DNA from: Pseudomonas sp. S04
GTDB lineage: Bacteria > Pseudomonadota > Gammaproteobacteria > Pseudomonadales > Pseudomonadaceae
NCBI RefSeq assembly: GCF_009834545.1
Contig: NZ_CP019427.1
Location: 4,470,001-4,534,000, forward strand
Reading direction: 5' to 3'
Length of the DNA: 64,000 nucleotides
Of the stretch, positions 1 to 64,000 are shown in pieces. Within the stretch, counting starts at the first letter, position 1, and each line of letters starts with the position of its first letter. The translations under genes and the position numbers were made by a program. The notes beneath the pieces are model-generated. The model did not search any database and was not told the DNA's origin. It saw only the letters and a program-made list of their open reading frames with translations.

Positions 1-140
1 TCGCTGGAAACTATAGCGTCGGCGAGAATACCCATGCGCCGTCATCCAGTGTCGAAAAAACGACTGCTTGTGTCTGTGTGATTGAAGCACGCCCCTGAAA
101 GGGTGCATTGTTAAAACCTGTTTGGCGAAGGATCAAGTAC

Positions 141-1178
141 ATGAAGAAGCGTGTCGCGCTGGTGCTCGGCTCCGGTGGCGCCCGGGGCTATGCCCATATC
201 GGGGTCATCGAGGAAATTGAACGACGAGGCTACGACATCTCCTGCATCGCCGGTTGCTCCATGGGAGCAGTGGTGGGTGGTATCTACGCCGCGGGCAAAC
301 TCAACGAATACCGTGACTGGATCGAAAGCCTGGATTACCTCGATGTGTTGCGCCTGGTAGACGTGAGTTTTCGCCTGGGGGCCATACGCGGCGAAAAAGT
401 CTTCGGGCAGATCCGCAAGATCGTCGGTGAGATCAATATCGAAGAGCTGCGCATTCCCTACACGGCCGTGGCTACCGACCTGACCAACCAGCAGGAAATC
501 TGGTTTCAGGAAGGTTGTCTGCACCAGGCCATGCGTGCCTCGGCGGCCATTCCGAGCCTGTTCACCCCGGTGATGCAGGGCAATCGCATGCTGGTGGACG
601 GTGGCTTGCTCAACCCGCTGCCGATCGTCCCCGTGGTCTCCAGCCACTGCGACCTGATCATCGCGGTCAACCTCAACTCCACCAACCAGAAGCACTATCA
701 GTTGCCGGTGATCCAACGCCCCGCCGCGTTCAAAAGCCGCTTCGACAGCCTGATCAACTCCCTCGGCTCGCACCTGCCGTTCCGCCGCAAGCAGGCCGAA
801 CAATTGCTCCTGCTGGAGCAGGAAGCGTTGCGCAGCGAAGCCGCCGAGATCAACCCCTGGCTCGAAGGTGCCGAACCCGAAGCGCAGCAGCCCGCAGCCG
901 CCCCCGAAACTGAAGGGGCACCCAAGTCGGCGACCGGCTCGTTCATCATCGACAACGTCGGCCCTGCCTCCCTGCTCGACCTGATCAACCAGAGTTTCGA
1001 GGTCATGCAAACCTCCCTGGCGCAGTACAAGATTGCCGGTTATCCACCGGACATCCTGATCAACGTGCCAAAGCGCGTCTGCCGGTTCTTCGAGTTCTAC
1101 AAGGCCCCGGAACTGATCGCCCTGGGCCGCGAGATTGCCCGCGACACCCTGGACCGCTACGAGAGTGAGCGCGATTGA
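141..1178 (+). CDS. Patatin-like phospholipase (RssA-type)
   Basis: Predicted serine lipid acyl hydrolase of 345 residues. The patatin core is complete: an oxyanion-hole glycine loop (LGSGGARGYAHIG, about 9-21), the nucleophile elbow GCSMG with Ser40, and the DGG motif with Asp153, which together form the Ser-Asp dyad. The C-terminal third carries a Gln/Ala/Pro-rich stretch (about residues 245-270) that is probably a linker. The start at 141 is preferred over an upstream in-frame start at 108 because AAGGA lies 9 bases before it. No signal peptide is seen, so it is probably cytoplasmic or membrane-associated. It converges on kdpE with only 22 bases between the stops and is probably a single-gene unit. 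The substrate cannot be read from the sequence. Confidence 0.88.
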   Translation: MKKRVALVLGSGGARGYAHIGVIEEIERRGYDISCIAGCSMGAVVGGIYAAGKLNEYRDWIESLDYLDVLRLVDVSFRLGAIRGEKVFGQIRKIVGEINIEELRIPYTAVATDLTNQQEIWFQEGCLHQAMRASAAIPSLFTPVMQGNRMLVDGGLLNPLPIVPVVSSHCDLIIAVNLNSTNQKHYQLPVIQRPAAFKSRFDSLINSLGSHLPFRRKQAEQLLLLEQEALRSEAAEINPWLEGAEPEAQQPAAAPETEGAPKSATGSFIIDNVGPASLLDLINQSFEVMQTSLAQYKIAGYPPDILINVPKRVCRFFEFYKAPELIALGREIARDTLDRYESERD

Positions 1179-1200
1179 GTATCCGCTGACCGGACACGGT

Positions 1201-1893
1201 TCAAGCGTCGCTCAACAACCGATACCCCACACCCGCCTCGGTCAGGATGAACCGTGGTCGGGTCGGGTCGTCCGCCAGTTTCTGGCGCAAGTGCCCCACC
1301 ACGATCCGCAGGTAGTGACTGTCCTCGACATGGGTCGGGCCCCAGATGTCCTTGAGCAGTTGCTGCTGGGTGATGACCCGCCCGGCGTGGCGTGCCAGTT
1401 GCGCCAGCACCGCGTACTCCTTGCGGGTCAGCGCCACTTCGGCACCGTCGAGCAGGACCCGGCGGTACGCCAGGTCCACCGTCAGCGGGCCAATGCTCAG
1501 CGCTGCTTCCGGCGCCTGGCCGGCGGGCGCCTGGCGCAACAGGGCTCGGATACGGGCGAGGAATTCCTGGATACCGAACGGCTTGGTCACGTAATCATTG
1601 GCGCCACCGTCCAGGGCCTCGACTTTCTGCCCCTCGCTGGCGCGCACCGACAACACCAGCACCGGCACTTTCGACCACTCGCGAAATTCGCGCAGGACCT
1701 GCTGGCCATCCATGTCCGGCAGGCCGAGGTCGAGCACCAGCAAGTCCGGTTTGTTCAGCGCAGCCTGGGCCAGGCCTTCGGTGCCCGTGCCGGCTTCCAG
1801 CACTTTGTAGCCCTGGGAGACCAGGCTGATGCGCAGGAACTTGCGGATCTGCGGCTCATCGTCGATGACCAGGATGGTCGTGGTTTGGCTCAT
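1201..1893 (-). CDS. kdpE: KdpE, potassium-responsive DNA-binding response regulator
   Basis: OmpR/PhoB-family response regulator of 230 residues that activates kdpFABC when phosphorylated by KdpD. The receiver domain has the acidic pair in IDDEPQ and the phospho-acceptor Asp in LVLDLGLPDMDG. A winged-helix DNA-binding domain follows and ends in the usual VGYRL motif. An ATG at 1902 is also in frame, but the ATG at 1893 gives the usual family length and has GGA just upstream. It lies 48 bases downstream of kdpD on the same strand, so it is the last gene of the kdp cluster. Assignment is firm from similarity and context. Confidence 0.95.
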   Translation of the reverse strand: MSQTTTILVIDDEPQIRKFLRISLVSQGYKVLEAGTGTEGLAQAALNKPDLLVLDLGLPDMDGQQVLREFREWSKVPVLVLSVRASEGQKVEALDGGANDYVTKPFGIQEFLARIRALLRQAPAGQAPEAALSIGPLTVDLAYRRVLLDGAEVALTRKEYAVLAQLARHAGRVITQQQLLKDIWGPTHVEDSHYLRIVVGHLRQKLADDPTRPRFILTEAGVGYRLLSDA

Positions 1894-1941
1894 GGTTTCC
1901 ATTCAACATAAAGAACTGGCGACAGAGTAGCGCAGCCCGCC

Positions 1942-4593
1942 TCAGGCTTCACTTTCCAACCCCGGTTGTGCCTGCAACGGCAGGTGCAGGGTGATGCAGG
2001 TGCCACGGCCGTTGAGACCATCAGCGACGCTGATGCGCCCGCCGTGGGCACCAACCATGCCCTGACAGATCGCCAGGCCCAGCCCCGTGCCCTGCCCGCC
2101 CCGATCCCCACGGGCAGCGGTATAGAACATGTCGAAGATCTTCGCCCGCTCCTCTTCGGGGATACCCGGGCCCTCGTCACTCACCGAGAAATACAGCTCG
2201 CTGTCCGTCGCCCCCGCACTCAGTTGCAGGTGGCCTTGGGCCGGGGAAAATCGTGCGGCGTTTTCCAGCACATTGACCAGCGCCTGCTCGATCAGCGCCG
2301 CGTGCACGAACAGCAGCGGCAGCTCGGCCGGCACCTCGACGCTGACCTGCAACGGCGCCAGCACCGCGCGCAAGCGATTGAGCGCGCTGCCAACGATATC
2401 GGCGGGCGACACCCAGTCGCGCGCGAGCTTCAGCGCGCCATGGCCAAGCCGGGTCATGTCCAGCAGATTCTGGATGTAGCGGTCCAACCGCTCGGCTTCA
2501 TCACGCGTGCCTTCCAGCAGTTCGCGACGATCCTCCAACGGAATCGCCTCGCCCAGCGCCAGCAAACTGTCGATGCTGCCGCGCATGGAGGTCAGCGGCG
2601 TGCGCAGGTCGTGGGACACCGACGCCAGCAAGGCACTGCGCAGTTGTTCGGTTTCACCGTGCAGGCGCGCCGCCTCCAGGTCTTCGGCCAATTGGGCGCG
2701 GGCCAGGGCTTGGGCCAGGGGCTGGCTCAGCGCCGTCAGCAAGCGCCGCCGTTGCCCACTGAGTGGCTCGCCTTCGCGCGGGCACACGCCGAGCAGGCCC
2801 AGCGGACCGTCGTCGACCGACAACGGCCACCACCACCAACGACCGAACGGCAGCGTTCCGGTGCCCTTCCCCGCCGGCTGGTCATGCTGCCAGGCCCACT
2901 CGGCAGCCGCACGCTCGGCTTCAGAAAACTGCAACGGCCCGCCGGTTTCCACCTTCCAGCCACCCTGGCCGTCACGATTGAGCAGGCACAACTGCAGATC
3001 ATTCCAACCCACCAGGTGTTGCGCCGCCGCACTGACCACGGCCTGACGGTCGGTGGCGGCCGTAAGCTTGCGCGACAGGTCGAGGAGCTCGCTCGTCTCT
3101 TCCTGGGTATCACGCAGGGCCTGCAATTGCCGACGCTGACGCGCGGCGAGGTTGCCGGTGAGCGCCGCCATGAGCAGGAAAAACAGCAAGGTCAGCACGT
3201 CCTCTTCGCGCTGAATGGCAAACGAGAAGTTGGGCGGGATAAACAGGAAATCGTAGGTCAGGAACGACAGCGCGGCGCACACCAGCGCCGGCCCCAGGCT
3301 ACTGCGCACTGCCACCAGCAGCACCGCGGCGAGAAATACCAAGGAGATGTTCGGCAGTGGCAGCAGGCTCGATACTGCCCACGCCAGGCCGCTGGCCAAC
3401 AGCGTGGCCAGCGGTGCCAGGGCGTAGTCGAACCAGACCAGAGCCTGGGGCGAACGCTGGCGCGGCAGGTGCTGTTGCTCATCGCTGTCCAGCACGTTGA
3501 TTTCCAGGCCTCGGGCATTACGCAACAGGCGCGAAGCCAGGCCACCGCCGAACAGCCGCCGGCGCCAACGCGCACGGGACTGGCCGACCAGCACCAGGCT
3601 GGCGCGCCGCTCGGCTGCGTGCTGGATCAAGGTCTTGGCCACCTCGCCGGCACGCAGCAACACCACTTCGCCGCCCAAGCGCTCGGCCAGTTGCTGGGCG
3701 CTTTGCAGGCGCAAGCGCGACTGCTCATCGCCGACGCTGCCGTTGTCCACATGCACCAGGCTCCAGGGCAGATGCCGGCGCTGGGCAACTCGACTGGCGT
3801 GGCGCACCAGGCGTTCGGCCTGGGCATCGCCGTCGACCCCCACCAACAAGCGTCCCCGCACGGCCGGTGCGGCCTGGCCCAACTGCCGGTAGCCACGGCT
3901 GAGGTCGTCGTCGACCTGGGCCGCTGCGGTTTGCATCGCCAGCTCGCGCAACGCGGTGAGGTTGGTCTGGGTGAAGAACGCATCGATCGCCGCCCGCGCC
4001 TGCTCGGGCACATAGACCTTGCCGTCACGCAGGCGCTCAAGCAGCTCACGGGGCGGCAAGTCGATCAGCAACAGCTCGTAGGCTTCCTGCAGCACCCAGT
4101 CGGGCAGGGTCTCGCGCACCTGTACGCCTGTGATGCCGCGCACCTGGTCATTGAGGCTTTCCAGGTGCTGGACGTTGACCGTGGTGTAGACATCGATACC
4201 GGCCGCCAGCAGCTCCTGGATGTCCTGCCAGCGTTTGGCGTGGCGACTGCCGGGGGCATTGCTGTGGGCCAGTTCGTCCACCAGCACCAGTTTTGGCCGG
4301 GCCTTGAGCAGGCCGTCGAGGTCCATTTCCTCGAGCATCACCCCACGGTATTCCGAGCGCAGCAACGGCTGTTGCACCAACCCACCGAGCAAGGCCTCGG
4401 TCTCCGCGCGGCCGTGGGTTTCCACCACCCCGGCCATGACCTTCACGCCCTGGCGCAACTGGCTGTGAGCGGCCTGCAACATGGCGTAGGTCTTGCCGAC
4501 GCCGGGCGCCGCGCCGAGAAAGACCTTGAGCCGGCCACGGCCATCGTGGGGCAGATCGGCTAGCAGTGCATCGGCGCGGCCGGAGTCGCTCAT
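1942..4593 (-). CDS. kdpD: KdpD, osmosensitive potassium sensor histidine kinase
   Basis: Inner-membrane sensor kinase/phosphatase of 883 residues controlling KdpE. Order of domains: an N-terminal KdpD domain with a Walker A motif (GAAPGVGKT, 27-35) and the downstream VDELAHSN segment; a universal-stress-protein-like domain; four closely spaced membrane segments around residues 395-490; a GAF-like region; then the histidine kinase core with the H box (SVSHDLRTPLTSM) and the N and G boxes (NVLENAARFS; DEGPGIPEE; GTGLGLAI). All catalytic elements are present. It lies downstream of kdpC with 52 bases between, and kdpE follows. A long open frame on the opposite strand is a codon-bias shadow. Confidence 0.96.
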   Translation of the reverse strand: MSDSGRADALLADLPHDGRGRLKVFLGAAPGVGKTYAMLQAAHSQLRQGVKVMAGVVETHGRAETEALLGGLVQQPLLRSEYRGVMLEEMDLDGLLKARPKLVLVDELAHSNAPGSRHAKRWQDIQELLAAGIDVYTTVNVQHLESLNDQVRGITGVQVRETLPDWVLQEAYELLLIDLPPRELLERLRDGKVYVPEQARAAIDAFFTQTNLTALRELAMQTAAAQVDDDLSRGYRQLGQAAPAVRGRLLVGVDGDAQAERLVRHASRVAQRRHLPWSLVHVDNGSVGDEQSRLRLQSAQQLAERLGGEVVLLRAGEVAKTLIQHAAERRASLVLVGQSRARWRRRLFGGGLASRLLRNARGLEINVLDSDEQQHLPRQRSPQALVWFDYALAPLATLLASGLAWAVSSLLPLPNISLVFLAAVLLVAVRSSLGPALVCAALSFLTYDFLFIPPNFSFAIQREEDVLTLLFFLLMAALTGNLAARQRRQLQALRDTQEETSELLDLSRKLTAATDRQAVVSAAAQHLVGWNDLQLCLLNRDGQGGWKVETGGPLQFSEAERAAAEWAWQHDQPAGKGTGTLPFGRWWWWPLSVDDGPLGLLGVCPREGEPLSGQRRRLLTALSQPLAQALARAQLAEDLEAARLHGETEQLRSALLASVSHDLRTPLTSMRGSIDSLLALGEAIPLEDRRELLEGTRDEAERLDRYIQNLLDMTRLGHGALKLARDWVSPADIVGSALNRLRAVLAPLQVSVEVPAELPLLFVHAALIEQALVNVLENAARFSPAQGHLQLSAGATDSELYFSVSDEGPGIPEEERAKIFDMFYTAARGDRGGQGTGLGLAICQGMVGAHGGRISVADGLNGRGTCITLHLPLQAQPGLESEA

Positions 4594-4645
4594 GGGAGGC
4601 TCTTCATTCAGGTGGTTGGGTGGTGTCGCTCGGGTCCGCCAGCGC

Positions 4646-5197
4646 CTACAACGGCAACTGTTCCAGCGCCCGGTTCAATTGCAGCACATTGACCACCGGC
4701 GGACCTACCAGCGGTTGTTCGATATGCGCGTTGAGCAATTGGCGCAACGTCGCCACCGGCACATTTCGCGCCGCAGCAACCCGCGCCAGTTGATAGGCAA
4801 TCGCGGCCGGAGGCAAGTGCGGATCGAGGCCGCTGCCGGAAGTGGTCAACAGCGCCAATGGCACCGGGCCTTGGCCTGGGACCAACAGTTTGTTGGCCTC
4901 ATCGATGACCCGCGTGGCCAGCGCCGGATTGCTCGGGGCCAGGTTGCTGGCGCTGCTGGAAACGGTGGCAAAGGCCCCCGCCGAAGGCCGTGGATGGAAC
5001 CAGGCATCACCGACGAAATCCTGGGCAATCAACGACGAGCCGCGCACCTTGCCATCGGCATCACGCACCAGGCTGCCATTGGCCTGGGCCGGGAAGGCGA
5101 CCTGGGCCACGCCGGTCACGAGCAGTGGATAAGCGACGCCGGTAATCAGGGTCATCAGAACTAGCAGGCTCAAGGCCGGGCGAATCATTGTGGACAT
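4646..5197 (-). CDS. kdpC: KdpC, potassium-transporting ATPase subunit C
   Basis: Assembly and potassium-affinity subunit of the KdpFABC P-type ATPase, 183 residues. It has the family layout: one N-terminal membrane segment (about residues 7-27, ending [10 protein letters not shown]) and a periplasmic domain with the conserved GSSLIAQDF and [20 protein letters not shown] segments. The ATG is preceded by a good GAGGGG ribosome site. It follows kdpB after 54 bases that hold a GC-rich hairpin. The protein is full length. Confidence 0.95.
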
Positions 5198-5222
5198 GTC
5201 ACACCCCTCAATTCAGTTAAAA

Positions 5223-5243
5223 CGCCACGCCCCAGGCGTGGCG
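5223..5243 (-). other. Intercistronic GC-rich hairpin between kdpB and kdpC
   Basis: CGCCACGC and GCGTGGCG form an 8-bp perfect stem with a 5-base loop in the 54-base gap between kdpB and kdpC. No U-tract follows on the minus strand, so it is more likely an mRNA processing or stability element, or a weak attenuator setting subunit ratios, than a terminator. The role is inferred. Confidence 0.35.
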
Positions 5244-5251
5244 CAGCTCCG

Positions 5252-7309
<2,058 letters not shown>

Positions 7310-7331
7310 CATCCAGCTCCTATAAAGTGGC

Positions 7332-9026
7332 TCAGAAGCCCAGGCTCAAGTGTTCAGCAATAGGGCCCAGCGCCAGGCTCGGCAGGAACGTCAGGCCACC
7401 TACCAGCAATATGGTTACGGTCAACAGGGTGACGAACAGCGGACCATGGGTCGGGAAGCTGTTCTGGCCGACAGGCGCGCTTTTCTTCATCGCCAGGCTG
7501 CCAGCCAGAGCCAGTACCGGAAGGATGTAACCGAAGCGACCGATCAACATGCCCAGGCCCAGCATCAGGTTATGGAATGGCGTGTTGGCGCCCAGACCCG
7601 CAAAGGCCGAACCGTTGTTGGCGCTAGCCGAGGTGTAGGCGTACAGCAATTGGCTGAAACCGTGGGGGCCAGGATTACTGATGGTGGCCGCAGGGCCTGA
7701 CAGACTCGTCGCAAGAGCACCGAGCACCAGTACGCCAACCGGCATTACCAGCAAGGTCACCACCAGCAACTGGACTTCCTTGGCTTGCAGCTTTTTGCCC
7801 AGGTACTCCGGGGTGCGCCCGATCATCAGCCCGGCGAGGAACACCGCGATCAGCACGTTGAGCAACATGCCATAGAGACCGGCGCCGACACCGCCGAAAA
7901 TCACTTCGCCGACCATCATGTTGATCATTGCAATCATGCCGCTCAACGGGTTGAGGCTGTCGTGCATACCGTTGACCGACCCGTTGGAGGCTGCGGTGGT
8001 GGTCACTGACCAAAGTACGGTCGCGGTGGTGCCAAAGCGTGCTTCTTTACCTTCCAGCGGCGCGGTTTGTTCTACGGCGGCGTTGTTCAGGGTTGGGTTC
8101 GGCTGGTTCTCAGCCCACAGCGACACCGCACCACCGATCAGGAACAGCGCGAGCATGCAGGCGATGATCGCCCGGCTCTGGCGCAGGTCCTTGACGTAAT
8201 GGCCGAAGGTGAACACCAGGGCCACCGGGATCAGAATGATGGAGCTGACTTCAAACAGGTTGCTCCAGGCCGTCGGGTTCTCGAACGGATGCGCAGAGTT
8301 GACGCCGAAGAAGCCACCGCCGTTGGTGCCCAGTTGCTTGATCGCAATCTGGCTGGCGGCCGGGCCCAGTGGAATCACCTGATCGACACCTTGCATCGTC
8401 AGCGCATTCACATACTGCGCGAAGCTTTGCGGCACGCCCTGCCAGACCAGAAACAGCGCCAGCAGCAAGCACAGCGGCAGCAAGCCGTAGAGCGTGGCGC
8501 GGGTCATGTCGACCCAGAAGTTGCCCAGGGTTTGCGCCGATTTGCGGCTGATACCACGGCACAGCGCAACCAGCACAGCCAGGCCGGTGGCGGCGCTGAC
8601 AAAGTTCTGCACGGTCAGGCCGACCATCTGGCTCAGGTAACTGAGGGTCGCTTCACCGCTGTAGGACTGCCAGTTGGTGTTGGTCATGAAGCTGACGGCG
8701 GTATTGAATGCCTGGGTCCATTCCTGCCCCGGCAGATTCTGCGGATTGAGCGGCAGGTAGTTCTGCAACAGCAGGATCGCGAACAACAGCAAAAAGCCCG
8801 CGAGGTTGAACGCCAGCAAGGCCAGGGTGTACTTCTGCCAGCTCTGCTCGCTGTGCGGATCAACCCCGGCTACGCGATAACAGCCACGCTCCACTGGCCC
8901 GAGGATCGGCGACAACCAGGTGCGCTGACCCTCCATGACCTTGTAGTAGAAGCGTCCCAGGAACGGTGCGGGAATCAGCACCAGGGCGAAAAAGGCCAGG
9001 ATCAGCCAATAGTCATAACTGTGCAT
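7332..9026 (-). CDS. kdpA: KdpA, potassium-binding channel-like subunit
   Basis: Potassium-selective membrane subunit of KdpFABC, 564 residues and about ten membrane spans, related to SKT/Trk channels. The four degenerate selectivity-filter loops are recognisable ([60 protein letters not shown]). The open frame runs 150 bases further upstream, but the ATG at 9026 gives the canonical N-terminus MHSYDYWLI and avoids overlap with kdpF. It begins just 8 bases after the kdpF stop. Confidence 0.96.
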
Positions 9027-9034
9027 AGCCGCTC

Positions 9035-9124
9035 CTAGCTCCGGTCCGCGCGCAACAACGCGACCAATAGATAAATGAACAGTCCCACCGCCAGCAGCAG
9101 GGACACCCCGTCCAGAATGTTCAT
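9035..9124 (-). CDS. kdpF: KdpF, small stabilising subunit of the Kdp ATPase
   Basis: A 29-codon gene read directly from the sequence: it begins MNILDGVSLLL, is a single hydrophobic helix, and ends LLRADRS before a TAG stop. KdpF is a one-span peptide of about 29 residues that stabilises KdpABC in the inner membrane, and it is normally the first gene of the operon, as here. It is easily missed because of its size. kdpA starts 8 bases downstream, consistent with translational coupling. Confidence 0.9.
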   Translation of the reverse strand: MNILDGVSLLLAVGLFIYLLVALLRADRS

Positions 9125-9182
9125 TGAATTTCTCCGAGTTACGGCGTGTTGCCGCGTGTGCAGTGATTGTCGGCAAGGAGGG

Positions 9183-9232
9183 CGTAAAGGAACGAGATCA
9201 GGGGGGTTGGCGGGACGTAAAAAAACCGTAAA
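9183..9232 (-). promoter_or_regulatory. Candidate KdpE operator upstream of kdpF
   Basis: On the minus strand the hexamer TTTACG occurs three times in the kdpF leader (plus-strand positions 9183-9188, 9216-9221 and 9227-9232). The last two start exactly 11 bp apart, about one helical turn, which is the geometry expected for tandem OmpR-family binding. The E. coli KdpE site is also built from two T-rich TTTA-type half sites. The repeats are seen directly; assignment to KdpE is inference. No -35/-10 pair was assigned with confidence. Confidence 0.4.
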
Positions 9233-9384
9233 GAGTGCGCTTGAGCCGGGGTCTGGCCTCGATTGGCGGGAGGGCTGCCGGCTTTATCGCAAGTCAAGCG
9301 AGGGACCTTGCGCATTTACCCTCGCACATGACCGTGACTTCGGGCGAGAATGCCAACCATCGCCGTCTATTGCTGGAGAACATG

Positions 9385-9930
9385 ATGAATGTAGTCAACA
9401 CCGATCTGCCGGGTGTTCTGATTATCGAACCGAAGGTCTTCGGTGACGAACGTGGGTTCTTTTACGAGAGTTTCAACGCGAAGGCTTTTGCCCAGGCGAC
9501 AGGCCTGGACACCCAGTTCGTTCAAGACAACCACTCACGCTCGCAAAAAGGCGTGTTGCGCGGCCTGCATTACCAACTGGAAAACACCCAGGGCAAGCTG
9601 GTGCGTGTAACGGCGGGTGAGGTACTGGACGTTGCCGTGGATATTCGCCGCAGCTCGCCACACTTCGGCAAATGGGTCGCGGTACGCTTGTCCGCCGAGA
9701 ACCATCGCCAACTGTGGGTGCCGGAAGGTTTCGCCCACGGTTTTGTGGTGCTGAGTGAGTTCGCCGAGTTTCTCTACAAGACCACCGACTACTACACCCC
9801 TGCGGCCGAGCGCAGTATTCGTTGGGACGACCCGGACCTGGCGATCGACTGGCAACTGCATGAAGCGCCGCAACTCTCCGCCAAGGATCAGGCAGGTGCT
9901 TGGTTCAAGGACGCCCAGGTATTCGATTGA
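9385..9930 (+). CDS. rfbC: dTDP-4-dehydrorhamnose 3,5-epimerase
   Basis: Cytoplasmic epimerase of 181 residues (RmlC/RfbC) catalysing the third step of dTDP-L-rhamnose synthesis. The cupin-fold signatures are clear: GDERGFFYES, the substrate loop QDNHSRS, and the catalytic His in VLRGLHYQ, with the Tyr/Asp region at YKTTDYY. Of two adjacent ATGs, the second (9385) is preferred because GGAG lies 6 bases before it. It is divergent from kdpF and sits about 22 kb from rfbB-rfbD-rfbA, which lack their own rfbC within this window. It therefore probably supplies the missing step for the polysaccharide island. Confidence 0.93.
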   Translation: MNVVNTDLPGVLIIEPKVFGDERGFFYESFNAKAFAQATGLDTQFVQDNHSRSQKGVLRGLHYQLENTQGKLVRVTAGEVLDVAVDIRRSSPHFGKWVAVRLSAENHRQLWVPEGFAHGFVVLSEFAEFLYKTTDYYTPAAERSIRWDDPDLAIDWQLHEAPQLSAKDQAGAWFKDAQVFD

Positions 9931-10083
9931 AACCCGCTCGCTGCGCTGAACCGATGTTGGTCAGGTGAACCTGGCGCAACAGGCCTAGAATGGAACCACG
10001 GAGAATCGTTGAGACTCAAAGTGGATATGCACGACATTGACGCGAAACCGTTCGCCTCGATGCCTGCCCTTAAGGAGAGCCCT

Positions 10084-10251
10084 ATGCCCTGGTATGCCTG
10101 GTTGATTCTGGTGGTTGCGATCGGTTCGATCGTCGGTGGTCTGATGATGTTGCGCGACACCGCGAACAAGGTCGAGCTGACCGATGAGCAACGTAAACGC
10201 GTGGCTGAACGTAACGCGGAAATGGACGCCAAGGACGCTCAGGATCGTTGA
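10084..10251 (+). CDS. DUF2897 family small membrane protein
   Basis: A 55-residue protein starting MPWYAWLILVV. Residues 4-24 form one hydrophobic helix, followed by a charged tail (LTDEQRKRVAERNAEMDAKD). This matches the DUF2897 family of small Pseudomonas proteins, whose function is not known. The ATG at 10084 is preferred over an in-frame start at 10009 because the family begins here and AAGGAG precedes it by about 6 bases. It is followed by a strong palindrome that probably ends transcription. Confidence 0.75.
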   Translation: MPWYAWLILVVAIGSIVGGLMMLRDTANKVELTDEQRKRVAERNAEMDAKDAQDR

Positions 10252-10258
10252 CCCTGGC

Positions 10259-10295
10259 GCCGGCCGGGATTTTGTAATTATGCGTCCCGGCCGGC
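10259..10295. terminator. Possible bidirectional terminator hairpin
   Basis: GCCGGCCGGGA and TCCCGGCCGGC form a perfect 11-bp stem around a 15-base AT-rich loop, located between the convergent DUF2897 and DUF1989 genes. No clear T-run follows in either direction, so the terminator role rests on position and stem strength. Confidence 0.45.
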
Positions 10296-10302
10296 ACCCG
10301 CC

Positions 10303-11154
10303 CTACTCCTGCCAATCCGCCTTGGCAGTCTGCAGCCCGTGCAAGCCTTTGTACGCAGCCCGTTCAGGCTGACTCCAGCCTTGCAGCAAATCATCGTCCA
10401 GCCTATAGATTTCCACCCCCAGTGGCCGACATACACTCAACGGGTCCTGGGCGTCCGGCCCCCACATCGCCAGCGACAAATCCCCGCCCGGGCACGTCGA
10501 CAACGCGCACAACAGATCGATCTCGGCAAAAAATTCCAGGTAGTCGCCTTTGCGAGCCGGACAGGCTTTCATGAAATACAGGTCATCGTGGTTCAGGCCT
10601 GTGCACTGGAAGATGTTCAGCACGTCATGCACGTCGAACTCGGTCAAACCATGGGGCAGCACCGCACGGGTCAGGTTGGAATGACAGTGATGGTGAAAGT
10701 CTTCGCCGGTGAGCATCTTGTTCACGTAGGGATCGCAGCGCGTGCCCAGCAAGTCATGCAGGCGGCCGCCGTGTTCGTCGATCCCATAGTCGGCCAGGCT
10801 ATCGTCGGTGATGGTCACCAGAGGCCTGAGAAACGGCAGGTTTGACCAGAGCCGGTCGTGGGTGCTGACATGGGCCCCCTGCAACTGCCGGGTCCGGGCC
10901 GCCCATAAGCGCTCGCGCGGATCGTTGGCATTCCACACGTTAAAATCCCCCACCTGCGGTCCCACCGGCGTGGTCACCCGAAACACATGGCCGGCGGGAA
11001 CATGCCAGGCGCGACCGGTACGAATGGGCACCTCGAACTGCTCGATTAGCGTGCGGCCATCCGGGGTGTCGCGAATTCGCTGATAAAACGCGGTATCGAC
11101 CTGCAATGCCGAACCCTTACTGACCTGGTAGGCCGCGGGATAGTCTTTGTACAT
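10303..11154 (-). CDS. DUF1989 / urea carboxylase-associated family protein
   Basis: A 283-residue protein of the DUF1989 family, members of which often accompany urea carboxylase/allophanate hydrolase genes; no such genes lie nearby here. Visible conserved parts include the N-terminal AWHVPAGHVFRV and GDFNVWNANDPRERL segments, a possible metal-binding cluster (GEDFHHHCHSN), and CPARKGDYLEFFAEIDLLCALSTCPGGD near the end, from which only the short Cys/Asp motifs are diagnostic. No signal peptide is seen, so it is cytoplasmic. It lies 15 bases downstream of the GntR gene on the same strand and is probably co-transcribed with and regulated by it. The enzymatic reaction is not known to me. Confidence 0.75.
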   Translation of the reverse strand: MYKDYPAAYQVSKGSALQVDTAFYQRIRDTPDGRTLIEQFEVPIRTGRAWHVPAGHVFRVTTPVGPQVGDFNVWNANDPRERLWAARTRQLQGAHVSTHDRLWSNLPFLRPLVTITDDSLADYGIDEHGGRLHDLLGTRCDPYVNKMLTGEDFHHHCHSNLTRAVLPHGLTEFDVHDVLNIFQCTGLNHDDLYFMKACPARKGDYLEFFAEIDLLCALSTCPGGDLSLAMWGPDAQDPLSVCRPLGVEIYRLDDDLLQGWSQPERAAYKGLHGLQTAKADWQE

Positions 11155-11169
11155 GGCGTGATTCCTCGA

Positions 11170-11823
11170 TCAGTGGCGCGAGCCAGGGTTGAATACCTCG
11201 AGCAGTTGCTGCTCGGAGTCGTCCAGGTAAGAGTTCAGGGCTTCGATGGCGGCCGGACGGTCGTTCTCGATCAGGTGCTGGTAAATCAGTCGATCACGCG
11301 TCAGCCACGGTGCCTGGAACCTGGATTCATCAGGCGCCGCGCTGAACACCAGGCGCAATTGCGCGACGACGTTGGTGAAGAACTCGTCGAGCAACGGGCT
11401 GCCCAGCAACCCGACAATCAGTTGGTGAAAATGCAGGCTGTGGGTACCGACGGCTCGCCAGTCCTCCCGATCACGGGCCAACTGCACGGCCTCGATGGCC
11501 TCGTGCATGGAGTTCGATTGCTGCTCGCGCAGCGGACGGCTGGCGGCGATCCCCTGCAACTCAAGGGTACGTCGCACCTGGAACAGGTCGCGCACCTGAT
11601 CGGCGCCGGGCTGGCGGACCATCACCCCTTTGTGCCGTACGTAGCGCGTCAGGCCTTCCTGCCCCAGGCGGTGCAGGGCTTCGCGAATAGTGTTGCGCGA
11701 GGCGTTGTAAGCCAGCACCAGGTCCGCCTCGATCAACGCCTTGCCCGGCAGCAAGCGCCCGCCAATGATATCGGCGCGCAGCTCCAATGTGATGTGGTCA
11801 GCCAGGGACAGTCCATCACTCAT
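11170..11823 (-). CDS. GntR-family transcriptional regulator (FadR/FCD type)
   Basis: A 217-residue DNA-binding regulator. The N-terminal winged helix has the GntR signature (LIEADLVLAYNASRNTIREAL, then GLTRYVRHKGVMV), followed by an all-helical FCD ligand-binding domain whose metal-ligand type residues include the His in HSLHFHQLIV. Among several in-frame starts the ATG at 11823 is chosen because AGGTGA sits about 6 bases before it. It precedes the DUF1989 gene and is divergent from the TetR gene, with about 175 bases of shared regulatory DNA between. The effector is unknown, probably a small carboxylate. Confidence 0.85.
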   Translation of the reverse strand: MSDGLSLADHITLELRADIIGGRLLPGKALIEADLVLAYNASRNTIREALHRLGQEGLTRYVRHKGVMVRQPGADQVRDLFQVRRTLELQGIAASRPLREQQSNSMHEAIEAVQLARDREDWRAVGTHSLHFHQLIVGLLGSPLLDEFFTNVVAQLRLVFSAAPDESRFQAPWLTRDRLIYQHLIENDRPAAIEALNSYLDDSEQQLLEVFNPGSRH

Positions 11824-11999
11824 ACTCATCACCTGCGGATTGTTGAACAATCTTCTGGGAATGAGTAATCACTATTCGTGCCAGCTACTTATCGTCAGTA
11901 AGGCGAATCTGGACGCATCTGCATGCTTTTTCGAAATAGAAGTACAGTCACCATTCCATTTAGCTTGGTTAATATGGCGCATTGCCGTGGAGATTAACG

Positions 12000-12557
12000 A
12001 TGCGCTACTCGCAGGACCATAAAGCCCAGACTCATCAGCGCATCATCAAGGAAGCAGCCGCACGCTTTCGCCGCGACGGAATCGCTGCCACTGGCCTGCA
12101 ACCCCTGATGAAGGCCCTGGGGCTAACCCATGGCGGTTTCTACTCACACTTCAAATCCAAGGACGAACTGGTTGAAAAGGCCCTGCAAGCCGCGGGGGAA
12201 GAAGTCAGTGAGCGTTGTGCAGCGCTGTTTGCGCAAGAGCGCCCCCTCCAGGCCTTTATCGACACCTACTTGTCCGAATGGCACAAGACCTCTCCCCATG
12301 AGGGCTGCCCACTGCCCACCATGTCGTCTGAACTGGGATTGCGCGGTCAAGCCAGCCCCACCAGCGATATCGTGCTCAATGCACGCCTGCAGCAGGTTGA
12401 GCACGCCCTGGGCAGCGAGGATGCGGCCGACCAGAGCCTGATCATCATGTCGACCCTGGTCGGCGCTCTCTTGCTGTCGCGCAGCGTCGAAAGCCCGGAG
12501 TTGGCCCAGCGAATTCTCGATGTCACGCGCGAGCATCTGAACAAGCTGGCGGAGTAA
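12000..12557 (+). CDS. TetR/AcrR-family transcriptional regulator
   Basis: A 185-residue repressor-type protein. The N-terminal helix-turn-helix region is typical (RIIKEAAARFRRDGIAATGL, then MKALGLTHGGFYSHFKSK). The C-terminal helical domain carries HEGCPLPTMSSELG, common in regulators of oxidoreductase genes. The ATG at 12000 has GGAG 7 bases upstream and is preferred over an in-frame TTG at 11982. Its stop is 7 bases from the stop of a truncated short-chain dehydrogenase on the other strand, which suggests that its target gene has been lost. Confidence 0.87.
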   Translation: MRYSQDHKAQTHQRIIKEAAARFRRDGIAATGLQPLMKALGLTHGGFYSHFKSKDELVEKALQAAGEEVSERCAALFAQERPLQAFIDTYLSEWHKTSPHEGCPLPTMSSELGLRGQASPTSDIVLNARLQQVEHALGSEDAADQSLIIMSTLVGALLLSRSVESPELAQRILDVTREHLNKLAE

Positions 12558-12564
12558 ACCTGCC

Positions 12565-12780
12565 CTACTTGTAACGTGCGGCGGCGACGTTTCTCGACAG
12601 GTTCGGCGCCAATGCGTGACGCGCGGTAACAAACCCATCCCAGTCTGCGGCATCAGGTAGCGAAGGAATGCAGATCAATTCCCCTTGGTCGAAACCCGAC
12701 AAGGCAGCGTCAACCATCTCCCCTGCTTCCATGACCATCTCTGCCGGAATGGCACTACCGTCGATTCCGGAGCGTTCCCT
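12565..12780 (-). pseudogene. 3' remnant of a short-chain dehydrogenase (SDR) gene
   Basis: Translating the minus strand from 12780 gives 71 codons ending in a natural TAG. The peptide reads as the C-terminus of an SDR oxidoreductase, for example AEMVMEAGEMVDAALSGFD, then ELICIPSLPDAADWD, then APNLSRNVAAARYK. The NAD-binding glycine motif and the catalytic YxxxK region, about 180 residues, are absent, and a stop codon lies in frame just upstream (12781-12783). It is therefore a decayed gene. It is adjacent and convergent to a TetR regulator, a common pairing for such SDRs. The family call rests on my recognition of the C-terminal pattern. Confidence 0.65.
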
Positions 12781-12808
12781 TTACCTGCCAGTGTTCAATT
12801 ACGCAGAC

Positions 12809-12833
12809 AAAAAAGGCCGGTCAATGACCGGCC
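12809..12833 (-). terminator. Rho-independent terminator of the comEA gene
   Basis: On the minus strand, GGCCGGT-CATTG-ACCGGCC is followed directly by six T residues, about 20 bases after the comEA stop codon. Stem, loop and T-run are all visible. Confidence 0.88.
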
Positions 12834-12853
12834 TCATCACGGGCACTCGGGTA

Positions 12854-13189
12854 TCAGTTCACTTCCAGCCGGTCGCGATTCTTGTCCAGGAGCATCTTGC
12901 CGATGCCCTTGACCTCCAACAATTCATCCACCGAGGTGAACGAACCATTGCTGTCACGGTACGCAACAATAGCTTTGGCTTTGGCTTCGCCGATTCCGGA
13001 GAGGTCGCGCTGCAAAGTAGCCACATCGGCTTTGTTCAGATCTATCTTGGCCGCCATCTCAGAAGATGCCACTGGCATCGTTGCAGGCGCTGGAACCGTT
13101 TCGAGTTTAGGGGCGGGAGCAGCGATGGCTGCAGCTGAGAGACTGGTCAACAGGGCGAAAACCAGAGAGTGGAAGTAACCTGTACGCAT
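12854..13189 (-). CDS. ComEA-like helix-hairpin-helix DNA-binding protein
   Basis: A 111-residue secreted protein. Residues 1-24 are a signal peptide (hydrophobic core FALLTSLSAAAIAA, cleavage likely after AAIAA), followed by a Pro/Ala linker. Residues 48-111 are a ComEA-type domain with two helix-hairpin-helix motifs (GIGEAKAKAIVAYR and VKGIGKMLLDKNR). ComEA proteins bind DNA non-specifically in the periplasm and support DNA uptake; in Pseudomonas this single-domain form is the conserved neighbour of wbpM at the edge of the O-antigen locus. The ATG at 13189 is chosen because the signal peptide starts there. A terminator follows. Confidence 0.88.
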   Translation of the reverse strand: MRTGYFHSLVFALLTSLSAAAIAAPAPKLETVPAPATMPVASSEMAAKIDLNKADVATLQRDLSGIGEAKAKAIVAYRDSNGSFTSVDELLEVKGIGKMLLDKNRDRLEVN

Positions 13190-13218
13190 AAGTGACGCTC
13201 CATGACTTCGTTGAGAGA

Positions 13219-13243
13219 GAAGCAGCTTTTCCAAAGCTGCTTC
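13219..13243. terminator. Perfect 11-bp palindrome upstream of comEA, possible old wbpM terminator
   Basis: GAAGCAGCTTT and AAAGCTGCTTC form a perfect stem with a 3-base loop. It lies between the comEA start and the wbpM remnant. On the minus strand it is followed by TCTCTCTC, moderately T-rich, so it could be the terminator of the ancestral wbpM or part of the comEA leader. The choice is not decidable from sequence alone. Confidence 0.4.
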
Positions 13244-13302
13244 CCAAACCTAGGTCATGGTGGGCGTCTGTCAAAAATGTGTGCGTTGCAGAGTATGTAG
13301 CA

Positions 13303-13488
13303 TCAGGGCTCAAGGCGGCGTTGCTGGTAGATCCAATCGACGATTTCCCCGTCCGGGGTATAGCCGCTGACGGTTTCGCGCAGCAACTGACGAACTCGGG
13401 CGTAATCGTCTTGATCCGCAGTAGTCAGCAACTCCGTCCATCAAACCTTAAACACATCCCAGGGTAGATGGTCATGCTCAATGGGGCT
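13303..13488 (-). pseudogene. Degenerate 3' end of a second wbpM gene
   Basis: This stretch reproduces the last about 60 codons of the intact wbpM at 15253-17247 in the same orientation. The minus strand reads HDHLPWDVFKV, a stop, then WTELL, RVRQLLRETVSGYTPDG, IVDWIYQQRRLEP and a stop, against SWDVLKARLTELL, RVRQLLRDTVSGYTPDG and WIYQQRRLDP in wbpM. An in-frame stop interrupts it, one codon is inserted relative to wbpM, and everything upstream of about 13490 is unrelated. It is a dead remnant placed exactly where wbpM normally adjoins comEA, so the present wbpM and its neighbours were probably inserted beside an older copy. With the intact gene it forms an imperfect direct repeat of about 180 bp. 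Confidence 0.85.
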
Positions 13489-13947
13489 GAGTCGCCACAA
13501 TGTTGTCGCAACTCTTCGTTGCGTTTTTTCCTGGGAGCAAACCGGTAGACTTATTTTTGATGACCCCCGCTGATTTGAGTGTCTCAGCCCAGCATAGACA
13601 CTAAAATCAAAGCGACCTCGGGCAGTGCCAAACCCTACGCACTGCTGCAAACGTTTTTAAAGGTACAAAGCGAGTGAAACTCAACTCTACCGGCGTGTCA
13701 GCATAGCGCTGGCACCCATTGACCTGAACCTGGGAAAACAAACGTACGACGACTACCCGAGCACAAACACAACTCGATTGCGTAGCGTCGTTATGGGACA
13801 CTTACATTGGCTGTGCATTAGAAAATACTACCGCCCCACACCACCCAAGAGCCTTTGTATCTGGCTTCGCCTGCAAAACTGCGCATCTCAGGGCACCCGC
13901 TGTGCTCACGGCACAAAACCCCGACATCATTTGATAGGTTTACCATC
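13489..13947. other. Gene-free leader of the epimerase gene
   Basis: About 460 bases between the wbpM remnant and the epimerase start. I see no convincing gene. It probably holds the promoter of the epimerase. I looked for an ops/JUMPstart element typical of polysaccharide operons and did not find a good match. Confidence 0.4.
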
Positions 13948-14886
13948 ATGGCTAATGCCCCTATTTTAATCACCGGCGGAGCCGGTTTTATTGGCTCCCA
14001 TCTGACCGATGCTTTGCTGGCCAAGGGCTATGCAGTGCGCGTTCTCGATGACTTGTCCACCGGAAAGCGCAGCAACTTGCCGCAAGAAAACCCTCTCGTC
14101 GAATTCGTCGAAGGCGATGTCGCCAACGCTGCCTTGGTTGCACAGGTCATGATCGGTTGTCGGGCGGTTGTGCATTTAGCCGCGGTAGCTTCAGTCCAAG
14201 CCTCAGTGGATGATCCAGTACGCACACACCAGAGCAATTTCATCGGTAGCTTGAACGTCTGCGAAGCCATGCGCCTGGCAGACGTCAAACGCGTGGTATT
14301 TGCCTCGAGTGCCGCGGTATATGGTAACAATGGAGAAGGCCAAGCTATCGACGAGGAGACGCCTAAGGCGCCATTAACACCCTATGCCTCGGACAAGCTA
14401 GCGAGCGAGTATTACTTCGACTTCTACCGCCGCCAGCACGCCCTTGAGCCAGTCATGTTCCGTTTTTTCAACATCTTCGGCCCTCGCCAGGACCCCTCTT
14501 CACCGTACTCGGGGGTGATTAGCATCTTCAGCGAACGGGCACAGAAAGGTCTGCCGATCACCGTCTTCGGCGACGGCGAACAAACCCGAGACTTTGTTTA
14601 TGTCGAAGACTTGGTAAAAGTATTGGTGCAGGCCATCGAAGCACCGCAGGTCGAAGTGGGCGCAATCAACGTCGGAATGAATCAAGCCACCACACTCAAG
14701 CAAATGCTGGAAACATTGTCCGAGGTACTAGGAGGGCTGCCACCAGTGAGTTATGGCCCCGCGCGCTCTGGAGATATTCGCCACTCGCGGGCTAACAACC
14801 AGCGGCTGCTTGAAAGATTTCAGCTCCCCGAACAGACACCTATGAAGTTGGGGCTGGCACGGTTGCTGGGTAAAGAGTTTTTTTGA
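13948..14886 (+). CDS. NAD-dependent nucleotide-sugar epimerase/dehydratase (GalE-like)
   Basis: Cytoplasmic extended short-chain dehydrogenase of 312 residues. The NAD-binding motif GGAGFIGSH is at the N-terminus, the catalytic Ser is in FASSAAVYG, and the YxxxK pair is in PYASDK. The C-terminal substrate domain has FNIFGPRQDPSSPYSGVIS and a GDGEQTRDFVYVEDL segment, as in UDP-glucose/UDP-GlcNAc 4-epimerases. Position next to wbpM suggests it supplies an amino- or hexose nucleotide precursor to the O-antigen. It is transcribed away from comEA, convergent with wbpM, and ends before a strong terminator. The exact substrate is not determined. Confidence 0.83.
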   Translation: MANAPILITGGAGFIGSHLTDALLAKGYAVRVLDDLSTGKRSNLPQENPLVEFVEGDVANAALVAQVMIGCRAVVHLAAVASVQASVDDPVRTHQSNFIGSLNVCEAMRLADVKRVVFASSAAVYGNNGEGQAIDEETPKAPLTPYASDKLASEYYFDFYRRQHALEPVMFRFFNIFGPRQDPSSPYSGVISIFSERAQKGLPITVFGDGEQTRDFVYVEDLVKVLVQAIEAPQVEVGAINVGMNQATTLKQMLETLSEVLGGLPPVSYGPARSGDIRHSRANNQRLLERFQLPEQTPMKLGLARLLGKEFF

Positions 14887-15252
14887 ACTCTTGAAAACCT
14901 TGACGCCTAATAACGTGAAAACTCTGAGGTGTTCAAATCAACCGCCCACCTCCTCTCATATTCTCGATAAAGGGGCAATGGGCGGAAAGACCTTGCATCT
15001 TGTATGCAAGTTTACTGACGGTCGGAAGAGAAAGACAAAAAGTTCTGCTTTGATCAAACACATCGCTTCACATTCAGACAATAACGAAAATACCCAGCAT
15101 GCTTCAATGTTGGGTATTTTTTAGTTCCGGCCATTGTTGGATGACCATCCCGTTCGCGCTCACCTAACTAAAACAATAACTTTAATTACTCCTCAACAAC
15201 CCTCCTGGCAAACAACCCGCCGTTTCCAACGGTATAGTTGCACATACGGGAA
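14887..15252. other. Intergenic region between convergent epimerase gene and wbpM
   Basis: About 366 bases. It holds the terminator at 15088-15119. A 77-codon open frame at 14891-15124 resembles nothing I know and its last codons lie inside the terminator stem, so I do not call a gene. AT content is clearly higher than in the flanks. Confidence 0.4.
15088..15119 (+). terminator. Rho-independent terminator downstream of the epimerase gene
   Basis: AATACCCAGCAT and ATGTTGGGTATT form a 12-bp stem (one G-T pair) with a 6-base loop, followed by a run of T residues on the plus strand. Confidence 0.85.
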
Positions 15253-17247
15253 TCAGGGATCGAGGCGACGTTGCTGATAAATCCAGTCGACGATATCACC
15301 ATCCGGTGTGTAGCCACTGACTGTATCACGCAGTAACTGACGAACCCGGGAATAGTCATCCTGCTCAACCGCAGCAAGTAGTTCCGTTAGCCTAGCCTTG
15401 AGCACATCCCAGGACAGATGATCTTCATTGGCACTCATGATCATTGGATGCTGAGTAGCTGCCACATTGTCACCAATCAGTAACTCTTCGTACAGTTTTT
15501 CGCCCGGGCGAAGACCGGTGAACTCGATTGAGATATCACCGTGAATATTTTTCTCCGATCTAACTCTCAAACCCGATAAATGAATCATCTTCTCCGCCAA
15601 CTCGACAATCTTCACTGGCTCGCCCATGTCCAGCACAAACACGTCACCGCCCTGCCCCATGGAGCCGGCCTGAATTACCAGTTGGGCCGCCTCGGGGATG
15701 GTCATGAAATAACGGGTTATTTTCGGATGGGTGACCGTCAACGGCCCGCCTGACTTGATCTGCTTATGGAATAGGGGTATGACTGAACCAGAAGACCCCA
15801 GCACATTGCCAAACCGGACCATTGTAAATCGGGTTTTATTTACCCGCGATACGTTGGCCTTATCGCCGAACAACACCGGCGCAACCTCGCGACTCAGCGC
15901 CTGAAGGGTCAACTCAGCCAGGCGCTTGGTGCTACCCATCACATTAGTCGGACGTACCGCCTTGTCAGTGGAGATCAGTACAAAGTTAGCAACACCCGCC
16001 TGCAATGCAGCCTGGGCGGTATTGAGTGTCCCAATCACATTGTTCAGCACGCCTTCGGCGATATTATGCTCAACCATAGGAACGTGCTTGTACGCGGCTG
16101 CATGGTAGACCGTGTCTACATTCCAAGTCTTCATTACATCAAGAAGCTTATGGGGATGACGAATGGAACCGAGAATAGGCAATAACCGGACAGACAGCGA
16201 CTCGCGGGCAATACGCTGCTCTAGCTCAAACAAGATGCTGTAAAGATTGAACTCACTATGTTCGAACAACAAAAGCGTGGTCGGACCGATGGAAAAGATC
16301 TGCCGACACAGTTCCGAGCCAATCGAACCACCGGCCCCCGTCACCATGACCGTCTTACCCTTGATACAGCGCGCCAGCAGATCAGCTTGCGCCGGAACCG
16401 AATCGCGCCCCAGCAAATCCGCAATATCAACCTCCTGAATGTCATCGACCGTCACCCTGCCACTGGCGAGATCAGTGAAATTCGGCACACTGCGAACATG
16501 AAGCGGAAAGCCTTCCAGGAGATTGAGAATCTCTCGACGTCGCGCTCGAGTAGACGATGGTAGAGCCAGAAGAATCTCTTCAGCCCCCGTCACATCGATC
16601 ATCTGCTGAATATGCTTGGGCTTGTAAACCTGTAAGCCTGCAATCGAGCGATCCGTAATACTTGTATCATCGTCGATAAAAGCGACAGGCCGCATAACCC
16701 GCCCCATACGCAACGCAGCAACGAGTTGATTGCCGGCATCACCGGCTCCATAAATGGCCACTTTGGTCAGACCATCGTCGCGATTGGTGAACGGTACGTG
16801 TTGAGCAGCGGTAAACCAATCCCCCATAAAATATTGGCGCATGCAAAGACGCAGCCCACCAATGATGACGAGGCTCAACCACCAGTAGTTGAAGATAATG
16901 GAACGAGGCACCACGGCTTCATGGTTACTGTACCAATAGACCACGACCGCAAGGAGCAGTGATGACAGGCTGACGGCCTTGATGATGGCGATCAACGCAT
17001 CGTTGCCAAAATAGCGCATGACCGCGCGGTACATACCAAAACGGACGAAAAGGGGGATGGCTAAAATGGGGGCGCACACGAAGAGCCAGAAATGGACCTT
17101 CAGGGGATTGTACATGCCATCAATGCCCAGACGAACAATGAAGGCCAGCCATAGAGCAAACCAAACCAAGACCGTATCAGTGGCTACCTGTAACAGTCTT
17201 TTTTGCCTACGAGGCAGTCCCAGCAAAAAAACTCTAAATTTGTCCAT
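15253..17247 (-). CDS. wbpM: WbpM, membrane UDP-GlcNAc C4,C6-dehydratase
   Basis: Inner-membrane nucleotide-sugar 4,6-dehydratase of the FlaA1/CapD/WbpM family, 664 residues, the usual length. Four membrane segments lie in the first 150 residues. A first Rossmann-like domain follows (IYGAGDAGNQLV), then the catalytic SDR domain with TGAGGSIGSELCRQI. The family's altered catalytic triad is suggested by STDKAVRPTNVMG, where Met/Lys replace the usual Tyr motif. It makes the 4-keto-6-deoxy intermediate for UDP-QuiNAc or UDP-FucNAc, completed by the reductase at 29780-30742. The ATG at 17247 is preferred to an in-frame TTG at 17265. A degenerate copy of its 3' end lies near comEA. Confidence 0.95.
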   Translation of the reverse strand: MDKFRVFLLGLPRRQKRLLQVATDTVLVWFALWLAFIVRLGIDGMYNPLKVHFWLFVCAPILAIPLFVRFGMYRAVMRYFGNDALIAIIKAVSLSSLLLAVVVYWYSNHEAVVPRSIIFNYWWLSLVIIGGLRLCMRQYFMGDWFTAAQHVPFTNRDDGLTKVAIYGAGDAGNQLVAALRMGRVMRPVAFIDDDTSITDRSIAGLQVYKPKHIQQMIDVTGAEEILLALPSSTRARRREILNLLEGFPLHVRSVPNFTDLASGRVTVDDIQEVDIADLLGRDSVPAQADLLARCIKGKTVMVTGAGGSIGSELCRQIFSIGPTTLLLFEHSEFNLYSILFELEQRIARESLSVRLLPILGSIRHPHKLLDVMKTWNVDTVYHAAAYKHVPMVEHNIAEGVLNNVIGTLNTAQAALQAGVANFVLISTDKAVRPTNVMGSTKRLAELTLQALSREVAPVLFGDKANVSRVNKTRFTMVRFGNVLGSSGSVIPLFHKQIKSGGPLTVTHPKITRYFMTIPEAAQLVIQAGSMGQGGDVFVLDMGEPVKIVELAEKMIHLSGLRVRSEKNIHGDISIEFTGLRPGEKLYEELLIGDNVAATQHPMIMSANEDHLSWDVLKARLTELLAAVEQDDYSRVRQLLRDTVSGYTPDGDIVDWIYQQRRLDP

Positions 17248-18518
17248 GAACACTTGACCTGCCAAGTCCGCCCCTCATTACTGGATCTGATACAGCATTG
17301 TACATAAACATCCCAACCCATCACCGTAAACCTGACGATAGAGATTGCCCAGCGATGGAGGGTCGCAAACGATTATGTACGCCGCCAGTACGCTCAACGA
17401 CAAAGGTTGCGAACAAAATTGATCCCGCCTCCAACTAACCTAGCAGGTGATCACAAAACCGCTCACACGTCTACATCCCGAGCCTGTCAGACGCCATGCT
17501 CGCGGTAATCGCAGGTCGAGCCATGCCTTGACAGCTCGCGGATGACCTCGACGAGCGGCAGGTCTGGCGGAATGGCTTGCGCTTGCGTCTCACCAGGCTT
17601 GGCGTGAGCACCTCACCCTCAAGCCGCTCAGCAACAGGCATTAGCGAACATTGTATTTTGCCGAAGAGCGCGACTTACGGTGTCGCAAATTCATCGACGC
17701 GCTCCGACTTACGGCCAAAAAATGCTGGCGTAATAGCGTACTCTTCCCTTCGAAATAATCGACCTTCGGCTCAGTGGCAAAGGTCATCGAGAAAAGTGAA
17801 AAACACCAAGTCGAACGCGGCCATTCTGGCTATCCAACTCGGCCAGAGCTTCGAGGTCGTCCACGGATTTTCGCGAGCCGCTCGCCATGGAGGAGGGATA
17901 GTTTTTTTCACTACTGCACCGGGCGCACGAGGGGCTGGCTCCCTAGAGAAATCGGGCCTCAGAAGCACGGATCAAGCCTCGGCTGAACTCAGGAATCATC
18001 AATGGTTACGAATCATTTAGGGGGGTTATACGACTTAATTCGAGGGTGCTACAATTGCTCCCTTACGTTTAGGATTCCATCGCTCCCAAGGGGCGAATGC
18101 CTATTATGGTTCAACCAAGAAAAACAACCGCCGAAGGTGCTTTGGAGAGCAGATCTGGAGATCCGCTGGTGAGCCAATTCAACACAGTACGGATTAACGT
18201 CAGTACGATGTATTGCCTAGAAAGTATCACCCGTGCGTTATCGCCTCCGAAACAACCTACGGAGGTATCTATTCAGAAAAAGCAAACCTTATCCAAGGTT
18301 CCAACCACACCCTACGCTAGCATTGACAAAAGCTTTTTGACGGATCCGCTCGAATCATTTACTACCTACGCCCCCCGCCAACCGCACGGTTTTAGCTCTA
18401 TACCAGCCCTCGCTGGGATGGTGAGGTGGTTTGCTATACCGGCAACTGGCTCTGCACTGAAACTATGCACGCGGATTATTGACGCAGGCAGAGCAAGCCC
18501 CCCCAAAGGATTCAACAA
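17248..18518. other. 1.27-kb gene-poor region between wbpM and wzm
   Basis: This is the divergent promoter region of wbpM and the wzm operon, much longer than needed for promoters. Open frames at 17577-18020 and 18097-18522 are short, have atypical composition and match nothing I recognise, so they are not called. A short transposase-like fragment lies at 17487-17576. The stretch looks like decayed insertion or gene-replacement debris; the second half (about 18030-18500) is probably untranslated leader of the wzm operon. Confidence 0.45.
17487..17576 (-). pseudogene. Possible IS66-type transposase remnant
   Basis: The minus strand reads 29 codons then a stop: IPPDLPLVEVIRELSRHG followed by STCDYREHGV. 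The pattern LP-V-VI-EL--H---TC---R-H resembles the N-terminal zinc-finger-side segment of IS66-family TnpC proteins. Just upstream (plus-strand 17577-17595) another frame encodes RRKRKP, which in IS66 precedes this segment, so a one-base frameshift is likely. No terminal repeats and no DDE domain were found. The call is tentative. Confidence 0.35.
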
Positions 18519-19379
18519 GTGAGTGTATCGATGCAAAAGGCTACGCCGATCAATCCACACAGCAGACATTCAACTTCCCCATTCACCCTGATTTCGTGTT
18601 TGTGGCGCAACCGCCAACTCATCCTCCAAATGACAAAACGCGAAGTAGTCGGGCGTTATCGTGGATCGGTGCTCGGCCTCGCCTGGTCTTTTTTCAATCC
18701 AGTCCTGATGCTATTGGTATACACATTTTTTTTCGCCGTCGTGTTCAAATCACGCTGGGGGACAGGAGGAACCGATAGCAAGACAGACTTCGCTGTAATA
18801 TTGTTCGTAGGCATGATTGTTCATGGACTGCTTGCAGAAATTCTTAATCGCTCTCCGAAGCTGATACTTGACAATGCAAACTATGTAAAAAAAGTTGTAT
18901 TTCCCATTGAAGTCCTACCTGCCATCAGTATATGCGTCGCATTATTTCATGCCACGATTAGCCTCGCTGTGCTACTGGTTGCGTTCCTGATTTTCAATGG
19001 TTTCATTCAGTGGACCGCTATATTCATACCGCTGGTAATATTACCACTTGTAATACTTTCACTGGGAGCTGCCTGGTTCCTCGCTTCGCTGGGCGTGTAT
19101 TTGCGCGACGTAGCCCAAACGATTGGGCTTTTCACCACCGTATTAATGTTTCTTTCTCCCGTTTTCTACCCCGTCACCTCATTACCTGAAGCGGTACGCC
19201 CGTGGTTAATGATCAACCCGCTGACCTTCATCATTGAGCAAGCTCGGGAAGTGATGATATGGGGCAAACTCCCGGACTTTCAGGGACTGGCAATTTACAC
19301 ACTTTGCGCAGTATTCATTGCATGGCTAGGTTATATCTGGTTCCAGAAAACAAGAAAGGGGTTTGCTGATGTCCTCTAA
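18519..19379 (+). CDS. wzm: Wzm, O-antigen ABC-2 type exporter permease
   Basis: Inner-membrane permease of 286 residues with about six membrane spans; with Wzt it exports completed undecaprenyl-linked polysaccharide to the periplasm. The cytoplasmic N-terminal segment contains the ABC-2 signature LTKREVVGRYRGS-like sequence (here MTKREVVGRYRGSVLGLAW), followed by the hydrophobic core and the late VLMFLSPVFYPV loop typical of KpsM/Wzm proteins. A GTG at 18519 preceded by AAAGGA at 8 bases is taken as the start; an ATG at 18531 is also possible. It is the first gene of a plus-strand operon ending at 28663, and wzt overlaps its end by 11 bases. Confidence 0.93.
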   Translation: MSVSMQKATPINPHSRHSTSPFTLISCLWRNRQLILQMTKREVVGRYRGSVLGLAWSFFNPVLMLLVYTFFFAVVFKSRWGTGGTDSKTDFAVILFVGMIVHGLLAEILNRSPKLILDNANYVKKVVFPIEVLPAISICVALFHATISLAVLLVAFLIFNGFIQWTAIFIPLVILPLVILSLGAAWFLASLGVYLRDVAQTIGLFTTVLMFLSPVFYPVTSLPEAVRPWLMINPLTFIIEQAREVMIWGKLPDFQGLAIYTLCAVFIAWLGYIWFQKTRKGFADVL

Positions 19380-20697
19380 TGACCTGGCAATTTCAGTTAC
19401 AGGCGTCTCGAAGGTTTACCATCTTTATGAAAAACCTCAAGACAGACTGAAACAAATTCTCTGGAAAAGCGCTGCCAATCCCAGCGACGAGTTCTGGGCG
19501 CTGCGGGATATCAACTTTGATGTAAAGAAGGGCGAGACCGTTGGCATTGTGGGGCGCAACGGCTCCGGTAAGTCCACGCTGTTGCAGATTATCTGCGGAA
19601 CCCTGACGCCTTCCCATGGCCACGTAGAGCGTCAAGGTCGCTTATCAGCCTTGCTTGAGCTCGGTTCAGGTTTCAACCCAGAGTTTACTGGCCGCGAGAA
19701 CGTTTACCTGAGCGCCTCGATTCTTGGATTGTCAAAAGAAGAAATTGATAATCGATTTGATAAAATTGCCGGTTTTGCTGACATTGGGCAGTTTATCGAC
19801 AGCCCTGTAAAACACTACTCAAGTGGTATGTTTGCCAGACTTGCATTCTCGGTATCTGTTCACGTTGAACCCGAAATATTGATCGTAGATGAAATTCTTG
19901 CTGTCGGCGATGCTGCATTCCAACGACGTTGCCTTTCGAAATTTTACGAAATACGTGATCGTGGCTGCACCATCCTTTTTGTGTCCCATGACCAATATCA
20001 AGTTAAGTCAGTGTGCGAAAGAGCGCTGTACCTCAAAGAAGGCCAACAGATCATGTTCGGTCCTGCGCCTAGAGTCATCGATCAATACATGATCGAAATG
20101 GAGGCTCAGGTTGCTCAAAATACTCCAGCTGCATTCACTGCCACGCAAGCAACAGCGACTGTCGAAAGTCACGTCGATTCAGACCCTGCCGAGTCAGGTG
20201 CGAGCAAGCCAAAAAGCGTCGCACCTAAAACAACTCTGAGTAGCAGCGAGTCAGCAGATCAACTGTTTAGAATTACGGATGTCCGCCTGACTGACACCGA
20301 AGGCACGCCCCTGGATACAGTGACAACCGGACAATCCGTACGTGTGAATTTTGATTTTATCGCGCTGGTGGATGCACCGCCGGAAGAAATCAGTTTCGTC
20401 TTCAACTTATATAGACATGATGAACTATATCTATGTGGCGCCACCACATTGATGGATAAAATTCCAGCCTACCGGTCCTCAAGCGCAGGAACCGTATCGA
20501 TTGACTTTGCAGATCTCCCTCTGTTGAGCGGTCAATACAAGTGGCGGGTAGCAATTAACGACAATGTTGGATTCATAACTTACGCAGAAGCAAAAAATGC
20601 GTGCTCGTTCCGTGTTGAAGATAATTTCAAGGCGGTTGGCATGTTAAGCCTTCCGCGACAGTGGAATTTTCAAGCAACCGAACTCAACAGTATTTGA
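19369..20697 (+). CDS. wzt: Wzt, O-antigen ABC exporter ATPase with carbohydrate-binding C-terminus
   Basis: ATPase of 442 residues. The nucleotide-binding domain has Walker A GRNGSGKST (62-70), signature SSGMF (151-155), Walker B ILIVDE (170-175) and the switch His207. After a linker of about 45 residues rich in Ala, Ser and Thr, residues about 290-440 form a beta-rich domain as in Wzt proteins whose C-terminus binds the capped non-reducing end of the glycan. This implies export recognises a terminal modification, and the next gene encodes a methyltransferase that could make it. The ATG at 19369 has AAAGGGG about 7 bases upstream and overlaps wzm. Confidence 0.94.
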   Translation: MSSNDLAISVTGVSKVYHLYEKPQDRLKQILWKSAANPSDEFWALRDINFDVKKGETVGIVGRNGSGKSTLLQIICGTLTPSHGHVERQGRLSALLELGSGFNPEFTGRENVYLSASILGLSKEEIDNRFDKIAGFADIGQFIDSPVKHYSSGMFARLAFSVSVHVEPEILIVDEILAVGDAAFQRRCLSKFYEIRDRGCTILFVSHDQYQVKSVCERALYLKEGQQIMFGPAPRVIDQYMIEMEAQVAQNTPAAFTATQATATVESHVDSDPAESGASKPKSVAPKTTLSSSESADQLFRITDVRLTDTEGTPLDTVTTGQSVRVNFDFIALVDAPPEEISFVFNLYRHDELYLCGATTLMDKIPAYRSSSAGTVSIDFADLPLLSGQYKWRVAINDNVGFITYAEAKNACSFRVEDNFKAVGMLSLPRQWNFQATELNSI

Positions 20698-20708
20698 ATA
20701 GGCCACAA

Positions 20709-21884
20709 ATGGAACGGTTAGATATCAACTCTGCTCCAGAGAGAGCGAACATAGAAGCGTCAATCCATTTCGCGAGATACTCGGTTGCCACGCCCTTTGT
20801 TAAAAATAAGCGAGTCCTGGATATCGCCTGCGGCGAGGGTTATGGAAGCTACCTTTTAAAACAGGCTGGGGCTGAAGAAGTAGTCGGCGTAGATGTATTC
20901 ACTGACGCAGTGAATCGTGCCACTCATTCATTTGGCGGTCCTGGAATTGAGTTTATTGCGGCGGACGCTACAACCATCGAAGGCAGGTTTCCGGCCGAAC
21001 ACTTTGACGTTATCGTTTCATGTGAAACCATCGAACACATTGAAGACCCGGTAGCCTACTTACATTCTCTGAAACGCATTGCAAAAAAAGATGCGATCAT
21101 TATCATCAGTTGTCCAAATGACTACTGGTACTTTCCGGAAGAGCATCAAAGCAACCCGTACCACTTGCGCAAATACCGATTCGAAGAGTTTCAGGAGCTC
21201 GCAAGCAGCGTGCTGGGAGACAACGTCAATTGGAGCATAGGAACCGCGGTCTTCGGATTCGGCTCAACGTCGCTAGATATCGAACGAGACTATGAAACTG
21301 TCCCCGATAGCTGGATGAAATTCAATTCAGTCCAAGGTGCATACCTGGTAAACGGCGGCGAGAAGCGGGAATTCAACCCTGAGAACTGCAGCTATTACTT
21401 TGGCATCTGGAATGCTTCTGAAATCACTAATGGCGCCGCTGTTTTCCCGGTAAATATGGACGCTTATGCGCGCATGGTACAGGCAATGGACGGTGCACTG
21501 CTCGTCGACGAACGGAAGAAGGCGGCGACACTGCTTGGGGATGAACGATTGAAGCTGGAAGCGCTCAACCAGGCTTTAACGACCCTTCAAATGGAAGCTG
21601 ATGTATTGAAGGCGGACTTGAGAAAAACACGACTTAACTATCAGGCAACGCTGACGGAAAACGAACTAGTAAAAGAACGACTGCATGCATTCAACTCTGC
21701 CCAGCACGCGTTGAGTGAAGTAGTGCACGGACTTCAGGCCGAAGTGGCTAAAGTAACTGCTGAGCGTGATCAGATGCGAGTCGGTTATTACCGATATCTG
21801 CGTTTGGGAGGACTGATTCCTCGTCCGGTTCGAGCGCTCATGAAAAAAGCCGTAAAAATTGTTCGCAGGAACCCAAATAAATGA
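20709..21884 (+). CDS. SAM-dependent methyltransferase with C-terminal coiled coil (WbdD-like chain terminator candidate)
   Basis: A 391-residue protein. The class I methyltransferase domain has motif I VLDIACGEGYG (36-46), an acidic VGVDVF strand end, and DVIVSCETIEHIEDP. From about residue 267 to 357 the sequence is strongly heptad-like (repeated Leu/Ala with Glu/Lys/Arg), a predicted coiled coil. The last 25 residues are basic and amphipathic (PRPVRALMKKAVKIVRR), possibly a membrane-contacting helix. In E. coli O8/O9a, WbdD uses this layout (methyltransferase or kinase, coiled-coil ruler, membrane anchor) to cap the chain and set its length. The ATG at 20709 follows the wzt stop by 11 bases; an upstream GTG at 20661 would overlap wzt. 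It overlaps the next gene by 4 bases. Confidence 0.85.
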   Translation: MERLDINSAPERANIEASIHFARYSVATPFVKNKRVLDIACGEGYGSYLLKQAGAEEVVGVDVFTDAVNRATHSFGGPGIEFIAADATTIEGRFPAEHFDVIVSCETIEHIEDPVAYLHSLKRIAKKDAIIIISCPNDYWYFPEEHQSNPYHLRKYRFEEFQELASSVLGDNVNWSIGTAVFGFGSTSLDIERDYETVPDSWMKFNSVQGAYLVNGGEKREFNPENCSYYFGIWNASEITNGAAVFPVNMDAYARMVQAMDGALLVDERKKAATLLGDERLKLEALNQALTTLQMEADVLKADLRKTRLNYQATLTENELVKERLHAFNSAQHALSEVVHGLQAEVAKVTAERDQMRVGYYRYLRLGGLIPRPVRALMKKAVKIVRRNPNK

Positions 21885-23926
21885 AAGTTCTAGGGTTGGA
21901 TATCATCCCGGGGCTTTCGCGCGGGCTCTACGTTTACGACAATGCGCACGCTCTTCTGGCAACCGATGCATGGCAGGAGACAGGACCGAATATCGGCAGC
22001 AGCGGTGAAAACTTAACGATTTCTTTCCTTTCAATGAACCGTTCGTCGCTCTCGATCAAATTGCTCAAGTCCATCGAGGAGTTCATACCACACTTCGCCG
22101 GTGAAGCGCTAATCATAGACAACGGCTCTTCAGCGGAAGAAATCGAGCAGATACGCGAAGCATGTAAAACACTGACCTTCCGCACTCGTATTGTTGAACT
22201 CGGGCAAAATTTCGGTGTATCAGGCGGCCGCAATAGAACCATTCCGCACGTCACGACGGAATGGTTGATGTGTCTGGATAATGATATCTACTTCACGATG
22301 AATCCGCTGAAACAGATCCAGCATGATCTAGCGGTTCTTGGCTGCCATTTCATGAGCCTCCCCTTACTGGATCCAGATGGTCAAACAATTTTCGCCAGGG
22401 GTGGTCACGTTTATGTGTCCTATGAAGACGGCGAACTTCATATTGGTGCGGGCAGCGCTTCCCTACAGACAAAAATACAAGACATTATCAGTCAGCCGTT
22501 CCTAGGGACCTTTCTATTTGGTGGTGCTTGCGTCGTTAACAAAGACACGTTCGTTCGCGTCGGTAGTTATGACGAGGCAATGTTTGTTGGTTTCGAGGAT
22601 ATCGATTTTTCGGTACGCCTATTCCAGCAGGGCTACAAAGTCGGCTGCGCATCGGTTTGCGCTCTGGTGCATGACCACCCAATGCCTGATTCGGACGCTG
22701 ATCGCGACTATGAAAAAGAACGTTTTTCTCGTGGTGTCCTTCACAAGTCGGCGATGCATCTTGAAGCAAAACACGGTTTCAAGATATGGGGTGACGCGGT
22801 AGACCATTGGCTGCAGTCACGGCATGATGAACTGGGGCTCAATAATGAAGCGGATCACATTTCCGCTCCTGCGAAGACCGTTCCGGCAGAACACAAAAAA
22901 ACAAAAATAGCCCTGATCATTGATACGGATAACTGGGCATTTGGAAATATTTCCCGACAACTGGAACGTTATTTGAGTGACCGGTTTGATTTTGTTGTAA
23001 TACCGATGGATATCATCGATAACGTCAACAAAGTATTCATGATGACCGAAGACTGCGACATCGTTCACTTCTTCTGGAGGGAACATCTGACGCTCATTGG
23101 TACTCCTTACTACAGGAGCTACGCTGAAAGCCTAGGCATGCCATATGAACTGTTCCATCAGCGTTTCATTGCCACTAAAAAGCTCAGTACAAGTATTTAT
23201 GACCATCTGCTTCTGAAAGAAGAGGAGCTCAGTGGGCGCGCGCATATTTTTACCGAAGTAGTCGCCGGCTACACGGTGGGCTCTGAAAAATTAGAGCGCA
23301 TTTATTCCGAAGTGAATGGCTACCCCGAACCCACCTGCGTAATTGAAGATGGTGTCGACCTGAGCAAGTTCATGCCCATGAATATAGAGCGCTTTCAAGA
23401 AGTTGGTCAGCGGGAACTGGTTGTCGGCTGGGTAGGAAACAGTAAGTGGGCAGCTGAGCTCGAAGACTTCAAAGGCGTGAATACGATACTCAAGCCAGCA
23501 ATTGAACAGCTTCAGCAAGAAGGTTTCGCTGTAAAGAGCCTGTTTGCTGACCGCCAGGATCAATTCATTCCCCATGATCAGATGCCGAACTACTACACAA
23601 AGATCGATGTCTATGTCTGTACGTCGAAAATTGAGGGTACGCCTAATCCTGTTCTAGAAGCGATGGCCTGCGGAGTACCGGTTATCAGTACTGATGTTGG
23701 TATCGTGCCGCAGGCTTTCGGTGAGTTGCAAAAAGCATTTATCTTGCCAGAAAGAACAATTGAAGCACTCAAGGTGAGTATCCGTAAGCTTGTCGAGGAG
23801 CCGGCACTACTGACTCGGCTTTCAACTGAAAATATTGAAAGAATCAAGGACTGGAACTGGTCGATAAAAGCTGAAAAGTTTGGTCAGTACTTTGAAAGCC
23901 TTACAGCCATCGACAGCCGTACATGA
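21881..23926 (+). CDS. Two-domain glycosyltransferase (GT2 plus GT4)
   Basis: A 681-residue cytoplasmic glycosyltransferase with two catalytic modules. The N-terminal GT2-like (GT-A) domain, about 45-290, shows ALIIDNGSS (76-84), FGVSGGRNRT, and the acidic CLDNDIYF (131-138), with FGGACVVNKDTF and FEDIDFSVR further on. The C-terminal GT4-like (GT-B) domain, about 345-680, contains VVGWVGNSKWAAE and the EX7E motif EGTPNPVLE (585-593) followed by AMACGVPVISTDVG. It could therefore add two different sugars in sequence. It begins with an ATGA overlap with the methyltransferase gene and is followed by a hairpin at 23934-23967. Acceptor and donor sugars are unknown. Confidence 0.88.
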   Translation: MKVLGLDIIPGLSRGLYVYDNAHALLATDAWQETGPNIGSSGENLTISFLSMNRSSLSIKLLKSIEEFIPHFAGEALIIDNGSSAEEIEQIREACKTLTFRTRIVELGQNFGVSGGRNRTIPHVTTEWLMCLDNDIYFTMNPLKQIQHDLAVLGCHFMSLPLLDPDGQTIFARGGHVYVSYEDGELHIGAGSASLQTKIQDIISQPFLGTFLFGGACVVNKDTFVRVGSYDEAMFVGFEDIDFSVRLFQQGYKVGCASVCALVHDHPMPDSDADRDYEKERFSRGVLHKSAMHLEAKHGFKIWGDAVDHWLQSRHDELGLNNEADHISAPAKTVPAEHKKTKIALIIDTDNWAFGNISRQLERYLSDRFDFVVIPMDIIDNVNKVFMMTEDCDIVHFFWREHLTLIGTPYYRSYAESLGMPYELFHQRFIATKKLSTSIYDHLLLKEEELSGRAHIFTEVVAGYTVGSEKLERIYSEVNGYPEPTCVIEDGVDLSKFMPMNIERFQEVGQRELVVGWVGNSKWAAELEDFKGVNTILKPAIEQLQQEGFAVKSLFADRQDQFIPHDQMPNYYTKIDVYVCTSKIEGTPNPVLEAMACGVPVISTDVGIVPQAFGELQKAFILPERTIEALKVSIRKLVEEPALLTRLSTENIERIKDWNWSIKAEKFGQYFESLTAIDSRT

Positions 23927-23933
23927 GAATTGA

Positions 23934-23967
23934 GCATGCCGCTGGCTCGAAACAGCCTTCGGCATGC
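23934..23967 (+). other. Strong hairpin after the GT2-GT4 gene
   Basis: GCATGCCG and CGGCATGC form an 8-bp stem, with an inner GGCT/AGCC stem and a 6-base loop. It begins 8 bases after the glycosyltransferase stop. No long T-run follows, so it may be an attenuator or mRNA stability element within the operon. It overlaps the extended N-terminus of the next open frame, one reason to place that gene's start further downstream. Confidence 0.55.
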
Positions 23968-24097
23968 AAAACGCTTTGAGCTTACAGTTAGCACGGATAT
24001 CCGAGTATCGCGGTCTATCGGATCTACCTGTCCTACCTGCTATCAACATACCTCAAAACGTCAATCGACATCGCCCCCATCAAACGGAATACATGCA

Positions 24098-25393
24098 GTG
24101 AAAAAAACTCCATCGGCGACGAGTGGCATCAGAAAAACTGGCGTTGAAGGAAGCTCTAACTCGTTCGAACTTTTCGGAGAGATGGCAGACACGCTTCTGT
24201 ATTGGGTGAGCGAACTGCATCGCACGCTCATCGGCAACGGTGTCAAGCAGGTGTTCTTTCTCTCCAGAGAGGGGCAACCGCTCAAGCAAATGTTCGATCG
24301 ATATTGCGTTCGCGTGGGAGTTCCGATTCAGAGCCGTTACCTCGAGGTTTCTCGCAGGTCAACGCTGCTGCCTTCTCTGAATACGTTGAGTGAAGAACGG
24401 TTCGAAACGCTTTTCAGGCAATATCGGTGCATGTCGCTACTGGAGTTTCTATCGAGTCTTGGGCTGGATGAGTTCTGCGTGGAGCTGTCAGCCTTGCTGG
24501 GGCTGACGAACGAACAATTGAATCAAAGGCAAGAGGATTTTCCCGAGAGCGAACTCTTCTACCGCCTGAAGGCGTTACCACGATTCATAGAAATATATGA
24601 CGAGCAACGGCTGAGTCGTCAGAAGGCTTTTGAACAATATATTTCTGTGCTCTCGGAAGGTGATGTTCCCGAAAATCTTGTGGTCGTAGACGTCGGCTGG
24701 AAGGGCACGATCCAGGACAACCTTTATGCGCTGTTGTGCAAGGGACCGGCATCGCCAATCAAATCAGTCACCGGCTACTACATCGGGCTTATAGCACCAG
24801 GAGCAGCAGGGGCGGCAAACCTCAAACACGGTCTTCTATTTTCCTCCATTGCGGGCCGTACACCGCGCTTTCATGTATTCAATGAAAATCGTGCTCTGTT
24901 CGAAATACTCCTGGCAGCAGATCACGGCTCCGTGGCCAGCTACCTAATTGACACAGATGGCAAGGCCCTTGCCGTCCATGACACGTACCATGAGCAAGAG
25001 ATGGTGGAGGCTCTGGTGTTTCCTGTTCAGCGCTACCTCTTCGCTCGCTTTGACCAACTGCTGGACGCCATGACACAGCAAGCAGATGTTAAGTCGCTAC
25101 GTCTTGGGCAAATCGCTCGCAGCCATGCACGCCTGGTCTTCCAGCCTTCACAGCCCGAGATCGACTGGTTTTCTTCAGTATTTCATGTTGAAAACTACGG
25201 TGTATTTGAGCGCTCTTTCTTTACTGGCGTACACAAGGTCCCAAGCTTTTCTGCTAGGTTGAAGTTCATGTTCACCGTCCTGAGGCGCAACGGACGAGGA
25301 TTGCTTGGGTTCTGGCCATGGAAGAAGCTCGATGAGCGGGTGGGCCGCCCAATAGCCAACTTGTATGGACTAATCCGCTATTTTCAGAAGTAG
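24098..25393 (+). CDS. COG5610-type C-terminal domain protein lacking the HAD domain
   Basis: A 431-residue protein (from the GTG at 24098) that aligns with the C-terminal two thirds of the HAD protein at 26630-28663. Shared blocks in the same order: VFFLSREG (52-59), LEVSRRST (82-89) and VDVGWKGTIQDNL (197-209). No HAD motif precedes them. The open frame extends to a TTG at 23930 and ATG at 23936, but those extra residues are Ser/Thr/Arg-rich, lie over a hairpin and look non-coding; the start is uncertain. No signal peptide or clear membrane span. Flanked by glycosyltransferases, it is probably part of glycan assembly or modification, but I do not know the reaction. Confidence 0.7.
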   Translation: MKKTPSATSGIRKTGVEGSSNSFELFGEMADTLLYWVSELHRTLIGNGVKQVFFLSREGQPLKQMFDRYCVRVGVPIQSRYLEVSRRSTLLPSLNTLSEERFETLFRQYRCMSLLEFLSSLGLDEFCVELSALLGLTNEQLNQRQEDFPESELFYRLKALPRFIEIYDEQRLSRQKAFEQYISVLSEGDVPENLVVVDVGWKGTIQDNLYALLCKGPASPIKSVTGYYIGLIAPGAAGAANLKHGLLFSSIAGRTPRFHVFNENRALFEILLAADHGSVASYLIDTDGKALAVHDTYHEQEMVEALVFPVQRYLFARFDQLLDAMTQQADVKSLRLGQIARSHARLVFQPSQPEIDWFSSVFHVENYGVFERSFFTGVHKVPSFSARLKFMFTVLRRNGRGLLGFWPWKKLDERVGRPIANLYGLIRYFQK

Positions 25394-25400
25394 TCATAAA

Positions 25401-26633
25401 TTGAACGATAGAAAAATTTGCTTTCTCGTAGGCTCGATGGCTATCAGCGGTGGCACTTACGTCATCATTCAGCATGCCAGCTACTTGCGCAGACATGGAT
25501 ATGACGTAACGCTGGCAGTTCAGGAGCCTTTTTCGGCAGCGACACTTTCCTGGCATGACGAAGCGCCCAAGCTTCGTTGCCTGCCTATCGAAGAGGCCAA
25601 ACAAGAATCTTTCGACCTGGTCATCGCCACATGGTGGAAAACCGCTTTTGAGCTTGGCAATTTCGACGCCAGGAGGTATGCGTACTTCGTACAATCGATC
25701 GAGTCCAGATTTTATCCTGAATCGGAAATACCCTTGCGGGCTTTGGTGGACGCTACCTACCGCTTCCCCATCGAATACGTGACTGAAGCTACGTGGATCC
25801 AACAATATCTGAAGGACGATTTCAATCGGGATACTGCTCTGGTACGCAACGGTATTCGCAAGGATGTGTACTCAACACAGGGCGTAGCCAGCGCACCCCG
25901 CCCTACTGATGCGCAACCCAGGATCCTGGTAGAAGGGCATTTTGGTGTTTCATTCAAGAACACGGCTTTGGGTGTTCGATTAGCCAGAGAAGCCGGTGCA
26001 AAAGACATCTGGGTGCTGACGGGGTCTCCCATCAAGTGGCTTCCCGGGGTTTCGCGGGTGTTTTCTCGGGTACCAATGGTCAAGACTGCCGAAATTTATC
26101 GCTCTTGCGATATTTTGATCAAACTCAGTACGGTCGAAGGGATGTTCGGCCCACCGCTTGAGCTATTTCACTGCGGCGGCACCGCCGTAGTCTTTGATGT
26201 TTCCGGACATGACGAGTACATCGTCAACGGAGACAATGCGGTCGTGATCCCCACTGGAGACACTGACAGTGTCGTCAACGTCCTAAAAAAACTCATAAGC
26301 GATCGCACGGAGCTTTCACGGCTTCAAGAAGGGGCACGCCAAACGGCCGACAACTGGCCCTCCTGGCATGACTCTTCGGCTCTTTTCTGCGAATGGGTAG
26401 AGAAGTGTTTGGAAGGTCCGCTCATGGAAAAGTCTATTTTTACAGAGTTGACGGTAAAAGCATTCAACGAGTACTCAGCTCAAGAAAAACAGCGTCTCAA
26501 TACAAATCGCTGGGTCGTTCGCCGCCATAAACTCAGCGCGCTTTCCGCCAGACTCCCCGAGTCGCTGAAGCTTCGGATCAAACAACTGGAAGCGGTAGGT
26601 GAAGTGATTTTTGGTGGGCGAGAAGTACGATGA
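25401..26633 (+). CDS. GT4-like (GT-B fold) glycosyltransferase
   Basis: A 410-residue predicted cytoplasmic glycosyltransferase. The N-terminal strand and glycine loop KICFLVGSMAISGGTYV open the first Rossmann domain, FVQSIESRFYP is a characteristic mid-region, and the donor-side EX7E motif is EGMFGPPLE (246-254), followed by GGTAVVFDVSGHDEYI. A C-terminal helical tail of about 60 residues is basic and could contact the membrane. The start is a TTG at 25401, needed to keep the first beta strand; an ATG at 25437 would remove it. It begins 7 bases after the previous stop and overlaps the next gene by 4 bases (ATGA). Confidence 0.85.
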   Translation: MNDRKICFLVGSMAISGGTYVIIQHASYLRRHGYDVTLAVQEPFSAATLSWHDEAPKLRCLPIEEAKQESFDLVIATWWKTAFELGNFDARRYAYFVQSIESRFYPESEIPLRALVDATYRFPIEYVTEATWIQQYLKDDFNRDTALVRNGIRKDVYSTQGVASAPRPTDAQPRILVEGHFGVSFKNTALGVRLAREAGAKDIWVLTGSPIKWLPGVSRVFSRVPMVKTAEIYRSCDILIKLSTVEGMFGPPLELFHCGGTAVVFDVSGHDEYIVNGDNAVVIPTGDTDSVVNVLKKLISDRTELSRLQEGARQTADNWPSWHDSSALFCEWVEKCLEGPLMEKSIFTELTVKAFNEYSAQEKQRLNTNRWVVRRHKLSALSARLPESLKLRIKQLEAVGEVIFGGREVR

Positions 26634-28663
26634 TCTACAAAATCAAGACAGTTGATGTCTGGGACACCTTGCTTAGAAGAGATTGCCACCCTGAATGCAT
26701 CAAGCTGGCGACTGCCGCTCATGTCTATTTCGAGCTGCTTGGACACTTCAAACCACCCTATACGGGTTACTGGGATATCTATCGAGCACGGGTAGAGACC
26801 GAGGCCCGTCTTGCGCGAGAGGCTCGAGAAGCAAACAAGGACGAAGAGTACGAAATCGTTCATGTGCTCAAAGAATGGCTGAAGACAATACTGCTCTCTT
26901 CCTCCGATGAGAGCCTGCCTCAGCGCTTTGCCGACTATGAGCTTTCAGTAGAAGTGCGGCATACTTTTCAGGACCCGGATATCGAAGAGTTTCTCAAGCT
27001 GCACTCTGCCGAAAGAACAATATTCCTTTCCGATTTCTACATGAGCTCTGACATGCTCAAACACTTGCTCGAGCAGAAGGGCCTCAGTCATCTCTTCGAG
27101 GATGGCGTGAGCTCGTGCGACGTGGGCTTGAATAAACGCTCAGGAACGCTGTTCAAGCATGTACACGAGGTCTTCGGGATCACCCCTCACGAACATGTGC
27201 ATGTAGGCGATCACCCTTGGTCGGATGTGGAGTCTCCGGCGCAACTGGGTGTTACCGGCATTTCATTCGTGCCGGAAAAATCCCATGCCGACAGGAAAGA
27301 GCGAGAGAGCCTGTTTGTTTCGCGTGAAGCGCTGTTCCAACATCTTCGCCAGCTCAGTATCCAAGCAATGGCGCCATCTATACTTGCGCGGCAAAAGACC
27401 GAATCGACAGCTTTTCGTTTCGGGGTGGAAGCCGCTCCACTGTTCGTGGGCTTCGCCTTGTGGATCGCCGAACAGGCAATCGCTCAGCGTCTGGATCAAG
27501 TATTCTTTCTTACCCGAGAAGGCGAGTTCTTTCGCCGCATATACGAAATTATATTCCCAGATCAGACGCTTTTTGGGCATCAGTTGCCAGCTTATGCGGA
27601 GCTTGAAGTCAGCCGGCTCTCTACGTTCGTCGCCTCAATGGAAGATATCTCGAAGGATGAGTTCAATCGTATTTGGCGCTTGAACCGCTCACAAAAAGTT
27701 TCCGGACTGTTTTCCACCCTTGGCCTGGAATACTCCAACTTTTCTAATCTATTATCTGAGGTTGGGTTAAAGGCCACGGATGTTATTGAACGCCCCGAGG
27801 CAAACGAGTCATTAAGCAAGTTGATTCGGGCCCCGGAATTCACGGCTGCCGTCAACGAAAAAATATTGGAACAACGTGAGCTTTTGAATGAATACCTTAC
27901 AGAAAAAGGTATTTCGCAGAGCGATAAGGTTGGCCTGGTTGATATTGGCTGGCGCGGAACGATCCAGGATAATCTTGCGCGGATAAAGCCTGCTACACAC
28001 TTTCACGGGATGTACCTCGGCCTGCGTAAGATGTTAAATCCTCAGACGTCGAACGTTTCAAAATGTGCCTATGGTGCTGATGAAAGGGTTGATGCAGATA
28101 CAGGGCAGCTGTTTGAAGCGTTTGCTGTACTTGAAATGCTGTGCACTTCAAACTTGGGAAGCGCGGAGAAATACGTGCGATCGCAAGGCAAGGTTACTGC
28201 ACATCGCAACGTCTGTGCCGAGGAGAATAGTTCCCACAGTGAATTTTCCGTTCACTTTCAGGAAGGTGTCGCACTGGCGGCTCAAGTATGGGGACCGTAT
28301 CTGGAGCGTTACGTGGTGGGCGCTGCAGAACTGCATGCGTCGGCTGTGCATGTCTGGAAAAAACTCAGTGTCAATCCGAATCCCGACTTGGCAAAGATCT
28401 TTATCCAGACCCCTCAGCATGATGTTTTTGGCTTCGGCGATATTTTTCAGAAGAATCAAGCCCCGGCACTATCCACAATCTTTCTTTCACCATTTAGTGG
28501 CACGGCGCGCAGACAGGTGATGGACTATATCCGCCGAGTTCAATGGACCTCTGGAATCAAGCATCTCAATGGAATTGGCCCAGTGCACAAGGCCGTACTT
28601 ATTGCTCTCTTCACATTGGCCAACGCGGTCAAACGCTATCGGATGAAGTCCCGCAAAAGATAG
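26630..28663 (+). CDS. HAD-superfamily protein of the COG5610 type
   Basis: A 677-residue two-part protein. Residues 1-215 form a HAD domain: motif I VDVWDT (Asp9 nucleophile, Trp11 at the position usually held by the acid-base Asp, Thr13), motif II FLSDFYMSS (Ser134), Lys169, and motif IV GDHPWSD (193-199). Residues about 255-670 are the COG5610-type region with VFFLTREG (291-298), LEVSRLST (325-332) and VDIGWRGTIQDNL (437-449), shared with the protein at 24098-25393. Such proteins recur in polysaccharide gene clusters but I know of no assigned reaction. It is the last gene of the wzm operon. Aromatic replacement of the second motif I Asp is also seen in haloacid dehalogenases. Confidence 0.82.
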   Translation: MIYKIKTVDVWDTLLRRDCHPECIKLATAAHVYFELLGHFKPPYTGYWDIYRARVETEARLAREAREANKDEEYEIVHVLKEWLKTILLSSSDESLPQRFADYELSVEVRHTFQDPDIEEFLKLHSAERTIFLSDFYMSSDMLKHLLEQKGLSHLFEDGVSSCDVGLNKRSGTLFKHVHEVFGITPHEHVHVGDHPWSDVESPAQLGVTGISFVPEKSHADRKERESLFVSREALFQHLRQLSIQAMAPSILARQKTESTAFRFGVEAAPLFVGFALWIAEQAIAQRLDQVFFLTREGEFFRRIYEIIFPDQTLFGHQLPAYAELEVSRLSTFVASMEDISKDEFNRIWRLNRSQKVSGLFSTLGLEYSNFSNLLSEVGLKATDVIERPEANESLSKLIRAPEFTAAVNEKILEQRELLNEYLTEKGISQSDKVGLVDIGWRGTIQDNLARIKPATHFHGMYLGLRKMLNPQTSNVSKCAYGADERVDADTGQLFEAFAVLEMLCTSNLGSAEKYVRSQGKVTAHRNVCAEENSSHSEFSVHFQEGVALAAQVWGPYLERYVVGAAELHASAVHVWKKLSVNPNPDLAKIFIQTPQHDVFGFGDIFQKNQAPALSTIFLSPFSGTARRQVMDYIRRVQWTSGIKHLNGIGPVHKAVLIALFTLANAVKRYRMKSRKR

Positions 28664-28687
28664 TGCTTAAGTTTGCCAACAGTAACC

Positions 28688-28726
28688 AACTAACAATCTC
28701 TCCCACCAAGGATGAGATTGTTAGTT
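28688..28726. terminator. Bidirectional terminator between the two convergent polysaccharide operons
   Basis: AACTAACAATCTC and GAGATTGTTAGTT form a 13-bp perfect stem with a 13-base loop between the stops of the HAD gene and wbpL. Short T-rich runs flank it on both sides. Confidence 0.75.
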
Positions 28727-28757
28727 TGATACAGCAAACAGTCACTCTCACTGCGGC

Positions 28758-29783
28758 TCAAGAATCAGGCTTTTCCTCAAGCGCTCCAGCGTTGAATAAG
28801 CAGACTATAAAGGCCAGCGGAGTGTACGCAAGTAACATCCCCAGCATTTCATTGATCAGTCCCACCCCAACAAAAATCGAAATGGGCAGCAACCAGACAA
28901 GATTAATAACAACAACCCCGACCGTTACAACTCGATGGCTCTTAAAGTGACGAGATGCATACTGATAGGCGTGGCTGCGATGCGCCTGAGAAACGTTGTC
29001 TCCACGCATTAAACGTCGCAGCAACGTCCAGGTCGCATCCACTATAAAAACACCGAGCAGAATCAACCAACTCCAAAGCAACTCAGGTGCTGTCCAGGCC
29101 GCATGAAGCGCCAAACCACCGAGAGTGAAGCCTAGAAACCCACTCCCCGCATCTCCCATAAAAATACGTGCAGGAGGAAAGTTCCAGCATAGAAACCCTG
29201 CCACCGCTCCCGCCAAAACGAATGGAACCCATATCAGGTTGGCGTAGCCACCAAGCCAATACAGTACACATGCCCCCAGGCATACGCATATGGCTTCGGC
29301 GCTGGCCAAGCCATCAATCCCGTCCATAAAGTTGTAGAGGTTCAGCATCCACACAAGGTAAATCAGTGCGAGAACAATACCGAACCAACCCAAGTCAATT
29401 GCCGTACCAAAAAATGAGATAGGCGCGAGTCCGTTGAACCAGAACAGTGCCCAGCCGGCTGCTATGAAATGCCCCAATAGGCGCCATCTAGCAGCAATAT
29501 GACCATGATCATCGGCGAAGCCAATAATCGCCACTAAAATTCCAGAGCCCAGCAGCCCAGTCAGCAAAGGTATGCCCAGCAGGCCCATAGTGACTAACAC
29601 CGGCAGCGCTCCTGCAAATGCCAACACAATAGCGACCCCTCCTCCGCGAGGCGTAGGCACCGTATGGGAACTGCGCTCGCTAGGTATATCCATCAAACTT
29701 CGGGCCAAGGCATAACGGCGCAGGACAAACGTCAATAACCAGGAACTAGCGAACACCGCAGTTAGCAACCACCAAAAATTCAT
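28758..29783 (-). CDS. wbpL: WbpL-like undecaprenyl-phosphate sugar-1-phosphate transferase
   Basis: Integral membrane glycosyltransferase of the MraY/WecA/WbpL family, 341 residues with about ten to eleven spans. It starts O-polysaccharide synthesis by moving an N-acetylated aminosugar-1-phosphate to undecaprenyl phosphate. Family motifs are present: PTPRGGGVAIV, the metal-binding GFADDHGHI, NLYNFMDGIDGLAS, and FMGDAGSGFLGF. In P. aeruginosa WbpL initiates both ABC-exported and Wzx/Wzy-dependent O-antigens. It is the last gene of the minus-strand operon and overlaps the SDR gene upstream by 4 bases. Confidence 0.92.
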   Translation of the reverse strand: MNFWWLLTAVFASSWLLTFVLRRYALARSLMDIPSERSSHTVPTPRGGGVAIVLAFAGALPVLVTMGLLGIPLLTGLLGSGILVAIIGFADDHGHIAARWRLLGHFIAAGWALFWFNGLAPISFFGTAIDLGWFGIVLALIYLVWMLNLYNFMDGIDGLASAEAICVCLGACVLYWLGGYANLIWVPFVLAGAVAGFLCWNFPPARIFMGDAGSGFLGFTLGGLALHAAWTAPELLWSWLILLGVFIVDATWTLLRRLMRGDNVSQAHRSHAYQYASRHFKSHRVVTVGVVVINLVWLLPISIFVGVGLINEMLGMLLAYTPLAFIVCLFNAGALEEKPDS

Positions 29784-30742
29784 TTCGTTAGCTTATCCAG
29801 ATAATAGTCAGCAGTTTTGCGTAATGCATTGTCCACGCTTACCGGGGGACGCCAGTTCAAAACATCACATGTCTTGCTAATATCAACCTGCAATGAGTTG
29901 CACAAACGCTGAACAATCGCCTTTTTACCTATGAGTGCAGCACTTAAAGTCAATATCAATGCCGGCACCGGTAGTAACCATGATTTTGAGCCCAAGGCGT
30001 GAGCCAGGCGCCGAAGCAGCAACGTTGTCGACAAGTCCTCACCATCACTAACCAGGAATACATTATTCGCCGCCGCGGGATGATCGATACAGGTCACAAC
30101 GAGATCCACAAGATTTTCAAGCGCCACCAGACTGCGTTGATTATTGATAGCCCCTAATGGCAGGGGTACATTTCGGTACAGCCAGTTCATCATGCTTAAA
30201 AAATTCGCTTTCACACCCGGGCCATACACGAGCGGTGGCCTGATGATAACAATCTCCATCCCTGTATTCTGGCCAATTTCCCTCAACGCTTCTTCAGCTT
30301 CTTGTTTCGAGATTCCATACGGATCTACAGGTGCTGGAGGGTCGTCAGCTTTAAAAGATGTCCTTGGTGCAGTTTTTTCGCCATTAACCTTGATTGAACT
30401 GATAAAAATAAACCGCTTCACCCCCGACTCGGCAGCTTTCTGGGCCAGTCTAGCGGTTCCCTCCACATTAACTTTACGAAATTCAGAAAGGGAATCCGTT
30501 GACGCTTCCTTCATCACATGCACTCGAGCCGCGGCATGAATTACTACTTGGACGTCATTCAGGGCAGGCAACGCAGTTTTGTCGTTCAAGTCGAACGGGA
30601 CTACCCGGCACAAACCAAGTAGTTGTGTAACGCCCCGTACGGCGGCGACAGGCGTGAATTTTTTATCGAATAGAAGCCTGAAAACCAAAGCTTCACCAAC
30701 AAACCCGCTTGCTCCCGTTACCAAAACTTCTGGACCTTTCAT
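29780..30742 (-). CDS. NAD(P)-dependent sugar 4-reductase (WbpV/WbpK-like SDR)
   Basis: Cytoplasmic extended SDR of 320 residues. It has the dinucleotide motif TGASGFVGEAL, the catalytic Ser in IFISSIKVNG, and YGISKQEAE as YxxxK. The FKADDPPAPVDPYGISK context is typical of the WbpV/WbpK group, which reduces the 4-keto-6-deoxy product of WbpM to UDP-QuiNAc or UDP-FucNAc, the sugar then used by WbpL. Pairing with wbpM and wbpL in one locus supports that reading; which epimer is made cannot be told. Four-base overlaps with both neighbours indicate translational coupling. Confidence 0.85.
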   Translation of the reverse strand: MKGPEVLVTGASGFVGEALVFRLLFDKKFTPVAAVRGVTQLLGLCRVVPFDLNDKTALPALNDVQVVIHAAARVHVMKEASTDSLSEFRKVNVEGTARLAQKAAESGVKRFIFISSIKVNGEKTAPRTSFKADDPPAPVDPYGISKQEAEEALREIGQNTGMEIVIIRPPLVYGPGVKANFLSMMNWLYRNVPLPLGAINNQRSLVALENLVDLVVTCIDHPAAANNVFLVSDGEDLSTTLLLRRLAHALGSKSWLLPVPALILTLSAALIGKKAIVQRLCNSLQVDISKTCDVLNWRPPVSVDNALRKTADYYLDKLTK

Positions 30743-31662
30743 TTAGCTCTATTCCCCATCACCGCGATGGCACAGCAAATAAAAAAGAAGAATACTTTAT
30801 CGCGGAATCTTCGCCGGCATTTCCAGGCGCTTAAGGAAAGCTTCAATAACTGGCTGCGCCCTAATTCCAACCAGGCACCGACAAATGGATCTCTGTTCTG
30901 GCCAACCAACGAGGCGATCAATTGCACTTGAGAAAACCACTGGCCATTATGAATGGTTTTATATCGGGCAATTAGAGGTGTTAGTCCAGTATTAGCCCCC
31001 ACTTGATTGCTATCGTGCTGACGATAGTGCATGGATGGAACAGGGTCGATGAACCATTTGTAATGGTGACTGCGGGCGAAAGCGTAGCAATACCAATCAT
31101 GCAAGCCAACGTCCTGTAATGCTTGCCAATTGCAAAGCATGGAGTCCTTCAGCGGGTCTGCCAATCTCTTACTCAATACATAGGTGCAACCGGGTCCAGC
31201 AGCCTCAAATAAAAAATCCCAGGCAACCTGTGGCTGCGCCTTGTCCAACAAATGTGTTTTCCCGTCCGGCCAGAAAGCCGTTACATTACTTGAATAGGCG
31301 TCGTATTCGCTTGTCAGTAAAGCCTGAGTGGCCCGTGCGAGCTTATCTGAGTGCCAAATGTCATCCTGATCAGAGAACGCGATGAAGTCATAACCTTCAA
31401 AGTCGACATCACGGATGAGACGGAAGAAATTACGTGCTGCGCCACCGAAATGGCCGGCAGTAGGCAACAAAACTACGTTGCTGCGCTCAACGGCGAGACT
31501 GGCACACCACCCCTCGGTGCCGTCTGTCGAAGGATCAACACTTATATAAACGGTAACATCTACAGCTGACTGATCTAAGATTGAGGAAACTTGCTCTTCA
31601 ATCCACCGTATTCCGTTGTACGCAGCCAGCAAAACTGCTACCCGTGGATACTTTACTGGCAT
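30739..31662 (-). CDS. Family 2 glycosyltransferase (rhamnosyltransferase-like)
   Basis: A 307-residue GT-A fold transferase. The N-terminal strand VAVLLAAYNG is followed by WIEEQVSSILDQ, VYISVDPSTDGT and the metal-binding region FIAFSDQDDIW, the pattern of GT2 enzymes often annotated as rhamnosyltransferases. The C-terminal 40 residues are basic with a hydrophobic end (KVFFFFICCAIAVMG), possibly membrane-associated. The start at 31662 has AGGA just upstream and replaces an implausible extension to 31848 that would overlap rfbA. It lies downstream of rfbBDA on the same strand, so dTDP-rhamnose is a plausible donor. Confidence 0.85.
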   Translation of the reverse strand: MPVKYPRVAVLLAAYNGIRWIEEQVSSILDQSAVDVTVYISVDPSTDGTEGWCASLAVERSNVVLLPTAGHFGGAARNFFRLIRDVDFEGYDFIAFSDQDDIWHSDKLARATQALLTSEYDAYSSNVTAFWPDGKTHLLDKAQPQVAWDFLFEAAGPGCTYVLSKRLADPLKDSMLCNWQALQDVGLHDWYCYAFARSHHYKWFIDPVPSMHYRQHDSNQVGANTGLTPLIARYKTIHNGQWFSQVQLIASLVGQNRDPFVGAWLELGRSQLLKLSLSAWKCRRRFRDKVFFFFICCAIAVMGNRAK

Positions 31663-31730
31663 GCCGATCCTGCTTGCATTGGTTGAACACTTCAAATTGG
31701 AAAAAGGACGCTCACAGGTCAGTAAAAACA

Positions 31731-32609
31731 CTAGTCCAGCAGCCTCTGCAGATACTGACCATAGCCAGTCTTCTTGAGACGCTGTGCCTGAGCACTCAAT
31801 TGCTCTGGGGTGATCCAGCCATTGTTGTAAGCGATCTCCTCCAGACAAGCTACTTTCAGTCCCTGACGCTGTTCGATCGTGCGCACGAAGTGACTGGCTT
31901 CCAGTAAAGACTCGTGCGTGCCGGTGTCGAGCCAGGCGAAACCGCGACCGAGCATTTCGACGTTCAGGGTATTCTGCTCAAGATAGGCGCGAGTTACATC
32001 CGTGATTTCCAGCTCGCCCCGCTCGGAGGGCTTGATGCCCTTGGCAATCTCGACAACCTGGTTATCGTAAAAATATAACCCTGTAACCGCGTAGTTTGAT
32101 TTGGGCTTGAGCGGTTTTTCCTCAATGCTAAGCGCTCGCCCCGATGCGTCAAACTCAACTACACCAAAACGCTCCGGATCGGAAACGTGATAACCAAAAA
32201 CCGTAGCACCGTGTTGCTGGGCGCTCGCCGCGCGCAGATTATCGGAAAAGTGCTGACCGTAAAAAATGTTGTCACCCAGGATCAGACAGCATGGGTCGTT
32301 GCCGATAAACTCTTCGCCAATAATGAATGCCTGGGCAAGGCCATCCGGGCTCGGCTGTTCGGCATAGCTTAGCTTGATGCCATAAAGACTACCGTCACCA
32401 AGAAGCTTACGAAAACTCGGCAGGTCTTCAGGCGTGGAAATGATCAGAACTTCACGCATACCCGCAAGCATCAGTACCGATAGCGGGTAGAAGATCATCG
32501 GCTTGTCATAGATCGGCAGCATCTGCTTGGACACGCCGAGCGTCAACGGGTGAAGTCGAGTGCCTGAGCCGCCTGCGAGGATGATGCCTTTACGATTTGT
32601 CGTGGTCAT
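31731..32609 (-). CDS. rfbA: Glucose-1-phosphate thymidylyltransferase
   Basis: RmlA/RfbA, 292 residues, makes dTDP-glucose from dTTP and glucose-1-phosphate, the first and feedback-controlled step toward dTDP-L-rhamnose. It has the nucleotidyltransferase signature [11 protein letters not shown] near the N-terminus, [14 protein letters not shown], and [10 protein letters not shown] with the metal-binding Asp. Length is normal. It overlaps rfbD by 4 bases, making rfbB-rfbD-rfbA a tightly coupled unit; the fourth gene, rfbC, is elsewhere (9385-9930). Confidence 0.96.
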
Positions 32610-33499
32610 TTATTCAGGACTTCCCTAAGCATTCGGGTTACACCAGTTTGCCAATCCGGTAAGCACAGAGAAAAACTGTCGCGCAGCTTTTGCGTATTCA
32701 GACGCGAATTCAGCGGGCGGCGTGCAGGTGTTGGATAGGCCGTGGTATCGATCGGATTGACTGCCGTCACTGCCAGTTGTTCACCCTGGCTGCGGGCGAA
32801 ATCGATCACATGACTAGCATAGCCGTGCCAGGACACTTCACCACCAGCAGCCAAGTGATAAAGGCCCGCGAGCTCAGGGTTTTGCATGACTTTCTGAACA
32901 GCCAGCGCGGTGATGTCTGCGATAAGCTCTGCCCCCGTAGGGGCCCCAATCTGATCAGCGATGATGCTCAAGGTCTCGCGCTCCCTGGCCAGTCGCAGCA
33001 TCGTCTTGGCGAAGTTATTGCCGCGAACCCCATAGACCCAACTGGTGCGAAAGATCAGGTACTTACACCCGGCCCCAATAATCGCCTGCTCACCGAGCAA
33101 CTTACTGGCGCCGTAGTGATTGACGGGGGCGACTGCATCTACCTCCGTCCATGGAACCAGGCCCTGCCCGCTGAAGACATAGTCGGTCGAGTAATGAATA
33201 AGCCAGGCATCGAGAGCTTTGGCTTCCACCGCCATGACCTGGCTCGCCTGACCATTCACACGGTCAGCCAGTTCGGTTTCGGATTCGGCCTTATCAACAG
33301 CTGTATAAGCAGCAGCGTTGACAATGACGTTGGGCTTGACCCGGCGGATTGTCGCGCGCAAGGCCTCGAGGTCGGACAGGTCGCCGCTCAAGCCATCGGA
33401 GGCATGACGATCCAGCGCAATCAACTCGCCAAGGGGTGCAAGAGAGCGCTGCAGTTCCCAGCCTACCTGGCCATTTTTCCCCAGCAGGAGGATTTTCAT
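32606..33499 (-). CDS. rfbD: dTDP-4-dehydrorhamnose reductase
   Basis: RmlD/RfbD, 297 residues, catalyses the last step to dTDP-L-rhamnose with NAD(P)H. It has the dinucleotide motif [22 protein letters not shown], the STDYVFSG segment and catalytic YGASK. The ATG at 33499 gives the canonical MKILLLG start and a 4-base overlap with rfbB; a longer frame to 33574 would cut into rfbB and is rejected. Confidence 0.95.
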
Positions 33500-34572
33500 G
33501 CCTTGCTCGACCGATCCGCGTAGTTCTGGTCGATCCACTGCTGGTAGCTTCCGCTCTTCACGTGATCCACCCACTCAGTGTGGGTTAGATACCATTCGAC
33601 GGTCTTGCGGATGCCGGTTTCAAAAGACTCTTGCGGCGTCCAACCCAGCTCACGCTGGATTTTGCTGGCATCGATCGCGTAGCGCTGATCGTGACCCGGG
33701 CGATCCTGAACGAAAGTGATCAGGCTGGCGTGCGGGCAATGAGGAGAATCCGGACGCAGCTCATCGAGTAGTGCGCACAGGGCGCGTACGACCTCGATAT
33801 TTTGTTTTTCGTTATGGCCACCGATGTTGTAGGTCTCGCCAATGACACCTTCGGTCACGACTTTATACAGCGCCCGCGCATGGTCCTCGACATAGAGCCA
33901 GTCACGCACCTGGTTACCTTTGCCATACACCGGCAATGCCTTGCCTTCCAGCGCATTGAGAATGATCAGCGGAATCAGTTTCTCGGGAAAGTGGCACGGC
34001 CCGTAGTTGTTCGAGCAGTTGGTGACCAGGGTAGGCAGGCCATAGGTACGCGCCCAGGCACGAACCAGATGATCAGAGCTGGCCTTGCTGGCCGAGTACG
34101 GCGAGCTTGGCTGATAGGGCGTGGTTTCGGTGAAGAGGTCTTGCGGGCCTTCGAGGTCACCATAAACTTCGTCAGTCGAAATATGGTGAAATCGGAAACT
34201 CGCCTTGCGACCATCGTCCAGCGCTGCCCAGTAGTGACGCGCGGCTTCAAGCAGCGTGTAGGTGCCAATGATGTTGGTCTGGATAAATTCGGATGGGCCG
34301 CTGATCGAACGATCGACGTGGGATTCCGCGGCCAGGTGCATGATGGCATCTGGTTGCTGTTCACGCAGGACACGATCGATCTGCTCGCGATCACAAATAT
34401 CGACGTGCTCGAATAGATAACGGGCGTTTTGGCTGACTTCAGCCAAAGACTCAAGGTTGCCCGCATACGTGAGCTTATCGACATTAACGACCGCGTCATT
34501 CGTGTTGGAAATGATATGGCGAATGACCGCCGAACCGATAAATCCTGCACCGCCGGTTACTAGAATTTTCAC
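33496..34572 (-). CDS. rfbB: dTDP-glucose 4,6-dehydratase
   Basis: RmlB/RfbB, 358 residues, converts dTDP-glucose to the 4-keto-6-deoxy intermediate. The motifs [13 protein letters not shown], the STDEVYGDL active-site segment with the catalytic acids, and [10 protein letters not shown] are all present. The start is taken as the GTG at 34572 ([10 protein letters not shown]), which fits the family N-terminus; the frame extends further but the added residues are not family-like. First gene of the minus-strand polysaccharide operon, with about 210 bases of upstream DNA before lapA that may hold its promoter. Confidence 0.95.
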
Positions 34573-34782
34573 GCGAAAGCATACCCTTGAGTTGCAGACA
34601 GCGTCGCTACCGGACGGCCGTCTAATCCATGAATGCATCAGTCGTTTTTTGTCAGGTTCAGTCCGACCGATGTGAGGCCCAATCATTTGCGGACGATTGC
34701 TGCAATTTACCGCTCAATCACGACTCACTAATGGATATGGGCACCCTGCAGCCAAAGCCAGGGGCATGCCAAAGGTGCTCCG

Positions 34783-35025
34783 CTAGGACAGCACCCGCTT
34801 TCGCGCCCCCCTGGAAGTACGACCCAGGAACCACCCCAATACAGGCCCTATCACCATCCCCACCAGGAGCGTCAGTACCACAACCACCGACAGTGGGATT
34901 TGCGGCCCCGCCCAGCCAAGAAACAGCAAAGATACCGACTGCTGATTTTCCAGCACAAACAGCAGTATCGCCAGCGCCAGCAACAGGACAAAAACGCCAA
35001 GCAGTACACGCTTCACGCTACGCAT
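34783..35025 (-). CDS. LapA-domain (DUF1049) inner-membrane protein
   Basis: An 80-residue protein with two membrane helices (about 6-27 and 43-66) separated by the short ENQQSVSLLFLGW link typical of the LapA/YciS family, then a basic tail. In E. coli LapA works with LapB to tune LPS synthesis through LpxC turnover; there is no lapB directly adjacent here. It is 27 bases downstream of ihfB on the same strand and marks the conserved edge of the O-antigen locus. Confidence 0.85.
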   Translation of the reverse strand: MRSVKRVLLGVFVLLLALAILLFVLENQQSVSLLFLGWAGPQIPLSVVVVLTLLVGMVIGPVLGWFLGRTSRGARKRVLS

Positions 35026-35052
35026 AAGTGATTCCTTGAGTTGCGCAGTCTG

Positions 35053-35349
35053 TCAAAGCCCCTCCTCCTCTTCTTCATTCACCCGATCCCGAAGCTCTTT
35101 GCCCGGTTTGAAATGGGGAACAAATTTTCCATCCAGGCTAACCGATTGCCCGGTCTTCGGGTTGCGTCCTACACGAGGTGCGCGGTAGTGCAGGGAGAAA
35201 CTGCCAAAACCACGGATCTCGATGCGATCACCGGTGGCCAGGCATTGGGACATTTGTTCAAGCATAGTCTTGATGGCCAGCTCTACATCCTTGGATGAAA
35301 GCAGCCCTTGATGGGTGACAATTCGTTCGATCAACTCCGACTTCGTCAT
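35053..35349 (-). CDS. ihfB: Integration host factor subunit beta
   Basis: A 98-residue DNA-bending protein of the HU/IHF family that pairs with IHF-alpha. The sequence begins [10 protein letters not shown], contains [13 protein letters not shown] and the beta-arm tip RNPKTG with the intercalating Pro, and ends in a Glu-rich tail. Full length. In Pseudomonas it normally follows rpsA; here one small lipoprotein gene separates them. Confidence 0.97.
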
Positions 35350-35519
35350 ATTTTTCCCTTCTTTTTCAAGCAGCTAGATCAGCGCTTCAAAGGTTTTAGC
35401 ATGCCAGAAGGAATTTGAACAGCCCAAGCATTGACTTATCTGCACGACCACGACCTCACCGATCAATCGAGTTTTTTCAGACATCAAACCCAGACTCACC
35501 ATACAAATTCACCACACGA

Positions 35520-35801
35520 TTACCTACAAATGACCAGCATAGTGCGCGTAAGGTAACCCGCCGGATTCCAACCAAACGGATAGTCCTGATCCTCCTCCTT
35601 GATATCACTGGACCTGGCAACGACCTTATACCCCTGCGCCTTGCATTCCTTGTCTGCGCGCTTGTAGCACCTCTCCCAACCCGACCCAAGCCCCGAACAA
35701 TCGATCTCGATCCCGCTCACCCCGCGCACCGCATGGGACTTCACGTTAGTGGTACAGCCTGCCAGAACCAGCACAACAAGCACGACGAAGAACCTGTTCA
35801 T
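35520..35801 (-). CDS. Small putative lipoprotein
   Basis: A 93-residue protein with a lipoprotein signal peptide: MNRFFVV, a hydrophobic core, and lipobox LAGC (Cys16). The mature part has three further Cys residues (CSGLGSGWERC, KECKAQGY) that could form a disulfide. It is unrecognised beyond that. It lies between rpsA and ihfB on the same strand with about 170-210 bases on each side, so it probably has its own promoter. Function unknown. Confidence 0.7.
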   Translation of the reverse strand: MNRFFVVLVVLVLAGCTTNVKSHAVRGVSGIEIDCSGLGSGWERCYKRADKECKAQGYKVVARSSDIKEEDQDYPFGWNPAGYLTRTMLVICR

Positions 35802-35966
35802 TCGCTTCCTTAGACTGGACGATTTGCCCGACCGCTGTTTGCTTCAGGCTAAGCCTAGCCCAAATAGTGAAATGCTCCGCACAAAGAACCAGACAGCACT
35901 GCCCGGGGTTTGTTTCACCGATAACCGACACACCCATCAATCGTCGCAAACTCAAATTCCAGGCAC

Positions 35967-35996
35967 AAAAAAGGGCGACCGAAGTCGCCCTTTTTA
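35967..35996 (-). terminator. Rho-independent terminator of rpsA
   Basis: GGGCGAC-CGAA-GTCGCCC with A/T runs on both sides; on the minus strand the stem is followed by TTTTTT. It lies 15 bases after the rpsA stop. Confidence 0.92.
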
Positions 35997-36010
35997 TGGT
36001 CTAACAGAAC

Positions 36011-37705
36011 TTAGTTCTGTTTTTCCATCTGTGCACGCAACAGGTCGCCCAGAGTGGTAGGACCAGCAGCAATGTCAGAGGTAGCTGGCTTGTCGCGCAG
36101 GCTCTGGATTGCTTCTTTCTCTTCAGCATCGTCTTTCGACTTGATGGAGAGCTGGATTACGCGGCTCTTGCGGTCAACGCTGATGATCTTGGCTTCTACT
36201 TCTTCGCCTTCTTTCAGAACGTTACGCGCGTCTTCAACGCGGTCACGGCTGATTTCGGAGGCTTTCAGAGTCGCTTCGATGTCGTCAGCCAAAGTGATGA
36301 TGGCGCCTTTAGCGTCAACTTCTTTCACGATGCCTTTAACGATTGCGCCTTTGTCGTTCTCTTGAACGTACTCGGAGAACGGATCGCTTTCCAGTTGCTT
36401 GATACCCAGGGAGATACGCTCGCGCTCTGGGTCAACCGACAGGATAACGGTGTCCAGCTCGTCGCCTTTCTTGAAGCGACGAACAGCTTCTTCGCCCACT
36501 TCGTTCCAGGAGATGTCGGACAGGTGAACCAGGCCGTCGATGCCGCCGTCCAGACCAATGAAGATACCGAAATCGGTGATCGACTTGATGGTGCCGGAGA
36601 TTTTATCGCCCTTGTTGAACTGGCCAGAGAAATCTTCCCATGGGTTAGATTTGCACTGCTTGATGCCCAGGGAGATACGACGACGCTCTTCGTCGATGTC
36701 CAGAACCATAACTTCCACTTCGTCGCCGACTTGTACGACTTTCGAAGGGTGGATGTTCTTGTTGGTCCAGTCCATTTCGGAAACGTGTACCAGACCTTCA
36801 ACGCCTTCTTCCAGCTCAGCGAAGCAGCCGTAGTCGGTCAGGTTGGTTACACGCGCGGTAACGCGAGTGCTTTCTGGGTAACGGGCTTTGATAGCAACCC
36901 ATGGATCTTCGCCCAGTTGCTTGAGGCCCAGGGAAACACGATTGCGCTCGCGATCGTACTTCAGAACCTTGACATCGATCTCGTCGCCAACGTTGACGAT
37001 TTCCGATGGATGCTTGATACGCTTCCAAGCCATGTCGGTAATGTGCAGCAGGCCATCGACGCCACCCAGATCGACGAATGCGCCGTAATCGGTGAGGTTC
37101 TTGACGATACCTTTGACTTGTTGGCCTTCCTGCAGGGATTCCAGCAGAGCTTCACGCTCAGCGGAGTTCTCGGCTTCGAGGACGCTACGACGGGAAACGA
37201 CAACGTTGTTGCGTTTCTGGTCAAGCTTGATGACCTTGAATTCCAGCTCTTTGCCTTCCAGGTGCGTGGTGTCGCGCACAGGACGGACGTCAACCAGAGA
37301 ACCTGGCAGGAACGCACGGATGCCGTTAACGTCGACAGTGAAGCCGCCTTTAACCTTACCGTTGATAACGCCCTTGACCACTTCTTCGGCTGCGAAGGCT
37401 GCTTCCAGAACAATCCAGCATTCAGCGCGCTTGGCTTTTTCACGGGACAGCTTGGTTTCGCCAAAGCCGTCTTCAACCGAGTCCAGAGCAACGTGAACTT
37501 CGTCACCGACGTTGATGTTCAGTTCGCCAGCGTCGTTGTAGAACTGCTCAAGCGGGATGAGTGCTTCAGACTTCAGGCCAGCGTGAACGGTTACCCAGCG
37601 AGCTTGGTAATCGATATCAACGATAACACCGGTGATGATGGAGCCTGCCTGAAGGTTCAGGGTTTTTAGGCTTTCTTCAAAGAGTTCCGCAAAGCTTTCG
37701 CTCAT
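36011..37705 (-). CDS. rpsA: 30S ribosomal protein S1
   Basis: RNA-binding ribosomal protein needed to load most mRNAs, 564 residues with six S1 (OB-fold) repeats. The later repeats are easily seen from [41 protein letters not shown] and [21 protein letters not shown]. The ATG at 37705 gives the canonical [13 protein letters not shown]; an extension to 37750 is rejected. cmk lies upstream, as is usual. Codon use is strongly biased, as expected of a highly expressed gene. Confidence 0.97.
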
Positions 37706-37744
37706 TTTAATTCCTGTTGATAAGGGCGAAGAATACGCCCATCT

Positions 37745-37764
37745 CCACACCCCAGACGGTGTGG
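37745..37764 (-). promoter_or_regulatory. Hairpin in the rpsA leader
   Basis: CCACACC and GGTGTGG form a 7-bp stem with a 6-base loop about 40 bases upstream of the rpsA start. S1 is known to repress its own translation through a structured leader in E. coli; this hairpin is a candidate for the same role or for processing of a cmk-rpsA transcript. No T-run follows, so it is not a clear terminator. Confidence 0.35.
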
Positions 37765-37824
37765 GTTAGTTTCAATTAAAAGAAGCACCGCAGGACTATG
37801 ACTGGTCCCCTACGGCCTTCTTGG

Positions 37825-38514
37825 TCACCCGGCGATATCGCGGAGGGCGATTTCGCTCATGATGCGTTCCAGCACCTGATCGATGGACAACTCCGTGGAA
37901 TCCAGCTGAATCGCGTCGACCGCCGGCTTGAGCGGGGCTACCGCTCGCTGGGTGTCGCGCTCATCGCGCACACGGATCTCATCTAGCAGACTCGACAGAC
38001 TAACATCCTCGCCCTTGCCCTTCAACTGCAAATATCGGCGGCGCGCTCGTTCCTCGGCGCTGGCGGTCAGAAAAATCTTCAAGGGCGCATCGGGAAAGAC
38101 CACCGTGCCCATGTCACGACCGTCAGCCACCAGCCCCGGGGCTTCCTGGAAAGCCCGCTGGCGCTGCAGCAGCGCTTCACGCACAGCCGGCAGCGCAGCT
38201 ACCTGGGAGGCGCCCGCACCAGCAGCTTCGGTGCGGATCGCGTCGCTGACCTCATCCCCTTCAAGGATGATGCGCTGCAACTGACCGTCGGTCGCCGCGA
38301 TGAACTGCACATCCAGATGAGCGGCAAGTTTCTTCAGCAATTCCTCGTTGGTCAGGTCGACCCCGTGGTTGCGCGCAGCGAACGCCAGCAAACGGTACAA
38401 CGCACCGGAATCCAGCAGATTCCAGTTCAGGCGCCTGGCGAGCATGCCGGCAATAGTGCCTTTACCCGAACCACTTGGCCCGTCGATGGTGATAACTGGA
38501 GCAATGTTGTTCAC
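37825..38514 (-). CDS. cmk: Cytidylate kinase
   Basis: CMP/dCMP kinase of 229 residues in pyrimidine nucleotide metabolism. It has the P-loop GPSGSGKGT near the N-terminus, the CMP-binding LDSGALYRL and [13 protein letters not shown] segments, and the C-terminal lid with RARRRYLQL. The start is a GTG at 38514 overlapping the aroA stop by 4 bases (GTGA), with an AGAGG site upstream, so it is translationally coupled to the tyrA/aroA gene. The frame extends upstream into aroA but not with family-like sequence. Confidence 0.95.
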
Positions 38515-40754
38515 GACTGAGCCTCTTGGGCAACGCGGATACCGACCTGCGCGCACAACGCGAGGAAATTCGGGAAGGAGGTGGCGACGTTGGCGCAATC
38601 ATGGATGCGGATCGGCGCATTGGCACGCAGCGACGCCACACTGAAGGCCATCGCAATCCGATGATCACCATGACCGTGGACTTCGCCACCACCGATCTGG
38701 CCGCCGTCAATGATAATCCCATCCGGCGTCGGCTCACACTTGACGCCCAGCGCCAGCAGACCGTCGGCCATGACCTGGATCCGATCAGATTCCTTGACCC
38801 GCAGCTCTTCGGCACCGCGCAGGATAGTCCGGCCTTGCGCACAAGCTGCCGCCACGAACAGTACCGGGAACTCGTCGATGGCCAGCGGCACCAGCTCCTC
38901 GGGAATCTCGATGCCCTTGAGTTGAGCCGCGCGCACGCGCAGGTCAGCCACCGGCTCGCCGCCCACTTCGCGCTGGTTTTCCAGGGTAATGTCGGCACCC
39001 ATGAGACGCAGGATATCGATCACCCCGGTGCGGGTCGGGTTGATGCCGACGTGCTCCAGCACCAGCTCGGAACCTTCGGCAATCGAAGCGGCGACCAGGA
39101 AAAACGCCGACGAGGAGATATCGCCCGGCACTTCGATGTGAGTGGCCGTCAGCTTGTGGCCGGACTCGACCGAAGCGGTTGCGCCCTCGACAGTTACCGG
39201 ATAGCCGAAGCCACGCAGCATGCGCTCGGTATGGTCACGCGTTGGCGCAGGCTCGGTGACCGTGGTCTGGCCTTCGGCGTACAGACCAGCCAACAGCAGG
39301 CAGGACTTAACCTGGGCGCTGGCCATCGGCATGGTGTAGGTCAGGCCCTTGAGGGCATGACCACCACGAATGATCATCGGCGGACGGCCTTCAGCGGCGG
39401 TTTCGATCACCGCACCCATTTCCCGCAGCGGATTGGCCACGCGATTCATCGGGCGCTTGGACAACGAGGCGTCGCCCGTCAGGGTGCTATCGAAGCTCTG
39501 CGCAGCCAGAAGGCCAGACAGCAGGCGCATCGAAGTGCCGGAGTTGCCCAGGTAGATCGGGCCAGGCGCCGGTTTCAAGCCATGCAGGCCCACACCGTGA
39601 ATGGTCACACGACCATGGTGCGGCCCTTCGATGACCACCCCCATGTCGCGGAAGGCCTGCAGGGTCGCCAGGGCATCTTCGCCCTCGAGGAAGCCTTCGA
39701 CTTCGGTGACACCCTCAGCCAGCGAGCCGAGCATGATCGAACGGTGGGAAATCGATTTATCGCCCGGTACACGAATCCGCCCAGTCAGGCGGCCACCAGG
39801 TTGTGCCAGGAAAATCAGGTCGTTGGAGTTCATAGCGTCCACATAGGCCCGGCGGGCCAGGATTTTACTGAAATGCTCGCGGGCAACCCGGGCGCGAGTG
39901 AATACGCCCAACAATTGGTGCCCGTCCCCTGCATCGACCGCGTCGCGCAAGGCGTCGAGGTCGCTGCGAAATGTATCGAGTGTGCGCAGCACCGCTTCCC
40001 GGTTAGCGAGAAAGATGTCGTGCCACATCACCGGGTCGCTACCGGCGATTCTTGTGAAATCGCGGAAGCCGCCCGCAGCGTAACGGAAGATCTCAAGATT
40101 TTCATTGCGCTTGGCCAAAGAGTCGACCAGACCGAACGCCAACAGGTGCGGCAGATGGCTGGTTGCGGCCAGCACTTCATCGTGGCGCTCGACCTGCATG
40201 TGCTCGACATCGGCACCCAGTTCGCGCCACAACGCATCAACCACCGCCAGCGCAGCCGGATCGGTTTGCTCAAGCGGCGTAAGGATCACCTTGTGCCGGC
40301 GGAACAACTGGGCATTGGAGGCCTCAACCCCGCTCTGCTCGGAACCGGCAATCGGGTGCCCCGGCACGAAGCGTGGCGGCATGCCGCCGAACGCCTGGGT
40401 TGCCGCGCGTACCACATTGCCCTTGGCACTGCCGACATCCGTCAGGATCGCTGCGCCCAGGTCCATGCCCGCGAGCAACGCCAGGAGTTTCTCCATGGCC
40501 AGGATCGGCACCGCCAACTGAATGACGTCCGCACCGACACAGGCGGCCGCCAGGTCATCTTCACAGCGGTCGACCACGCCCAGTTCTACGGCAAGCTTGC
40601 GTGATTGCGGATCGAGATCGACCCCCACCACCTCACGGCAAATGCCGCTTTCGCGCAAGCCCTTGGCAAACGAACCGCCGATCAGCCCCAGGCCGACCAC
40701 CACCAGGCGGCCGATCACCGGCACAGCAGGTTGCACGGCACTGACATCAACCAC
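38511..40754 (-). CDS. Bifunctional prephenate dehydrogenase / 3-phosphoshikimate 1-carboxyvinyltransferase
   Basis: A natural TyrA-AroA fusion of 747 residues. Residues about 1-300 are a prephenate (cyclohexadienyl) dehydrogenase with the NAD motif [11 protein letters not shown] and [11 protein letters not shown] with its catalytic His. From about residue 310 comes EPSP synthase: [33 protein letters not shown], and LRVKESDRI near the end. The fusion is well known in Pseudomonas, so it is not an assembly artefact. The protein acts in the shikimate and tyrosine branches. It overlaps hisC by 8 bases upstream and cmk by 4 downstream. Confidence 0.96.
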
Positions 40755-41859
40755 GAGCCAGGACCTTGCTCAGCGCCTCGAGGAAACGACTGTTTTCCGC
40801 CGGCAGGCCGACGGTGATGCGCAGGTGGTTTGGCATGCCGTAGTTGGCCACCGGACGCACAATCACACCTTCACGCAGCAAGCCCTGGAAGATCGGCGCA
40901 GCACTGCACCCCAGATCAACACAGATGAAGTTGCCCCGGGACGGGATCCAGCCCAGCCCCAGCTCACGGAACCCGGCTTCCAACTGCTGCATGCCAGCCT
41001 CATTCAGGCGTCGGCTTTCAGCCAGGTATTCATCGTCCTGCAACGCGGCACAGGCGGCTGCCAGTGCCAGGCTGTTGACGTTGAAGGGCTGGCGCACGCG
41101 ATTCAGCACGTCAGCCACCACCGCCGTCGACAAACCATAACCGACGCGCAACGCCGCTAAGCCATAGGCCTTGGAGAAGGTGCGCGATACCAGCAAGTTC
41201 GGATACGCAGCAAGAAAATCCAGGCCATCGGGCAGCTCACTGCCCTCAGCGTACTCGATGTACGCCTCGTCCAGCACCACCAGCACCGAGGCAGGCACAT
41301 CCTGCAGGAACTCATCCAGTGCCTCGGCACTGAACCAGGTTCCGGTCGGGTTGTTCGGGTTGGCAATGAACACTACTCGGGTATTGGCGTCGATCGCCGC
41401 CAACATGGCGGGCAGGTCGTACCCCCAGTCCTTGGCTGGAATCACCCGCGCGTCAGCACCAACGGCCTGGGTGACGATCGGATAGACCGCAAAGGCGTGC
41501 TCACTGAACACTGCGTTCAAGCCGGGTGCAAGATAGGCACGCGCCACCAGCTCAAGAATGTCGTTGGAGCCGTTGCCCAACGTCACCTGGCTCAGCTCGA
41601 CACGGCACTGTTCTGCCAGCAGGGTCTTGAGCGCAAAGCCATTGCCATCCGGATACCGGGTCAGCTCGGCCAGCTCTTCACGAATCGCCGCCAAGGCCTT
41701 GGGACTGGCACCCAGCGGGTTTTCGTTGCTGGCCAGTTTAACGATGCTGGCCGGATCGATATCCAGCTCGCGAGCCAGTTCGTCCACGGGCTTACCCGGA
41801 ACGTAAGGCGAAAGTTGTTGCACGCCCGGCTGTGCCAGAGCGAGGAAGTCGCCACTCAT
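40747..41859 (-). CDS. hisC: Histidinol-phosphate / aromatic aminotransferase (HisC2-type)
   Basis: PLP-dependent aminotransferase of 370 residues. It has NENPLGASPKAL, NGSNDILELVARAYL, NPNNPTGTWF, the acidic VVLDEAYIEYA, and the PLP lysine in SRTFSKAYGLAALRVGYG. Placed between pheA and tyrA/aroA, it probably acts as an aromatic (or arogenate/prephenate) aminotransferase at least as much as in histidine synthesis; family members do both. It starts 11 bases after the pheA stop. Confidence 0.93.
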   Translation of the reverse strand: MSGDFLALAQPGVQQLSPYVPGKPVDELARELDIDPASIVKLASNENPLGASPKALAAIREELAELTRYPDGNGFALKTLLAEQCRVELSQVTLGNGSNDILELVARAYLAPGLNAVFSEHAFAVYPIVTQAVGADARVIPAKDWGYDLPAMLAAIDANTRVVFIANPNNPTGTWFSAEALDEFLQDVPASVLVVLDEAYIEYAEGSELPDGLDFLAAYPNLLVSRTFSKAYGLAALRVGYGLSTAVVADVLNRVRQPFNVNSLALAAACAALQDDEYLAESRRLNEAGMQQLEAGFRELGLGWIPSRGNFICVDLGCSAAPIFQGLLREGVIVRPVANYGMPNHLRITVGLPAENSRFLEALSKVLARG

Positions 41860-41870
41860 TGTTAACGCCC

Positions 41871-42965
41871 TTAGAGAACTGCTTTGGGGTAGGAACCCAA
41901 CACTTTAAGTGCCACTGCTTCCTGACTGATTTTCTCCAGCACACCCTTGACCAGCGGATCGCGGTGGTGGCCGACGAAGTCGATGAAAAACACGTAGGTC
42001 CACTTGCCACTGCGCGACGGACGAGTCTCGATGCGAGTCAGGTCGATGCCGTTGTCGTGGAAAGGCACGAGCAGTTCGTGCAGCGCACCCGGCTTGTTGC
42101 TCATCGAGACGATGATCGAGGTTTTGTCGTCGCCGGTCGGCGGCACTTCCTGGCTACCGATCATCAGGAAGCGCGTGGAGTTGTCCGGACGATCTTCGAT
42201 CTTCTCGGCCAGGCGAGTCAGGCCGTACAGGCCAGCCGCCATGTCGCCAGCGATTGCCGCCGAATTCCACTCACCCTTGACCCGCTTGGCTGCCTCGGCG
42301 TTGCTGGAGACCGCCACGCGCTCGACATTCGGGTAATGCGCATCCAGCCACTTGCGGCACTGGGCCAGGGACTGGGCGTGGGAGTAGATGCGGCTGATGC
42401 TGTCAGTCTTGGTGTTTTCACCCACCAGCAAGTGGTGGTGAATCCGCAGCTCGACTTCGCCACAGATGACCATGTCGTGCTCAAGGAAGCTGTCGAGGGT
42501 GTGGTTGACGGCGCCTTCCGTGGAGTTTTCCACAGGCACCACGCCAAAATTCACCGCGCCGGCAGCCACTTCACGGAACACTTCATCGATCGCCGCCATC
42601 GGCTTGCTGATCACCGCGTGACCAAAGTGCTTCATGGCGGCTGCCTGGGTGAAGGTGCCTTCAGGCCCCAGGTAAGCCACTTTCAGCGGCTGCTCGAGCG
42701 CCAGGCACGAGGACATGATTTCGCGGAACAACCGCGCCATCTCTTCGTTGCCCAGCGGCCCCTGGTTTCGCTCCATCACGCGCTTGAGCACCTGAGCTTC
42801 ACGCTCAGGACGATAGAACACCGGCACTTCGCCTTCGGCCAGCGAGGCCATCTTTACTCGCGCGACTTCCTGGGCGCAGCGGGCACGCTCACTGATCAGC
42901 TCCAGGACCTTTTCGTCCAGCGAATCAATGCGCAGGCGCAGTGCCTTGAGTTCTTGCTCAGACAT
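41871..42965 (-). CDS. pheA: Bifunctional chorismate mutase / prephenate dehydratase
   Basis: P-protein of phenylalanine synthesis, 364 residues. Residues about 1-90 are an AroQ chorismate mutase (LRLRIDSLDEKVLELISERA), residues about 95-270 the prephenate dehydratase (AYLGPEGTFTQAA; VVPVENSTEGAVNHTLD; with the TRFLMIG catalytic Thr-Arg-Phe), and residues about 285-360 a regulatory ACT domain with the Phe-binding GALHELL and ETRPSR motifs. It is likely feedback inhibited by phenylalanine. Its ATG overlaps the serC stop by one base (TAATG), indicating coupling. Confidence 0.96.
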   Translation of the reverse strand: MSEQELKALRLRIDSLDEKVLELISERARCAQEVARVKMASLAEGEVPVFYRPEREAQVLKRVMERNQGPLGNEEMARLFREIMSSCLALEQPLKVAYLGPEGTFTQAAAMKHFGHAVISKPMAAIDEVFREVAAGAVNFGVVPVENSTEGAVNHTLDSFLEHDMVICGEVELRIHHHLLVGENTKTDSISRIYSHAQSLAQCRKWLDAHYPNVERVAVSSNAEAAKRVKGEWNSAAIAGDMAAGLYGLTRLAEKIEDRPDNSTRFLMIGSQEVPPTGDDKTSIIVSMSNKPGALHELLVPFHDNGIDLTRIETRPSRSGKWTYVFFIDFVGHHRDPLVKGVLEKISQEAVALKVLGSYPKAVL

Positions 42966-44056
42966 TAGCCGTGTTCCTTCTCGAACTCTGCCATGTACGA
43001 AACCAGTGCGTTGACCGCAACGATGTCGACGGCGTTATAGATGGAGGCGCGCATACCGCCTACCGAACGGTGACCCTTGAGGTTCAGCAGGCCCCGCTCC
43101 TCGGCACCGGCCAAAAATGGCTTGTCCAGGCGATCGTCGGCCAGGCGGAACGGCACGTTCATCCACGAGCGATCAGTCTTGTTGATCGGGTTGCTGTACA
43201 GGCCGCTGGCATCAATGAAGTCATACAGAGTGCGCTGCTTGGCCTCGTTGAGCTTACCGATAGCTTCCACGCCACCTTGATCCTTCAGCCACTCGAACAC
43301 CAGGCCGGACAAGTACCAGGCCAGGGTTGGCGGGGTGTTGTACATCGAGCCGTTGTCGGCCGCGACCTTGTAGTCGAGCATGGTCGGGCACAACGAGCGG
43401 GCACGACCCAGCAGGTCTTCGCGCACGATGTTGACCACGATACCGCTCGGGCCGATGTTTTTCTGGGCGCCGGCGTAGATCATGCCAAAACGCGAAACAT
43501 CGATCGGGCGCGACAAAATGTCCGAAGACATGTCGGCGACCAGCGGCACATCAGCAGTTTCCGGCACCCAGCCAAACTCCAGGCCGCCGATGGTTTCGTT
43601 CGGCGCGTAGTGCACGTAGGCGGCGTCTTGCGACAACTGCCACTCGTTCTGTCCGGGAATTGCAAAATAGTCGTAGGGCTTGGCGGTCGCGGCAACGTTG
43701 ACGTGGCCGTAACGGGAAGCTTCTTCGATGGCTTTCTGCGACCAGATACCGGTGTCGATATAGTCGGCGGTGCCGTTTTCCGGCAACAGGTTCAGCGGAA
43801 TCTGGGCAAATTGCTGGCTCGCGCCACCTTGCAGAAACAGTACTTTGTAGTTCGAAGGGATATTCAGCAGATCACGCAGATCCTGCTCGGCCTTGGTGGC
43901 AATGGACACGAACTCATCACTGCGATGGCTCATTTCCATGACGGAGAGGCCCTTGCCGTGCCAATCCAGGAGTTCACCCTGGGCACGTTGCAGGACAGCT
44001 TCGGGAAGTGCCGCCGGACCGGCACAGAAGTTATAGGCTCTCTTGCTCACATCCAA
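42965..44056 (-). CDS. serC: Phosphoserine aminotransferase
   Basis: PLP enzyme of 363 residues for serine and, through phosphohydroxythreonine, pyridoxal phosphate synthesis. It has the canonical N-terminus RAYNFCAGPAALPEAV, FLQGGASQQF, and the PLP lysine in YAGAQKNIGPSG. A GTG at 44050 is an alternative start two codons later. First gene of the serC-pheA-hisC-tyrA/aroA-cmk-rpsA cluster, with a REPIN and the gyrA terminator upstream. Confidence 0.96.
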   Translation of the reverse strand: MDVSKRAYNFCAGPAALPEAVLQRAQGELLDWHGKGLSVMEMSHRSDEFVSIATKAEQDLRDLLNIPSNYKVLFLQGGASQQFAQIPLNLLPENGTADYIDTGIWSQKAIEEASRYGHVNVAATAKPYDYFAIPGQNEWQLSQDAAYVHYAPNETIGGLEFGWVPETADVPLVADMSSDILSRPIDVSRFGMIYAGAQKNIGPSGIVVNIVREDLLGRARSLCPTMLDYKVAADNGSMYNTPPTLAWYLSGLVFEWLKDQGGVEAIGKLNEAKQRTLYDFIDASGLYSNPINKTDRSWMNVPFRLADDRLDKPFLAGAEERGLLNLKGHRSVGGMRASIYNAVDIVAVNALVSYMAEFEKEHG

Positions 44057-44129
44057 TCTCGCTCTGATTTGGTGGTATCACACATTTATAGGGGGCGATC
44101 GCCACTCACATGGCTGAGCAGCGATCAAC

Positions 44130-44230
44130 TGTAGGAGCGAGCTTGCTCGCGAAAAACCTGAGGACGCCGCGCTTAATCAGGAAACCCGCGTCATCGTTAA
44201 CGTCCATCGCGAGCGAGCTCGCTCCTACAG
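44130..44230. repeat. REPIN (two inverted REP sequences)
   Basis: Two REP palindromes in opposite orientation: TGTAGGAGCGAGCTTGCTCG(CGA) at 44130-44152 and its near reverse complement at 44207-44230, with about 54 bases between. This doublet is the mobile unit spread by RAYT-type proteins in the P. fluorescens group. It lies between serC and gyrA. Confidence 0.9.
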
Positions 44231-44251
44231 GGTCATCAATTTTCCATAGGG

Positions 44252-44293
44252 ACAAACAACAAGGGGGCGAATTTTCATCCGCCCCCTGTTTGT
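44252..44293 (-). terminator. Probable terminator downstream of gyrA
   Basis: GGGGGCG and CGCCCCC form a strong stem around a 10-base AT-rich loop, with outer ACAAACA/TGTTTGT pairing interrupted by a short bulge. It starts 5 bases after the gyrA stop. The following minus-strand sequence is TTGTTGTTTG rather than a pure T-run. Confidence 0.7.
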
Positions 44294-44297
44294 CCGC

Positions 44298-46952
44298 TTA
44301 CTCTTGCGGTTCTTCGTCAGCGGCGGCATCGAGTTGCTGATCGTCAACCACGTCGTCGATCACGACCTCGCCGTCGAATACCCCACCCTCTTCACCTTCC
44401 AGCTCGTCACCTTCGACTTCCGACGGCTCCTGGACCCGCTCCAGGCCTACCAGCGTTTCGTCGCTGGCCAGCTTGATCAGGGTCACGCCCTGGGTGTTAC
44501 GACCCAGGCTCGAGACTTCGTCGACACGGGTACGCACCAGAGTGCCCTGGTCGGAAATCAGCATGATCTCCTCACCGTCGAGCACCTGAACGGCACCTAC
44601 CAGACGGCCGTTGCGGTCGTTGCTGACCATGGCGATCACGCCCTGGCCGCCACGCTTGTACTCCGGGAACTCGCCGATGGCGGTACGCTTGCCATAACCA
44701 CGCGCCGAAGCGGTGAGGATCTGGCTGCCTTCTTCCGGGATCAGCATGGAAATCAGCTTCTGCCCTTCCGGCAGGCGCATGCCGCGCACACCACGTGCAG
44801 TACGGCCCATGGCACGTACATCGGATTCCTTGAAGCGAGTGACCTTGCCGCCGTCGGAGAACAGCATGACTTCACGCTCGCCATCGGTGATGGCTGCGCT
44901 GATCAATACGTCGCCTTCGTCCAGCTCCAGCGCGATCAGGCCGACGCTGCGTTGACGACTGAAGGATTCCAGCGGGGTCTTCTTCACGGTGCCTTTGGCG
45001 GTCGCCATGAAGATGAAGTGACCTTCGGTGTACTCCTCGACCGGCAGCATGGTCGTGATGTACTCATCACTGTCCAGCGGCAGCAGGTTGACCAGCGGAC
45101 GCCCACGGGCAGCGCGGGAAGCTTCCGGAATCTCGTAGGTTTTCAGCCAGTACACCTTGCCCTTGCTGGAGAACAGCAGCAGCGTGGTGTGGCTGTTGGC
45201 AACCAGCAGGTGAGCGATGTAGTCCTCATCCTTGACGCCAGTCGCCGACTTGCCTTTACCGCCACGACGCTGGGCCTGGTACGCAGCCAATGGCTGGGTC
45301 TTGGCGTAGCCACCGTGGGAAATGGTCACGACGCGCTCTTCTTCCGGGATCATGTCACCCAGGGTCAAGTCGAGACGGGCATCGAGGATTTCGGTGCGGC
45401 GCACATCGCCGTACTCGGCGCGGATCACTTCCAGCTCTTCGCGGATCACTTCCATCAGGCGCGTGGCGCTGTTGAGGATGCGGATCAGCTCGCCGATCTG
45501 GTTGAGGATCTCTTGATACTCGGCCAGCAGCTTTTCGTGCTCCAGGCCAGTCAGGCGGTGCAAACGCAGCTCCAGAATGGCTTGCGCCTGTTCCGGCGAC
45601 AGGAAGTACTTGCCTTCGCGCAGGCCGTATTGCGGGTCCAGGGTCTCTGGACGGCAAGAGTCGGCACCGGCGCGCTCGACCATCGCCACCACGGCGGAGG
45701 ATTCCCAGGCAGTGCTGATCAGCGCTTCCTTGGCTTCCGACGGCGTTGGCGAGGCCTTGATCAGGGCGATGACCGGGTCGATGTTCGACAGGGCAACGGC
45801 CTGGCCTTCCAGGATGTGGCCACGCTCGCGGGCTTTACGCAGCTCGAACACGGTACGACGGGTCACGACTTCGCGACGGTGACGCACGAAGGCTTCCAGC
45901 AGATCCTTGAGATTGAGGATCCGCGGACGGCCATCGATCAGCGCAACGATGTTGATACCGAACACTGCTTGCAGCTGAGTCTGGGCGTAGAGGTTGTTGA
46001 GAATCACCTCTGGCACTTCGCCGCGACGCAATTCGATCACGACGCGCATACCATCCTTGTCGGACTCGTCGCGCAGTTCGGTGATGCCTTCCAGCTTCTT
46101 CTCTTTGACCAGCTCGGCGATCTTCTCGATCAGACGCGCCTTGTTCAACTGGTAAGGCAGTTCGGTGATGACGATCTGCTGGCGACCACCGACCTTGTCG
46201 ATGTCTTCGATCGTCGAGCGGGCACGCATGTAAATGCGCCCGCGACCGGTACGGTAGGCTTCGATGATGCCGGCGCGACCGTTGATGATCGCCGCGGTCG
46301 GGAAGTCCGGACCCGGGATGTATTGCATCAACTCGTCGACAGTCAGCTCGGGATTGTCGATGAGCGCCAGGCAACCGTCGATGACTTCACCGAGGTTGTG
46401 CGGCGGAATGTTGGTCGCCATGCCCACGGCGATACCGCTGGAGCCGTTGACCAGCAGGTTGGGAATACGGGTCGGCATGACCGCCGGGATCATTTCGGTG
46501 CCGTCGTAGTTCGGCACCCAGTCCACGGTTTCCTTGTGCAGGTCAGCCAGCAGCTCGTGCGCCAGCTTGGTCATGCGCACTTCGGTGTATCGCATCGCAG
46601 CGGCGTTGTCGCCGTCGACCGAACCGAAGTTGCCCTGGCCGTCGACCAGCAGGTAACGCAGCGAGAATGGCTGCGCCATCCGAACGATGGTGTCGTACAC
46701 CGCGGTATCACCGTGGGGGTGATACTTACCGATCACGTCACCGACAACACGGGCAGATTTCTTGTACGGCTTGTTGAAGTCGTTACCCAGCTCGCTCATA
46801 GCGAACAGCACACGCCGATGCACGGGCTTCAAGCCATCGCGCGCATCAGGCAGTGCCCGCCCGACAATTACGCTCATTGCGTAGTCGAGGTAGGACTGCT
46901 TCAGCTCGTCTTCGATATTGACCGGGAGGATTTCTTTGGCCAGTTCGCCCAT
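44298..46952 (-). CDS. gyrA: DNA gyrase subunit A
   Basis: Subunit of type II topoisomerase that cuts and rejoins DNA, 884 residues. It has the conserved [11 protein letters not shown], catalytic Tyr122 in [10 protein letters not shown], and the C-terminal beta-pinwheel with the GyrA box QRRGGKGK. The quinolone-resistance region reads HGDTAVYD with Thr83 and Asp87, the usual sensitive-type residues for Pseudomonas. An acidic tail ends the protein. The ATG at 46952 gives the canonical [14 protein letters not shown]; the extension to 47036 is rejected. Confidence 0.97.
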
Positions 46953-47366
46953 GAGAAGCCTGATTCCTTTTTCTGGTGAAACTTCGTCACATCCAGATGG
47001 GACGAACGAAGCTCGCCGCTGCAGGCTGAGTGCCATGCACCGACTTACGACAAATCAACGAGTTATGCCATGGATCTGCGCAGTAAAGGTTACCCCGCGG
47101 GGCGACCTTGGAAACCGCCGGATGTTATCACAAGAGCCGCCACGCACCTATCCCCCTGATGCGCATGGAGCATAGTTAGTTGACCGATGACAGGCTTGAG
47201 GGGGACGAGAGAAGCTTAGAGGCTGATTCGAGACTAGATTGTGGTTAATTTATTGACTTGACCTGCCCCTTCGCTGGCAAGCCAGCTCCTGCAGAGCATG
47301 TGGTGGGCGCAAAACCTGTGGGAATGAACCTGCTCGCGACGACTATCGCTCAGACACCTGAGCTGA
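46953..47366. other. Intergenic region between mtnA and gyrA
   Basis: About 414 bases. It holds the gyrA leader (promoter not assigned) and, near the mtnA end, two diverged REP-like sequences (47271-47339). No gene is supported. Confidence 0.45.
47271..47339. repeat. Diverged REP doublet near mtnA
   Basis: TCGCTGGCAAGCCAGCTCC(TGCAG) at 47271-47294 and TGTGGGAATGAACCTGCTCG(CGA) at 47317-47339 are opposite-facing REP-like sequences, more degenerate than the pair at 44130-44230. Confidence 0.7.
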
Positions 47367-48443
47367 TCAATGCAGGCGCTTGCGGCACATCAATTGCGCC
47401 ATCTTTGCAGTATCCGGCCGCTCGACCAGGCCTTTTTCGGTGATGATGGCATCGATCAAGTCCGCCGGCGTGACGTCGAACACCGGATTGAAAGCCTCGA
47501 CCCCCTCACCGATCCGCTTGCCGCCCACCTCGAGCAACTCACCGGCGTCGCGCTCTTCAAGGACGATGTCCTCGCCGCTGGCCAGGTCCATGTCGATGGT
47601 CGAGCTCGACGCCACCACCATGAAGCGCACGCCGTGGTGCATGGCGTTGACTGCCAACTGGTAGGTGCCGATCTGGCTGGCCACATCGCCATTGGCGGCG
47701 ATCCGATCAGCGCCGACGACCACCCAGGTAATCCCCTTGGTCTTCATGATATGGGCGGCAGCCGCATCGGCGTTGACCGTCACCGGAATGCCTTCGTTGG
47801 CCAGCTCCCAGGTGGTAAGGCGCGAGCCTTGTAGCCAGGGCCGGGTTTCGTCGACATAGACCCGCTCGACCATGCCTTCCAGGAACGCCCCGCGAATCAC
47901 CCCCAGCGCCGTACCGAAGCCGCCCGTGGCCAGCGCACCGGCATTGCCATGGGTGAGGATGGTCTGCGCGTTGCCTTGGTGCTTGCGAATCAGGTCGACG
48001 CCCAACTGGGCGATGGTCAGGTTGGCCTCACGATCACTTTCTTGGATCGCCAGGGCTTCGGTTTCGAGCGCGACCAAGGGCTGGGCGTGGGCCTTGAGCC
48101 GCGCCAGGCGTTCGCGCATACGCCCCAGGGCCCAGGACAAGTTGGCTGCCGTCGGGCGGGACTCGGCCAGCAGGGCGAAATCCTCTTCCAGCGCCGCCTG
48201 CCAGTCGCCACCGGCGGCGATTCGGGCACGCGCGGCCAGCACCATGCCATAGGCGGCGCTAATGCCGATTGCCGGGGCGCCACGGACCACCATCGCACGA
48301 ATGGCTTCCGCCACCTGCGCCGCGCTGGTATGGGCGATCCAGCGCTCCTCGAACGGCAGCAGGCGCTGATCCAGCAGGTACAGGGTGCCGTCTCGCCAAT
48401 CGATGGCCTTCACCTTCTCAGCAGCCAACAGTCGATCGCGCAT
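47367..48443 (-). CDS. mtnA: S-methyl-5-thioribose-1-phosphate isomerase
   Basis: MtnA, 358 residues, aldose-ketose isomerase in methionine salvage, of the eIF2B-related fold. It has [31 protein letters not shown], and [19 protein letters not shown] with the catalytic Asp. The segment that carries the catalytic Cys in B. subtilis MtnA (HCNAG) reads HGNAG here. It is divergent from the amidohydrolase gene with about 108 bases between starts; both handle methylthioadenosine-derived substrates. Confidence 0.94.
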
Positions 48444-48551
48444 CCCTCACCCCGTACTCATGAACAAAAGCCGTCGATTATAGCGATCCCCCCGCGAAGA
48501 CGCTCGGGTATACTTCGCCATCCTTTACAAAAGCACTGGACCGAATCCTCG

Positions 48552-49883
48552 ATGCCGACCCCCGTTGCCGCTCTCGACCTCCTCTTGCTGCCGACCTGGC
48601 TGGTGCCTGTCGAGCCGGCGGGCGTGGTGCTCAAGGAGCATGGCCTGGGGATCCGCGACGGGCGAATTGCCTTCATCGGTCCGCGCAGCGCTGCACTCAA
48701 ACTCGCGGCCCATGAGGTCCGGGAGTTGCCAGGCATGCTGCTCAGCCCCGGGCTGATCAACGCCCATGGGCATGCGGCAATGACCCTGTTCCGCGGCCTG
48801 GCCGACGACTTGCCGCTGATGACCTGGCTCGAACAGCACATCTGGCCGGCCGAGGCCAAGTGGGTTGATGAGGCCTTTGTACGCGACGGCACCGACCTGG
48901 CCATCGCCGAACAGATCAAAGGTGGCATCACCTGCTTCTCGGACATGTACTTCTTCCCCAAAGTTGCCAGTGAGCGTGTCCATAACAGCGGCATACGGGC
49001 ACAGATCGCGATTCCGATCCTCGACTTCCCGATTCCCGGCGCCAGCAGTGCCGATGAGGCGATCCGCCAGGGCATCGAACTGTTCGGCGACCTCAAGCAC
49101 CATCCACGCCTCAAAATCGCCTTCGGTCCCCATGCACCCTACACCGTTGGCGATGAAAACCTGGAGAAAGTCCGGGTCATCGCCGAGGAATTGGACGCCG
49201 CCATTCACATGCACGTCCACGAAACCGCAATCGAGGTGCACCAGGCGCTGGAAAAGCACGGCGAGCGGCCATTGGCCCGCCTGGCACGCCTGGGCCTGCT
49301 GGGGCCACGCTTCCAGGCGGTGCACATGACCCAGATCAGCGAAGACGACCTGGCATTGCTGGTAGAAAGCAACAGCAGCGTGATTCATTGCCCGGAATCG
49401 AACCTGAAACTGGCCAGCGGCTTCTGCCCGGTGGAGCGCTTGTGGCAAGCCGGGGTCAATGTGGCGATCGGCACCGATGGCGCCGCCAGCAACAACGACC
49501 TGGACCTGCTGGGCGAAACCCGTACCGCCGCCCTGCTGGCCAAAGCCGTTGCCGGATCCGCCAGCGCCCTGGACGCCCATCGCGCCCTGCGCATGGCGAC
49601 CCTCAACGGCGCCCGTGCCCTGGGCCTGGAACAGCAGATTGGCTCGCTGGAGGTCGGCAAGTTTGCCGACCTCGTGGCCTTCGACCTGTCCGGCCTGGCC
49701 CAGCAACCGGTCTACGACCCAGTCTCGCAACTGATCTATGCCACCGGCCGGGACTGCGTGAAACACCTTTGGGTCGGCGGCAAGCAATTGCTCGACGACC
49801 GGCGCCTGACGCGCCTCGATGAACAACAGCTGTGCGCCACGGCCAACGCCTGGGGCCAACGCATCAGCGGCCACACCGAATAG
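48552..49883 (+). CDS. mtaD: TRZ/ATZ-family amidohydrolase, methylthioadenosine deaminase candidate
   Basis: Metal-dependent cytoplasmic deaminase of 443 residues. It has the zinc-binding HGHAAMT, a central [19 protein letters not shown], and the [13 protein letters not shown] active-site Asp. The position beside mtnA matches the P. aeruginosa enzyme that deaminates methylthioadenosine to methylthioinosine, the alternative salvage route. The ATG at 48552 gives the family N-terminus; the frame is open far upstream but that part is antisense to mtnA. No strong ribosome site is seen. Confidence 0.88.
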
Positions 49884-49890
49884 AACGACC

Positions 49891-49910
49891 CCTTGAGCTG
49901 AACCTCAAGG
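49891..49910 (+). other. Hairpin in the ubiG leader
   Basis: CCTTGAG-CTGAAC-CTCAAGG, a 7-bp perfect stem, 7 bases after the mtaD stop and 36 bases before ubiG. No T-run follows, so it is at best a weak terminator or processing site. Confidence 0.4.
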
Positions 49911-49946
49911 CTGACAGCAAAATATTTCAGATTCAGAGGATTACCC

Positions 49947-50645
49947 ATGAGCAACGTCGACCACGCTGAAATCGCCAAATTCGAGGCCCTGGCCCATCGC
50001 TGGTGGGATCGCGAAAGCGAGTTCAAGCCCCTCCACGACATCAACCCACTGCGCGTCAACTGGATTGACGAACGCGTCAAACTGGCGGGCAAGAAGGTCC
50101 TGGACGTCGGCTGTGGCGGCGGCATCCTCAGCGAATCCATGGCACAGCGCGGCGCCACCGTGATGGGCATCGACATGGGTGAAGCGCCCCTGGCAGTTGC
50201 CCAGTTGCATCAACTGGAGTCGGGCGTGAGCGTGGAATACCGGCAGATCACCGCCGAAGCCCTGGCCGAAGAAATGCCCGAGCAGTTCGACGTGGTCACC
50301 TGCCTGGAAATGCTCGAGCACGTGCCCGACCCCTCGTCGGTGATCCGCGCCTGCTTCCGTATGGTCAAGCCCGGCGGCCAGGTGTTCTTCTCCACCATCA
50401 ACCGCAACCCGAAGGCCTACCTGTTCGCCATCGTCGGCGCGGAATACATCATGAAGCTGCTGCCACGCGGCACCCACGACTTCAAGAAATTCATCCGCCC
50501 TTCCGAACTGGGCGCCTGGAGCCGTGCAGCCGGCCTGACCGTCAAGGACATCATCGGCCTGACCTACAACCCGCTGACCAAGCACTACAAGCTGGCCAGC
50601 GACGTTGACGTCAACTACATGATCCAGACCCTGCGCGAGGAGTAA
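49947..50645 (+). CDS. ubiG: Ubiquinone biosynthesis O-methyltransferase
   Basis: UbiG, 232 residues, performs both O-methylations of ubiquinone synthesis on the inner face of the membrane. It has [20 protein letters not shown] at the N-terminus, the SAM motif [10 protein letters not shown], and [21 protein letters not shown] site precedes the start. It is followed after 4 bases by mupP. Confidence 0.96.
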
Positions 50646-50649
50646 GCCC

Positions 50650-51321
50650 ATGGCAATCAGAGCAGTTCTCTTCGACATGGACGGCACCCTGCTCGACACC
50701 GCGCCGGACTTCATCGCCATCTGCCAGGACATGCTGGCCGAGCGCGGGCTGCCAGCGATCCCGGACAAACGCATCCGCGACGAGATTTCCGGCGGGGCCA
50801 AGGCCATGGTCGCCGCGACCTTCATGCTGGACCCGCAGGCGCCAGGCTTCGAGGAACTACGCCTGGAGTTCCTCGAGCGCTACCTCAAGGGCTGCGCGGT
50901 CCACAGCAAACTGTTCGACGGTATGGCTGAACTGCTGGCCGACATCGAGAAGGCCAATCTGATCTGGGGCGTAGTGACCAACAAGCCGCTGCGTTTTGCC
51001 GAGCCGATCATGCAACAACTGGGGCTGGCCGAGCGCTCGGCCCTACTGATCTGCCCGGATCACGTAAAGAACAGCAAGCCAGACCCGGAACCGCTGATCC
51101 TCGCGTGCAAGATGCTCGACCTCGACCCGGCCAGCGTCCTGTTCGTCGGCGACGACCTGCGCGACATCGAGTCCGGACGCGATGCCGGCACCCGCACCGC
51201 CGCGGTCACCTACGGCTACATTCACCCAGACGACAACCCGCGGCACTGGGGTGCGGACGTGGTTGTGGATCATCCGCTGGAGTTGCGCAAGGTGCTCGAT
51301 AGCGCGTTGTGCAGTTGCTAA
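50650..51321 (+). CDS. mupP: N-acetylmuramic acid 6-phosphate phosphatase MupP
   Basis: HAD-family phosphatase of 223 residues. Motif I is [10 protein letters not shown], motif II VVTNKP, the Lys in [10 protein letters not shown], and motif [17 protein letters not shown]. The family resembles phosphoglycolate phosphatases (Gph), but in Pseudomonas the gene after ubiG is MupP, which dephosphorylates MurNAc-6-phosphate in the cell-wall recycling path that bypasses de novo synthesis. The assignment rests on this conserved neighbourhood. Confidence 0.88.
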
Positions 51322-51339
51322 GCAGTCACGCACCACATC

Positions 51340-51363
51340 TGTGGGAGCGCGCCTGCTGGCGAT
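51340..51363 (+). repeat. Single REP sequence between mupP and yciK
   Basis: TGTGGGAGCGCGCCTGCTGG(CGAT) fits the P. fluorescens REP consensus. No inverted partner is evident within the 104-base gap. Confidence 0.7.
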
Positions 51364-51425
51364 AGCCGCACCGGCGCCCCCGCTGGGATTGCGCCTGACC
51401 TGAAGAATTTTTGTAGAGGTTTTTT

Positions 51426-52166
51426 ATGTTTGATTACTCCGCTCGTCCTGAATTGCTCAAGGACCGGGTCATCCTGGTCACCGGTGCCGGCCGCGGGATC
51501 GGTGCAGCCGCCGCGAAAACCTACGCAGCTCACGGCGCCACCGTGCTGTTGCTGGGCAAGACCGAAGCCAACCTGACCCAGGTCTACGACGAAATCGAAG
51601 CTGCGGGCCACCCTCAACCGGCGGTAATCCCGTTCAACCTGGAAACCGCTTTGCCGCACCAGTACGACGAGTTGGCGGCAATGATCGAGACTGAGTTCGG
51701 GCACCTTGACGGCCTGCTGCACAACGCCTCGATCATTGGTCCACGCACGCCGATCGAGCAACTGTCCGGCGAAAACTTCATGCGCGTGATGCAAGTCAAC
51801 GTCAACGCCATGTTCATGCTCACCAGCACCCTGCTACCCCTGCTCAAGCTGTCCAAGGACGCCTCGGTGATCTTCACCTCCAGCAGCGTGGGTCGCAAGG
51901 GCCGTGCCTATTGGGGTGCTTATGGCGTATCGAAGTTCGCCACCGAGGGCTTGATGCAGACCCTGGCCGATGAAGTCGACACCGTCGCACCGATCCGCTC
52001 CAACAGCATCAACCCGGGCGCCACCCGCACCAGCATGCGTGCCCAGGCCTACCCCGGGGAAAACCCGAACAACAACCCGACCCCGGAAGAGATCATGCCG
52101 GTCTACCTGTACTTGATGGGGCCGGACAGCAGCGGCATCAACGGCCAGGCGTTCGACGCCCAGTAA
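51426..52166 (+). CDS. YciK-like SDR oxidoreductase
   Basis: Classical short-chain dehydrogenase of 246 residues. It has the cofactor motif TGAGRGIGAAAA, the NNAG-type LLHNASIIGPRTPI, catalytic Ser in TSSSVGRKG, and YGVSK. The C-terminal NPGATRTSMRAQAYPGENPN segment is the hallmark of the YciK group. Conserved downstream of ubiG-mupP in Pseudomonas. The substrate is not known. AGAGG precedes the start. Confidence 0.9.
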   Translation: MFDYSARPELLKDRVILVTGAGRGIGAAAAKTYAAHGATVLLLGKTEANLTQVYDEIEAAGHPQPAVIPFNLETALPHQYDELAAMIETEFGHLDGLLHNASIIGPRTPIEQLSGENFMRVMQVNVNAMFMLTSTLLPLLKLSKDASVIFTSSSVGRKGRAYWGAYGVSKFATEGLMQTLADEVDTVAPIRSNSINPGATRTSMRAQAYPGENPNNNPTPEEIMPVYLYLMGPDSSGINGQAFDAQ

Positions 52167-52414
52167 GCTCGCCCCAAGCATGTCGCGACGGCTTCCCGCC
52201 GCGGCATGAGCCAGGCGGTGCCACTATTCTGCTATGCTTAGTCAAACAACCGTCATATTGCTCGCAGGCATACCCCGCTGGGTGCCCCAAGCATCTGATT
52301 GCAATCGGCTTTTCCAGAAAATGAACCGATGGCACGCATTTCGCTCTAAATCTGCACCAAACACGCTGTAACCCAGCTTGTCAGACAGCATTCCTGCTTG
52401 GGGGCGCACGCCAT

Positions 52415-53341
52415 ATGAAATCTCCGACCCAGACCCACGCAATTGATTTTGATAGCGCCAAATTGCAACGCCTGGGTTTTGGCCAGATCCCGCCCCTTGT
52501 GGAACGCCCTGCGAGCCTGAGCCAGTTGCGCCAGCAAATGGGCCTGCAATTGCAAACCAGCCTGGAACCGCAACGCATCCTCGGCCTGTTTTTTCGCGAA
52601 GTTCAGCGCCTGGTTCCGCTGGACGCCCTGCACTATCGGCACGAGTCCAGCGAATTGCGCCTGGAGCTCGGCCAGCGCGGCCATCACTCGGTGAGCTACA
52701 GCCTCAGCCATCAGGGTGAACACCTGGGTGAACTGGTGTTCCGGCGCAATCAACGTTTCAGCGAGCAGGAGCAGGCCAACCTCGAAGCCCTGCTGGTGCC
52801 CTTGTTGTTCCCCATGCGCAACGCCCTGCTGTATCGAGCGGCGACTCAAAGCGCACTGCGTGACCCCCTGACCGGTACCGGTAACCGTATCGCCATGGAT
52901 CAGACCCTGGAACGGGAAATCCACATGGCCCGACGTCACCAGCAGCCTTTGTCCCTGCTGATGCTGGATATCGACCATTTCAAGCGCGTCAATGACAGCC
53001 ACGGCCACGCTGCTGGCGACCAGGTGCTCAAGGCCGTCGCCACGTCGATCAAGAACCAACTGCGCAACGTCGACATGGTGTTTCGTTTCGGTGGCGAGGA
53101 GTTTTTGATCCTGCTGTCCAATACCAGCCGCGAAGCTGCGGCCATGGTCGGTGAACGCCTGCGATACAGCGCACAGGTGGAGGATTATCGGGTTGAGGGC
53201 AAGCTGATCGAGCTGACCGTCAGCCTCGGCTGCTCGACCCTGCTCCCCGCAGAATCGGCCGAAAGCCTGCTGCGCCGCGCTGACAGCGCGCTGTACGTGG
53301 CCAAGCGCGAGGGGCGTAATCGCCTAGCGATGGCGGGATAA
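52415..53341 (+). CDS. GGDEF diguanylate cyclase
   Basis: Soluble diguanylate cyclase of 308 residues. Residues about 35-140 form a GAF-like sensory region without membrane segments. The GGDEF domain follows: DPLTGTGNR, MLDIDHFKRVNDSHGH, the active-site GGEEF (226-230), and an RxxD inhibitory site (RNVD, 217-220) at the standard 5-residue spacing. Synthesis of cyclic-di-GMP with product inhibition is therefore expected. It is followed by a strong palindrome and a convergent TenA-like gene. Confidence 0.92.
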   Translation: MKSPTQTHAIDFDSAKLQRLGFGQIPPLVERPASLSQLRQQMGLQLQTSLEPQRILGLFFREVQRLVPLDALHYRHESSELRLELGQRGHHSVSYSLSHQGEHLGELVFRRNQRFSEQEQANLEALLVPLLFPMRNALLYRAATQSALRDPLTGTGNRIAMDQTLEREIHMARRHQQPLSLLMLDIDHFKRVNDSHGHAAGDQVLKAVATSIKNQLRNVDMVFRFGGEEFLILLSNTSREAAAMVGERLRYSAQVEDYRVEGKLIELTVSLGCSTLLPAESAESLLRRADSALYVAKREGRNRLAMAG

Positions 53342-53342
53342 T

Positions 53343-53373
53343 CCCCCGACACCCTGCTTGAGAATGTCGGGGG
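53343..53373. terminator. Bidirectional terminator-like hairpin
   Basis: CCCCCGACA and TGTCGGGGG, a 9-bp perfect stem with 13-base loop, 2 bases after the cyclase stop and between convergent genes. No T-run is present. Confidence 0.55.
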
Positions 53374-53424
53374 TCGCTGCGCAACCCAACGCAGGCTGCG
53401 CCAGCTGCTGCAGGAGCCGCGCCG

Positions 53425-54219
53425 TCAGCCTTCTGCCATCGCCATTCGCCCACGGACTACGCTGGGCTTGTGGACGTACTCCAGTTGCAGGCAGCGCTCC
53501 AGGAACAGGTACATATAGTCGTAGCTTTTGCACACGGCTAGGCGCAGCTCTTCCTGCAGCGACTTGCTGGGGTTTTGGCCAGCGAGCGTGCAGATGATCT
53601 CCAGCGCCTCCCAAGGATGAGCATCATCGTACTGCGCGTGCATTTTCAGCCATTTCATGGCGCGTTTGCGTTCCTCATCGGCAAATGACGCCGCATAGAT
53701 CCCGTTGGAACAGACCAGCGCCGCCCACTCCCCCGTCGCTCCCTCGATCGCATAGTTGGTGGCGGCGATGGCCACGATCAACGAGTCGGACGAACTGGTA
53801 TGCCAGCACCAATGACTCAGCGCATGCAACTCGGGCGCCACTTGTTGCGCCTGCAAATCTTCCAGACTCACGCCATGGGCACGACTCCAGTGCAGCCAAT
53901 AGTCGGCATGATTGAGTTCTACCCGGATATTGCGCATCAACCAGCGGCGTGCCATGTCTTCGCCCGGGTGCCGGGCAAAGCGGGTCTTGGTCAGGTTCTG
54001 CGCCATATACAGCGCAAATTGTTCCACCACCGGCCAGCCACCAATCAAGTATTGGCGCATGGTCCTGGCGCTGAGTTGGTTGTCGCGCATACGCAGGTAA
54101 AGTTCATGTTCGACAACCCGACGCTTGCTCTCGCTGCACGCCTGAATCAATTGCTGAGCCCAGGCAGGATAACTAGCAGCTTCCATAAGCGGGCCGGTTC
54201 TGTTGAATGTATCGATCAC
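53425..54219 (-). CDS. TenA/haem-oxygenase-fold family protein
   Basis: A 264-residue all-helical protein of the TenA/PqqC superfamily, often labelled TenA-family regulator or iron-containing redox enzyme. Possible metal or substrate ligands are in EHELYLRMRDNQ, VELNHADYWLHW, AIEGATGEWAALV and HAQYDDAHPWEALEII. The reaction is not known. The GTG at 54219 is chosen because GGAG lies 7 bases upstream; a frame open to 54465 overlaps the next gene. It lies 46 bases downstream of the GGDEF-EAL gene on the same strand, so the two may be co-transcribed. Confidence 0.75.
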   Translation of the reverse strand: MIDTFNRTGPLMEAASYPAWAQQLIQACSESKRRVVEHELYLRMRDNQLSARTMRQYLIGGWPVVEQFALYMAQNLTKTRFARHPGEDMARRWLMRNIRVELNHADYWLHWSRAHGVSLEDLQAQQVAPELHALSHWCWHTSSSDSLIVAIAATNYAIEGATGEWAALVCSNGIYAASFADEERKRAMKWLKMHAQYDDAHPWEALEIICTLAGQNPSKSLQEELRLAVCKSYDYMYLFLERCLQLEYVHKPSVVRGRMAMAEG

Positions 54220-54265
54220 TGTCGCACTCCTTTTGATTGTGATGGTTAGGGATCGACAGACAACT

Positions 54266-56725
54266 TCAACGGAACGTACCGGGCGCCTTGAACAACAATG
54301 GCCGAGGTCGACTCGGCCGACAGAGCAGGCTGTCAGTGGTAAACAACTGCGGACGTTCAATGTTGTAACCCTGCGCATAATCCACGCCGATTTCCAGCAA
54401 GGCCTGCTCGATCTGCGGGGTTTCAACAAATTCGGCAATCGTGCGCTTACCCATGACATGACCAATGTGGTTGATCACTTCGACCATTGCGCGGTTAATC
54501 GGGTCGTCCAGCATATCCCTGACGAAACTTCCGTCGATCTTTAGAAAGTCTACAGGTAAGTGTTTCAGATACGCGAACGATGACATTCCGGCACAAAAAT
54601 CATCTAGAGAAAAGTAGCAACCCAAGCCTTTGAGTTCATTAATAAATTTAATTGCACTGGATAAATTTGAAATTGCACTGGTTTCAGTAATTTCAAAACA
54701 AATCATTTCAGGCGGAATACCGTGAATAACAAACTGCTGACGCAAGAAGATTAAAAATTCATCATCACCAATAGTAATGCCTGACAGATTAATCGCACAC
54801 ATCGCCATCGGCCCTTCATGTTGTCGGGCCATACACTGGGCAATTATCTTGAATACATTCTCGACCACCCAGCGATCCAGAGAAGTCATCAAGCCATAAC
54901 GTTCGGCGGCGGGAATAAAAGAACTGGGCAATATCATTCGCCCGGCTTCGTCATGCAGTCGTAGAAGAATTTCGACATGCCCACCGCCTGTATCGACGTG
55001 CCCCAAGGTGGCGATTTCCTGGGAGTACAAACAGAAGCGATTTTCTTCAAGGGCCATGTGCAAGCGCTGCACCCAAGCCATTTCGCCAAAGCGCAGCGAC
55101 AACTCGGAATCGTCGACATGGTACAGCTGCACGCGGTTACGGCCCTTCTCCTTGGCCATGTAGCACGCCATGTCCGCCGCCCGCAGCAAGGCTTCCAGGG
55201 TCGCCGGATTCTGCGCGACGTGCACCAGGCCGATACTGACAGTGGTCACGAATGGCCGGCCTTTCCAGACAAAATGCAGGTTTTGCACGGTCTGGCGCAG
55301 GGTCTCGGCGATTTTCTCCGAGGACTCCGGCGAGCAGTTCTCCAGGAGAATGCCGAACTCGTCCCCCCCCAGCCGAGCCAGGGTGTCACCCTCGCGCAAG
55401 CCCGACTGCAGCAAGGCACAGATGTGTCGCAGCAACTCATCGCCGGCAGCATGCCCACAGGTGTCATTGACCAGCTTGAATTGATCGAGGTCGAGGAACA
55501 TCAGCGCATGTCGCCCAGGTTGGCGTGTCAGGTTATGCAGCGCCTGCTCCAGGCGAAATTCGAATTCGCGACGGTTGGCCAGGCCGGTCAAGGCGTCGTG
55601 GGTCGCCTGCCAGGAAAGGTTGGCGATGTATTGCCGCTCCTGGGTCATGTCATGCAACACCAGCACCGTGCCACTGACCTTGCCGGCCGTGTGAATCGGC
55701 GACCCGACCAGGGTCACCGACACCGTACTGCCGTCCAGACGCTGGATCAGCTTGGCGTGTTCGCTGCTGCCACTGAGCTGACCGCTGAGAATGTGCTCGA
55801 TCAGGGTGAAGCCGTCGGCCTGGGCGTTCTCATCCAGCAGATTGAATAACTCCGCCAGCGGCAGGCCGACGGCCTGTCCAGCCTTCCAGTGGGTCAGTGC
55901 TTCGGCCGCCGGGTTCATGTAAGCAATGGCGCCCTCGACATCGGTGGTGATCACGGCGTCGCCAATCGACTGCAAGGTAATTTGCGCGCGCTCTTTTTCC
56001 AGCTGCAAGGCATCGGCAAAAGCGTGGCGCTGCGCGAGCAATTTGTGGGTCCGCAGCAAGGCCAGGACAATCAGACCGAGCGCGGTTGCCAGGTTGGTGT
56101 ACAGCAACCAGCGCAAAATCACCCGCGAGCCCTCGCCCAGCGCATCGCTGAAGGCCTTGGCGGCGGGGGTTACACCTTCATTGATGGCAAATATCCGCGC
56201 TTTCCACCGCGCCATGTCCGCTTCGGTGGCCTGGTTGCGGCTGATGCGCTCGTGCATGTCCCGGGCAACAGTGTCCAGCTGGACCAGATACGCATCACCC
56301 TCAATCCAACGATCGATAGCGATTTGCAGATAGCTGAAATGGCGAAAATTCAAGTACAGCCAGATCAGGCTCGGTACGTCGTCCGGGTGATTACCCCCCT
56401 TGAGAATGCCTAGTCGGGCCGCCTCCAGGTCCGGCGGCTCGCGGTCCAGTGCAACCCGCAGTTCATGGCCACCTTCCGGCACCGTCATGGCCTGCTGGTA
56501 TTTTCGAAAGATAGATTCGTCGCGGTTGTCAGCGTAGAGATTGAGGTAGTAGATCGCGTCTTTCTGGCTCTTGGACCACAGGCTCTCGCCGGCCACATAG
56601 CCGCGAACCGCCGACAGCGTATAGAGGCTGACACCACCGAGCAGGGCCTGAAATAGGACGACGGCAATAAACGGCCAGACGATGCCCAGCAGCCGAGGTG
56701 TCCCGAGCGTCCTTTTTTGCTTCAT
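54266..56725 (-). CDS. Membrane PAS-GGDEF-EAL cyclic-di-GMP protein
   Basis: An 819-residue inner-membrane protein. Two membrane helices (about 12-34 and 203-226) enclose a periplasmic sensory region; a PAS domain follows (about 245-365), then GGDEF (453-457, intact, with inhibitory site REGD at 444-447) and EAL. The EAL motif is EIL (585-587), keeping the catalytic Glu; NLSG (646), EITE (678), DDF (708) and KID (729) are all present, so phosphodiesterase activity is plausible. The layout resembles P. aeruginosa RbdA. ATG at 56725 with AAGGGA 5 bases upstream. It could make or degrade cyclic-di-GMP depending on the signal. Confidence 0.92.
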   Translation of the reverse strand: MKQKRTLGTPRLLGIVWPFIAVVLFQALLGGVSLYTLSAVRGYVAGESLWSKSQKDAIYYLNLYADNRDESIFRKYQQAMTVPEGGHELRVALDREPPDLEAARLGILKGGNHPDDVPSLIWLYLNFRHFSYLQIAIDRWIEGDAYLVQLDTVARDMHERISRNQATEADMARWKARIFAINEGVTPAAKAFSDALGEGSRVILRWLLYTNLATALGLIVLALLRTHKLLAQRHAFADALQLEKERAQITLQSIGDAVITTDVEGAIAYMNPAAEALTHWKAGQAVGLPLAELFNLLDENAQADGFTLIEHILSGQLSGSSEHAKLIQRLDGSTVSVTLVGSPIHTAGKVSGTVLVLHDMTQERQYIANLSWQATHDALTGLANRREFEFRLEQALHNLTRQPGRHALMFLDLDQFKLVNDTCGHAAGDELLRHICALLQSGLREGDTLARLGGDEFGILLENCSPESSEKIAETLRQTVQNLHFVWKGRPFVTTVSIGLVHVAQNPATLEALLRAADMACYMAKEKGRNRVQLYHVDDSELSLRFGEMAWVQRLHMALEENRFCLYSQEIATLGHVDTGGGHVEILLRLHDEAGRMILPSSFIPAAERYGLMTSLDRWVVENVFKIIAQCMARQHEGPMAMCAINLSGITIGDDEFLIFLRQQFVIHGIPPEMICFEITETSAISNLSSAIKFINELKGLGCYFSLDDFCAGMSSFAYLKHLPVDFLKIDGSFVRDMLDDPINRAMVEVINHIGHVMGKRTIAEFVETPQIEQALLEIGVDYAQGYNIERPQLFTTDSLLCRPSRPRPLLFKAPGTFR

Positions 56726-56907
56726 GAGGTCCCTTGCGTTAACGCTGCTTGATCGACGTGCAGCCGAAATCGTTACAGCTAGCCTAGGAGGCGATCTCAC
56801 TCCCGGCAAGCCGCGACATTTTTAATGCCCATACGTGATGAAGCAGTTTGCCGATGACGTCAGCCCCAATGCATTGAAAAAGGTCTGGAAGTGAGCACCG
56901 ATCGCCG

Positions 56908-58725
56908 TCAGTGCTGTTGCAAATGACCGTACAGTTTGGCGTACAAACCACCCTCCGCGATCAGTTGCTGATGGTCGCCATCCTCGGCAACTTGCCCGCT
57001 ATCGAACACCAACACCCGGTCGGCCTGCTTCACCGCCGAGAGGCGGTGAGCAATGATCAAGGTGGTCCGCCCACTGAGAAACCGCGCCAGCGCCAGGTGC
57101 AGGTTGTACTCGGTGGCGGCATCGAGCGCCGAGGTGGCTTCGTCGAGAATCACCACCTTGGGTTCGGCGAGCACCATCCGGGCAATCGCCAGGCGTTGGC
57201 GCTGACCACCGGACAAACGCACACCGGAACGCCCGACAATACTGTCCAGCCCCTGGGGCAAGCCCTTGACCGTGGCATCGAGTTGGGCGATCTGCAGGGC
57301 CTGCCAGCAGGCTTCGTCACTGCGCTCACGGCCCATGGTCAGGTTGGCCCGAATGCTGTCGTTGAACAGCGCCGGGTGCTGCAGCACCACCGCGACATGC
57401 TCGCGGATGGTTTCCAGGCCAATGTCGTACTGGGTGACACCGCCAAAACGGATTTCGCCGCCCTGGGGGGTATAAAGCCCCAGGAGCAATTGCACCAAGG
57501 TGCTTTTACCGCCACCACTGGCCCCGACGATGGCGACTTTTTCTCCGGGCGCAATGGACAGGTTCATCTGGTCCAGCACCGGCTCGTCGCCATAGCTGAA
57601 ACTCAGGCCTTGCACTTCGATACCGACTGTCTCGCGCCCCTTGAACGGATCGATCCCTCCCGGGTACTGCGGCTCGTCGGCGCGCGACAACAGCTCATTG
57701 ATCCGCGTCAGAGCACCGCCGGCTGCGTAATAGGCGTATTGCAGATTCAGCAGTTGTTCGACCGGACCGATCATGAACCACAGGTAGCTGAACACCGCCA
57801 GCATCTGCCCGATGGACAGGTCGGAGAACAACACGGTGAGCATCGCTGCGGCACGAAAGATGTCGATGCCGAACTGGAACAGCAAGCCACTGGCGCGGCT
57901 CGACGCATCGGTTTTCCACTGCGAGTTGACCGCATAGTTGCGCACGTCCCGGGCGCGCGCGCCAAGACGACCGAGGAAAAAGCCCTGGCGGTTGCCGGCA
58001 CGGATTTCCTGAATCGCGTCCAGGGTCTCGGTCAGCGCCTGGGTGAACCGCGAGGTGCTGTCGTTCTCCAGCTTCTTCAGGTGCTTGACCCGCTTGCCCA
58101 ACTGCACCGTGGCGTAGATCACCAGTGGGTTGAACAGCAGAATCAGCAGTGCCAGCTGCCAGTGCATCCAGACCAGGATCGCCGCCGTGCCCACCAGCGT
58201 GAGCATGGCCACGAGGAACCGACTGAGAGTCTCGCCGACAAACTTGTCGACCGTGTCCAGGTCGGTGACCAGGTGGGTGGTGACCGTGCCGCTGCCCAGG
58301 CTTTCGTACTCGCCCAGGGAAATGCACTTGAGGCGCTCGATCAGCCGCAGGCGAATGCGATACACAATGTCTTTGGCCAAACCGGCAAACAGCCGAGCCT
58401 GCACCACGTTGAACAACAATGCCGCACACCGCAGGGTCAGGGTGATCAGCAGCATCAGGCCGATATAACCGGCGGCGCTTTGCCAGGCCTGGGGCAGCGC
58501 GTGGTTCATCACCTTCAGCGCCGCATCACCATTGCCCAGCAACACCTCATCCACCAGCAACGGCAGCAGCAAGGGAATCGGCACGCTGCACAGAGTCGCC
58601 AGAACGGCGACGCCATTGGCGATCCACAAGGCTTTTTTATGCCGCAGTGCCAGGCGACGGATGTGTGCCCAACTCAGCCGATCGACTCGCTCCGGTGGCT
58701 GTCCAGCGTCAGGCTGGTCATACAC
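56908..58725 (-). CDS. ABC exporter with fused membrane and ATPase domains
   Basis: A half-transporter of 605 residues (MsbA/multidrug type), probably a homodimer. Six membrane helices span about residues 35-300; the ATPase domain has Walker A GASGGGKST, signature LSGGQRQRLAIA, Walker B VVILDEATSAL and the switch His in IIAHRLSAV. The start is taken as the GTG at 58725, overlapping the DsbA-family gene by 8 bases with GGAG about 10 bases upstream; longer frames run inside that gene. The substrate is unknown. Confidence 0.88.
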   Translation of the reverse strand: MYDQPDAGQPPERVDRLSWAHIRRLALRHKKALWIANGVAVLATLCSVPIPLLLPLLVDEVLLGNGDAALKVMNHALPQAWQSAAGYIGLMLLITLTLRCAALLFNVVQARLFAGLAKDIVYRIRLRLIERLKCISLGEYESLGSGTVTTHLVTDLDTVDKFVGETLSRFLVAMLTLVGTAAILVWMHWQLALLILLFNPLVIYATVQLGKRVKHLKKLENDSTSRFTQALTETLDAIQEIRAGNRQGFFLGRLGARARDVRNYAVNSQWKTDASSRASGLLFQFGIDIFRAAAMLTVLFSDLSIGQMLAVFSYLWFMIGPVEQLLNLQYAYYAAGGALTRINELLSRADEPQYPGGIDPFKGRETVGIEVQGLSFSYGDEPVLDQMNLSIAPGEKVAIVGASGGGKSTLVQLLLGLYTPQGGEIRFGGVTQYDIGLETIREHVAVVLQHPALFNDSIRANLTMGRERSDEACWQALQIAQLDATVKGLPQGLDSIVGRSGVRLSGGQRQRLAIARMVLAEPKVVILDEATSALDAATEYNLHLALARFLSGRTTLIIAHRLSAVKQADRVLVFDSGQVAEDGDHQQLIAEGGLYAKLYGHLQQH

Positions 58726-59353
58726 AGGCGGCACGCTCCAGCCAGCGGCCGAGCAACGGGGACAGCTCGCTAAGTGGTTGGTAGCCATTGGTCAACAAGG
58801 CCAGTTGACCGTTACGCTCGGCCAACAAGGTCGGGAAGCCGGCAATCCCCAGGTCCTGGACCCAGGTGAAATCCGCCGCCGTGGCGGCGTGCTGGTCGGC
58901 ACGGTCGAAGGCTGCGGCGAATTCGATTCGCGGCAAGCCCGCTTGCTCGGCCAACTCCACCAGCACGCTGGCATGGGTCACATCGCGCCCCTGTGCATAA
59001 AAAGCCTGCTGGATCAGCTTGAGCAACTGCCAGGCGCAATCCGGTGCCAGGCTGCGGGCCGTGACCAGCGCGCGGCAGGCGGGCTCGGTGTCGTAGACAA
59101 AACCTTCGGGCAGCGCACCGTCGAGCTTGAATGGTTGGCCAGTGGCGTCGTTGACGGCCTGCCAGTGTTCAAGAATGTAGCGTCGGGTAGTCGGCTCCAG
59201 CGCCGCGCCACTGCCCGTGCGCAAACCACCGACCACCAGGTGCACGTCCACGCCGGCGGCCTGCGCCTGCAAGGCCAATGCCTCGGCCACCGGAGCGAAC
59301 CCCCAGCACCAGGAACACATCGGGTCCATTACATAGAGCAGGCGCGCGGTCAT
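58718..59353 (-). CDS. DsbA-family (FrnE-like) protein
   Basis: Thioredoxin-fold protein of 211 residues with the redox motif CSWC in MDPMCSWCWGF close to the N-terminus and the cis-Pro region GIAGFPTLL. There is no signal peptide, so it is cytoplasmic, as for the FrnE-like branch. It starts 3 bases after the trhO stop and overlaps the ABC exporter, indicating one operon. The redox partner is unknown. Confidence 0.87.
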   Translation of the reverse strand: MTARLLYVMDPMCSWCWGFAPVAEALALQAQAAGVDVHLVVGGLRTGSGAALEPTTRRYILEHWQAVNDATGQPFKLDGALPEGFVYDTEPACRALVTARSLAPDCAWQLLKLIQQAFYAQGRDVTHASVLVELAEQAGLPRIEFAAAFDRADQHAATAADFTWVQDLGIAGFPTLLAERNGQLALLTNGYQPLSELSPLLGRWLERAACV

Positions 59354-59356
59354 GGT

Positions 59357-60298
59357 TCAGGCCTCGGTGCTGGATTGCTTGTAGTTGTAACCAATCGGGT
59401 GCGGCTGGTTGCGCGCCTTGGCCAATTCGATCTGCTTTTGCCGGTCGATCGCACTGCGACGGGTTTTCTCGCTCAGCTTATCCCAGCAATGGGGGCAACT
59501 GATGCCAGCCACATAGTGCTCGGATGCGCGGTCTTCTACGCTGACGGGTGTACGACAGGCATGACATTGATCGTAGTCGCCTTCGCTCAAGTCGTGGCGA
59601 ACGGTGACCCGGTTATCGAATACAAAACAGTCGCCCTGCCATTTGGTTTCTTCCTGCGGCACCTCTTCGAGGTACTTGAGGATTCCGCCCTTGAGGTGGA
59701 AGACCTCATCGAAGCCCTGGCTGAGCATATAGCTCGAAGCCTTCTCGCAGCGAATGCCGCCGGTGCAGAACATCGCGACCTTCTTGTGCTTGGCCGGATC
59801 GAAGTTGGCTTTGATGTAGTCGGGAAATTCGCGAAAACTGGTGGTCTTCGGGTCGATCGCCCCTTCAAAAGTGCCAATCGAGACCTCGTAGTCATTACGG
59901 GTATCGATCAACAGCACTTGCGGGTCGCTGATCAAGGCGTTCCAGTCCTGCGGCTCGACATAGGTGCCGACTTTCTTGTTCGGGTCGACGCCTTCGACGC
60001 CCAGGGTCACGATTTCTTTCTTGAGCTTGACCTTGGTGCGATAGAACGGCTGATCGTCGCAGTACGATTCCTTGTGGTCGATATCGTCCATGCGCGGGTC
60101 GTTCTTGAGCCAGGCCATCAGGCCGTCGATGCCTTCGCGGCTACCGGAAACCGTGCCGTTGATGCCTTCCTCGGCAATCAGCAGGGTGCCTTTGATGCCG
60201 TTGTCGACCATCGCCTGCAGCAGGGGCTCGCGCAGTGCAACGTAATCTTCCAGGGTGACGAACTTATACAGTGCCGCCACGACAATCTGTTGTGTCAT
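59357..60298 (-). CDS. trhO: tRNA uridine(34) hydroxylase, rhodanese family
   Basis: TrhO (formerly YceA), 313 residues, makes 5-hydroxyuridine at the wobble position of tRNAs. It has an N-terminal acylphosphatase-like domain, a rhodanese domain with the active Cys in [15 protein letters not shown], and a Cys-rich C-terminal part ([15 protein letters not shown]) that may bind metal. Full length. First gene of the trhO-DsbA-ABC unit. Confidence 0.93.
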
Positions 60299-60344
60299 GG
60301 GTATTTCTCCAGGTGGCTACCCTCGTAAAGGGTGAACCGGATGC

Positions 60345-60375
60345 GAAAAAAAACGCGCCGGCATAAGCGGCGCGC
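60345..60375 (-). terminator. Rho-independent terminator downstream of bolA
   Basis: CGCGCCG-CTTATGC-CGGCGCG followed by eight T residues on the minus strand, about 40 bases after the bolA stop. Confidence 0.92.
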
Positions 60376-60412
60376 TGCGTAGTCTAACAAAAATCAGCTG
60401 GCCTGTAGGCGA

Positions 60413-60712
60413 TCAGTGCTTGCTGCCGCCGGCACAAGTCGGCGAGGCAGGCGCGGCGCCCGTCTTGGCCCATTCCTCGGGGGTATAGGTGTGCAGCGCC
60501 AACGCGTGAAACTCACCCATCAGGTCGCCCAGCGTGGCGTAGACCTTCTGGTGGCGTTTGACGCTGTTGAGCCCGGCGAACTGTTCGCTGACCACTACCG
60601 CCTTGAAGTGGGTCTGCAACCCGCGACTGTGCATGTGGCTTTCGTCCAGCACATCCAGGTGCACGGGTAGCAACGCGTTCAGCGTCGTCTCAATACGTTG
60701 TTGCATGGTCAT
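60413..60712 (-). CDS. BolA family protein
   Basis: A 99-residue BolA-type protein, a partner of monothiol glutaredoxins in iron-sulfur trafficking and a stress-linked morphogene. It has LPVHLDVLDESHMHSRG, HFKAVVVSEQFAGLNSVKRHQKVYATLGD and LALHTYTPEEW patterns with the conserved His; a short C-terminal tail carries a Cys. The ATG at 60712 has GGAG 7 bases upstream. It follows the DUF2059 gene by 12 bases on the same strand. Confidence 0.9.
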   Translation of the reverse strand: MTMQQRIETTLNALLPVHLDVLDESHMHSRGLQTHFKAVVVSEQFAGLNSVKRHQKVYATLGDLMGEFHALALHTYTPEEWAKTGAAPASPTCAGGSKH

Positions 60713-60724
60713 CACGGGCTCCGG

Positions 60725-61246
60725 TCAGGGCTTTTTCTTGGCGGCTGCCGCGGCTTTTGGATCAAGTTCGTTGGTCATGTCGGCCAGCAGTTTGTTGACC
60801 ACCGGTACCGCGCTTTCCAGTTTGGCCTGGGTCATCTGCGCCGATTGCTGAGTCAGTTGAGGCATTTTTTCCAGGACTTTTTTGCCCAGAGGCGACTTGT
60901 AGAACGCGACCAGGTCCTTGAGTTCTGATTCGCTGAAGTTGCTGGTGTACAGCTTGACCATGTCCGGCTTGAGCTTGTTCCAGCCAATGGCCTGGTCCAG
61001 CGCGGCGTTAGCCTTGGCCTGGTAGGTTTCCAGCAGGGCTTTTTTCGACTCCGGGGCCTTGGTCTGGGCAAAGCGCTGGGCAAACATCTGCTGCACCTGC
61101 ATGTACACCGGGGTACCCAGCTTGTCGGCATGCGCCAGGGTCAGGAAAGCCTCGGCGCTGGCATTGTGGCTGGCGGTATCGGCGAAGGCCTGGCCGCTGG
61201 CGCAGACCAGGGCAACCGCGGTACAGATGGCACGAAGACGGGTCAT
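60725..61246 (-). CDS. DUF2059 periplasmic protein
   Basis: A 173-residue protein with a signal peptide (RAICTAVALVCASGQAFA, cleavage after AFA) and the DUF2059 helical domain (LKDLVAFYKSPLGKKVLEKMP is typical; the conserved core is YKSPLG). It ends in a Lys/Ala-rich tail. The family has no known function. It is upstream of and probably co-transcribed with bolA. Confidence 0.85.
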   Translation of the reverse strand: MTRLRAICTAVALVCASGQAFADTASHNASAEAFLTLAHADKLGTPVYMQVQQMFAQRFAQTKAPESKKALLETYQAKANAALDQAIGWNKLKPDMVKLYTSNFSESELKDLVAFYKSPLGKKVLEKMPQLTQQSAQMTQAKLESAVPVVNKLLADMTNELDPKAAAAAKKKP

Positions 61247-61439
61247 CGAGTTTCCTTTTCTAGCTGGCGAGGTAAAACCCCAAGGGGAGCCATTCTGCGC
61301 CTAAAAAACGCGTGCGCTCAACCCCTCCCCCTTGCCGGGCCTGATTTGCAGCAACCGAACGGTAGAAAAATCGACTGATGGAACCCCCAGCGACATTCAG
61401 CACCTAAACTTCGCTATCAACCCTGAAGGAATGTGACCC

Positions 61440-62834
61440 ATGAGCCGTATTGAAACCGACAGCCTTGGCCAGGTTGAAGTCCCGGATGACGCCTACTGGG
61501 GCGCGCAGACCCAACGCTCGCTGATCAATTTCGCGATTGGTAGCGAACGCATGCCACTGGCGGTGCTGCACGCCCTGGCGCTGATCAAGAAAGCGGCGGC
61601 CCGGGTCAATGATCGTAATGGTGACCTGCCGGCCGATATTGCCCGGCTGATCGAACAGGCTGCCGACGAAGTGCTCGACGGCGAGCATGATGAGCAGTTC
61701 CCCCTGGTGGTCTGGCAAACCGGCAGCGGCACCCAGAGCAACATGAACGTCAACGAGGTGATTGCCGGGCGTGCCAACGAACTGGCCGGCAACCCGCGTG
61801 GCGGCAAGGCGCCGGTGCACCCGAACGACCACGTCAATCGCTCGCAGAGCTCCAACGACTGTTTCCCCACGGCCATGCACATCGCCACGGTGCAGGCCGT
61901 GCAACAGCAACTGCTGCCGTCGATCAACGAACTGTCCGGCGGTCTCGCCGAGCTGGCGGCGCGCCACATGAAGCTGGTGAAGACCGGGCGCACCCATCTG
62001 ATGGACGCCACGCCGATCACCTTCGGCCAGGAGATGTCCGCCTTCATTGCCCAGCTCGACTACGCCGAGCGAGCCATCCGCAGCGCCTTGCCGGCCGTCT
62101 GCGAACTGGCCCAGGGCGGGACCGCCGTCGGTACCGGGCTCAACTCGCCCCATGGCTTTGGCGAAGCGATTGCCGCGGAGCTCGCCGCCCTCTCCGGCCT
62201 GCCGTTTGTCACCGCACCGAACAAGTTCGCCGCGCTAGCCGGTCATGAGCCGCTGACCACCCTGTCCGGCGCCCTGAAAACCCTCGCCGTGACCCTGATG
62301 AAACTCGCCAACGACTTGCGCCTGCTCGGCTCCGGGCCGCGCGCCGGTTTCGCCGAGGTCAGGCTGCCGGCCAACGAGCCAGGCAGTTCGATCATGCCCG
62401 GCAAGGTCAACCCGACCCAGTGCGAAGCCCTGTCGATGCTGGCCTGCCAAGTGCTAGGGAACGACGTGGCGATCGGCTTCGCCGCGAGCCAAGGTCACCT
62501 GCAGTTGAACGTGTTCAAGCCTGTGATCATCCACAACCTGTTGCAATCGATCCGCTTGCTCGCCGACGGCTGCAGCAACTTCCAGTTGCACTGCATCGCC
62601 GGCCTGGAACCGGATGCCGGGCAAATGGCCGCTCACCTGGAACGAGGCTTGATGCTGGTGACCGCGCTGAACCCGCACATCGGTTATGACAAGTCGGCGG
62701 AAATCGCCAAGAAAGCCTACAGCGAGGGGTTAACCCTGCGTGAGGCGGCGTTGCAGTTGGGCTACCTGACAGACGAGCAGTTCGATGCCTGGGTGCGCCC
62801 GGAAAACATGCTGGAGGCAGGCAAGCAGGGCTGA
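61440..62834 (+). CDS. fumC: Class II fumarate hydratase
   Basis: FumC, 464 residues, iron-independent fumarase of the TCA cycle, a homotetramer. It has [28 protein letters not shown], the catalytic [11 protein letters not shown]is, and the lyase signature [13 protein letters not shown]. The ATG is preceded by AAGGA. In P. aeruginosa fumC1 sits with sodA and is iron-regulated; here it is next to bolA and DUF2059 genes instead, so it may be a different paralogue. Confidence 0.95.
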
Positions 62835-62874
62835 AGCAGCCAGTTGGCACGCTTGCGCAGGTTATACACAATCC

Positions 62875-62899
62875 CTGTGTGAGCGAGCCTGCTCGCGAT
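62875..62899. repeat. REP sequence downstream of fumC
   Basis: CTGTGTGAGCGAGCCTGCTC(GCGAT) matches the REP consensus and lies between convergent fumC and the transporter gene. No inverted partner is seen in the short gap. Confidence 0.75.
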
Positions 62900-62922
62900 G
62901 CCCTAAAGTACGCCGCATTTTT

Positions 62923-63891
62923 TCAACTGATCCGCGTCACCGCCGCCCGCATCCGCCGAGCCCTGAGCCCGGCAATCAGCGACGGCCCCAATGCCACCAG
63001 CGCCGACCCCAGCACCACCAGCAACGCGCCGCCATACGCCAGGCCATTGATCTGCTCGGCCTGCACATACTCAGGCCATAACCAGGCCGCCAACGCCACT
63101 GCCGCAAAAGTCACCAACGGGGTGATCGCCAGCGTTGCACTGACCCGTGAGGCTTCCCAATGGGCCAGCGCCTCGGCAAACGCGCCATAGGCAACCAGGG
63201 TATTGAGGCAGCACGCCAGTAGCAGCCAGCCTTGCAGCGGGCTCAACTGCAGCGCCTCCAGTGGATGCACCCACGGCGTGAGCAACAGGGCGCAAAACAG
63301 GTAGATCACCATCATCACCTGTAGCGAATTCCACACTGTCAGCAATTGTTTTTGCCCCAGCGCATAGAAGGTCCACACGGTGGAAGCCAACAAAATCAGG
63401 AGCACCCCGGCGGTGTAGTCACTCAAGGACGTCAGCAACTCGCTCAGGCGTTGATTGAAAAACAGCCCGAAGCCGAGCATCAGCACCAGCAGGCCAATCC
63501 CCTGCCCCAGGCTGAAACGCTCCTTGAATATCAACACACTGCCGATCAGCAACAGGATCGGGCCCACCTGCACCACCAGTTGCGCAGTGCCGGGGCTCAA
63601 TAGATTCAGGCCCATGAGGTACAGCACGTAGTTCCCCACCAGCCCGAGCACAGCCATCAGCACCAGCCAGCCGCCTTTGGGGCCTAGGGCCTTGCGGCTT
63701 GGCAGGCGCCGGGTGGCGGCTAGGTAGGCAAACAGGCACCCACCGGAAACCAGCAGGCGAAACCAGGTCACCGTGACCGGGTCCATCACCAGCAGCACCT
63801 GCTTGAGCTTGATCGGCAGGATGCCCCATAAAAAAGCGGTCAGCAGGGCCAGGAACAGACCATAGACCCAGCGACCGGACGAAATGTGCAT
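62923..63891 (-). CDS. DMT-superfamily (EamA) transporter
   Basis: Integral membrane protein of 322 residues with ten predicted helices in two EamA repeats (each about 140 residues), as in small-metabolite exporters. An early FLWGILPIKLK motif and the second-repeat LNTLVAYGAFAEALAHWEASRVSA segment fit. The C-terminus is basic and cytoplasmic. The substrate cannot be inferred. The start at 63891 has no clear alternative. Confidence 0.87.
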   Translation of the reverse strand: MHISSGRWVYGLFLALLTAFLWGILPIKLKQVLLVMDPVTVTWFRLLVSGGCLFAYLAATRRLPSRKALGPKGGWLVLMAVLGLVGNYVLYLMGLNLLSPGTAQLVVQVGPILLLIGSVLIFKERFSLGQGIGLLVLMLGFGLFFNQRLSELLTSLSDYTAGVLLILLASTVWTFYALGQKQLLTVWNSLQVMMVIYLFCALLLTPWVHPLEALQLSPLQGWLLLACCLNTLVAYGAFAEALAHWEASRVSATLAITPLVTFAAVALAAWLWPEYVQAEQINGLAYGGALLVVLGSALVALGPSLIAGLRARRMRAAVTRIS

Positions 63892-64000
63892 GCAAACCCC
63901 AGAGCAAGACGGCGAGAAAAGCCCATTCTAGGCTTCCACGCCGGCATCACACAGGGACAGTTGCGCACTAGCCGCTAATAAGACTGTATGGGTCGCTCGG

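What the first reader, a model, noticed from the sequence alone, without database searches (positions are those of the whole stretch)
24098..28663. Paired COG5610-domain proteins, one with and one without a HAD domain, interleaved with glycosyltransferases
The proteins at 24098-25393 and 26630-28663 share three ordered blocks: VFF-L-S/T-REG, LEVSR-ST, and VD-I/V-GW-K/R-GTIQDNL. Only the second has a HAD domain. The two are separated by a GT4 gene with coupled starts, so they were probably retained together. I know no assigned reaction for the shared C-terminal domain; its invariant Arg/Glu/Asp-rich loops suggest an enzyme. A HAD phosphatase-like half acting with a second catalytic half on a polysaccharide, plus a stand-alone copy of that half, is a candidate undescribed glycan-modification module.
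Basis: partly seen in the sequence, partly recalled or inferred. Interest (0 to 1): 0.7.

Follow-up and report, generated by a model that had tools for sequence, protein, structure and literature searches.

The report
Two ribosyltransferases sharing one phosphatase
Two neighbouring Pseudomonas genes look like known enzymes that build ribose into a surface sugar chain, but only one carries the phosphatase normally needed, and the pattern recurs in other bacteria, suggesting that two transferases share one phosphatase.

Summary
In detail: P0001 (24098-25393) and the C-terminal half of P0002 (26630-28663) are homologous (BLASTP E 4e-20; hhalign 99.6%) and only P0002 has a HAD domain. The reading 'undescribed enzyme' is wrong. 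Both match the solved ribofuranosyl transferase 7shg (P0001 E 1.6e-67; P0002 E 1.1e-37, both domains). The shared half is gPRT, the PRPP-dependent glycan phosphoribosyltransferase; the HAD half is PRP, the phosphatase that removes the 5-phosphate. The three blocks align with its PRPP-binding loops. The locus looks like an ABC-exported O-polysaccharide cluster.

What remains unusual is the pairing. The phosphatase-less gPRT is an old family under purifying selection, also found on Pseudomonas aeruginosa plasmids. Of 20 phosphatase-less gPRT genes found, 19 have a PRP on the same fetched stretch; for the other it lies on another contig of the draft genome. Of 17 loci with two gPRTs, 15 have one PRP, on either partner. 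Loss happened repeatedly. I infer that one PRP serves two acceptor-specific gPRTs in trans, giving two ribofuranose linkages per repeat unit. This is a new variant of a known system.

The parts
24098..25393 (+). Stand-alone gPRT (P0001, 431 aa): glycan phosphoribosyltransferase without PRP domain
   Evidence: 7shg_A residues 290-637, E 1.6e-67; profile 328.8 bits; no HAD domain; no PRP remnant upstream
24251..24274 (+). Block 1, VFFLSREG (PRPP loop 1; S56 R57 E58)
   Evidence: translation; aligned to the SRD of Bcs3, which PMC10299916 numbers S678-R679-D680
24341..24364 (+). Block 2, LEVSRRST (loop 2; S85 R86)
   Evidence: translation; aligned to the SR of Bcs3, numbered S707-R708
24686..24724 (+). 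Block 3, VDVGWKGTIQDNL (loop 3; D198)
   Evidence: translation; aligned to the E818 region of Bcs3
25401..26633 (+). GT4 glycosyltransferase between the pair
   Evidence: PF00534 E 9e-12; best match 57-92% identical in all 9 other members of the paired clade, between the two genes in 8 of 9
26630..28663 (+). Dual-domain PRP-gPRT ribofuranosyltransferase (P0002, 677 aa)
   Evidence: 7shg_A residues 38-578 with the A2 profile, E 3.3e-55; single-sequence E 1.1e-37
26630..27325 (+). PRP (HAD phosphatase) domain of P0002, about residues 1-232: D9, S134, K169, D194, D199
   Evidence: PF00702; these residues invariant or at least 90% conserved in 20 aligned rows
27401..28309 (+). gPRT domain of P0002, about residues 258-560
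   Evidence: homologous to P0001 and to 7shg
18519..19379 (+). wzm, ABC-2 permease
   Evidence: PF01061
19363..20697 (+). wzt, ABC ATPase with C-terminal glycan-binding domain
   Evidence: PF00005 and PF14524 Wzt_C
20661..21884 (+). Methyltransferase followed by probable coiled coil; likely chain terminator
   Evidence: PF08241 E 8.5e-18; weak, below-cutoff coiled-coil-type hits at about 296-378; role inferred from the WbdD / ORF6-O7 type (PMC11231755)
21881..23926 (+). Two-domain GT2-GT4 glycosyltransferase
   Evidence: PF00535 and PF00534

Best explanation
P0001 and P0002 are two ribofuranosyl-adding enzymes of an ABC transporter-dependent O-polysaccharide cluster. Each gPRT domain transfers beta-ribofuranosyl-5-phosphate from PRPP to its own acceptor sugar on the growing chain. 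The single PRP (HAD) domain, carried by P0002, then removes the 5-phosphate from both products: in cis for P0002, in trans for P0001. The GT4 and GT2-GT4 enzymes add the remaining sugars, the methyltransferase/coiled-coil protein ends the chain, and Wzm/Wzt export it. Shown here: homology, conserved loops and HAD motifs, co-inheritance, and the recurring two-gPRT-one-PRP pattern. Inferred: PRPP use by these two proteins, dephosphorylation in trans, two ribofuranose linkages in the repeat unit, and the roles of the neighbouring genes.
For: Both proteins match ribofuranosyl transferase 7shg and Bcs3. Loop residues that bind PRPP in Bcs3 (docking and mutants, passages) are conserved in 10 of 10 HAD-less members of the paired clade examined. 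HAD motif residues are intact in P0002 relatives. 20 HAD-less gPRT genes (listed): 19 have a PRP-bearing ORF on the same fetched stretch; the 20th (L136) sits in a draft genome whose PRP-gPRT is on another contig. 17 loci with two gPRTs: 15 have one PRP, on the P0002-type partner in 10, on the P0001-type partner in 4, on another type in 1. PRP presence changes repeatedly: 5 changes, all 5 forced by starred branches, on a 70-row tree. Distances of the two partners agree (Mantel r 0.94, permutation p 3e-5, 10 loci). Four loci hold a PRP and a gPRT on separate neighbouring polypeptides (L062-L064; L138, weak gPRT score). Published: separated Bcs3 pieces, inactive alone, are active when combined (PMC10299916, passages). 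P0001 is under purifying selection (dN/dS 0.16 against L003).
Against: No biochemistry and no glycan structure is known to me for this locus. L122 has two dual-domain enzymes in one locus, so a second PRP is not always lost; L064 has two PRPs. L136 has no PRP on the 13 kb read. The HAD-less proteins of L019 and L024 lack the loop-1 Arg (LSSEG, LSGEG), so not every HAD-less copy need be active. The 41 loci were found by patterns from the HAD-less family, which biases the counts towards it. On a larger, quicker tree only 3 of 6 changes are forced. The Mantel result would also follow from clusters simply being inherited whole.
Confidence: 0.66

Rival explanations
1. P0001 is an active gPRT whose product keeps its 5-phosphate, so the glycan carries phosphorylated ribofuranose (as a branch, a cap or a phosphodiester site); the PRP of P0002 acts only on its own product.
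For: P0001 has no phosphatase of its own, and the two steps are separable: the phosphorylated intermediate could be isolated with Cj1432 (PMC12096443).
Against: If phosphate were meant to stay, some HAD-less loci should lack any PRP; 19 of 20 have one on the same stretch. In L062 and L063 the only gPRT and the only PRP seen in the 20 kb are on separate neighbouring proteins, which points to action in trans.
Confidence: 0.13
2. P0001 has lost activity and serves as a structural partner or scaffold for P0002 in a polymerase complex.
For: Partners are co-inherited; in K. pneumoniae O4 and O7 the ribofuranosyltransferase was tested for, and is described as, part of a protein complex with other polymerase modules (PMC11231755, passages). 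HAD-less proteins of L019 and L024 have lost a loop residue.
Against: The PRPP loops are conserved in 10 of 10 members of the window's clade, and purifying selection acts on the gene.
Confidence: 0.07
3. P0001 is active but its product is dephosphorylated by an unrelated housekeeping phosphatase; the nearby PRP is coincidental to P0001.
For: Unrelated phosphatases do this job elsewhere (Rv3807c in the mycobacterial pathway; PMC11127046, passages).
Against: It does not explain why phosphatase-less gPRTs have a PRP beside them in 19 of 20 cases.
Confidence: 0.09
4. One reading: an undescribed glycan-modification module with an unassigned reaction in the C-terminal half.
For: No Pfam or NCBIfam model reaches its cut-off on the C-terminal half of P0002 or on P0001.
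Against: Strong sequence matches to a solved and published ribofuranosyl transferase family.
Confidence: 0.03

Closest known systems
Dual-domain PRP-gPRT ribofuranosyltransferases: Thermobacillus composti 7shg; Klebsiella pneumoniae O4 ORF5 and O7 ORF7
   Same: P0002 has the same domain order and matches 7shg over both domains. P0001 matches the gPRT half even better. The setting (wzm/wzt, methyltransferase with probable coiled coil, further glycosyltransferases) resembles K. pneumoniae O7 as described in PMC11231755 (passages). The K. pneumoniae sequences themselves were not compared; that 7shg is the T. composti protein is recalled and fits a passage of PMC10299916.
   Different: K. pneumoniae O4 and O7 are described with one ribofuranosyltransferase each. 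Here there are two gPRTs and one PRP.
Haemophilus influenzae type b Bcs3 (CroT-CrpP-CriT)
   Same: CriT is a homologue of the gPRT half and CrpP of the HAD half. Loop residues correspond.
   Different: Bcs3 is one polypeptide with a ribitol-phosphate transferase and one CriT per CrpP. The acidic pair is D680/E818 in Bcs3 and E58/D198 in P0001.
Campylobacter jejuni Cj1432 (GT4-PRP-gPRT)
   Same: Published gPRT and PRP steps, with a GT4 activity (PMC12096443). Sequence not compared here.
   Different: Three domains in one polypeptide; one gPRT and one PRP.
Citrobacter youngae ORF15-type polyprenyl phosphoribose synthases (PRP + UbiA-type domain)
   Same: A PRP domain removing a ribose 5-phosphate (PMC11127046, passages).
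   Different: The transferase is a membrane protein described as unrelated to gPRT, in a pathway giving alpha-linked ribofuranose.

Membership tests
gPRT (glycan phosphoribosyltransferase) - P0001 | Sequence homology over the gPRT domain of a solved ribofuranosyl transferase | tested here: met
   7shg_A 290-637, E 1.6e-67; profile E 3.9e-97
gPRT (glycan phosphoribosyltransferase) - P0001 | PRPP-binding loops: S-R-acid, S-R, and acid in the VD/E..G..QD loop | tested here: met
   S56 R57 E58, S85 R86, D198; 10 of 10 HAD-less clade members keep SREG, SR and VDVGWKG[TS]IQD
gPRT (glycan phosphoribosyltransferase) - P0001 | Linked PRP phosphatase in the same polypeptide (prototype architecture) | tested here: not met
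   No HAD hit, no upstream remnant. So it is a gPRT by homology but not a prototype dual-domain ribofuranosyltransferase
[quoted passage not shown]
   Needs purified protein and acceptors
gPRT (glycan phosphoribosyltransferase) - P0001 and P0002 | Characteristic gPRT fold | not tested
   Structure prediction was busy, then switched off
Dual-domain PRP-gPRT ribofuranosyltransferase - P0002 | N-terminal HAD PRP followed by gPRT | tested here: met
   A2 profile vs 7shg_A 38-578, E 3.3e-55; vs Bcs3, E 5.8e-15
Dual-domain PRP-gPRT ribofuranosyltransferase - P0002 | HAD catalytic motifs, with only the first Asp of motif I kept, as in CrpP | tested here: met
   D9 (W11 at +2), S134, K169, D194, D199; comparison with CrpP D386 from PMC10299916 passages; motifs II-IV placed from general knowledge of the HAD superfamily
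ABC transporter-dependent O-polysaccharide locus | wzm, wzt with C-terminal CBM, glycosyltransferases | tested here: met
   PF01061, PF00005 + PF14524, PF00535/PF00534
ABC transporter-dependent O-polysaccharide locus | Coiled-coil chain terminator | tested here: inconclusive
   Methyltransferase domain clear (PF08241), coiled coil only suggested by weak below-cutoff hits; terminator role inferred

The most novel reading that the evidence does not exclude
Bacterial polysaccharide loci repeatedly evolve a 'two gPRT, one PRP' polymerase in which one phosphatase domain serves two acceptor-specific phosphoribosyltransferases, possibly as a hetero-oligomer in which the phosphatase reaches across to the HAD-less partner. 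The PRP is missing from either partner in different lineages. Surveys that use the PRP as marker would overlook the second gPRT and so miss one ribofuranose linkage per repeat unit.
Probability: 0.55. Interest if true: 0.55.

Novelty: new variant of a known kind. Interest (0 to 1): 0.42.

Why it matters
Ribofuranose-adding enzymes have been catalogued with the phosphatase domain as marker (PMC11127046, passages). P0001 has no Pfam or NCBIfam name, its 120 listed relatives have no precomputed Pfam domain, and those with a given name are called 'hypothetical protein' (plasmid records likewise). So a class of sugar-adding enzymes is unlabelled in O-antigen-type loci, including clusters on Pseudomonas aeruginosa plasmids. 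If one phosphatase serves two transferases, glycan prediction from sequence gains a rule (count gPRTs, not PRPs) and the order of transfer and dephosphorylation becomes testable. A related mismatch is in print: the E. coli K16 capsule has a Ribf-Ribf-Kdo repeat but the same predicted domains as Ribf-Kdo types (PMC13171606, passages).

Tried and rejected
Undescribed reaction: rejected because of the 7shg and Bcs3 matches.

Phosphatase hopping from one partner to the other: not supported. In the PRP tree, PRPs of P0002-type proteins form one clade (100/100) apart from those of P0001-type duals (bootstrap not fully settled). Loss on one side or the other is simpler; gain of a PRP by the P0002 lineage is not excluded, since its HAD-less members are basal.

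Recent tandem duplication of P0001/P0002: rejected. 27% identity, deep separate clades.

Rows dropped: one search dropped L042 (short gPRT match), L040 (cut by contig end) and second fragments in L025, L038, L039 (split ORFs, left unjoined). L139, L140 and L148 have a PRP with partial or no gPRT match and were not counted. Matching genomes not fetched: 42 of 56, and, 5 of 18, matched only a HAD-type stretch (model positions about 95-280, mostly 145-220; I judged these ordinary HAD phosphatases and did not check them).

Structure prediction and fold search were not possible. No published account of gPRTs sharing a PRP was found in the listings of searches or in the passages read; two listed papers (PMC11800397, PMC12887879) were seen in the listing only. 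Kelly et al. 2022 (Nat Chem Biol), the founding paper, is not held and was not read.
Full report
Observation. The two ORFs, the three blocks, the GT4 between them and the HAD domain in P0002 alone are all as described. The similarity of P0001 to the C-terminal half of P0002 is real (BLASTP E 4e-20; hhalign 99.6% probability over 267 columns).

Identity. A sequence search of solved structures settles the family. P0002 matches 7shg_A 'Ribofuranosyl transferase' over residues 6-547 (E 1.1e-37) and Hib Bcs3 (E 2.2e-11). P0001 matches 7shg_A 290-637, the transferase half, at E 1.6e-67, and Bcs3 weakly (E 5.7e-4). Profiles of both families strengthen this (7shg: E 3.3e-55 and 3.9e-97). From PMC11127046 (passages): these enzymes join a gPRT domain, which transfers beta-ribofuranosyl-5-phosphate from PRPP, to a HAD-family PRP domain that removes the phosphate. 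PMC10299916 (passages) names the loop residues of Bcs3: S678, R679, D680; S707, R708; E818. In P0001 they are S56-R57-E58, S85-R86 and D198; the acidic pair is Glu/Asp rather than Asp/Glu, as it also is in 7shg. Other Bcs3 residues named there (R712, T825, E874) are not matched by an identical residue or could not be placed. P0002 keeps the HAD motif residues D9, S134, K169, D194, D199.

Setting. Upstream lie wzm, wzt with a Wzt_C domain, a methyltransferase with weak coiled-coil-type hits and a GT2-GT4 protein. On the minus strand downstream lie a WecA-like transferase and an epimerase, then a GT2 and genes that Pfam matches suggest are rmlA, rmlD and rmlB. This fits an ABC-exported, methyl-terminated O-polysaccharide of the K. 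pneumoniae O7 type (PMC11231755, passages). That the glycan contains rhamnose or galactose is only a guess from neighbouring genes.

The pair elsewhere. The protein search matched 381 proteins to P0001 among 8000 scored candidates; the 120 listed are 411-443 aa, without a precomputed Pfam domain. Of the 120 listed clusters for each protein, 39 longest-contig lengths (the window's own genome among them) are shared between the two lists, an indirect sign that both lie on the same contigs. In Pseudomonas the pair is rare: 2 of 298 genomes, the own genome included (6 of 298 have any gPRT match). Within the paired clade of 10 loci (window, L003-L008, L010, L066, L067), the order gPRT-GT4-PRP-gPRT holds in 9; in L010 the dual is on the other strand. 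Of the 9 loci other than the window, 8 also have wzm and wzt matches; L008 has neither in its 21 kb, and the GT2-GT4 protein is matched in 5 (L003, L004, L007, L010, L067). Partner distances agree (Mantel r 0.94, p 3e-5), though inheritance of whole clusters alone would give this. The pair is on 7 P. aeruginosa plasmid records, which may be close relatives of one another, and one Rhizobium rosettiformans plasmid (two read in detail). A P0002-type dual without a P0001 match exists on E. coli, Citrobacter, Enterobacter and Serratia plasmids (one read in detail, L068).

One phosphatase, two transferases. I collected gPRT loci in four ways: 41 genome-contig loci found with P0001-family patterns; 38 stretches from genomes that matched (one, L065, repeats L003); three plasmid regions; and the window. 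Hit rates were 6 of 298, 9 of 398, 56 of 369 and 18 of 385 genomes; in the last two most low-scoring matches are plain HAD stretches and were not fetched. HAD-less gPRT genes number 20: window, L003-L008, L010, L018, L019, L021, L024, L062-L064, L066, L067, L123, L136, L138. In 19 of 20 a PRP-bearing ORF lies on the same stretch. The exception, L136, is a 13-kb piece of a fragmented draft (350 contigs, 83% complete); the same genome has a P0002-type dual at the end of another contig (L135). Loci with two gPRTs number 17; 15 have one PRP. The PRP is on the P0002-type partner in 10, on the P0001-type partner in 4 (L018, L019, L024, L123) and on another type in L021. The two others are L122 (two duals) and L064 (a dual, plus a gPRT beside an RgpF-PRP fusion). 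In L062, L063 and L064 the HAD-less gPRT (344-346 aa) abuts a 660-682 aa protein with a C-terminal PRP; its other part matches RgpF in the two scanned, L062 and L064. In L138 a 254-aa stand-alone PRP precedes a weakly scoring gPRT (58 bits).

Evolution. On a 70-row gPRT tree, presence or absence of the PRP needs 5 changes, all forced by starred branches; the window's HAD-less clade is nested inside duals, with a Cupriavidus dual as sister (100/98). A larger quick tree (94 rows) needs 6 changes, 3 forced, with several long branches. The PRP tree separates P0002-type from P0001-type PRPs (100/100, bootstrap not settled), which speaks against the PRP moving between partners. P0001 is under purifying selection between the window and its nearest relative (dN/dS 0.16; P0002 0.09; GT4 0.08).

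Mechanism. The simplest reading is that each gPRT makes its own ribofuranosyl-5-phosphate linkage and the one PRP clears both. It needs the PRP to work in trans. This has support in print: separated Bcs3 pieces (CroT-CrpP and CriT) were inactive alone but active when combined, and CrpP contacts CriT of the other protomer (PMC10299916, passages). I recall that Kelly et al. 2022 described the PRP as more promiscuous than the gPRT; that paper was not available, so this is a lead only. Retained phosphate on the P0001 product is the main rival.

Limits. The survey is biased towards the P0001 family (patterns), genomes are samples, HMM thresholds were mine, and no structure model could be made. PRPP use, trans action and two ribofuranose residues per repeat are inferences.

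Verdict.

Noticed in passing
L066 (NZ_CP039294.1) and 6 further P. aeruginosa plasmid records: Large P. aeruginosa plasmids carry the gPRT pair; the one read in detail has a whole wzm/wzt polysaccharide cluster with galE, epimerases, a WecA-like and a WbpM-like gene: apparently a plasmid-borne surface polysaccharide.
   Followed up: partly
L068 (NZ_CP074003.1) and related plasmids of Citrobacter, Enterobacter, Serratia: A P0002-type PRP-gPRT gene recurs on enterobacterial plasmids without a P0001 match; in the one read, it sits in a compact cluster (GT4, wzm, wzt, two further proteins).
   Followed up: partly
L062, L063, L064: PRP domain at the C-terminus of a larger protein (RgpF-type in L062 and L064; L063 not scanned), directly beside a 344-346 aa gPRT-only gene: a split ribofuranosyltransferase.
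   Followed up: partly
L019 11961-13670; L024 12465-13724: HAD-less P0002-type gPRTs that lack the loop-1 Arg (LSSEG / LSGEG); activity doubtful.
   Followed up: no
L122 6955-9030 and 9171-11861: Two adjacent dual-domain PRP-gPRT genes in one locus, an exception to one PRP per pair.
   Followed up: no
window 18097-18522: 141-aa ORF before wzm without any Pfam or NCBIfam match at E 0.1; partly conserved (64% over 61 of 141 aa) before wzm in L003.
   Followed up: no
window 31731-34686, minus strand: rmlA-, rmlD- and rmlB-like genes near the cluster hint at rhamnose in the glycan.
   Followed up: no
literature, E. coli K16 capsule (PMC13171606): A Ribf-Ribf-Kdo repeat with the same predicted domains as Ribf-Kdo types; a search for HAD-less gPRTs elsewhere in that genome could test the authors' suggestion of an additional transferase.
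   Followed up: no
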